Assembly (NCBI GenBank): GCA_020832545.1
Contig: JAFIEK010000039.1
Coordinates: 1-36,290, forward strand
Reading direction: 5' to 3'
Origin: Pararhodobacter sp.
GTDB lineage: Bacteria > Pseudomonadota > Alphaproteobacteria > Rhodobacterales > Rhodobacteraceae
Length of the DNA stretch: 36,290 nucleotides
Shown here: positions 1 through 36,290 of the stretch, piece after piece
How positions within the stretch are numbered: position 1 is the first letter of the stretch
Layout of the letters: each line of letters begins with the position of its first letter
Notes under the pieces: model-generated
What the model saw: the letters and a program-made list of their open reading frames with translations, nothing else
The model's database searches: none
Told to the model about the DNA's origin: nothing
Translations under genes and position numbers: made by a program

Positions 1-50
1 CCCTCTTCGCGTGCCGCGAATTCACCCCCCAGGATATTTAGAGACACAAA
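1..50 (-). repeat. Two-hairpin intergenic repeat, copy A (left end cut by window)
   Basis: This is a copy of the repeat also found near 24.2, 25.5 (twice), 29.5 and 34.4 kb. Read on the minus strand it has the module TTTTGTGTCTCTAAATATCC, a run of six G, TGAATT, and a hairpin TTCGCG-tgc-CGCGAA (13-20 region). The GC-rich second hairpin is lost beyond base 1. The hairpin arm differs from the usual TTGGCC/GGCCAA but both arms change together, so pairing is kept. Its outer edge touches the amidase start codon at 51. Confidence 0.75.
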
Positions 51-1481
51 ATGCATACCGGCACGGATTCTTTTCTGGCACTGGATGCGCTCGAACAGGC
101 AGCGTGTCTGGAGCGGCGCGAGATCAGCTGTGAAGAGCTGATGCGCGCCACGTTGGAGCGGATTGCGCGGGCCAACGGGCGGGTCAATGCGATTGTCAGC
201 CTGCGCGACGCGGATGCGCTGATGGCAGAGGCGCGCGCCGCCGATGACGCACCCCGGCGCGGCTGGTTGCATGGGCTGCCGGTGGCGGTGAAGGATCTGG
301 CCAACGCGGCGGGCCTGCCCACCTCAATGGGCTCGCCGCTGTTCGCCGGTCAGGTGGCGCAGACGGATGATCTGATGGTGGCACGGATGCGGGCGGCGGG
401 TGCGATCATCATCGGCAAGACCAACACGCCCGAATTTGGCCTTGGCAGCCACACGTTCAACCCGGTTCATGGTGCGACCGGCAACGCCTATGACCCCGCG
501 CTCAGTGCCGGGGGCTCATCCGGCGGGGCGGCGGTGGCGCTGGCCTGCGGCATGGTGGCCGTGGCCGATGGCTCTGACATGATGGGCAGTCTGCGCAACC
601 CGGCGGGCTGGAACAACGTCTATGGGATGCGGCCCAGCTGGGGGCGGGTGCCCGATGCAGCGGAGGGCGAGACCTTTCTGCACCCGCTGTCAACCGCCGG
701 TCCGATGGCCCGCAGCCCGCGCGATCTGGCGGCGCTGCTGGAGGTGCAGTCAGGGCCCGCGCCCGGCCGTCCGTTCTGCCTGCCGCGAGAGGATTTTGTA
801 GAGCATTTGCAGGCCGATGTCGCCGGGCGGCGGATCGGTTGGCTGGGTGACTGGGGCGGGGCCTATGCGATGGAGGCGGGCGTCATGGCGCTGTGCGAGA
901 CCGCGCTGGAGGATTTCACGGCTCTTGGGGTCAAGGTGGAGGCGCTGGCACCGCCCTTTCCCGCCGCTGAGTTGTGGCGCGCATGGCTGGACCTGCGCGC
1001 ATTCGCCAATGCCGACCGGCTGGGCCCGCTTTATGATGACCCGGCCAAGCGCGCCCTGCTCAAACCCGCCGCGATCTGGGAGATCGAGACCGGGCGGCAG
1101 CTGAGCATTGAGGCGGTACGGGCGGCCAGCCTGATCCGCTCGCGCTGGTATGCGCGCGCGGCAGAGATGTTCGAGCACTTTGATGCGCTGGCCCTGCCCA
1201 CGGCGCAGGTCTGGCCGTTTGCAGTGAACCTGATCCACCCGCAGGTGATTGGTGAGCGGGTGATGGACACCTATCACCGCTGGATGGAGGTGGTGATACC
1301 GGCCAGCCTGATCGGCCTGCCCGCGTTGGCGGTGCCAGCGGGCTTTGGTGCGGCGGGGTTGCCGATGGGGGTGCAGCTGATCGGGCGGCATGGCGACGAT
1401 CTGGGGCTGTTGCAATTGGCCGAGGCCTGGCACCGCGCGACCAACTGGCCCGGTCGCCGCCCGCCGCCGATGCTGGCCTGA
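51..1481 (+). CDS. Amidase, amidase-signature family (GatA/FAAH-like)
   Basis: The 476-residue protein belongs to the amidase-signature hydrolases, which cleave amides with a Ser-cisSer-Lys triad. The triad is visible: Lys81 in AVKD, cis-Ser156 in GGSSGG and nucleophile Ser180 in GSLRNPA. The 24-residue Ser-Ser spacing equals that of FAAH. The protein is complete from the LxALxxR-type N-terminal helix to the C-terminal GVQLIG motif. Substrate cannot be read from sequence; GatA of the tRNA amidotransferase is less likely because no gatB or gatC is adjacent. ATG51 is the only good start: the conserved N-terminus begins about residue 9. That ATG sits at the edge of repeat copy A and has only a weak AGGA 14 bases upstream. 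It converges with pncC with no spacer. Confidence 0.9.
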   Translation: MHTGTDSFLALDALEQAACLERREISCEELMRATLERIARANGRVNAIVSLRDADALMAEARAADDAPRRGWLHGLPVAVKDLANAAGLPTSMGSPLFAGQVAQTDDLMVARMRAAGAIIIGKTNTPEFGLGSHTFNPVHGATGNAYDPALSAGGSSGGAAVALACGMVAVADGSDMMGSLRNPAGWNNVYGMRPSWGRVPDAAEGETFLHPLSTAGPMARSPRDLAALLEVQSGPAPGRPFCLPREDFVEHLQADVAGRRIGWLGDWGGAYAMEAGVMALCETALEDFTALGVKVEALAPPFPAAELWRAWLDLRAFANADRLGPLYDDPAKRALLKPAAIWEIETGRQLSIEAVRAASLIRSRWYARAAEMFEHFDALALPTAQVWPFAVNLIHPQVIGERVMDTYHRWMEVVIPASLIGLPALAVPAGFGAAGLPMGVQLIGRHGDDLGLLQLAEAWHRATNWPGRRPPPMLA

Positions 1482-1952
1482 TCAGCGCAGCGCGCCCAGC
1501 ACCAGTTTCAGCGCATGATCGCGCGCGGCGCGGCGCACACGGTCGCGGCCCCGTGCGCCGAATTCCACGGTCTCGGTGGTGCAACCCGCCGCGTTCGCCA
1601 AGCCAAAGCACACGCGCCCCTCGGGCTTGAACTCTGACCCGCCCGGGCCGGCGATGCCGGTGATGGACACTGCCAGCGTGGCCTCGGAGCGGGCAAGCGC
1701 CCCTTCGGCCATCGCCTGCGCCACGGGCTCTGAGACCGCGCCATGCGCGGCGATCAGGTCAGCGGGCACGCCCAGGGCTGCGGTCTTCATGGCGTTGGAA
1801 TAGGTCACGAACCCGCCCGCAAACACATCGGATGATCCCGGCAGGTCGCTCAGAACTGCGGCCACCATCCCGCCGGTGCAACTTTCAGCCGTCGCCAGCA
1901 TCGCCCCCGCCGCGCGGCAGCGCGTCAGTATCTGACGGGCAAGGCGCTTCAC
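1482..1952 (-). CDS. pncC: Nicotinamide-nucleotide amidase (CinA C-terminal domain family)
   Basis: This 156-residue protein is the stand-alone CinA C-terminal domain. The family deamidates nicotinamide mononucleotide to nicotinate mononucleotide in pyridine nucleotide salvage. Visible family motifs are TAESCTGG near residue 22, the VTYSNAMK segment, GAVSEPVAQAMAEGA, and ITGIAGPGG followed by KPEGRV. The N-terminal molybdopterin-like domain of long CinA proteins is absent, as is usual for PncC. It starts with GTG that overlaps the pgpA stop, so it is the third gene of an ispDF-pgpA-pncC operon and is probably translationally coupled. Its stop abuts the convergent amidase stop. Confidence 0.9.
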   Translation of the reverse strand: MKRLARQILTRCRAAGAMLATAESCTGGMVAAVLSDLPGSSDVFAGGFVTYSNAMKTAALGVPADLIAAHGAVSEPVAQAMAEGALARSEATLAVSITGIAGPGGSEFKPEGRVCFGLANAAGCTTETVEFGARGRDRVRRAARDHALKLVLGALR

Positions 1953-2443
1953 ATCACAACCCCATGCGCCAAGGCGGCGGCTGCCACCACGACCACGGCA
2001 GCAAAGACGCCAGCGAAGATGTCATCCAGCATCAGCCCCAGCGGTGTGTGCAGCCGGTCGGCCCAGCCAGCGGGGCCGGGCTTCCAGATGTCAAAGAGCC
2101 GGAATGCCAGAAACGCCACCACCCAGCCCGGCCAGAGGCGCAGGATATCGGCCCCCATCATCTGCGCCCCCAGCGACACCGGCCAGAGCGCCAGCCACAT
2201 GCCCGCCACCTCGTCGATGACAATCTCGGATGGGTCGGGATCGGCGCTGTTCCGGGTCTCGATGATTGAAACCCACCACCCCAGCAAAAACACCGCCACT
2301 GTGGCCAGTGCAAGCAGCGCAAAACCGCCCGCCATATGCAAAGCCCAAGCGAAGGGCAGGGCGGCCAGACTGCCCCATGTGCCGGGGGCGGGGCGCAGCA
2401 GGCCCGCGCCAAACCATGTCGCGATGAAGCGCGAAAGTGTCAT
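1949..2443 (-). CDS. pgpA: Phosphatidylglycerophosphatase A
   Basis: The 164-residue membrane protein matches PgpA, which removes phosphate from phosphatidylglycerophosphate to make phosphatidylglycerol at the inner membrane. Diagnostic features are the N-terminal [15 protein letters not shown] segment, the acidic [10 protein letters not shown] motif near residue 74, and [17 protein letters not shown] near 115, separated by hydrophobic helices. The start was set at 2443 (MTLSRF) because the open frame upstream of it is the ispF gene read in another frame. That ATG overlaps the ispDF stop as ATGA. The 3' end overlaps pncC. Confidence 0.93.
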
Positions 2444-3621
2444 GGCTTCACCACTGTGGCGGTGGCCAGCGCTGCAATCCCCTCTTCGCGGCCCGTAAAG
2501 CCCAGCCGTTCCGAGGTGGTGGCCTTGACCGACACGCGCGCGTCCTCCAGCCCCATGATCGCGGCCAGGGCTGCGCGCATCGCCGCCGTATGCGGACCGA
2601 TCTTTGGGTATTCGCAGATCAGCGTGACATCCGCATGCGTCAGCCGAAAGCCGCGTGCCTGCACCAGTTCTGCCGCGTGGCGCAGGAAGATGGCGCTGTC
2701 TGCGCCCTTCCACTGCGGGTCCGAGGGCGGGAAATGCTGGCCGATGTCGCCCTCGGCCAAGGCTCCGTAGATCGCATCGGTCAGCGCATGCATGCCCACA
2801 TCGGCGTCGGAATGGCCCAGCAGCGCGCGCCCGTGCGGCACCTGTACACCACACAGGCAGCACGCGGTGCCGCCCGCAACCTCGGGGCCAAAGCGATGCA
2901 CGTCAAAGCCGTTGCCGGTGCGGATGTCCATAGCCTGCTCCTGTCGCTGCGACATGGTTCTGTGCGCCAGTATCGCCTCGGCGCGGGCGAAATCGGCGGG
3001 GTAGGTAAGCTTCAGGTTCTCCTCTTCGCCCTCGACAATAGTGACGTCAAGCCCGGCGCTCCGGGCGATTTCAACATCGTCGGCGGGGGCGTAGGGGGCA
3101 TCCTTCGGATGGGCGCGGTGCGCGGCCAGTATCGCCATGAAGTTGAAGCCTTGCGGCGTCTGGGCACGGTAAAGCCCGTCGCGCGGCTGGGTTCCGGCAA
3201 CCTTGCCGCCCGCCCCGCGCCATAGCGCATCGCTGACCGCCAGCGCCGGTGCGGCGGCGGGGCTGTCGGTCAACTCCGCCAGCACCCGGTTGATCAGCGC
3301 AGGCGACACCAGCGGGCGCGCGCCGTCATGGATCAGTACATGTTCAGGCGTTTTGGCGGTCAACGCCTCCAACGCGGCGCGGACCGAGGCTGCGCGCGTG
3401 CGTCCGCCATGCACATAAGGCAGGCCAAGTGCCTTGGCGCGGCCCTCATCGTCGGGATGAATTACCAACATGATCCGCTCCAGCCCGGCGGCGCGGAAGG
3501 CGGCCACGGTGCGGGCCAGCACCGGCAGGCCGCCAAGCGCACGCCACTGCTTTGGCAGATCGCCCCCCATGCGCGATCCGCGCCCGGCGGCCACAAGGAT
3601 GACGGCGGTTTGTGAAGACAT
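2440..3621 (-). CDS. ispDF: Bifunctional IspD/IspF: MEP cytidylyltransferase and MEcPP synthase
   Basis: The 393-residue fusion carries two non-consecutive steps of the MEP isoprenoid pathway. IspD (about 1-225) shows the nucleotide-binding motif [11 protein letters not shown] then [13 protein letters not shown] near 95 and TPQGF near 155. IspF (about 232-393) has [10 protein letters not shown] with metal ligands Asp240 and His242, and His278 in MHALTD, plus GDIGQHFPP and the C-terminal [13 protein letters not shown]. IspDF fusions are common in alphaproteobacteria. Start chosen at MSSQ (3621), which has GGTG at proper spacing; ATG at 3627 is the alternative. The longer open frame upstream, to 3819, is intergenic sequence. 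Another pathway gene, ispG, lies 14 kb away. Confidence 0.95.
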
Positions 3622-3802
3622 GCTCATGCACCAAGGGATTAGTGCGCAACGCCGGGCAAGGAAAGCGGTTTTGGCACGGATGCGGACAGGGTTTGGCAGG
3701 TGGGGCTTGGTGCATTGCCTGAAAAACGGGCGGTTCGGCAAAAAAATTGTGCATAAAGTAGCCATGTGATGAAAAACCGCGCAAACCCCTTCGCCACGCC
3801 CT

Positions 3803-3831
3803 TTGCCAACCCCCTGCATCCGCGCTAGATG
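3803..3831 (+). promoter_or_regulatory. Candidate promoter for the dusB-ntr array
   Basis: TTGCCA (3803-3808), a 17-base spacer and TAGATG (3826-3831) lie 27 bases before dusB. The -35 matches TTGACA at five of six positions; the -10 resembles the CTAGAT type often seen in Rhodobacterales. The rest of the 236-base divergent spacer shared with ispDF shows no other clear signal. Confidence 0.4.
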
Positions 3832-3857
3832 GACCCTGGCACAACAAAGACAGTCCC

Positions 3858-4843
<986 letters not shown>

Positions 4844-4847
<4 letters not shown>

Positions 4848-5962
4848 GCGACAGCCCCGTCACCGGCGCGATCTGGGCCGCTCTGCCGGTGCCCGGTTTT
4901 CTGATTGCCCAACATGACGGTCAGGAAACCATTCTGGAATGCAACCCGGCCGCTGAACTGTTCATGGCTGCCTCGTCGGCGCAGCTTGCCGGCGAACCCG
5001 CCTATGACCGGCTGTCGATCGACGCGCCGATTGAAGAGGCCGCCGCCCGCGCCCGCGCCAACCGCGCACCGATCTTCATCAACGATGCCGATGTCTGCAC
5101 CGGCGAGCGCCCGCCGGTCCTGTGCAATCTGCAACTGGCGCCGATGAATGACGCGGGCCAGACCCTGCTTCTGCTCATCGCCCCGCGTGAGATTGCCGGG
5201 CGGCTGGGGCGCACTCAGGCGGTCAAGGCGGCGGCGAAATCGGCCATCGGCATGGCGGCGATGCTGGCGCATGAGATCAAGAACCCGCTGGCCGGAATCA
5301 CCGGCGCGGCGCAGCTTTTGTCGATGAACCTGCCCGCACAGGACCGCGAACTGACTGATCTCATTGTCGCCGAATCGCGCCGGATCGTGAAGCTGCTGGA
5401 TCAGGTGGAGCAATTCGGCGACCAGCGCCCGCCTGAACGCGCCGAGGTGAATATCCACGATGTGCTGGAACGTGCACGGCGTTCGGCCATTGTCGGCTTT
5501 GGCGCGCATATGCGCATCCATGACAGCTATGATCCCTCGCTGCCGCTGATCTGGGCCGATTCCGATCAACTGTTGCAGGTGTTCCTGAACCTGCTCAAGA
5601 ATGCCTCAGAGGCCCAGCCCGATGGCGGCAAGATCCGCATCCGCACCTATTTCGAGCGCGGTCTGCAACTGCGTGGGCGAAAGGGCGAGCGCGTGCCCCT
5701 GCCGCTGCATGTCGAGATTATTGACGATGGCCCCGGCCTGAAACCCGAAATTGCCGAAAACATCTTTGAACCCTTTGTTTCGGGCCGCGAGAACGGCACC
5801 GGGCTTGGGCTGGCGCTGGTGTCGAAGATCATCGCCGCTCATGACGGCTGGATCGAGGTGGACCAGCGCCCCGGCCAGACCGTGTTCCGCGTCTCGCTGC
5901 CGCTGGCGCAGAAAACGCGCGCGACCCAATCCCCCCTAAAAGACCCCAAGGAGACCCGCTGA
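4844..5962 (+). CDS. ntrB: Nitrogen regulation sensor histidine kinase NtrB
   Basis: The 372-residue cytoplasmic kinase phosphorylates NtrC when nitrogen is short, under control of PII proteins. It has no membrane segment. A PAS-like sensor domain occupies about 10-120. The phospho-acceptor is His143 in [14 protein letters not shown]. The ATP-binding domain shows the N box [11 protein letters not shown] near 247, the G1 box DDGPGL, the F box IFEPFVSG and the G2 box GTGLGLALV. All catalytic boxes are intact. It sits between dusB and ntrC with overlapping codons on both sides. Confidence 0.95.
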
Positions 5963-7347
5963 TGGATGGCACCGTCCTTGTTGCCGATGACGACCGCACG
6001 ATCCGAACGGTCCTGACCCAGGCGCTGACCCGGGCGGGCTGCCGGGTGCATGCCACCTCCAGCCTGACGACGCTGTTGCGCTGGGTTGAGGAAGGGAAAG
6101 GCGATCTGATCATTTCTGACGTCATCATGCCGGATGGCAACGGCATCGAAATGTTGCCCCGGATCTCGGCGCTGCGGCCCGGGCTGCCGGTGATCATCAT
6201 TTCGGCGCAGAACACCATTATGACCGCCATTCAGGCGACCGAGGCCGATGCCTGGGATTACCTGCCCAAACCTTTCGATCTGCCTGATCTGTTGCAGCGT
6301 TCGGCCCGCGCGCTCGAAAGCGGGCGGCGCGGGACGCGCGGCGCGGTGGTCAAGGCTCCGCTGCGCGAGGTGGTCGAGGTGCCGGGCGATTCCGATCTGC
6401 CGCTGGTCGGGCGCACGCCGACGATGCAGGCACTGTACCGGCTGGTGGCGCGGGTGATGAACGCTGAACTGCCCGCGCTGATCACCGGCGAATCGGGCAC
6501 CGGGAAATCGCTGATCGCGCGGGCGCTGCATGACTTTTCCGACCGGCGCAACCAACCCTTCGTTCTGGCCTCGGCGCAGGATCTGGAACTGGGTGATCCG
6601 GCGGCGCTGGTGGCGCGTGCGCGCGCCGGGTCGCTGGTGATCGACGGGCTGGCCGATCTGGGCACGCAGGCGCAGGCGCGACTGGTGCGTATGCTTGACA
6701 CGTTGCCAGATGACGGGCCGCGTATCATCGCCATTGCCGATGGCGGGTTGACCCCGGCGCTGGAAGCCGGGACGTTCCGGCAGGATCTGTACTACCGGCT
6801 GGGCGGCGTGACGCTGCATGTGCCGCCGCTGCGCGAGCGGATCGAGGATATCCCCCTGCTGGCCGAGCATTTTCTGACCCGTGCCGCGCGCGAGACCGGC
6901 ACCAGCCGCCGCCTGTCGGCACAGGCGCTGGAGGTTGTGCGCCAGTATAGCTGGCCGGGCAATGTGCGGCAGTTGGAAAACACAATCCGCCGCCTTGTCA
7001 TCACCGGCCAGGAGGCAGAGATCGGCCGCGCCGAGATCGAGGGCGCGCTCAACAATCACCCTGCCGCAAGTGCTGCGGGCGAGGGGCGGCACGGCGAAAC
7101 CCTTTCCGAGGCCGTGGGACGGCATGTGCGGCGTTATTTTGAGCTGCATGGTGATGAATTGCCGCCGCCGGGCGTCTATGCACGCATCCTGCACGAAATG
7201 GAGGCCCCACTGATCGAAATTTCGCTGGAGTATACCGGCGGCAATCAGGCGCGCTGCGCGGATCTGCTGGGGATCAACCGGAATACCCTGCGCAAGAAGA
7301 TCAACGAACTAGATATTCGCGTGACACGGCGGCGCAAGTTGATGTAA
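5962..7347 (+). CDS. ntrC: Nitrogen response regulator NtrC, sigma-54-loop-less type
   Basis: The 461-residue regulator has a receiver domain (Asp53 in [10 protein letters not shown], Lys103), an AAA+ domain with Walker A GESGTGKS (176-183), and a Fis-type helix-turn-helix at about 430-457. It is unusual in the AAA+ core: only about 46 residues separate the Walker A lysine from the Walker B aspartate, the GAFTGA loop that touches sigma-54 is missing, and Walker B reads VIDG instead of the usual DE. The FRQDLYYRL arginine-finger region is kept. Rhodobacter capsulatus NtrC is known to lack GAFTGA and to activate housekeeping RNA polymerase, so this copy is probably functional in the same way rather than decayed. 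Confidence 0.95.
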
Positions 7348-7378
7348 AGAGGCCACAGGGGCGTGGCGGAATTGCCGC

Positions 7379-9745
7379 ATGCCCGGGGCGCAACTGGGGC
7401 GCTCAAGGGGTCTGTTTTATCGTGTCTTTTCAACTGACAAGCGCATGATCTCTGATTTGGGAACGGCAAGGCCCGGCGATGCCCGGCAGCCTGAAGACTA
7501 CCTGAATCGCCGTAGCCCGCTGCGCCGTCGCCTTCAGGCGGTAGGCACGCTGGTGCTGGTGGCCATGGCGCCGCTTCTGGTGCTGGCCTCGGTGTTGGTG
7601 CTGGGGCCGTTCACGGTGTCGCCGAACCTGCCGTCGCTGCGTCTCGTGCTGTTGGCGGACCTGATCTATATTCTGGTGGTGGCCGCGCTGGTCATGGCCC
7701 GCATCGCGCGGATGATCGCCGCGCGGCGATCGCGCTCGGCTGGATCGCGGCTGCATTTGCGGCTTTCGGCGCTCTTTGCGCTGATCGCGCTGGGTCCGGC
7801 GATCACAGTGGCGGTGTTCTCGGTGATCACCATCAATCTGGGGCTGGAAGGCTGGTTTTCGGACCGGGTGCGCAACGTGGTGGGCAGCTCGCTCGCCGCC
7901 GCCGAAGCCTATCAAGGCGAACAGGAGCGCAATCTCAGCGAGGACGGGCAGGCGGTGGGTCGCTTTCTGGATATGTGGGTGCAAGACAATCCCTTTGTGT
8001 CCGATGGCGAGTTGCGGCAGGTGTTGACCCAGGCCCAGGGCGCCATCCAGCGCGGGCTGCGCGTGGCCTTCATCATCGACACCGACGGCACCCTGCTTTT
8101 GCGCGGCGACCGCTCATATCTCTTTGATTTCATTCGCCCTGAGCCCGAGGACCTGGAGCGCGCGGCAGCGGGCGAACTGGTTCTGATCCGCGATTGGGCC
8201 AGTTCTGAATTCCGCGCTCTGGTGCCGCTGGAAGGGCAGTTTGACCGGTTGCTCTATATCGCGCGGTCGGTGGACGGCGAGATCCTCAGCCTGCTGGATG
8301 AAACTCAGGCCACGATCCAGCTGTACAACCAGCTTGAACGCGAGCGTGGGCGGGTGCTCTTCAACTTCGCGCTGCTCTATCTGGCCTTTGCTATCATCCT
8401 GATTCTGGCGGCGATCTGGCTGGGTATGTGGTTTGCCGAGCGTCTGTCACGGCCCATCGGGCGGCTGGCGGCTGCGGCGGGCGCGGTGGGTGAGGGCGAT
8501 CTGGAGGTGCAGGTGCCCGAGGAAAAGGGCGATGACGAGATCGCCACCATGGGCCGGGTGTTCAACCAGATGACCCGCCAGTTGAAGGTTCAGCGCGAGA
8601 CGCTTCTGGCCAATACCAGCCAGATCGAGGAACGTCGCCGCCTGTTCGATTCGGTGCTGGGGTCGGTGACAGCCGGGGTGATCGGGTTGGATGCCCAGGG
8701 GCGGGTGGCCTTCGTCAACCGTGCCGCCGAACTGCTGACCGCCATCGACAGCACCGCCGCCGAGGGCCAGAAACTGTCCGAGGTGGTGCCTGAATTTGCC
8801 CCGCTGCTGGACCGGCTGACGGCAGGCGACACGCGGGTGAACGGGCGGGTGCAGGATGAAGTGCGCATCAGCCGCGTCGGTCGGCTGGAAAGCCTGCTGG
8901 TGCGCCTTTCTGAGCGGCGCAACGCCGATGGCGCACTGGAGGGGTTTGTGGTGGCCTTTGATGATGTGACCGATCTGGTTTCGGCGCAGCGCATGGCCGC
9001 CTGGGGCGATGTGGCGCGGCGCATCGCGCATGAGATCAAGAACCCGCTGACGCCGATTCAGTTGTCGGCTGACCGTATCAAGCGCAAGTTCCGCCGCCAT
9101 CTGGCCGAAGAAGAAGGGGCGGCACTGGAACAGCTGACAGATGTTATTGTGCGCCAGACCAATGACTTGCGACGCATTGTTGATGAATTTTCTCGCTTTG
9201 CTCGTATGCCCGAGCCCGATCGCCGCCCCCATGATCTGGTGCGACTGGTGCGCGACGCCATCACCTTGCAGGAGGCCGTGATGGAGCATATTCAGCTGGT
9301 CTCGGACCTGCCTGACGCCGAATGTGAGATAGAGATCGATTCCACCATGATAACCCAGGCCTTGACAAACCTTATCAAGAACGCCGGTGAAGCCATTGAA
9401 ACCTTGCAGGAATCCGGCAATGAGCCTGAAGGGCATCAACCACGCATCGAGGTGTCGATGACCGTGGACGATCAGGCGATCACCATCACCGTTGCCGACA
9501 ATGGCATCGGCCTGCCCGAAGATCGCGCACGGCTCTTTGAGCCTTATGTGACCACGCGCTCAAAAGGCACCGGGCTGGGCCTGCCGATCGTCAAGAAAAT
9601 CATCGAGGAACATGGCGGCACGCTCACCTTGCGCGACGCGCCGCTGCTCAAAGGCGCTCGTCATGCGGGCGCCATGGCCGAAATCCGGTTACCGTTACTG
9701 GGCAATGGACAGTCCGCACGGGCAGAGCAGGAGGCAACCACATGA
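7379..9745 (+). CDS. ntrY: Transmembrane sensor histidine kinase NtrY
   Basis: The 788-residue membrane kinase partners NtrX. The N-terminus has several hydrophobic segments, two near 55-105 and one near 130-150, then a periplasmic region of about 170 residues and a last membrane segment near 320-345. A HAMP linker (RLSRPIGRLAAAA), a PAS domain around 415-520, and the kinase core follow. The phospho-acceptor is His551 in [14 protein letters not shown] box ALTNLIKNAGEA and G boxes ADNGIGL and GTGLGLPIV are intact. ATG7379 has a GGCGGA upstream; ATG7445 (residue 23) is a real alternative because residues 1-22 have no family character. The stop overlaps ntrX (ATGA). Confidence 0.93.
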   Translation: MPGAQLGRSRGLFYRVFSTDKRMISDLGTARPGDARQPEDYLNRRSPLRRRLQAVGTLVLVAMAPLLVLASVLVLGPFTVSPNLPSLRLVLLADLIYILVVAALVMARIARMIAARRSRSAGSRLHLRLSALFALIALGPAITVAVFSVITINLGLEGWFSDRVRNVVGSSLAAAEAYQGEQERNLSEDGQAVGRFLDMWVQDNPFVSDGELRQVLTQAQGAIQRGLRVAFIIDTDGTLLLRGDRSYLFDFIRPEPEDLERAAAGELVLIRDWASSEFRALVPLEGQFDRLLYIARSVDGEILSLLDETQATIQLYNQLERERGRVLFNFALLYLAFAIILILAAIWLGMWFAERLSRPIGRLAAAAGAVGEGDLEVQVPEEKGDDEIATMGRVFNQMTRQLKVQRETLLANTSQIEERRRLFDSVLGSVTAGVIGLDAQGRVAFVNRAAELLTAIDSTAAEGQKLSEVVPEFAPLLDRLTAGDTRVNGRVQDEVRISRVGRLESLLVRLSERRNADGALEGFVVAFDDVTDLVSAQRMAAWGDVARRIAHEIKNPLTPIQLSADRIKRKFRRHLAEEEGAALEQLTDVIVRQTNDLRRIVDEFSRFARMPEPDRRPHDLVRLVRDAITLQEAVMEHIQLVSDLPDAECEIEIDSTMITQALTNLIKNAGEAIETLQESGNEPEGHQPRIEVSMTVDDQAITITVADNGIGLPEDRARLFEPYVTTRSKGTGLGLPIVKKIIEEHGGTLTLRDAPLLKGARHAGAMAEIRLPLLGNGQSARAEQEATT

Positions 9746-11136
9746 GCGATATCCTGATCGTTGACGACGAACGCGACATTCGCGAGCTGGTGTCGGAAAT
9801 TCTTTGCGATGAAGGGTATGAAACCCGTCTCGCCGCAAATTCCGACGAGGCGATGGCGGCGGTCAATACCAACCCGCCGGCTTTGATGATCCTGGATCTG
9901 TGGCTGAAGGACAGCCAGATGGACGGGATCGGCATTCTGATGTCGGTCAAGCGCGAGCGGCCCGAAATACCCGTGGTGATCATCTCGGGTCACGGCAATA
10001 TCGAGATCGCGGTGGCCGCGATCAAGAAGGGCGCTTACGACTTTATCGAAAAGCCCTTCAACATCGACCAGCTTCTGGTGGTGATCAGCCGCGCTATGGA
10101 AACGGCGCGGCTGCGGCGCGAGAACGTGAGCCTGCGCAAGCGCGACACCGTCCAGACCGAGATGATCGGCGCCAGTCAGGCGATGAAGGTGCTCAAGACT
10201 CAGCTTGGCAAGGTCATGCGCTCGAACGGGCGGGTGATGTTGACCGGCCCGTCGGGCAGCGGCAAGGAGGTGGCGGCGCGCTTCATTCATGTGCAGTCCA
10301 ACCGCGCCAGTGCCCCCTTTGTCACGGTGTCCTGCGCGGCGATTGAGCCGGACAAGATGGAGGCCGTGCTGTTCGGGCAGGAAAGCTCGGCGCATGGTAT
10401 CATTCCCGGCTTGCTGGAGCAGGCGCATGGCGGCATTCTTTATCTTGACGAGGTGGCCGACATGCCGCCCGGCACGCAATCCAAGATCCTGCGCGTGCTG
10501 GTCGATCAGACCTTCAGCCGGGTGGGCGGCAGCGAGAAGGTGAAGGTGGATCTGCGGGTCATCTCATCCACCACGCGCGATCTGCGCGCCGAGATCACCG
10601 CCGGGCAGTTCCGCCAGGAGCTGTATGACCGGCTGAACGTGGTGCCCATTCAGGTGCCCTCGCTTGAGGACCGGCGCGAGGATATTCCGGCGCTGGCCGC
10701 GCATTTCATCGAGATGTTCCACCAGACCCAGGGCCTGCCCCGGCGCGCCCTTTCGGACGAGGCCGAGGCCCAGTTGCAGGCCATGGGCTGGCCCGGCAAC
10801 ATCCGCCAGTTGCGCAACGTGATCGAGCGCGCGCTCATTCTGGGCGAGGGTTCCGGCGCGATCGAGGCGCGTGAATTGCAGGGCGAGGCCAACGGGTCCG
10901 AGGGCGAGGGGCGGATCGTGCTGTCCGGCGGGCTGGCCACGCTACCGCTGCGCGAGGCGCGCGAACTGTTCGAGCGTGAATACCTGCTGACCCAGATCAA
11001 CCGGTTCGGTGGCAATATCTCACGTACCGCCACATTCGTGGGCATGGAGCGCTCGGCGCTGCACCGCAAGCTGAAATCGCTGGGCGTCAACACCGCCGCG
11101 CTGTCGCAATCGCGCGGCGGGCGTGAGGACGACTGA
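9742..11136 (+). CDS. ntrX: Response regulator NtrX
   Basis: The 464-residue regulator has a receiver domain with Asp52 in MILDLWLKD and Lys104, an AAA+ domain with Walker A GPSGSGKE (169-176) and an intact Walker B YLDE (near 234-237), and a Fis-like C-terminal helix-turn-helix (about 415-450). After LFGQE, where sigma-54 activators have GAFTGA, the sequence reads SSAHGIIPG, so the contact loop is missing. NtrX proteins of several alphaproteobacteria also lack this loop and act on respiratory, nitrogen and cell-envelope genes without sigma-54. It pairs with the preceding ntrY. Confidence 0.95.
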   Translation: MSDILIVDDERDIRELVSEILCDEGYETRLAANSDEAMAAVNTNPPALMILDLWLKDSQMDGIGILMSVKRERPEIPVVIISGHGNIEIAVAAIKKGAYDFIEKPFNIDQLLVVISRAMETARLRRENVSLRKRDTVQTEMIGASQAMKVLKTQLGKVMRSNGRVMLTGPSGSGKEVAARFIHVQSNRASAPFVTVSCAAIEPDKMEAVLFGQESSAHGIIPGLLEQAHGGILYLDEVADMPPGTQSKILRVLVDQTFSRVGGSEKVKVDLRVISSTTRDLRAEITAGQFRQELYDRLNVVPIQVPSLEDRREDIPALAAHFIEMFHQTQGLPRRALSDEAEAQLQAMGWPGNIRQLRNVIERALILGEGSGAIEARELQGEANGSEGEGRIVLSGGLATLPLREARELFEREYLLTQINRFGGNISRTATFVGMERSALHRKLKSLGVNTAALSQSRGGREDD

Positions 11137-11154
11137 GCAGAAAGGGGCGGGGCG

Positions 11155-12531
11155 ATGAAGATCATCATCTGCGGCGCGGGGCAGGTTGGCTGGCAAATCG
11201 CCCGCCAGCTTTCGGGCGAGGCCAATGACGTGTCGGTGGTGGACAACAACCCCGTTCTGGTGCGCCGCGCCACCGATACGCTGGAGGTGCAGGGCGTTAT
11301 CGGCTTTGCCTCGCACCCTGATGTGCTTGAGGCCGCGGGCGCCAAGGACGCCGACATGATCATCGCTGCCACCCATTCCGATGAGGTGAACATGGTCACC
11401 TGTCAGGTGGCGCATTCGGTGTTCAACGTCACCCGCAAGATCGCGCGTCTGCGCGCAAAAACCTATCTGGAGCCGATGTATTCGGACCTGTTCCAGCGTG
11501 ATCACATGCCCATCGACGTGGTGATCAACCCCGAACATGAGGTCAGTCAGGCCGCCCTGCGCCGCATCGCCGCGCCGACCACCTTTGATGTGCAGGATTT
11601 TCTGGAAGGCCGCGTGCGTCTTGCCGGGATCGCGCTGGATGAGGATTGCCCGGTTCTCAACACCTCCCTGCGCCAGCTGACCGATCTGTTTTCAACCCTG
11701 CGCGCCCTTGTCGTTGGCGTGCGGCGCGGCGCGCGGCTGTTCGCACCCGAGCCCGAAGACCAGCTTTTCGCCGGCGACCAGATCTATGTGGTGGCCGAAA
11801 GCAGTGATCTGCCGCGCACACTTGAGATTTTCGGCAAACCACTGGCGCGGCAGGAGCGCGTGGTGATCATCGGCGCGGGCAATGTCGGCCTGTCGGTGGC
11901 GCAGACGCTGGAACGGCAGCGCGACCGGGTGCGCGTCAAGGTGATCGAACGTGACCGCGCGCGCGCCGAAGCCGCCGCTGACGCGCTGGAGCGCACCATC
12001 GTGCTGCATGGCGACGGAATGGAAAGCGACATTCTCACCGAGGCCGGGATCGAGAAGGCTGACACCGTGCTGGCGGTGACCGATGATGACAAGGTCAATT
12101 TGCTGGTGTCGGTGCGGGCCAAGGCGATGGGTTGCAAGTTCTCGATCGCGCTGGTCAACGACCCCAGCCTTGCGCCGCTGATGGACCATCTGGGCATTGA
12201 CGCCCATATCAACCCGCGCGCAACCACCGTGTCATCGATCCTGCGCCATGTCCGCCATGGCCGCGTGCGCTCCATCTACACGATCGGCGATGGCGAGGCT
12301 GAGGTGATCGAAGCGCAGGTGCTTTCCACCTCATCGCTGGCGGGCAAAACGATCGGGGATGCCGATTTCCCCGAAGGCACACTGGTCGGCGCGGTGGTCA
12401 AGGGTGGCAAGCTGGTCAAGCCGGTCAGCACCACGCTTCTGGAAACCGGCGATCTTCTGGTGATCTTCGCGCTCAAGAAAGACGTCCCCGAGGTGGAGCG
12501 GCTGTTGCAGGTGGCGGTGGAGTACTTCTGA
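11155..12531 (+). CDS. trkA: Trk potassium uptake regulatory subunit TrkA
   Basis: The 458-residue cytoplasmic protein gates the Trk potassium channel by binding NAD(H). It has two tandem RCK units. Each starts with a Rossmann GxGxxG motif: CGAGQVG at 6-12 and IGAGNVG at 239-245, each followed by an acidic end of strand two and by a TrkA-C domain (about 145-220 and 370-455). The length is standard for two-unit TrkA. Its stop overlaps the trkH start by one base (TGATG), which fits a two-gene uptake module. Eighteen bases separate it from ntrX, so it is probably cotranscribed with the ntr genes. Confidence 0.95.
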   Translation: MKIIICGAGQVGWQIARQLSGEANDVSVVDNNPVLVRRATDTLEVQGVIGFASHPDVLEAAGAKDADMIIAATHSDEVNMVTCQVAHSVFNVTRKIARLRAKTYLEPMYSDLFQRDHMPIDVVINPEHEVSQAALRRIAAPTTFDVQDFLEGRVRLAGIALDEDCPVLNTSLRQLTDLFSTLRALVVGVRRGARLFAPEPEDQLFAGDQIYVVAESSDLPRTLEIFGKPLARQERVVIIGAGNVGLSVAQTLERQRDRVRVKVIERDRARAEAAADALERTIVLHGDGMESDILTEAGIEKADTVLAVTDDDKVNLLVSVRAKAMGCKFSIALVNDPSLAPLMDHLGIDAHINPRATTVSSILRHVRHGRVRSIYTIGDGEAEVIEAQVLSTSSLAGKTIGDADFPEGTLVGAVVKGGKLVKPVSTTLLETGDLLVIFALKKDVPEVERLLQVAVEYF

Positions 12532-14027
12532 TGCTTGCCCGGCTGGCCCAGGTTCCGGTTCTGGTGGTGCTGATCGGCGTTACCGGGCTGGCGATGCTGG
12601 TGCCCTCTCTCCATGCGTTTGTGCTGCGCGAGGCCCCGGTGGGGCGCGCCTTTCTCTATTCCGCCCTGATCTGCATATTGCTGGCGGCATTTCTGGCCAT
12701 CGCCACCAGCCGCCCGGTGCGGCGCAATCCGATACGCGGGCTGTTTGCGCTTCTGGCCGCGATCTATCTGGTGCTGCCCGCGCTGATGGCCATGCCGCTG
12801 GTAGAAGTGCTGGAGATGCGCTTTTTCGATGCCTGGTTCGAGATGATCGCCAGCTTTACTACCACCGGCGCCACGCTGATCGACGCCCCGCGCCGCGTGC
12901 CCGATGCGGTGCATCTGTGGCGGGCGATGGCGGGGTGGTCTGGCGGGCTGTTCGTGCTGGTGTCGGCCACTGCGCTTTTGGCGCCACTGGGGCTGGGCGG
13001 GTTTGAACTGATCCGCCCGCAGCCTGTGAGCGGGCTGATCCAGTCTGATCCCGGCCATAGCTACGGGCAACGGCTGAAGGCGCACGGACTGGTGATACTG
13101 CCGTGGTATGTGGGGCTGACGGCGGCGCTGTGGCTGGTGCAGGTGGTGCTTGGGGTGCCGGGCCCGTCCGCGCTGATTGTGGCGATGTCTACGCTGTCAA
13201 CCTCGGGCATCCTGCCGCGCGAAACGCTGGGCGGGATCGGTTTCTGGGCCGAGGCGGCGCTCTTTGTGTTCCTGATCCTCGCATTGAGTCGCGCCTTTCT
13301 GCCCAATCCCGCGGGCCGGGCACGCCGTAGCTTCCGGCCCGGCCCCGAACTGCCGCTTGCCGCGGCGATCGTGGCGCTGGTTACGCTGATCGTGGCCGCG
13401 CGCCATTGGCTGGGGGCCTTTGAGGTGGCCGAAGGTGAGAGCCTGCCCGCCCTTGGCCGCGCGATCTGGGGCACGGCGTTTACCGGGCTGTCGTTTCTGA
13501 CGACCACCGGCTTTGTCAGTCAGGACTGGATCGCGATCCGCCTTTGGTCAGGGCTGACGCCGCCGGGACTGGTGCTGATGGGGCTGGCAATTGTCGGCGG
13601 GGGGGTGGCCACGACGGCGGGGGGCGTGAAGCTGTTGCGCATCTATGCGTTGTCACGGATGGGCGTGCTGGAGCTTCAGCGCATGATCTACCCGTCGATG
13701 GTGGCGGGCGGGGGCGAGAGCCAGCGCTTTCTGGTCACGCGCGGCGCGCATGCCGCCTGGCTGTTCGCCATGGTCTTTGCGCTGTCGGTTGCGGTGCTGG
13801 TGGCGGTGTTGATGCTGTTGGGTATGGGGTTTGAAACCGGGCTGATCTTCACCTTCGCTGCGATCACCACGACCGGGCCGCTGGTGCAGGTGGCGGGGGA
13901 CCTGCCGCTGCACTGGACCTTGCTGTCGGACCCGGCCAAGGTGGTTCTGGCGCTTGGAATGATTCTCGGACGGCTGGAAATTCTGGTTCTGCTTGCCCTT
14001 CTGATGACCCAGTTCGCCCGCGATTGA
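12531..14027 (+). CDS. trkH: Trk potassium transporter membrane subunit TrkH
   Basis: The 498-residue polytopic membrane protein forms the potassium path. It consists of about ten hydrophobic helices in four M1-P-M2 repeats. Pore-loop motifs are visible: SFTTTGATL near 106, STLSTSGILP near 225, SFLTTTGFVSQDW near 324 and AITTTGPL near 445. The GGGVATTAGGVKLLR segment around 355-370 is the family's conserved loop. Translation is coupled to trkA. Confidence 0.94.
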   Translation: MLARLAQVPVLVVLIGVTGLAMLVPSLHAFVLREAPVGRAFLYSALICILLAAFLAIATSRPVRRNPIRGLFALLAAIYLVLPALMAMPLVEVLEMRFFDAWFEMIASFTTTGATLIDAPRRVPDAVHLWRAMAGWSGGLFVLVSATALLAPLGLGGFELIRPQPVSGLIQSDPGHSYGQRLKAHGLVILPWYVGLTAALWLVQVVLGVPGPSALIVAMSTLSTSGILPRETLGGIGFWAEAALFVFLILALSRAFLPNPAGRARRSFRPGPELPLAAAIVALVTLIVAARHWLGAFEVAEGESLPALGRAIWGTAFTGLSFLTTTGFVSQDWIAIRLWSGLTPPGLVLMGLAIVGGGVATTAGGVKLLRIYALSRMGVLELQRMIYPSMVAGGGESQRFLVTRGAHAAWLFAMVFALSVAVLVAVLMLLGMGFETGLIFTFAAITTTGPLVQVAGDLPLHWTLLSDPAKVVLALGMILGRLEILVLLALLMTQFARD

Positions 14028-14187
14028 TCCGGCACCGCGTTGAATCTGCCCTTGCCGCCCACCAAAAACCGGGCTAATGGGCTGAATTGGGCTGGAAATC
14101 GGCGTGTTCGCGCTTCATACTGCCCCCGGCGAGGGGGGTGCTGCGTTGCTCATTCAGGGCGCAGGCCACAAAAAAGGTAAGAATAAC

Positions 14188-14421
14188 ATGGCCGCAGACA
14201 AGCAAAATTTGCAGGATGCTTTTCTCAATCACGTCCGCAAGAACAAGGTGCCCGTGACGATCTTTCTGATCAACGGGGTCAAGCTCTTGGGGGTGATCAC
14301 CTGGTTTGACAATTTCTGTGTGCTGCTGCGCCGCGAGGGGCAGAGCCAGCTGGTCTACAAGCATGCGATTTCCACAATCATGCCGGGCCAGCCGATCAAC
14401 CTCTATAATGGCGAAGACTGA
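14188..14421 (+). CDS. hfq: RNA chaperone Hfq
   Basis: The 77-residue protein is a full-length alphaproteobacterial Hfq, the hexameric Sm-like chaperone that pairs small RNAs with mRNAs. It has Sm1 with the proximal-face residues ([20 protein letters not shown], residues 8-27), then FDNFCVLL, and the Sm2 signature YKHAIST at 57-63. It ends soon after the core, without the long tail of enterobacterial Hfq. Start chosen at ATG14188 with AGG 11 bases upstream; the open frame extends back to 14104 but those residues are not Hfq-like. The 160-base spacer after trkH holds a weak TGGAAA/CATACT promoter-like pair near 14090-14120. Confidence 0.96.
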
Positions 14422-14442
14422 GCTTCGCCCGGAAGGGGATGC

Positions 14443-15762
14443 GTGATCGTTGAGACCGGCGAAATCGGTGGCGCGGGGGGCACGCGGCCCACGCGCGCGC
14501 TTGTGCTGCACCCGGAAATCCGTGGCGCTGACGGCACGCGTGAGCCTGAGGGCGCGCTGGCCGAGGCGATGGCGCTGGCCTACGCGCTGCCCGGAATTGC
14601 GGTGATCGACGGGCTGGTGGTGCGGTTGCCGCGTGCGCATCCGGGGCATCTGTTCGGCTCGGGCAAGGTGGCAGAGCTGAAAGCGCAGATCGAGGGCGAT
14701 GAGATTGAACTGGTGCTGGTAGATGGCCCGGTCACGCCGGTGCAGCAGCGCAATCTTGAGCGCGAATGGTCGGTCAAGCTGCTGGACCGCACGGGGCTAA
14801 TTCTGGAAATCTTCGCCGACCGCGCGCGCACCCGTGAAGGCGTGTTGCAGGTGGAACTGGCGGCGCTGAGCTATCAGCGTACCCGGTTGGTGCGCGCCTG
14901 GACCCATTTGGAGCGCCAGCGCGGGGGGCTTGGTTTTGTCGGCGGGCCGGGTGAAACGCAGATCGAGGCTGACCGCCGGGCGATTGACACGCAGATGGTG
15001 CGGCTGAAGCGGCAACTTGAAAAGGTGGCGAAAACCCGTGAACTGCACCGCGCCGCGCGGCGCAAGGTGCCGTTTCCGGTGGTCGCGCTGGTGGGTTATA
15101 CCAACGCCGGAAAATCCACGCTGTTTAACCGGATGACCGGCGCCGAGGTGCTGGCCAAGGACATGCTGTTCGCCACGCTCGATCCGACGATGCGGGCGGT
15201 GGAACTGCCCGGCGGGCTGGAGGTGATCCTGTCTGACACGGTGGGCTTTATCTCGGATCTGCCGACGCAACTGGTTGCTGCGTTTCGCGCCACGCTGGAA
15301 GAGGTGCTGGAGGCCGATCTGATCGTGCATGTGCGCGACATCGCCCATCCGGAAACCGAGGCGCAGGCGCAGGATGTCGAGAGCATTCTGAACGAACTGG
15401 GTGTGGCGCAGACGGTGCCCAAGATCGAGGTCTGGAACAAGTCAGATCTGCTGGCGCCTGATGACGCGCATCTGACCGTGGCTGCACGGCGCGAGGGGGT
15501 TTTTGCGGCCTCTGCGCTGACCGGGGCCGGGTTGGCGGCGGTTTTCACAGCGATCACCGCAGCCCTTGATGATGAACGCCATGATGCTGTGCTGGATCTG
15601 GCGTATGATCAGGGCCGGGCGCGGGCCTGGCTGTTCGCCGAGGGTCTGGTGCAGTCTGAAACGCCGGGCGAGGCGGGTTCGCATCTCGCTGTGCGGTGGA
15701 CGGCACGCCAGCGGCGACGGTTCGAAGCGCTGTTGGCTGAAGACGCGCCTGACGCCGATTGA
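14443..15762 (+). CDS. hflX: GTPase HflX
   Basis: The 439-residue protein is HflX, a GTPase that binds and splits stalled 70S ribosomes. The N-terminal HflX domain (about 20-200) includes LFGSGKVAEL and FVGGPGETQIEADRR. The G domain has G1 GYTNAGKS (218-225), the FATLDPT switch, G3 DTVGF and G4 NKSD near 331. It starts with GTG preceded by GGAAGGGG, 21 bases after hfq. The hfq-hflX pair is widely conserved. It is the last gene of the plus-strand array; its stop converges on fliG with a 94-base spacer that shows no clear terminator. Confidence 0.95.
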   Translation: MIVETGEIGGAGGTRPTRALVLHPEIRGADGTREPEGALAEAMALAYALPGIAVIDGLVVRLPRAHPGHLFGSGKVAELKAQIEGDEIELVLVDGPVTPVQQRNLEREWSVKLLDRTGLILEIFADRARTREGVLQVELAALSYQRTRLVRAWTHLERQRGGLGFVGGPGETQIEADRRAIDTQMVRLKRQLEKVAKTRELHRAARRKVPFPVVALVGYTNAGKSTLFNRMTGAEVLAKDMLFATLDPTMRAVELPGGLEVILSDTVGFISDLPTQLVAAFRATLEEVLEADLIVHVRDIAHPETEAQAQDVESILNELGVAQTVPKIEVWNKSDLLAPDDAHLTVAARREGVFAASALTGAGLAAVFTAITAALDDERHDAVLDLAYDQGRARAWLFAEGLVQSETPGEAGSHLAVRWTARQRRRFEALLAEDAPDAD

Positions 15763-15856
15763 TCGTGCAGTCACCCGCAGCCGGGCGCGCCGACGGTTTG
15801 TGCCTTGGTGGAACTGTGCCGGACTTGGCGAGGTCACCGGTTGCGGTGTCACGGCT

Positions 15857-17029
15857 TCAGTCTTCATCGTCATCGGTGCGCAATTCGATCTCGCCCAGAT
15901 CGGTGAGGTTGCGGATGCTGCTGACCACTGCGCCCATCGCCTCCTCGCCGTCTTTGCTGCGGACCTTGCCGCGAATCTCCATCTCATCGCGCAGGGTTCC
16001 GGCCATGCGCTGCGACATGTTGGCCAGCAGAAACTCCACCGACTTGCCCTCTTGCGTACCGGGCTGTGTGCCGGCAAAGGCGAAGGCGGTGATCAGATCG
16101 GCCTGAGCGATATCGCGCAGCACCTTGCCGACATCGCGCGCCTTCAGGCGCTCATGGATGTTAGCGAAGGTGAAGATGGCCTTGCGCACCCCTTCGGCGA
16201 ACCCCGCATCCTCGCGGTCTAGCCCGCTCAGGACATCCTCGCGCATCCGGGTGGGGGAGTTGGTGAGAATATCGCCGATCCGCTTGGTGGGCAGGCCCGC
16301 AAAGGCGGGCAACGGGCGGTCATCGATCTGGGTGGCCAGCGCATTACCGATCCGTGCCACAAGCCGCGGCGCGATCCCTTCGGTGCGCGACACCGCATAG
16401 GCGACGCGGCGCGCCCGCTCCCCGGGCATCTTGCCCAGCAGTTCGGCGGCTTTCTTGATCGGCAGCTTCGCCAGAACGACCGCCGCCACCTCAGGGCTTT
16501 CAGAATCCAGCAGTTCGATCAGCGTGTCGCAATCAGCCTCGGTAATCCGGTCCCAAGGGTCGACCACGCCGCGCGCGCGCGCCATCTGGCGCAGGCGCGT
16601 GGCCGCCGAAGGGCTGAGCTTGCCATCCAGCGCCTTGAGTGCGCCACCGACCCCGCCTGCAAAGCTGAGCCCCACCTGTTCCAGCGTTTCCACGAATTCA
16701 GACACCACGGCGATCAGTGTATCGCGGTCGATCAGCCGCATCTGGCACATTTCTTCGCTGAGTGCGTTCTGCATCGGTTCGGGCAGGTTGGCGAGTTTCA
16801 GATCGGTCCCCTGCGAGAGCAGCAGCTGCACCAGAATCGCGGCCTTCTGCCGCCCGTTCAGTGGCCGGATGGCGCGCCCGGTGGGGCTGGTGGAATGGCC
16901 GGGCGATGCATCACCGGGCAGTCCCCCCAGGCCAGGCGACAGGCCGGAAGTCACGGCGGGCAGGCCGGGCGGTGCACCCGGCAGAAGGTCGGCCAGCGGC
17001 ATGGCGGGCATCAACTGGTCTTTTTGCAT
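15857..17029 (-). CDS. fliG: Flagellar motor switch protein FliG
   Basis: The 390-residue protein matches FliG, the rotor protein that couples the stator to the switch complex. About 50 Pro/Gly-rich residues precede the usual FliG_N domain (LNGRQKAAILVQLL). The middle domain follows (about 160-260); its EHPQ motif, which binds FliM, reads ESPE. The C-terminal domain holds FANIHERLKARDVGKVLRDI and the charged torque helix LRDEM after ANMSQR. No other flagellar gene lies in the window. Start ATG17029 has GGGGC upstream; residue 7 or 10 methionines are alternatives. Upstream lie a CtrA-like and an FNR-like box. Confidence 0.85.
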   Translation of the reverse strand: MQKDQLMPAMPLADLLPGAPPGLPAVTSGLSPGLGGLPGDASPGHSTSPTGRAIRPLNGRQKAAILVQLLLSQGTDLKLANLPEPMQNALSEEMCQMRLIDRDTLIAVVSEFVETLEQVGLSFAGGVGGALKALDGKLSPSAATRLRQMARARGVVDPWDRITEADCDTLIELLDSESPEVAAVVLAKLPIKKAAELLGKMPGERARRVAYAVSRTEGIAPRLVARIGNALATQIDDRPLPAFAGLPTKRIGDILTNSPTRMREDVLSGLDREDAGFAEGVRKAIFTFANIHERLKARDVGKVLRDIAQADLITAFAFAGTQPGTQEGKSVEFLLANMSQRMAGTLRDEMEIRGKVRSKDGEEAMGAVVSSIRNLTDLGEIELRTDDDED

Positions 17030-17074
17030 GGACGGCGCCCCAAGCGATTGTGGCCTCCATCCTCGCCCACAGGC

Positions 17075-17090
17075 GTTAAGGGGCGGATAA
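17075..17090 (-). promoter_or_regulatory. Candidate CtrA box upstream of fliG
   Basis: On the minus strand the sequence reads TTAT-N7-TTAAC, one mismatch from the CtrA consensus TTAA-N7-TTAAC. It lies about 46-61 bases before the fliG start, in the correct orientation. CtrA controls flagellar genes in Rhodobacterales, which supports the call, but the motif is short. Confidence 0.45.
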
Positions 17091-17113
17091 CGCAGGACGA
17101 AAAAGCGTCAGCC

Positions 17114-17127
17114 TTGATCTAAATCAA
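17114..17127. promoter_or_regulatory. Perfect FNR/FnrL box
   Basis: TTGAT-CTAA-ATCAA is an exact match to the FNR consensus TTGAT-N4-ATCAA, and the symmetry extends to CCTTGAT/ATCAAGG. It is centred at 17120.5. A class II position would give a start near 17162 on the plus strand or near 17079 on the minus strand. The site could thus act on fliG, on the candidate small RNA, or on both. Confidence 0.7.
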
Positions 17128-17161
17128 GGCGTGTGTTTGCGATCTGAGGTTGAGTGACGGG

Positions 17162-17273
17162 TGAAGGCCAAGGCTGATCCGTCCGCCTTATCTTCATCTC
17201 CCGTTTCCGGGCGCCCCTTGCTGTGCCCGGTCGCCTTTATGCCGCGAGAGCCCCCTCTCGCGGCAATTTTTTT
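17162..17273 (+). ncRNA. Candidate small RNA with intrinsic terminator, possibly FnrL-controlled
   Basis: No gene reads on the plus strand here, yet there is a strong plus-strand terminator at 17241-17273 and an FNR box whose class II distance predicts a start at about 17162. The predicted RNA is about 112 nt, with an unstructured C/U-rich stretch (17180-17203), a 6-bp hairpin CCGGGC/GCCCGG (17207-17230) and the terminator stem. The 5' end is inferred only; no convincing -10 hexamer is visible. Confidence 0.35.
17241..17273 (+). terminator. Intrinsic terminator, plus strand
   Basis: A perfect 10-bp stem GCCGCGAGAG/CTCTCGCGGC with a CCCC loop is followed by AATTTTTTT. The T tract is on the plus strand, so it does not suit the neighbouring minus-strand genes ispG and fliG. 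Confidence 0.75.
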
Positions 17274-17278
17274 GCGCT

Positions 17279-18436
17279 TCAGGCCCCGGTTCTGGCCGTG
17301 CTCAGGGCCTCATCATCCGTCTGGTTCGCGGCCTCGGTTTCGATCTCGGCAGCTCGCTTTTCGACCAGTTCGACAATATGCTCGATCATCTGCGCATTTG
17401 ACATCCGGTGCGACTGCCGGCCTGCCACATAGACCATTCCATGTCCCGCACCCCCGCCGGTGAAGCCGATGTCGGTCATCAGCGCCTCGCCGGGGCCGTT
17501 GACGACGCAGCCGATGATTGACAGGCTCATCGGTGTCTTGATGTGTTCCAGCCGTTCTTCCAGCGCCTCGACCGTCTTGATCACGTCAAAGCCCTGCCGT
17601 GCGCAGGACGGGCATGAGATGATCTGCACGCCACGGGTGCGCAGGCCCAGCGATTTCAGGATCTCAAAGCCCACTTTGACCTCCTGCACCGGATCGGCAG
17701 AAAGCGACACGCGAATGGTGTCACCAAGGCCCATCCACAAAAGGTTGCCAAGGCCCACGGCGGATTTCACAGTGCCTGAAACCAACCCCCCAGCCTCGGT
17801 GATGCCCAGATGGATGGGGGCGTCGGTGGCCTCGGCCAGCATCTGATAGGCGGTGGCGGCAAGGAACACGTCCGAGGCCTTGCAGGAAATCTTGAACTCG
17901 TGAAAATCGTTGTCCTGCAACAGCTTGATGTGATCAAGCCCGCTTTCAACCATAGCGTCGGGGCAGGGTTCGCCGTACTTGTCCAGCAAATGGCGCTCAA
18001 GCGATCCGGCATTCACACCGATACGGATGGAGCAGCCGTGGTCCTTGGCGGCCTTGACCACCTCGCGCACCCGCTCGGCCGAACCGATATTGCCGGGGTT
18101 GATGCGCAGGCAGGCGGCCCCGGCTGCGGCGGCCTCGATGGCGCGTTTGTAGTGAAAATGGATATCGGCCACGATCGGCACCGGGCTCTCGCGCACAATC
18201 TCGCGCAGTGCCTTGGTCGAGGCCTCATCCGGGGTTGAGACCCGCACGATATCGGCACCTGCATCGGCGGCGGCCTGAATCTGGGCGATGGTGGCGCGCA
18301 CATCCGTGGTGTCGGTGTTGGTCATCGTCTGCACGCTGATCGGTGCATCGCCCCCCACTGGCACCGAACCCACCATGATCTGGCGGGATTTGCGCCGGTC
18401 GATGTTGCGCCAGGGGCGGATCGGATTAAGCGACAT
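17279..18436 (-). CDS. ispG: 4-hydroxy-3-methylbut-2-en-1-yl diphosphate synthase IspG (GcpE)
   Basis: The 385-residue iron-sulfur enzyme makes HMBPP from MEcPP in the MEP pathway. The N-terminal TIM barrel shows [32 protein letters not shown] near 91 and LRINPGNIG near 110. The C-terminal part has the [4Fe-4S] ligands Cys275 and Cys278 (CPSC) and Cys310 (GCVVNGPGE), with Glu317 following. Start set at MSLNPIRPW (18436) because the open frame before it is intergenic and includes the rodZ terminator. It follows a rodZ-like gene, an order also found in enterobacteria. Confidence 0.96.
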
Positions 18437-18532
18437 GAAACTGTCCGTAATGTTTGGCCTGCGCCTCAGACATAGGCCCAACCCCGGGCCGAGGCAATGC
18501 GGGCGCAGGCGGGTTGCGCCGGTTTCTTGGTT

Positions 18533-18564
18533 CAAATGCAAAGGCCCGCGGGTTTGCGCGGGCC
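18533..18564 (-). terminator. Intrinsic terminator after the rodZ-like gene
   Basis: On the minus strand an 8-bp stem GGCCCGCG/CGCGGGCC with a six-base loop is followed by TTTGCATTTG. It lies 22 bases after the rodZ-like stop, so ispG probably has its own promoter in the remaining spacer (18437-18532). Confidence 0.55.
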
Positions 18565-18586
18565 GGGATGGGGGGCTGGCTGGGGA

Positions 18587-19813
18587 TTATTCCTCGCGCA
18601 GGCGGGCGACATGCACCGCCAGATCCTGATCGCGGGTCAGATCGGCAAGGTCGTAACGTTCGCGCAGATCGTCGATCGACAGGGCAATGCCGCGCACCAC
18701 ATTCGCGCCGGGGGCAGCGGGGCCATAGGCCTCGCCGTTCACAAGAAAATAAACCGAGCCGGAATTGCCTGCATGCAGCGTGGGGGGCTGTTCGGTCTGT
18801 GGCAGGGTATAGCGCTCGCCAGCATCAAGAATACGTTCGAACACGACCGAGCCATCGGCGGCGCGCACCCGCATCCAGGCCGGGCGCACGGCCAGAATTT
18901 CAACGGTCGGCGGGCCGCTGTCATGAACGCGGGGGGCACCGGCATCGGCACTGTCCTGCGTGGCGTTCAGGGTGCCCGCCAAGGCACCGCCAAGCGCTTC
19001 GGCAACTGCGGAATCAGCGGTGATCGTATCCGGGCTGCGGCCTTCGCGGGCGTTGATCGCAGCAATCGGCCCGTCACGCGGCACCATCACCGGCACATCC
19101 AGCGCCTGCGGGCGCGACACGCGCACCCGGCCCTCGGCGCCTGAAACCGGCGAGGCCAGCGGGTTGCTGTCAGCGCCCGATCCCGCGGTGCCGTCTGCGG
19201 CGGCCATCGATGCTGCGGAACCACCAGCCAGCGGATTGAAATCGCTCACCACATTGGGGACGATATCGGCGGGGGCCACCTGTACGCGCTGCACTTCCTT
19301 CAGGACTGTCCATCCCGCAAAGCCCAACCCCAGAATAAGCGCGGCCAGTACAGTGACTGACCCCAGCGCACCGGGTTCGATGCGCCGCCAGAAGGGTTCA
19401 GGGTCCGGCAGAATGCCAACGCCCCTCAGCGCGCCGCCTTTCGATTCGACCGGACGGGTGTCGCGCGCCGGGCGCGCGGCGGGGCCGGAACCGGCCATGC
19501 CGTGACCGATCGAGAAATTATGCTCGATGCAGAAGCGATCATAAACCCATTCCGGGTCCATGCCGAGATAGCGCGCATAAGAGCGCACGAAGCCGGCGAC
19601 AAAACTGGGGGTTTCAAAGGCGCTCAGATCGCCATGCTCGATGGCGGCGATAAAGGCCGCGCGGATATGAAGCTCGCGCTGGACATCAAGCAGAGATTTC
19701 CCCAGCGTGGCCCGTTCGCCGCGCAACAGATCACCAAGGCGAAGTTCGTAATCATCGAACCCGCGTTGTTTGTTCTCTTCTTGTGCCGGAGGTTGTTCCT
19801 TCCGCCAGATCAT
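18587..19813 (-). CDS. RodZ-like helix-turn-helix membrane protein (HTH_25 / DUF4115)
   Basis: The 408-residue protein has the layout of RodZ, which links MreB filaments to the wall-elongation machinery. A cytoplasmic helix-turn-helix domain (about 24-95; LGDLLRGERATLGKSLLDVQ) is followed by a basic linker, one membrane segment (about 151-171), a long low-complexity periplasmic linker rich in Ala, Gly and Ser, and a C-terminal beta domain of the DUF4115 type (about 315-385; RPAWMRVRAADGSVVFERIL). Being next to ispG supports the call. A purely regulatory role cannot be excluded. The start is ATG19813 with AGGGCGG just upstream. Confidence 0.8.
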   Translation of the reverse strand: MIWRKEQPPAQEENKQRGFDDYELRLGDLLRGERATLGKSLLDVQRELHIRAAFIAAIEHGDLSAFETPSFVAGFVRSYARYLGMDPEWVYDRFCIEHNFSIGHGMAGSGPAARPARDTRPVESKGGALRGVGILPDPEPFWRRIEPGALGSVTVLAALILGLGFAGWTVLKEVQRVQVAPADIVPNVVSDFNPLAGGSAASMAAADGTAGSGADSNPLASPVSGAEGRVRVSRPQALDVPVMVPRDGPIAAINAREGRSPDTITADSAVAEALGGALAGTLNATQDSADAGAPRVHDSGPPTVEILAVRPAWMRVRAADGSVVFERILDAGERYTLPQTEQPPTLHAGNSGSVYFLVNGEAYGPAAPGANVVRGIALSIDDLRERYDLADLTRDQDLAVHVARLREE

Positions 19814-19856
19814 CCGCCCTGTCCCTGTTTACCGCCTGCCCGTGGGTGTGCTGGTC

Positions 19857-19893
19857 GCGACTCGATTCTACCTCTGGTAGCATACTGAGTCGC
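19857..19893 (-). promoter_or_regulatory. Candidate rodZ promoter inside a double inverted repeat
   Basis: Minus-strand GCGACT (19893-19888), a 17-base spacer and TAGAAT (19870-19865) form a plausible promoter. The same bases form nested inverted repeats: GCGACTC (19857-19863) with GAGTCGC (19887-19893), and CTACC (19868-19872) with GGTAG (19876-19880). No T tract follows, so a terminator for hemA is unlikely. A repressor or a structured leader are both possible. Confidence 0.4.
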
Positions 19894-19957
19894 TCCGCCT
19901 CTACCTCTTGTTGGTCTTTTAGCAGATGGCAACTAGTATTTGAAGCTTCTGCTTCGC

Positions 19958-21187
19958 TCAGGCGCTCAGTTCGGCGCGATTCAGCGCACAATGGGACCAG
20001 AGTGCATCCATCGCATGCACAACCTTGTCGATCTCCTTGGGGTCATGCACCGGCGAGGGGGTAAAACGCAGCCGCTCGGTGCCGCGCGGCACCGTGGGAA
20101 AGTTGATCGGCTGGACATAAATACCATAGCGTTCCAGCAGCATGTCCGAGATCAGCTTGCAATGGACCGGATCTCCGACATGGACCGGCACGATATGGCT
20201 GCCGTGGTCGATGATCGGCAGGCCCAGCCCCTTGAGCCTCATTTTCAGGATACGGGCATGGGTCTGCTGCATGTCACGCAGCTTCTGGCCCTCAGTGGTT
20301 TTCAGAAAACCGATCGAGGCAGCACAGCCCGCTGCCACTGCGGGCGGCAATGACGTGGTAAAGATGAAGCCCGGCGCATACGAACGGATGGCATCAACCA
20401 TCTTGGCCGACGCGGCGATATAGCCGCCCATCACGCCGTAGGCCTTGGCCATGGTGCCGTTGATGATGTCGATGCGGTGCATCAGCCCGTCACGCTCGGT
20501 CACACCGGCGCCGCGCGGGCCATACATGCCCACGGCGTGCACCTCGTCGATATAGCTCAGCGCGCCGAACTCATCAGCCAGATCGCAGATTTCCTCGATC
20601 ACGCCGAAATCGCCATCCATCGAATAGATCGATTCGAACGCGATCAGCTTGGGGGCGGCGGGGTCATCAGCTTCCAGCAACTCGCGCAGATGCGCGACAT
20701 CGTTGTGGCGGAAGATGCGTTTGGCACCGCCGTTGCGGCGCACCCCTTCGATCATCGACGCATGGTTGAGCGCGTCGGAATAGATGATCAGGCCGGGAAA
20801 CAGCTTTGGCAGCGTCGACAGCGTGGCGTCATTGGCGATATAGGCCGAGGTGAAGACCAGCGCGGCTTCCTTGGCGTGCAGGTCGGCGATCTCGGCCTCA
20901 AGGCGCTTGTGATAGACCGTGGTGCCGGAAATGTTGCGCGTCCCGCCTGATCCCGCACCGGTGGCATCCAGCGCTTCATGCATCGCGGCCAGAACGGCGG
21001 GATGCTGGCCCATGCCCAGATAATCGTTGCCGCACCAGACGGTGATATCTTTCTCGGTGCCGTCAGGGCGGCGCCAGACTGCTTGCGGAAAATGCCCTTT
21101 GCGCCGCTCGATATCGATAAAGGTCCGGTAGCGCCCTTCATCGTGCAGGTGCTGCAGGGCGGCGTCGAGTGCGGCATCAAAGTTCAA
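19958..21187 (-). CDS. hemA: 5-aminolevulinate synthase HemA
   Basis: The 409-residue PLP enzyme condenses glycine and succinyl-CoA to 5-aminolevulinate, the first step of haem and bacteriochlorophyll synthesis by the C4 route. The N-terminal [13 protein letters not shown] and [10 protein letters not shown] segments, [11 protein letters not shown] near 80, [16 protein letters not shown] near 213 and the PLP Lys248 in [12 protein letters not shown] are all present; Rhodobacter capsulatus HemA uses the same lysine number. The start is TTG at 21187 with GGGAG seven bases upstream; alignment with the known N-terminus supports it and no ATG is close. An FnrL-type site lies upstream. Confidence 0.96.
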
Positions 21188-21280
21188 GGCAGTCTCCCTC
21201 GCATCGTGCTGGGTCGTTCGCTTTCTGGCGCGGTTTCAGACCGGTCGTCCGGCGCTGCGGTTCACGTTTTGTCGGATTCG

Positions 21281-21322
21281 TTCCTAGCGCTGCCTTTTGC
21301 GCACAAACATGACCTGGATCAA
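21281..21322 (-). promoter_or_regulatory. FnrL-type site and promoter of hemA
   Basis: On the minus strand TTGAT-CCAG-GTCAT (21322-21309) matches the FNR consensus at eight of ten positions. A -10-like TAGGAA (21286-21281) predicts a start at about 21274. The box centre at 21315.5 is then 41.5 bases upstream, the class II FNR position. FnrL control of hemA is known in Rhodobacter sphaeroides. Confidence 0.6.
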
Positions 21323-21364
21323 TTCCAAACAATGTCGCACCCTGCGTCATTGCTTATACCAATC

Positions 21365-21958
21365 TCAGTCCGCTATGACCACCGCGCAATCTGCGGCCTC
21401 GGTCTCACTCGCCTCATTTCCGGTGGCGCAGGCGGCCAGCGCCCGTTCGCCCGCACCCTCGCCCACACCCAACCCCCAAAGGCCGGTCGATGCCGAAGCG
21501 GCAAATGCCGCCGGGCCGCGCGCAGGATAGTCGTTTCCGACGGCCTCGGTCGCATCGGCGCTCAGTTGCAGATCGCGCGCCTCCCAGCTGGCCGGGCGCA
21601 CCTCCATCACAATCACGCAATTGCCCGCCGCGCTGCGTCGCGTCTCGCATTCGGCCATCGCGGCCTCGCGCGCTGCCGCGACGGTGTGGTGATTGGCGGC
21701 CATCACCGTCGCCTCCGACATCAGGCCATCGGCAGGGGCAAAGGCCACGGCGGCATAATACTTCTGCCCTTGCGCGACCGAGGCCAGAATCTGCACCTCC
21801 TGATCGCTCAGCCCCTGTGCATCATAGCGCACCACTTCCACCCGCTCGGGGTGAAACAGCTGCCCCCGCGCATCAGAGCCTGACACCGGGTCGGCCAGCG
21901 CGGGCAGGGCAGAGAAGAGAAGGGGGGCGGTCAGCGCGACGGGCAGACAGAGCTTCAT
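21365..21958 (-). CDS. Small secreted protein of unknown function, cysteine-pair repeat
   Basis: I do not recognise the family. The 197-residue protein starts with a clear signal peptide (KLCLPVALTAPLLFSALPALA, cleavage about residue 22), so it should be periplasmic. Two segments resemble each other: an Ala-rich helix with MAEC, a 9-12 residue gap and NCVIVM, then LAAC, a longer gap and DCAVVI at the C-terminus, each with two cysteines that might form a disulfide. Start chosen at ATG21958 with AGGA at good spacing; the TTG two codons upstream is less likely. It lies 177 bases upstream of hemA on the same strand, but the FnrL site between them implies separate control of hemA. Confidence 0.7.
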   Translation of the reverse strand: MKLCLPVALTAPLLFSALPALADPVSGSDARGQLFHPERVEVVRYDAQGLSDQEVQILASVAQGQKYYAAVAFAPADGLMSEATVMAANHHTVAAAREAAMAECETRRSAAGNCVIVMEVRPASWEARDLQLSADATEAVGNDYPARGPAAFAASASTGLWGLGVGEGAGERALAACATGNEASETEAADCAVVIAD

Positions 21959-21992
21959 AGGCAAATCCTGCGTGTGATGGGGGTTTGCCTTT

Positions 21993-22020
21993 CCTTAGCA
22001 AGAGTGTGCGGCGCTGTGAA
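21993..22020 (-). promoter_or_regulatory. Candidate promoter of the small secreted protein
   Basis: Minus-strand TTCACA (22020-22015) matches the -35 consensus at five of six bases and is followed after 16 bases by CTAAGG (21998-21993), 35 bases before the ATG. The -10 is weak. Confidence 0.3.
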
Positions 22021-22112
22021 CCATTTTGCGGCGGCGCAGGGGTCACAAAGCGGTGCCGGGCCGGCCTTGGCAAGGCGAAATGTCAGGCCCGCAGGACGGA
22101 GCCGCCATCCGC

Positions 22113-22511
22113 CTATCCCATGCCTTCAAACTGTGGAAGGTCGTCGGTAATTTCGAACCATGGCGCCTTGGAGCCGACAAATATGTGCTTCGAAGGGCGA
22201 ATGGCGGGGGTATCAATGAGCGTCCCCATCGCCACATGCGCGTACTGGCCATCTCTCACGACGGAGTAGAGTAACGAGCCGCACCGACCGCAATGGACAT
22301 CTTGGCCAGACTCGTCTTCTACCTTGAGAAGGTTGTCTTTCCCATGCGTGAGCCGCAATTTGTGCAGCACGATGCCCGCCATTGGCTTGAAGGCTGAACC
22401 CGTCGTCTGCCGACACTTCGAACAATGGCAGTTCAGGGCATATTCAAATGCATCCGATACTTCGTAGTTTGTTTCACCGCACATGCAACGACCGCGCAAT
22501 TCACGTGCCAT
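22113..22511 (-). CDS. GFA-family zinc-binding protein
   Basis: The 132-residue protein belongs to the GFA/CENP-V family (named after glutathione-dependent formaldehyde-activating enzyme). The two zinc sites are visible: C9-x-C11-G, C28-H-C30-x2-C33-R and C74-x2-C77-G. The family includes enzymes acting on S-hydroxymethyl-glutathione, but many members have no known reaction, so function is left open. Start ATG22511 has GGAG at good spacing; the open frame upstream to 22571 is not family-like. Base composition is clearly lower in G+C (hand counts of 45-62% per 60-base row, mostly 53-57%) than the neighbouring genes, a sign of recent transfer. Confidence 0.85.
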   Translation of the reverse strand: MARELRGRCMCGETNYEVSDAFEYALNCHCSKCRQTTGSAFKPMAGIVLHKLRLTHGKDNLLKVEDESGQDVHCGRCGSLLYSVVRDGQYAHVAMGTLIDTPAIRPSKHIFVGSKAPWFEITDDLPQFEGMG

Positions 22512-22779
22512 GACGGCGCTCCCAGCAAGATGTCGGTTCAATTGAATGCAGATGTCGGCCTGCGTGTCCAACGTCTTTCAAGGGTTCCTGCACGACCTTT
22601 TGCGCCAGCCAGGGCCCTGCGCCTGCTGTCATGCCAACAGTCGTTGGAGGCCCGAAAAGCCCATGACACAGTATGCGCGAAACGATGCCAGCGCGCGCAT
22701 TCCTGCGCTTTTCAGGCACCGCTGGACTTGGCGATGTGGCGCGACTAGGCTCGCGCCCAACCGAAATTCAGGAGGCTCC
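22512..22779 (+). promoter_or_regulatory. 268-base spacer with candidate promoter of the M20 peptidase
   Basis: The spacer between divergent genes holds no convincing gene; short open frames on both strands have no recognisable protein character. TGGACT (22723-22728), 17 bases, then TAGGCT (22746-22751) forms a Rhodobacterales-style promoter about 29 bases before the M20 ATG. The left part (22512-22620) shares the lower G+C of the GFA gene. Confidence 0.4.
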
Positions 22780-24174
22780 ATGTCGTCGCCGCAATCCGCC
22801 CTTCCCGCCGTGCTTGATCATATCGATGCCCAAATCGACGAGTCTCTCGCGCGGCTTCTGGACTTCCTGCGCCTGCCTTCGATCTCCACCGATCCCGCCT
22901 ACAAGGGGGATTGCGACCGTGCGGCCGACTGGCTGACAAGAGAACTGGCCGCGCTTGGGCTGGAGGCCCGCAAGGACGTCACGCCGGGTCACCCGATGGT
23001 GGTGGCGCATGGCCCTGAACAAAGCGGCACGCATGTGCTGTTCTATGGCCATTATGATGTCCAGCCGGTGGACCCGCTGAACCTCTGGCACCGCGACCCG
23101 TTCGATCCGGCAGTGGAAGAAACGCCGCAGGGCCGCGTGATCCGGGGGCGGGGCGCGGCCGATGACAAGGGCCAGTTGATGACCTTTGTCGAGGCCTGCC
23201 GCGCGTGGATCGCGGTCCACGGATCGCTGCCCATCCGGGTATCGATGTTCTTTGAGGGCGAAGAGGAATCCGGCTCGCCCTCGCTGGTCCCCTATATGAC
23301 CGAACAGGCCGAGGCGCTGAAAGCCGATCTGGCGCTGATCTGCGACACCGGCATGTTCGACCCCGAGACACCGGCCATCACAACCATGCTGCGCGGGCTG
23401 GCCAAACTGGAACTGGTGATCACCGGGCCGAACAAGGACCTGCATTCGGGCATGTTCGGGGGGGCTGCGATGAACCCGGCGCGGGTGCTGGCGCGCATCC
23501 TCGCCGATCTGCATGATGACGACGGGGCCATCACGTTGGACGGGTTCTATGACGGCGTGCCCGAACTGTCGAATGCCCAACGTGCGCAATGGGACGGGCT
23601 GGGGTTTGACGCCGACAGCTTCCTCGGCGGCGTCGGGCTGAAGGTGCCTGCCGGTGAGAAGGGGCGCACGGCGCTGGAAATGATCTGGTCGCGCCCCACC
23701 TGCGAGATCAACGGCATGACCTCGGGCTATACCGGCGCGGGCTTCAAGACGGTGCTGCCCTCGATGGCCTCGGCCAAGGTCAGCTTCCGGCTGGTCGGCA
23801 CCCAGGACCCGCAAAAGGTGCTCGATGCCTTCCGCGCCCATGTCGACGCCCGCCTACCCACGGATTGCAAGGCTGAAATCCTTGATGCCAGTGGCGCGCC
23901 CGCCTCGATGATGCCGCTCGACAACCCCGCGTTCGAGGCCGCGCGACAGGCGCTCAGCAATGAGTGGCCGCGCCCGGCGGCGTTTATCGGCTGTGGTGGC
24001 TCGATCCCCATCGCAGGTTACTTCCAGTCGATCCTGGGGATGGATTCGCTCCTGATCGGCTTTGGCCGTGACGACGACCAGATCCATTCGCCCAACGAGA
24101 AATACGACCTGGAAAGCTTCCACAAGGGCATCCGCTCATGGGCGCGCATTCTCGCCGCCCTCGCCCGGACCTGA
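22780..24174 (+). CDS. M20-family dipeptidase
   Basis: The 464-residue metallopeptidase belongs to family M20 (carnosinase/ArgE-DapE clan), cytosolic dipeptidases with two zinc ions. Ligands and catalytic residues are visible: His91 and Asp93 in GHYDVQPVD, bridging Asp128 in GRGAADDKGQ, catalytic Glu161 and metal-binding Glu162 in EGEEESGSP, Asp near 190 in CDTGMFD, and LHSGMFGG in the dimerisation domain. A late His in GRDDDQIHSPNEKYD completes the site. Start ATG22780 follows AGGAGG closely; the open frame extends upstream but that part is spacer. Substrate cannot be read. Confidence 0.92.
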   Translation: MSSPQSALPAVLDHIDAQIDESLARLLDFLRLPSISTDPAYKGDCDRAADWLTRELAALGLEARKDVTPGHPMVVAHGPEQSGTHVLFYGHYDVQPVDPLNLWHRDPFDPAVEETPQGRVIRGRGAADDKGQLMTFVEACRAWIAVHGSLPIRVSMFFEGEEESGSPSLVPYMTEQAEALKADLALICDTGMFDPETPAITTMLRGLAKLELVITGPNKDLHSGMFGGAAMNPARVLARILADLHDDDGAITLDGFYDGVPELSNAQRAQWDGLGFDADSFLGGVGLKVPAGEKGRTALEMIWSRPTCEINGMTSGYTGAGFKTVLPSMASAKVSFRLVGTQDPQKVLDAFRAHVDARLPTDCKAEILDASGAPASMMPLDNPAFEAARQALSNEWPRPAAFIGCGGSIPIAGYFQSILGMDSLLIGFGRDDDQIHSPNEKYDLESFHKGIRSWARILAALART

Positions 24175-24197
24175 CCAATCGCGCCCCACATGCCCCG

Positions 24198-24263
24198 TCA
24201 TCTTGCCACAAATACGCGCGGGGGTGAATTGGCCGCAGGCCAAGAGGGGGGCAGCGCCCCCCT
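24198..24263 (+). repeat. Two-hairpin intergenic repeat, copy B (class II head)
   Basis: It starts with the head TCATCTTGCCACAAATACGC, then GGGGGTGAATT, hairpin 1 TTGGCC-gca-GGCCAA (24229-24243) and hairpin 2 GGGGGGC-agc-GCCCCCC (24246-24262), followed by TGTTGTGTT. It lies 23 bases after the M20 stop and probably ends that transcript. Copy E at 34353 has the same head. Confidence 0.75.
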
Positions 24264-24285
24264 GTTGTGTTGAAACCAGAACCCC

Positions 24286-25467
24286 ATGCACCATATCCAG
24301 CAATCCCCCACCGAGCCCGCCTTCGTCCAGAACCCCTATCCGTTTTATGACCGGGCCCGCGCACTGGGGCCAGTTGTTCATTGGGATGAGATCGGCAAGC
24401 CCTGCGTGCTCAGCCATGCTGCCGTCAGCGCCATCCTGCGCGACCGCCGCTTCGGGCGCGAAATCCCGGTCGATCAGCAAAAGCCGGTGCCCGCACATCT
24501 TGAACCCTTCTACGCAGTGGAACGGCATTCGATGCTGGAACTGGAACCGCCCCGCCACACCATGTTGCGCAAACAGGTGCTGCGCGCCTTCACCTCGCGA
24601 CGGATCGCCGCGCTGGAACCCGAAATCGCGGCCCTCTCGCATGCGTTGATCGACCGCTTTCCATCTGGGCCTTTCGACCTGCTGGAGCACTTCGCCCAAA
24701 CCATCCCGGTGGTGGTGATCTGCCGCCTGCTGGGCGTGCCGGAAACCATGAAAGACCAGCTTCTGGACTGGTCGCATGCGATGGTGGCTATGTATCAGGC
24801 CACGCGAACCCGCGCGACCGAGGATGCGGCGGCGCAGGCTGCCGGTGCCTTTGCCGCTTTCCTGCGCGACTATGCCGAAGAACGCCGCAGCCGGCCCGCC
24901 GACGACCTGATCACCCACCTGATTGGCGCCGAGGACGGCGGCCAGACACTCACGCCGGATGCGCTGATCGCCACATGTATCCTGCTCCTGAACGCGGGCC
25001 ACGAGGCGACGGTGCATGCGCTCGCCAACGGCGCAAAGGCGCTACTTGAGGCCGAAGGGCCAAAAGACTGGCTGACGCCCGGCAAGATCGATGGCACCAT
25101 CGAGGAAATCCTTCGTTTTGACCCGCCGCTGCACCTGTTCACGCGCTACGCCTATGAAAGCGTCGAGGTGATGGGCCATATGTTCCGGCCCGGTGATCAG
25201 GTGGCTCTTCTGCTCGCCGCCGCCGGGCGCGACCCGCGCGCCTGTGAAGACCCCCACCGCTTCAACCCCGCGCGGCCGGTCAAACCACACCTCGCCTTCG
25301 GGGCCGGGCTGCACTTCTGCCTCGGTGCGCCGCTCGCCCGGCTGGAACTGGCGGTGGCACTGCCGATCCTTTTCAACCGCTGCCCGGACCTGCACCTGAC
25401 TGAAGAACCCAACTACGCTGACACCTACCATTTCCACGGCCTCATGCGGTTGATGGTCGACCGGTAG
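24286..25467 (+). CDS. Cytochrome P450
   Basis: The 393-residue soluble P450 has the bacterial class I layout. Haem is bound by Cys345 in FGAGLHFCLGAPLAR, the ExxR motif is Glu274-Ile-Leu-Arg277, and the I-helix oxygen groove is AGHEAT (237-242), where His replaces the more common variable residue and Ala-Thr follows. The N-terminal NPYPFYDRARALGPV and the LEPPRHTMLRK C-helix region (haem propionate contacts) are typical. No ferredoxin or reductase partner is adjacent, so electrons must come from elsewhere. The ATG has no clear ribosome site and lies only 23 bases after the GC hairpin of repeat B. Substrate unknown. Confidence 0.93.
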   Translation: MHHIQQSPTEPAFVQNPYPFYDRARALGPVVHWDEIGKPCVLSHAAVSAILRDRRFGREIPVDQQKPVPAHLEPFYAVERHSMLELEPPRHTMLRKQVLRAFTSRRIAALEPEIAALSHALIDRFPSGPFDLLEHFAQTIPVVVICRLLGVPETMKDQLLDWSHAMVAMYQATRTRATEDAAAQAAGAFAAFLRDYAEERRSRPADDLITHLIGAEDGGQTLTPDALIATCILLLNAGHEATVHALANGAKALLEAEGPKDWLTPGKIDGTIEEILRFDPPLHLFTRYAYESVEVMGHMFRPGDQVALLLAAAGRDPRACEDPHRFNPARPVKPHLAFGAGLHFCLGAPLARLELAVALPILFNRCPDLHLTEEPNYADTYHFHGLMRLMVDR

Positions 25468-25476
25468 AAAAAGAAA

Positions 25477-25536
25477 GGGGGCTCTGCCCCCGCCGCCCTA
25501 TGGGCGACTCCCCCGGGATATTTTCAGACACAAAAT
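25477..25536 (-). repeat. Two-hairpin intergenic repeat, copy C-left (class I head)
   Basis: Read on the minus strand it has the head ATTTTGTGTCTGAAAATATC, a G run, hairpin 1 CGCCC-ata-GGGCG (25497-25509 region) and hairpin 2 GGGGGC-aga-GCCCCC (25491-25477). Hairpin 1 differs in sequence from other copies but pairs perfectly. It lies 10 bases after the P450 stop and faces copy C-right. Confidence 0.75.
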
Positions 25537-25575
25537 GCAAAAAACAGACTGCATATTTTGTGTCTGAAAATATCC
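25516..25575. repeat. Long perfect inverted repeat between copies C-left and C-right
   Basis: The class I heads of the two copies face each other: 25516-25536 and 25555-25575 are perfect 21-base reverse complements around an 18-base loop. The match goes on as ATGCA/TGCAT with a two-base shift. Such a long stem can form a cruciform or a stable RNA hairpin. Confidence 0.85.
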
Positions 25576-25624
25576 AGGGGGTGAATTGGCAGCAGGCCAA
25601 GAGGGGGCAAAGCCCCCTTTCTTT
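25555..25624 (+). repeat. Two-hairpin intergenic repeat, copy C-right (class I head)
   Basis: Plus-strand head ATTTTGTGTCTGAAAATATC, AGGGGGTGAATT, hairpin 1 TTGGC-agca-GGCCAA (one mismatch), hairpin 2 GGGGGC-aaa-GCCCCC (25603-25617), then TTTCTTTG. The T-rich end makes this copy a good intrinsic terminator. It lies about 90 bases before trmJ. Confidence 0.75.
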
Positions 25625-25714
25625 GCGACGTGCCCGATGGGCGCGGGGGATTGATCTTTGCGCAGTGGCTGGGCATTGCGGGCAGCGACATGAGGCGAGG
25701 GCGAGAGGGAACGC

Positions 25715-26461
25715 ATGCGGCCATTGACGAGCGAGTTGGGATCGGCACCGGTGGTTGTTCTGGTGCGCCCACAGATGGGTGAGAATATTGGTGCGGCGGC
25801 GCGTGCAATGCTCAATTTCGGGCTGGAGCACATGCGCCTTGTCGCCCCGCGCGATGGCTGGCCGAACCCTGCGGCGGTGGCCATGGCCTCGGGCGCGGGG
25901 CCGGTGCTCGAGCATGCGGGACTGTTTTCAGACCTGCCCGGGGCGCTGGCCGATTGCGACTATGTCTTTGCCACCACCGCGCGGGTGCGTGGGCTGGTCA
26001 AGCCCGTTTATACGCCTGAGGCCGCGATGACTGAAGCGCGCGCATTGATCGGGGCGGGCAAGCGCGTGGCGGTGCTGTTTGGCCCCGAGCGTGCGGGTCT
26101 GGAGAATGAGGAGGTCGCGCGGGCCAATGCCATTGTCACCATTCCGGTAAACCCGGCCTTCTATTCGCTCAACCTTGCGCAGGGCGTTCTGCTGCTGGCC
26201 TATGAATGGATGCGCCAGACCACCGAGACCCCGGCGCGCGCCGAGAACCTTGCCGGCACCGATTTCGCCACCGGTCTTGAAGTGGAAAAGCTGGGCGATC
26301 ATTTCGAGGAGAAGCTGGAAGCGAGCGGCTTCTTCTTTCCGCAGCAGAAGGCGCCGATGATGAAGCTGAACCTGCGCAACATGCTGACCCGCTGGGGCCT
26401 GACCCGCGCCGAGGTGCAGACCCTTCACGGTATCCTGCGACAGCTTGTACGCGGGCGGTGA
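25715..26461 (+). CDS. trmJ: tRNA (cytidine/uridine-2'-O-)-methyltransferase TrmJ (SPOUT family)
   Basis: The 248-residue protein is a SPOUT methyltransferase of the TrmJ type, which 2'-O-methylates position 32 of tRNAs with S-adenosylmethionine. Family motifs are LVRPQMGENIGAAARAMLNFG (about 16-36, motif 1), VLFGPERAGLENEE near 118 (motif 2) and IPVNPAFYSLNLAQGVLLLAYE near 142 (motif 3, the knot). A C-terminal helical extension (about 185-248) with RNMLTRWGLTRAEVQTLHGI is typical of TrmJ. A GAGAGGGAA ribosome site precedes the ATG. A broader label of TrmH-family RNA methyltransferase would also be safe. Confidence 0.9.
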   Translation: MRPLTSELGSAPVVVLVRPQMGENIGAAARAMLNFGLEHMRLVAPRDGWPNPAAVAMASGAGPVLEHAGLFSDLPGALADCDYVFATTARVRGLVKPVYTPEAAMTEARALIGAGKRVAVLFGPERAGLENEEVARANAIVTIPVNPAFYSLNLAQGVLLLAYEWMRQTTETPARAENLAGTDFATGLEVEKLGDHFEEKLEASGFFFPQQKAPMMKLNLRNMLTRWGLTRAEVQTLHGILRQLVRGR

Positions 26462-26520
26462 AGTGCTCTTGAAGCTGCCACTGTGCGGTTCTAGCTTGCC
26501 GCGGGAAGAAGGAGTGAGCC

Positions 26521-27660
26521 ATGGCCAAGCGTCCGATCTTTGAAGACGTCACAGACGGTGCCGCGCGCGCAGCCCCGCAAAAGGTGTCGATCGAGCGCCC
26601 TTCAGGCGCGCGCCGGGCGATCCGGGCGTGGCTTTATGCGCTTTTCGCGCTGGTCGTGGCAATGATCGCCGTGGGCGGTCTGACGCGGCTGACGGGCTCG
26701 GGCCTGTCGATCACCGACTGGCGCCCGCTTACCGGGGCGATCCCGCCGATGAGCGCTGAGGACTGGGCGCGCGAGTTCGAGGCCTATCGCCAGATCGATC
26801 AGTATCAGCTTCTTAACCGGGGCATGACGCTGGGTGAGTTCCAGTTCATATACTGGTGGGAATGGGGCCATCGCCAGTTGGGGCGGTTCATCGGGCTGGT
26901 CTGGGGCCTTGGTTTCCTGTGGTTCTGGCTGCGCAGCCAGATCCCGCCGGGCTGGACGGGCCGCTTGCTGCTGCTGGGCGCTTTGGGCGGCGCGCAGGGT
27001 GCGATTGGCTGGTGGATGGTGGCTTCGGGCCTGAACGAGGGGATGGTGGCGGTGGCCTCGTACCGGCTGGCGGTGCATCTGGGGCTGGCCTTTGTCATTC
27101 TGGGCCTGATCGCGTGGTATGCGCTGCTTTTGGGCCGGTCTGAAGCTGCGCTGATACAGGCAAGGCGAGCGGGCGAGGCGAAACTGTTCTCGATGTCCAC
27201 CGGGCTGATGCACTTCGCCTTTTTGCAGATCATTCTGGGTGCGCTGGTTGCCGGGATCGACGCCGGGCGCGGCTATACCGACTGGCCGCTGATGGCAGGC
27301 CAGATATTCCCGCCCGCCGCGTTCGAGTTGCAGCCGCTGTGGCGCAACTTCTTTGAGAACGACGGGTTGGTGCAATTCATTCACCGCAGCGCGGGCTATC
27401 TGCTGGCCATTTTCGCCGTGGTGGTCTGGGCGCGGGGACGGCGCAGCGCGTATCGCACCACGCGGGCCGGGTTCCACCTGATGCTGGGGGCGATGGCCGC
27501 GCAGATTTTGCTGGGCATTGTCACCGTGATGCATGGCGCGCCCTGGCCGCTGGCGATTGCGCATCAGCTGCTGGCGGTCGTGCTGTTCGTGATCATCATC
27601 CGCGCCCGGTTTCTGGCGCAATACCCGCATGGGGCAACCATTGGAAAGGGCCGCAAGTGA
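26521..27660 (+). CDS. ctaA: Heme A synthase (COX15/CtaA)
   Basis: The 379-residue inner-membrane enzyme oxidises the C8 methyl of haem O to make haem A for aa3-type cytochrome oxidase. It has eight hydrophobic segments in two similar halves. The four haem-ligand histidines are visible: His117 in EWGHRQLGRF, His186 in RLAVHLGLAF, His288 in QFIHRSAGY and His348 in AIAHQLLAV. The external Cys pair of Bacillus CtaA is absent, as in mitochondrial COX15 and other alphaproteobacteria. AGAAGGAG precedes the ATG. No other oxidase gene is in the window. Its stop overlaps the next start. Confidence 0.94.
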   Translation: MAKRPIFEDVTDGAARAAPQKVSIERPSGARRAIRAWLYALFALVVAMIAVGGLTRLTGSGLSITDWRPLTGAIPPMSAEDWAREFEAYRQIDQYQLLNRGMTLGEFQFIYWWEWGHRQLGRFIGLVWGLGFLWFWLRSQIPPGWTGRLLLLGALGGAQGAIGWWMVASGLNEGMVAVASYRLAVHLGLAFVILGLIAWYALLLGRSEAALIQARRAGEAKLFSMSTGLMHFAFLQIILGALVAGIDAGRGYTDWPLMAGQIFPPAAFELQPLWRNFFENDGLVQFIHRSAGYLLAIFAVVVWARGRRSAYRTTRAGFHLMLGAMAAQILLGIVTVMHGAPWPLAIAHQLLAVVLFVIIIRARFLAQYPHGATIGKGRK

Positions 27661-29129
27661 GCGCCTATGAAGAACTGCTGGCGCATGAGCGCCAGACGCA
27701 GGCGCTGGCACAGGTCATGGGCCGTCTGGGCTGGGACCAGGAAACCATGATGCCGCGCGGTGCTGCCGGGCAACGGGCCGAGGAGATGGGTGCGCTGGAA
27801 GGCGTGTTGCACGCGCGCCGCACCGATCCGCGTATTGCGGACTGGCTGGAGGCGGCAGACGCGCCCGATGCTGCGGGCCGCGCCATCCTGCGCCATGTCC
27901 AGCGTGATTATCAGCGCAACACCCGCGTGCCCGCCCGGTTGGCCGAAGAGATCGCGCGCGTGACCTCGACCGCGCAAGGGGTCTGGGCCGAGGCCCGCGC
28001 GCGCGATGATCTGCCGTCGTTCCGGCCCTGGCTGGAGCGGGTTGTGGCGCTCAAGCGCGAAGAGGCGGCGGGGCTGGCGGCGGGCGGTGACCTTTATGAT
28101 GCGGCGCTCGATGACTATGAGCCCGGCGCCTCGGCTGCCAGCATCGGCGCCATGTTCGACCGCATGCGCCCCCGGCTGGTGGCGCTGCGCGAACGGGTGC
28201 TGGACGCGCCCAACCAGCCTGCGCCGCTGAAAGGCGAGTTCGCGCGCGAGGGACAGTTGCGGCTGGCGCGGATACTGGCGGAAACTTTCGGTTATGATTT
28301 CGCGCGCGGGCGGATGGATCTGGCGGTGCATCCGTTTTCGTCAGGTTCGGGGGCGGATGTGCGCATCACCACCCGGATTGAAGAGAGCGACCCGTTCAAC
28401 TGCCTCTATTCCACCATCCACGAGGTCGGGCATGCGACCTATGAGCAAAACGTCCTGCCCGAATACGCGCTGACGCCGCTGGGGCAGGGGGCATCGATGG
28501 GGGTGCATGAAAGTCAGGCGCGGCTTTATGAGAACCAGCTGGGCCGCAGCGAGGCCTTTACCCGCTGGCTGCATGGCCGAATGCAAGCCGAGTTCGGCGA
28601 TCTGGGGCTTGGCGGGGCGGATGCCTTTCATGCCACCGTCAACCGCGTAACGCCCGGATTCATCCGCACCGAGGCCGATGAGGTGCAGTATAACCTGCAT
28701 ATCATGCTGCGCTTTGATCTGGAGCGCGCGCTGATGGCGGGAGATCTGACAGTGGGCGATCTGGAGGCGGCGTGGAATGACCGCTTCAAGTCCGATTTCG
28801 GCGTGACGGTCCCGCGCCCCTCGCAGGGCGTGTTGCAGGATGTGCACTGGTCGGTCGGGTTGTTTGGCTATTTCCCGACCTACAGTCTGGGCAATGTCTA
28901 TGCGGGCTGCCTGACACAGGCCATGCGCCGCGACCGCCCGGCGCTGGACCGGGAGTTGGAAACCGGCGATCTGGCCGGGCCGCTGGGCTGGCTGCGGGTG
29001 AAGCTGCAAGGCCATGGCGCGCTGATGGAACCGGCGGCAACCATCGAGGCGGCCTGCGGATTCGCGCCACAGGAGGGGCCGCTGCTGGATTATCTGGAAA
29101 CCAAGTTCAGCGCGATCTACGGTTTGTGA
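27657..29129 (+). CDS. Carboxypeptidase Taq, M32 family
   Basis: The 490-residue zinc metallocarboxypeptidase of family M32 removes C-terminal residues from peptides. Zinc is held by HEVGH (His255, His259, catalytic Glu256) and Glu285 in VHESQAR. Other family motifs are HPFSSG near 225, DVRITTR near 234 and the late IRTEADEVQYNLHI. It begins at a GTG that overlaps the ctaA stop (GTGA), so the two are coupled although their functions have no obvious link. The N-terminus AYEELLAHERQ is as expected for the family. Confidence 0.94.
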   Translation: MSAYEELLAHERQTQALAQVMGRLGWDQETMMPRGAAGQRAEEMGALEGVLHARRTDPRIADWLEAADAPDAAGRAILRHVQRDYQRNTRVPARLAEEIARVTSTAQGVWAEARARDDLPSFRPWLERVVALKREEAAGLAAGGDLYDAALDDYEPGASAASIGAMFDRMRPRLVALRERVLDAPNQPAPLKGEFAREGQLRLARILAETFGYDFARGRMDLAVHPFSSGSGADVRITTRIEESDPFNCLYSTIHEVGHATYEQNVLPEYALTPLGQGASMGVHESQARLYENQLGRSEAFTRWLHGRMQAEFGDLGLGGADAFHATVNRVTPGFIRTEADEVQYNLHIMLRFDLERALMAGDLTVGDLEAAWNDRFKSDFGVTVPRPSQGVLQDVHWSVGLFGYFPTYSLGNVYAGCLTQAMRRDRPALDRELETGDLAGPLGWLRVKLQGHGALMEPAATIEAACGFAPQEGPLLDYLETKFSAIYGL

Positions 29130-29425
29130 TGGCCCCGGAATTGCAGATCCTGACCATCAACGCGGTCTGTCTGGGGGTGGCCTATCTGGTGATCCTGCCG
29201 GGCCTGACGCGCAAGACGCTGAAGGCGCTGGCGCTGAGCGATCTGGCGGTGTCGGTCCTGGCGCTGGGAACAGCGGGGATGCTGTTCTGGGGCAGCGGGG
29301 TACGGTTCAGCCTTTTGCTGGTAGAGGTCAACTGGCTGGTCTTCGCTTTGGTGACCTTCGCCTTGATGGAAGTGCCGTTGTTCATGCGCTTTGTGCGCAA
29401 GCACGGGATCGAGCCGCCGCACTAG
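29129..29425 (+). CDS. Small membrane protein of unknown function
   Basis: The 98-residue protein has three predicted membrane segments (about 10-25, 35-55 and 62-85) and a basic tail MRFVRKHGIE. I do not recognise a family. It starts at ATG29129, overlapping the M32 stop by one base, or at the GTG one codon upstream, so it is the third gene of a ctaA-M32 operon. Repeat copy D begins 13 bases after its stop. Confidence 0.7.
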   Translation: MAPELQILTINAVCLGVAYLVILPGLTRKTLKALALSDLAVSVLALGTAGMLFWGSGVRFSLLLVEVNWLVFALVTFALMEVPLFMRFVRKHGIEPPH

Positions 29426-29438
29426 CGGGGGGCGGGAA

Positions 29439-29504
29439 GGGGGGCGTTGCCCCCCTCTTGGCCTACGGCCAATTCACCCCCCAGGATATTTTCAGACACA
29501 AAAT
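29439..29504 (-). repeat. Two-hairpin intergenic repeat, copy D (class I head)
   Basis: Read on the minus strand it starts five bases after the LLM oxidoreductase stop with ATTTTGTGTCTGAAAATATC, then the G run and TGAATT, hairpin 1 TTGGCC-gta-GGCCAA and hairpin 2 GGGGGGC-aac-GCCCCCC (29455-29439). It sits between two convergent genes and can serve both as a terminator. Confidence 0.8.
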
Positions 29505-29509
29505 CAGGA

Positions 29510-30517
<1,008 letters not shown>

Positions 30518-30582
30518 GGGGCCTCCTGAGCCGCAAACCTAAGATGCGCGACGGGGCGCGGCAAGGCTGCTGACACGGGCGT

Positions 30583-31611
30583 TCAGGTGGCGAAAGGTTC
30601 CAGCCTTGCATCCTGCAATGTCTGGCGGGGCGTGCAGCCAAAGCGGGCGCGGTAGGTTTGGGCAAAACGGCCGAAATGGGTGAAGCCCCAACGGGTGGCG
30701 ATCTCGGTCACGCTGTCGCCGGGGCGGGCGGCCTGAAGGTCCTGATGCGCGCGTTCCAACCGGATCTGGCGCAAGAATGCCATCGGCGTGGTGTCACGGA
30801 AGCGGCGGAAGGCGTATTGCAGCGCGCGCGTGCTCACACCCACCGCCGCCGCCACATCCTCGGGCCCCAGCGGGCGGTCTATATTGATGCGCATGTAATC
30901 CTCGGCCTGACGCACGAGGCGGGGGGCCACCTTTGTGCCGTGGCTGCGGTGCAGCGCCTCGGAAAAATTGTGGCCATGCGCTTCCAGAAGGCCGGTCATC
31001 AGCGCCGCTTCGATCTGATGGCCCATCAGGCTGCCCGCACCGAGGGCCGCGCGCCCGGCATCTGCTTCAGTCACCAGATGCAGGATCAGCGCCCGCAGTT
31101 GCGCCCCGCATGTGCCTGTCAGATCGCAGGAGCCAGAAAAGGTCAGCGCCTGGTCTGGCCGCCCGCCCAGCATCTGGCCAAGATGCGCCTGAAAGGCGGC
31201 GCGGTCGATCTGCAACAGCACCTGGCTGCAACCCTCATCCCAGATCATGGTGGTGGGGCGGTGGGGGTTCAAAAGCGCGGCGCGCGACGGATCAGAGCAA
31301 TAACTGTCCTTGCCGTTGCTGATGGCGGCGGCGCCCGACAGCGGCATCTGGAACAGGTAGAACTCGCGCAGAAAGCCCGGGCTGATCAGGGTCTTCGCGC
31401 CATAGTCGATGAAATTGAGCGACAGCCGTTCGCCGGGCAAATGATGGTGGCGCGCATGGAACGATCCGCGCCCGATCCGGTCCAGCCGGTGCGGGCAAAA
31501 GACCGAGGCCACACGCTCGCGCGCCTCGTCCAGATCACGGGTCTGAAACAGCTCATAGGCGGCAAGTGGTGCCTGCCGTTCACGCTGTGCGTCTGTTCCT
31601 GCCGTGTCCAT
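30583..31611 (-). CDS. AraC-family transcriptional regulator (IifR-like position)
   Basis: The 342-residue regulator has an N-terminal sensor domain of the AraC_binding_2 type (about 25-200) and a C-terminal double helix-turn-helix (about 235-335) with VAAAVGVSTRALQYAFRRF and VTEIATRWGFTHFGRFAQTYR. It is divergent from the SDR/StyA-like/flavin reductase operon, whose spacer carries two direct repeats suited to an AraC dimer. In indole-oxidising iif clusters an AraC regulator (IifR) holds the same role. The likely inducer is therefore an aromatic such as indole, by inference. AAGGAGG precedes the ATG at good spacing. Confidence 0.9.
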   Translation of the reverse strand: MDTAGTDAQRERQAPLAAYELFQTRDLDEARERVASVFCPHRLDRIGRGSFHARHHHLPGERLSLNFIDYGAKTLISPGFLREFYLFQMPLSGAAAISNGKDSYCSDPSRAALLNPHRPTTMIWDEGCSQVLLQIDRAAFQAHLGQMLGGRPDQALTFSGSCDLTGTCGAQLRALILHLVTEADAGRAALGAGSLMGHQIEAALMTGLLEAHGHNFSEALHRSHGTKVAPRLVRQAEDYMRINIDRPLGPEDVAAAVGVSTRALQYAFRRFRDTTPMAFLRQIRLERAHQDLQAARPGDSVTEIATRWGFTHFGRFAQTYRARFGCTPRQTLQDARLEPFAT

Positions 31612-31702
31612 TCCAGCCTCCTTGCCGGATGTTGGTGCATTCTATCACAAACATACATGCGAATGCACGGATTTCTGCGCGCGGTGCAGATTCTTTCGTT
31701 TT

Positions 31703-31733
31703 TTGGATAGTCGCGGTGCCATGTGGATAGCCG
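31703..31733 (+). promoter_or_regulatory. Direct-repeat operator for the AraC regulator
   Basis: TTGGATAGTCG (31703-31713) and GTGGATAGCCG (31723-31733 region) are near-identical direct repeats spaced 20 bases apart, about two helical turns. This is the usual arrangement for AraC-family half-sites. They lie 55-86 bases before the SDR start. No clear -10 could be fixed. Confidence 0.5.
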
Positions 31734-31788
31734 TCAGCCCGCGCGCTGTCACACTGAGCACTGGAAAAGGCAGATCAGGGAGTGAACA

Positions 31789-32565
31789 ATGCGAGGACTT
31801 GACGGCAAGGTCGCCATCGTTCCGGGCGGAGCCACCAAGATCGGGCAGGCGGTGGTCGATGCCTTTGTGGCGGCGGGCACCCGCGTCATGGTGGCCGATA
31901 TCAACGCCGATGCGGGCACGGCGATGATGCGCGAGGGCGTGGGCTTTACCGCCTGTGACCTGCGCAGCGATGAGGACATCAAGGCGCTGGTCAAGGCCAC
32001 GAAAGAGCAGTTCGGCCGCATCGACTTTCTGGTCAATGTCGCCTGTTCCTACCTCGACAACGGCGCCGATTCCACGCGCGCGGAATGGCTGGAAGCGCTG
32101 GATGTGAATGTCGTCGGTTCGGCCATCCTGATGCAGGAAGCGCGCCCGGAACTGGCCGCCAACAAGGGCGCGATCGTCAATTTCGGCTCCATTTCCAGCC
32201 GCGTGGCGCAAACCGGGCGCTGGCTGTACCCTGTCTCCAAGGCCGCAATCCTGCAACTGACCCGCGCTCAGGCGATGGACCTCGCGCCCGAGGGGATACG
32301 TGTGAACGCCGTCAGCCCCGGCTGGACATGGTCCAACATCATGGACCAGCTGACCGAGGGCAACCGCGAGAAAACCGACAGCGTGGCCGCGCCTTTCCAT
32401 CTTCTGGGTCGTACCGGCAACCCCGAGGAGGTGGCGAGCGCAGTGCTGTTTCTGTGCTCGGATGAGGCCAGTTTCATTACCGGTACCGATATCCGGGTGG
32501 ACGGCGGCTATACCGCCATGGGCCCCGAACAGAACGTGCCGGCCATTCCGAAACTCATGGAATAA
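31789..32565 (+). CDS. Short-chain dehydrogenase/reductase (IifB-like)
   Basis: The 258-residue classical SDR has its catalytic tetrad: Asn107, Ser134, Tyr147 and Lys151 (YPVSK). The cofactor motif is altered: PGGATKIGQ replaces TGxxxGIG and NVAC replaces NNAG. Asp37 in VADIN suggests preference for NAD(H). The C-terminus FITGTDIRVDGGYTAMG is typical. It opens the operon with the StyA-like oxygenase and flavin reductase. In iif clusters the SDR (IifB) oxidises the indole dihydrodiol made by the oxygenase; the same role is inferred here. AGGGAG precedes the ATG. Confidence 0.9.
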   Translation: MRGLDGKVAIVPGGATKIGQAVVDAFVAAGTRVMVADINADAGTAMMREGVGFTACDLRSDEDIKALVKATKEQFGRIDFLVNVACSYLDNGADSTRAEWLEALDVNVVGSAILMQEARPELAANKGAIVNFGSISSRVAQTGRWLYPVSKAAILQLTRAQAMDLAPEGIRVNAVSPGWTWSNIMDQLTEGNREKTDSVAAPFHLLGRTGNPEEVASAVLFLCSDEASFITGTDIRVDGGYTAMGPEQNVPAIPKLME

Positions 32566-32583
32566 TTCAGGGAGATGACGACA

Positions 32584-33816
32584 ATGAGAAAGATCACCAT
32601 TATCGGTGGCGGCCAGTCAGGGCTCATGGTGGCGCTGGGGTTGCTCAAAAAGGGCTATCAGGTACGCGTGGTGCAAAACCGCACGGCGGAGGACATCGCC
32701 AACGGGCGCATCATGTCGAGCCAGTGCATGTTCGGCGATTCCGTTCAGGCCGAGCGCGATCTGGGCATCGATTTCTGGACCGAACTGTGCCCGCCGGTCG
32801 AAGGCATCGCCTTTACCGTGCCGCATCCGGAACAGACCGGCGAAAAGGTGATCGACTGGGTGGGGCGGCTGGATCGCAACGCCTTTGCGGTTGATCAGCG
32901 GGTGAAATTTCCCGGCTGGCTGGCCGAGTTCGAGCGCCTTGGCGGGCGGCTGGTCATCAAGGAGGCCGGCATCAACGATATGGAGATGTATGCGCGCGAG
33001 GATGATCTGGTCATCGTCGCGTCCGGCAAGGGCGAGATCGGGCGCATGTTCGAGCGTGACACTGACAAATCTCCCTATGACAAACCCCAGCGCGCGCTGG
33101 CGCTGACCTATGTTACCGGCATGGTGCCGCGCCCTGAGCATTCGGCGGTGAATTTCAACCTGATCCCAGGTGTGGGCGAATACTTCGTCTTTCCCGGCCT
33201 GACCACCACCGGCCCTTGCCACATGATGGTGTTCGAAGGTGTGCCGGGCGGGCCGATGGATTGCTGGAATGACATCAAATCGCCGGACCAGCATCTGGCG
33301 AAATCCAAAGAGATCCTCGACACTTTCCTGCCGTGGGAGGCCGCGCGTTGCCGTGACGTTGAGCTGACCGACGACAACGGCATACTGGCGGGCCGCTTCC
33401 CGCCGACGGTGCGTAAGCCTGTGGCCACACTGCCCTCGGGCGCATTGGTGCTGGGGTTGGGCGATGCAGTCTGCCTGAATGATCCGATCACCGGTCAGGG
33501 TTCCAACAACGCGGCCAAGGCGGCTCGGGTCTATCTGAACCGCATCCTTGATCATGGCGACCGGCCCTTTGACGCCGCCTGGATGCAGGGCACATTCGAT
33601 GCCTATTGGGACTATGCGCAATGGGTCGTCGGCTGGACCAACGCCATGCTTGCCCCGCCGCCGCCGCATGTGCTGGAAATCATGGGCAATGCAGGCGCCA
33701 TTCCGAAACTGGCGCATCGGATGGCCAACGGTTTTGATGACCCGCGTGATTTCTTCCCGTGGTTCGCCGACCCGGATGCAGCGCAGGCCTATCTGACTGA
33801 GCTGAAGGCGGCCTGA
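32584..33816 (+). CDS. StyA-like FAD-dependent styrene/indole monooxygenase (IifC-like)
   Basis: The 410-residue protein is the oxygenase part of a two-component flavoprotein monooxygenase. It has the FAD Rossmann motif GGGQSG (8-13), and StyA-like segments VIVASGKGEIGRMFERD, SPYDKPQRALAL, LGLGDAVCLNDPITGQGSN and WTNAMLAPPPPHVLE. It should epoxidise styrene or indole double bonds using FADH2 supplied by the reductase encoded next. Start set at ATG32584, nine bases after GGGAG; ATG32575 abuts that site and is less likely. The SDR-oxygenase-reductase order fits iif indole clusters better than sty styrene clusters, which have StyC isomerase and StyD dehydrogenase. Confidence 0.9.
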   Translation: MRKITIIGGGQSGLMVALGLLKKGYQVRVVQNRTAEDIANGRIMSSQCMFGDSVQAERDLGIDFWTELCPPVEGIAFTVPHPEQTGEKVIDWVGRLDRNAFAVDQRVKFPGWLAEFERLGGRLVIKEAGINDMEMYAREDDLVIVASGKGEIGRMFERDTDKSPYDKPQRALALTYVTGMVPRPEHSAVNFNLIPGVGEYFVFPGLTTTGPCHMMVFEGVPGGPMDCWNDIKSPDQHLAKSKEILDTFLPWEAARCRDVELTDDNGILAGRFPPTVRKPVATLPSGALVLGLGDAVCLNDPITGQGSNNAAKAARVYLNRILDHGDRPFDAAWMQGTFDAYWDYAQWVVGWTNAMLAPPPPHVLEIMGNAGAIPKLAHRMANGFDDPRDFFPWFADPDAAQAYLTELKAA

Positions 33817-33827
33817 GGGCGATGGGC

Positions 33828-34316
33828 ATGGCCGTTGATCCCACTGAGTTCCGCATCGCGATGGGCCGCTTCCCGGGGGCGGTGACGATCATCACCACCC
33901 GCACCCCCGACGAGCGGCGCGGGATCACCGCCACCGCCGTCTGTTCGGTCACCGCCGAACCGCCCAGCCTCTTGGTCTGCGTCAACCGCAAGACCGGCAC
34001 CTGCGCGGGCATCCTTGAGAGCGGGCGCTTCAACGTGAACCTGCTGCCAGACCCCTCGCATGATCTGGCAATGCGCTTTGCCGGGGCGGGCGGAGTGACG
34101 GGCGAAGACAAGTTTGCGCAAGGCGACTGGTCCGAGGACAAGCGCGGCCTGCCGGTTCTGCAAAACGCCCGCATAGCCTTCTCCTGCGACGTCACGGACA
34201 GTATGGAGGCAGGCAGCCATCAGGTCTTTATCGGCCGGATCACGCAGATCCACCACGGCGACGGTGAAGCACTGATGTATGAGCAATCACGCTTTCACCG
34301 CCTGCAACCGCTCTAA
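33828..34316 (+). CDS. Flavin reductase (IifD/StyB-like)
   Basis: The 162-residue protein belongs to the flavin reductase-like family (HpaC, StyB, NtaB). It reduces free FAD or FMN with NADH for the oxygenase. Typical segments are FRIAMGRFPGAVTIITT (8-24), GITATAVCSVTAEPPSLLVCVN (flavin-binding barrel), FNVNLL near 66, and GSHQVFIGRI near 128. Start at ATG33828, eight bases after AGGG; ATG33822 is too close to it. Third gene of the operon, 11 bases after the oxygenase. It may also serve the flavin monooxygenase encoded at 35097. Confidence 0.92.
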   Translation: MAVDPTEFRIAMGRFPGAVTIITTRTPDERRGITATAVCSVTAEPPSLLVCVNRKTGTCAGILESGRFNVNLLPDPSHDLAMRFAGAGGVTGEDKFAQGDWSEDKRGLPVLQNARIAFSCDVTDSMEAGSHQVFIGRITQIHHGDGEALMYEQSRFHRLQPL

Positions 34317-34324
34317 AGCGCGAC

Positions 34325-34360
34325 GGGGCGCCTGTCGGAAAACGGCGCCCCTTCATCTTG
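34325..34360 (+). terminator. Terminator of the SDR-oxygenase-reductase operon
   Basis: An 8-bp perfect stem GGGGCGCC (34325-34332) and GGCGCCCC (34344-34351) with an 11-base loop is followed by TTCATCTTG. It starts eight bases after the flavin reductase stop and runs into repeat copy E. Confidence 0.55.
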
Positions 34361-34420
34361 CCAGAAATACGCGCGGGGGTGAATTGGCCGCAAGGCCAAG
34401 AGGGGGCGGCAGCCCCCCTT
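34353..34420 (+). repeat. Two-hairpin intergenic repeat, copy E (class II head)
   Basis: Head TCATCTTGCCAGAAATACGC, GGGGGTGAATT, hairpin 1 TTGGCC-gcaa-GGCCAA and hairpin 2 GGGGGC-ggca-GCCCCC (34402-34417), then TTCTTCG. The head is 19/20 identical to copy B. It lies between the convergent flavin reductase and MarR genes. Confidence 0.75.
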
Positions 34421-34432
34421 CTTCGCTTTCCC

Positions 34433-34990
34433 TCAGCCCCGCCGATGCGTCGCCGCTACGCGCGCCACCTCTTCATAGATCCCGCACAACAGGTTCAGCG
34501 TGCGCGTCGCCTCGCGCAGACGCTCGTGGATGTCGGGCACCGAATCGATCGCATCGATCAGCAGGCGCTGGCGCAGCGCGCCGAAATCTTCGGTCACACG
34601 GTGCCCGGCGTCCGTCACCTCATAGGTGACGCCGGCGCGCCCCGCGCCCTTGCGCTCCACCAACCCGGCGGCGATGAGTTTGCGCAGACTGTACTGAATA
34701 TTGGGCACGTCATCGCGGTTGGTCAGCCGCGCCAGATCCTTGATCGTCTTGGGCCGGTCGTTCATGCGGATGATATGCAGCATCGCGTTCTCTGCGCCCG
34801 AGGCCGCCAGATCGGCCACGCTGGCCAAACATTCCGACTGCCAGCGCGCGAATCCCTCATTGGTGCGCATCAGCGCGAATTCCAGTTCCGTGAACTCGAT
34901 CTCGCCGGGTTTCTGCGCAAGATGCCAGCGCTGGTCAAACTCGGCCCGGGGTTTACCGGATTGATTGGGCTGGGTTTTCTGTTTGGTCAT
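34433..34990 (-). CDS. MarR-type winged-helix regulator
   Basis: The 185-residue protein has a winged-helix core of MarR type (about 50-160): ENAMLHIIRMNDRPKTIKDLA, then the recognition region DVPNIQYSLRKLIAAGLVERKG and the wing GVTYEVTDAGHRV. The N-terminal 25 residues are charged and probably disordered. It is divergent from the RutA-like monooxygenase and most likely represses it and itself, as is usual for MarR pairs; the ligand is unknown. Start ATG34990 is five bases from AGGAGG; ATG34993 is too close. Confidence 0.85.
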   Translation of the reverse strand: MTKQKTQPNQSGKPRAEFDQRWHLAQKPGEIEFTELEFALMRTNEGFARWQSECLASVADLAASGAENAMLHIIRMNDRPKTIKDLARLTNRDDVPNIQYSLRKLIAAGLVERKGAGRAGVTYEVTDAGHRVTEDFGALRQRLLIDAIDSVPDIHERLREATRTLNLLCGIYEEVARVAATHRRG

Positions 34991-35031
34991 CATGGCCTCC
35001 TGTCACGCAGCATAGTTGCCAAAAAATACAA

Positions 35032-35074
35032 TTGAAAACAACATTATTATTTGATAGAAACTCTATTGTAAAAT
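35032..35074 (+). promoter_or_regulatory. Promoter of the RutA-like gene with palindromic operator
   Basis: TTGAAA (35032-35037), 17 bases and TAGAAA (35055-35060) form a plausible promoter. The palindrome ATAGA-AAC-TCTAT (35054-35066) covers the -10. A wider pair TACAAT (35028-35033) and ATTGTA (35065-35070) brackets the region. The AT-rich spacer stands out from its surroundings. A MarR dimer bound here would block transcription. Confidence 0.5.
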
Positions 35075-35096
35075 CCAACAAATAAGGGAGCGACAG

Positions 35097-36218
35097 ATGA
35101 CAACCAACCTCATGCTGGGCGGCAACGCCTTCAAACTCGGTACCTTTTCCTCGAACTGCTCGTCGGGCATGTCGGTCACCAAAGTGCCGGAACGCTGGGA
35201 CAATTCCTGGGACAACAACCTGCGGCTGGCCAAGATGCTCGATGACGCCGGGATCGACTTCATGCTGCCCATCGCCCGCTGGATCGGCTATGGCGGCGAG
35301 ACCGATTTTCATGGCAGCGTGCTGGAAACAATGACCTGGGCCGCAGCGCTGCTGGCCTCGACACGCAATATCTCAGTCTTTGCCACCATCCACACCGCAG
35401 CCAACCACCCCGTTGTGGTCGCCAAGCAGATCGCCACCATCGATCAGGTGGGCAAGGGGCGCGCGGGGCTGAACATCGTCGCGGGCTGGAACAAGCCCGA
35501 ATATGAGGCGCTTGGCCTGCAACTGGCCGACGATCATGAAACCCGTTACGAATACGCGCAGGAATGGTTCGATGTGGTGCGCAAGCTCTGGTCCGCGACC
35601 GAGCATTTTGACTGGAATGGCAAGCATTTCACGCTGAAAGCCGTCAAGGGCGACCCGCGCCCGCAGCGCGGCACCGTGCCGATCATCAACGCCGCCGGAT
35701 CGCCCCAGGGGCGCGAGTTCGCCACAGACAACGCCAATTTCCTGTTCACCCCGGCGATCGACCTTGATCGCTCAGTCGAGGAGATCAAGGAGCTGAAGGC
35801 GCAGGCCGCGGCCAAGAACCGGAAGGTCGATGTGCTGACCTTCAGCCATGTCATCTGCCGCCCGACCGAGGCCGAGGCGCGCGATTACCTCAAACATACC
35901 GCCGATGACAATGCCGACTGGGAGGCCGTTGATAACCTGATCCGGCTGCAGTTCGCCCATGCCCACAGCTTCCCGCATGATCTGATGAAGCTGATCCGGG
36001 ACCGCTTCGCGGCAGGTCATGGCGGCTTTCCGCTGATCGGCACGCCTGAGCAGGTGGCCGAGGGCATTCTGTCGCTGCACAAGACGGGTTTTGCAGGCAC
36101 CACGCTGTCGTTCATAGATTATGCCGAGGAGTTTCCTTATTTCCGAGACAATGTCCTGCCGCTTCTGGAACAGGCTGGCATCCGCACCCCCCGCATGGCG
36201 CAGGCTGCAGCGGAATGA
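35097..36218 (+). CDS. RutA/SfnG-like flavin-dependent monooxygenase (LLM class)
   Basis: The 373-residue luciferase-fold protein resembles RutA (pyrimidine monooxygenase), SfnG (dimethylsulfone monooxygenase) and SsuD relatives, which use reduced FMN and oxygen. Shared features are FMLPIARWIGYGGETDFHGS near 60-80, FATIHTAANHPVVVAKQIATID, GLNIVAGWNKPEYEALG near 123-139, RYEYAQEWFDVVRKLW and FIDYAEEFPYF near the end. N-terminus NAFKLGTFSSNCSSG is typical of the group. No rut, sfn or ssu partner genes are seen, so the substrate is open. AGGGAG with a six-base spacer supports the start. It is divergent from the MarR regulator. Confidence 0.88.
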   Translation: MTTNLMLGGNAFKLGTFSSNCSSGMSVTKVPERWDNSWDNNLRLAKMLDDAGIDFMLPIARWIGYGGETDFHGSVLETMTWAAALLASTRNISVFATIHTAANHPVVVAKQIATIDQVGKGRAGLNIVAGWNKPEYEALGLQLADDHETRYEYAQEWFDVVRKLWSATEHFDWNGKHFTLKAVKGDPRPQRGTVPIINAAGSPQGREFATDNANFLFTPAIDLDRSVEEIKELKAQAAAKNRKVDVLTFSHVICRPTEAEARDYLKHTADDNADWEAVDNLIRLQFAHAHSFPHDLMKLIRDRFAAGHGGFPLIGTPEQVAEGILSLHKTGFAGTTLSFIDYAEEFPYFRDNVLPLLEQAGIRTPRMAQAAAE

Positions 36219-36238
36219 GCGCCTGAGCGAACAGGTCA

Positions 36239-36290
<52 letters not shown>

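Follow-up and report, generated by a model that had tools for sequence, protein, structure and literature searches.

The two-hairpin repeat described here is, on balance, probably a Rhodobacteraceae family of REP/BIME-like extragenic palindromic repeats that evolves in concert; we infer its mover and its function. Among the bacterial palindromic repeats known so far, it seems to form a new branch. The window, i.e. the whole stretch of 36,290 nucleotides from Pararhodobacter sp. that was analysed, is contig C85 of a 4.37-Mb draft genome consisting of 102 contigs. In this family the structure of the first hairpin is conserved while its sequence is free.

In element orientation (head first, second hairpin last) the unit is composed of a head of ~20 nt, at most 4 nt of spacer, a G run (G run 1), TGA, (AT), the first hairpin H1, (A), GA, the second hairpin H2 and T. 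H2 itself is formed by a G run (G run 2), inner bases and a C run. A sequence-only reading of this DNA had listed six copies, always between genes, each with a G run, TGAATT or its variant and two hairpins, as well as two different heads fused to the same tail. All six copies are in place (Table 1), but the head of the contig-end copy (1-52) overlaps the ATG (51-53) of ORF 51-1481, and its H2 is almost wholly lost at the contig end. The modularity is real, but the head types of the family are three and not two: class I, class II and a third one (TTCATCTACTCnAAAATATCC) with a class-II-like left part and a class-I-like right part. The tails also fall into two types, A (with TGA) and B (GGGGGA-GTCGCCC..GGGCGGC-GGGGGC). 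The latter is carried by copy 25477 and is devoid of TGAATT. Copies 25477 and 25555 proved to be a single head-to-head composite with tail type B in its left half. Some H2 hairpins of the own genome (e.g. at loci L034, L045, L057, L078 and L094) have the loop CAGACA, which is complementary to TGTCTG of head class I; pairing of the two was considered and dropped, as this loop is also found with heads II and III.

Table 1. Position of the repeat parts within the window; sequences are given on the element strand.
Copy	Feature	Position	Strand	Details
Contig end	whole copy	1..52	-	H1 at 6-20 (TTCGCG-GCA-CGCGAA), G run, head class I to 52
24198	head class II	24198..24217	+	TCATCTTGCCACAAATACGC
24198	G run 1 and TGA	24220..24227	+	
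24198	H1	24229..24243	+	TTGGCC-GCA-GGCCAA
24198	H2	24246..24262	+	GGGGGG-CAGCG-CCCCCC
Composite, left half	H2, tail type B	25477..25491	-	9 nt after ORF 24286-25467
Composite, left half	H1, tail type B	25492..25508	-	GTCGCCC-ATA-GGGCGGC
Composite, left half	head class I	25516..25536	-	
Composite	spacer separating both heads	25537..25554	.	
Composite, right half	head class I	25555..25575	+	
Composite, right half	G run 1 and TGA, tail type A	25577..25584	+	
Composite, right half	H1	25586..25600	+	TTGGCA-GCA-GGCCAA, one mismatch
Composite, right half	H2, then T	25603..25618	+	GGGGG-CAAAG-CCCCC
29439	H2	29439..29455	-	
29439	H1	29458..29472	-	TTGGCC-GTA-GGCCAA
29439	G run 1	29477..29482	-	
29439	head class I	29484..29504	-	
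34353	head class II	34353..34372	+	
34353	G run 1 and TGA	34375..34382	+	
34353	H1	34384..34399	+	TTGGCC-GCAA-GGCCAA
34353	H2	34402..34418	+	

The expectation that such repeats are frequent in the Rhodobacteraceae was borne out. The search pattern GGGGTGAATN{8,22}AGNGGGG gave 89 matches over the 4.37-Mb draft, corresponding to 76 distinct places after removal of 13 overlapping double reports, while the reversed pattern gave 0 matches in the same draft; BLAST with copy 24198 as a query scored 40 of 159 candidates. The repeat is present in 17 of the 18 genus genomes (own genome counted). A stricter exact pattern matches 133 of 394 family genomes; due to its strictness the lack of a match in the other 261 may reflect divergence instead of absence. 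Outside the family, no match was obtained in any of 380 alphaproteobacteria, as compared with matches in two of the five family members in the same draw of 385 genomes, where the reversed control yielded one match each in two genomes. The scan of named genomes gave at least 120 loci, and the family name for the range of the repeat is derived from these named matches. Among the 80 titles listed, 78 are, judging by name, Rhodobacterales; one of the named matches, Carideicomes, is filed by NCBI under Paracoccaceae. The other two are an untyped Proteobacteria MAG and Enemella evansiae (an actinomycete, Actinomycetota), whose contig with the copy (L157) is possibly a stray one resulting from contamination or mis-binning. 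Strain SP108 of Rhodobacter capsulatus is among the named matches. Matches were also found in 20 plasmid records, none of which covers >80% of the query; judging by their names, all are presumably Rhodobacterales.

Several contigs begin or end in copies or within ~100 nt of them (window 1-52, the end of C37 and the starts of C21, C42, C80, C87 and C25), so that the repeat probably breaks the assembly of this draft. The H1 at the end of C37 is identical to that at the window start. Rfam gave 0 matches for the whole window at the gathering score and nothing credible for 24150-25720 at E up to 5. All of the latter matches are far below gathering: seven, located at the head palindrome, are to lsy-6 and to families of the microRNA type, and one lies at 24241-24268.

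Most copies of the repeat stay in place, and some of their modules are exchanged. Nine head-to-head pairs were recognized among the fetched own-genome loci, and all nine, as judged by eye, combine a type A tail with a type B or B-like one. In relative G001, 31 composites were aligned; these are up to about 300 bp long. Their left tails are of several kinds, their centre measures ~50 nt, and they have a further hairpin. G001 was compared with G012 over 234 kb of collinear DNA with long matches of 87–93% identity. Partners are in place in G012 for 12 of the 14 G001 loci and in G001 for 12 of the 12 G012 loci. At 4 of the 12 common loci the tail is clearly replaced, as judged by identity: the right tail at 207183, the left tail together with the centre at 40745, and tails at 74950 and 144190. 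One of the four scored centres is inverted, and another (L326:6630) looks inverted by eye. In single pairs the head diverges more than the tail in 5 of 7 cases.

Over a longer scale, copies are gained and lost. None of the gaps inspected in 14 relatives shows copy 24198 (the G005 gap being covered in part and G006 lacking the second gene), and the gap at its site measures 56 nt in G004 vs 111 nt in the own genome (G000). At site 34353 the own genome has head II, whereas G004 has head I and G014 has tail B; after the gene to the left of this site nine relatives have, by eye, the element (two), a stem with a T-run (four) or neither (three).

Further observations concern the surroundings and centres of the copies. 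The genes flanking site 34353, adjacent in G000 and G004, lie on separate contigs of G014 (loci L227 and L240), and both end in elements with identical H1 arms. This is as expected if recombination took place between copies, in a single case from a draft genome and with no control. The genes flanking the composite (25467-25751) are adjacent in only 2 of the 13 genus relatives with listed matches to both (by eye, in draft contigs and with no control). The motif TTAA-N7-TTAA occurs in 34 of 55 G001 composite centres counted per strand (L286-L325). The CtrA consensus is given as TTAA-N7-TTAAC in PMC4046655, and by motif likeness the repeat may spread CtrA-like sites.

Some of these features could point to an active REPIN-like non-autonomous transposon, mobilized in trans by some single-strand transposase that is not a recognizable Y1, with single copies as leftover halves. 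The H1 sequences that are abundant in a genome are specific to it, pairs are head-to-head, and copy 24198 is present in the own genome and not seen in the 14 relatives. This explanation is possible but not likely. The Y1/RAYT transposase domain PF01797 has no match in the own genome and is found in 2 of 18 genus genomes (the same search was positive in 5 of 14 control genomes). In addition, G001 and G012 have 12 of 14 positions in common, and neither a target-site duplication nor a fixed target could be shown.

The conservation of H1 structure was evaluated on 53 distinct copies of equal length, chosen by fixed flanks and not by pairing. In this set 96.2% of the cells are paired vs 68.2% in shuffled and 23–57% in slid alignments, the covariation score amounts to 0.660 vs 0.158 ± 0.022 for shuffled and ≤0.122 for slid ones, and all six pairs show changes on both sides. 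Covariation of H1, asserted earlier from a few copies, is thereby established. The accompanying statement that the partner arm changes to match each time is correct for the great majority of cells but not for all copies: there is one A.G mismatch in copy 25555 (TTGGCA/GGCCAA) and one T.G pair in copy 25477. The 285 distinct H1 sequences comprise 126 arm pairs, and 262 of these sequences are perfect palindromes, as compared with 123 perfect stems among 184 ordinary T-run terminators of the same DNA. The arms of H2 exhibit hardly any variation. The constancy of the flanks carries no information since the search patterns preset them. The H1 sequences are related by descent and swapping, and therefore the counts of loops and pairs are not independent. 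Moreover, whole modules are replaced at fixed sites between near relatives, so the covariation mixes the swapping of ready-made hairpins with compensatory change. The covariation is true, but the earlier argument from it to selection, as opposed to shared ancestry, is qualified by this swapping.

The abundance of perfect palindromes could in principle result from palindrome repair without selection, a change in one arm being copied to the other arm by hairpin template switching. The flipping of a centre between inverted heads is also what template switching could produce. Such repair, however, predicts neither the loop bias on one strand nor the C-G closing pair described below, and we consider it improbable as the explanation of H1.

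As follows from Table 1, H1 lies between two G runs. An intrastrand triplex could be imagined, in which G run 1 folds back onto H2 and supplies the third strand (GGGGGT on AGGGGG-CCCCCT), H1 being the capped turn; one family of G/C-rich repeats with an intrastrand triplex has been described (PMC4666352). G run 1 and G run 2 covary in length in the own genome (rho 0.56, n=78) and in G001 (rho 0.69, n=40), close to the coupling of G run 2 with the C run (0.63 and 0.79). Tail swapping alone, however, would also produce this coupling, and tail B is devoid of the matching T. For the named loci rho is 0.46 (n=134), but there the search pattern preset G run 2 of five, and G run 1 shows rho of 0.09 with the C run. 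The triplex explanation appears quite doubtful.

The loops of H1 are strongly biased on one strand. The 176 distinct triloops include 112 GNA and 2 TNC; among the 97 tetraloops there are 45 GNNA, 15 CNNG and 13 GNAB, together 73. To judge by the titles of papers on them, the loops d(cGNAg), d(cGNNAg), d(cGNABg) and d(cCNNGg) are unusually stable in DNA. The closing pair is C-G in 295 of 340 entries vs 57 of 108 terminators with loops of 3–4. The 184 ordinary stem and T-run terminators of the same DNA, in which not more than one wobble was allowed, served as a control. GNA triloops make up 112/176 in H1 vs 4/32 in these terminators (p=8e-8), the GNRA:GNYA ratio is 17:28 vs 14:3 (p=0.004), and CNNG tetraloops are as frequent in the terminators (16/76) as in H1 (15/97). 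On the element strand of H1 the ratio of G.T to A.C is 12:4 among 1654 pairs (p=0.08); the terminators exhibit an equal ratio (45:16), and hence this excess is not decisive between RNA and DNA. The likeness of H1 and terminators in CNNG loops and in this ratio speaks against the DNA reading. With regard to the strands of the neighbour genes, GNA/GNNA loops are found in 40/52 (-,-), 24/41 (+,+), 60/85 (+,-) and 6/9 (-,+) copies. The preference thus persists in contexts whose mRNA strand differs from the element strand ((-,-) vs (+,+), p=0.07), with the reservation that module swapping between contexts could blur the outcome of this test and that copies are not independent. Being independent of the transcribed strand, the loop bias leans to single-stranded DNA, and the element is possibly shaped as folded DNA and not as an ordinary transcription terminator.

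The gene context was analysed for 207 extracted copies (75 own, 132 named), of which 187 were placed between two called genes, 3 are inside called ORFs and 17 were left unplaced (no H2 match or no near neighbour); the gene calls come from a codon-score script, not from annotation. The neighbours of the 187 copies are convergent in 85 cases, (-,-) in 52, (+,+) in 41 and divergent in 9. The null set of 472 adjacent gene pairs with gaps of 60–600 nt at non-own loci contains 97 convergent, 126 (-,-), 132 (+,+) and 117 divergent pairs. Convergent gaps are thus favoured (p=3.7e-10) and divergent ones avoided (p=1.5e-10). The end of H2 is within 30 nt of the stop of the minus gene in 92 of 137 copies. 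REPs are likewise biased toward gene 3' ends.

This strong bias toward 3' ends and convergent genes, with H2 so close to the stop codon, would suit an RNA element, i.e. a bidirectional transcription end or a 3'-end shield. H1 and H2 would fold in the mRNA. They would halt RNA polymerase or, once Rho-dependent termination has occurred, hold off 3' exonucleases, and would in this way keep convergent genes apart. The four relatives with a stem and T-run in place of the element at site 34353 and the terminator-like G.T excess agree with it. On the other hand, at least 5 T in the 8 nt after H2 are present in just 27 of 187 copies (fewer than 5 in 160), the element strand does not prefer the sense direction (52 (-,-) vs 41 (+,+)), the GNNA loops lack the GNRA preference of terminators, and the loop bias persists off the transcribed strand. 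Selection on a folded RNA, as proposed at first sight of the sequence, is for these reasons not favoured, and an RNA element is a tentative alternative only. Since the T-rich tail is so rare, most copies are not canonical intrinsic terminators, in line with the previous opinion that the repeat is no simple terminator; the 27 T-tailed copies could be terminators.

An 8-bp stem (GGGGCGCC/GGCGCCCC) at 34325-34351 abuts the class II head, at the site where the four relatives have a stem with a T-run. Insertion into existing terminators, suggested by this site, was rejected: stems abutting heads are not clearly enriched. A stem of at least 6 ending at the head is found in 13/104 copies vs 98/520 control positions with a plus gene upstream, and in 7/54 vs 27/270 with a minus gene. 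In the two-contig relative G017 the orientations are mixed in the listed range of 0–3.1 Mb; from 1 to 2 Mb plus copies are more numerous (by eye).

The REP/BIME-like explanation that we prefer may be put as follows. When the element strand becomes single-stranded during replication or repair, H1 and H2 would fold as DNA hairpins. Gene conversion or template switching would then lead to recombination among the many similar copies and their inverted heads, and this would exchange entire tails, invert the centre and spread modules within one genome. H1 would be retained because any stable hairpin serves, whatever its sequence. Gene 3' ends would be mainly the sites where the element is tolerated, and the hairpins may secondarily shield or terminate transcripts that arrive from either side. 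As neither a REP tag nor a Y1 transposase is found in the own genome, nothing here explains the arrival of copies at new places.

An alternative, which we hold to be unlikely, is a family-wide DNA structure module. One strand would form H2, G run 1 would add the third strand, an interchangeable C(GNA)G or C(GNNA)G mini-hairpin would serve as the cap, and a putative single-strand DNA enzyme would read the whole. The covariation would then mean selection on folded DNA instead of RNA, and the element would be a cassette with tails and centre exchanged at fixed sites.

Covariation is usually taken as a sign of functional RNA, and the large and clean case presented here may point to folded DNA. It has built-in controls, namely two strands, four gene contexts and the ordinary terminators of the same DNA. 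If the folded DNA reading is true, covariation screens need a DNA alternative. The REP/BIME-like family, if true, would help to account for the mosaic nature of gene 3' ends in Rhodobacteraceae, for breaks in their assemblies and possibly for points of rearrangement. The repeat is also dense enough for testing the concerted evolution of bacterial repeats without RAYT.

Among the best matches of a literature search on Rhodobacteraceae or relatives, which covered few subscription papers, no account of such a repeat was listed. With a Rho-independent terminator the present repeat shares a GC-rich hairpin (H2) at gene 3' ends; it differs in that the T-tract is mostly missing and in the additional conserved head, G run and H1. 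As to MITEs, the composites are inverted repeats, and the relatives are too distant for a target-site duplication to be read. TM_ECO repeats, according to PMC4666352, are G/C-rich intrastrand triplex repeats dispersed in many genomes and linked to rearrangement and instability. They are alike in being dispersed and in having runs of G and of C with the potential for a purine-motif triplex. Their order is, however, C-G-G with stems of 9, in contrast to G-G-C here, with H1 between the G runs and runs of 5–6.

The CGTC-tagged REPs, as far as the text of PMC3733652 describes them, occur in all alphaproteobacterial orders, apparently without a dedicated transposase; the word 'Rhodobacter' is absent from its main text. 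They resemble the present repeat in being mostly alphaproteobacterial, mainly head-to-head dimers and apparently free of a transposase of their own. They differ by the CGTC, TGTC or CCTC tag next to the stem, while the present repeat is longer, shows no such conserved tag, and has a two-hairpin tail between G runs. Inspection of the copies found revealed no conserved GTAG or CGTC tag, the H1 flanks being GGGGTGA and GAGGGG. The two kinds are set apart here by the text description, and they may yet be related. Finally, BIMEs and REPs (GTAG, RAYT), as described in PMC2817692, are GTAG-tagged and associated with RAYT, whereas the present repeat has two hairpins with a conserved head and a free H1 arm sequence. 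Both are short extragenic palindromes that are present in numerous copies in a genome and form inverted doublets as well as mosaics.
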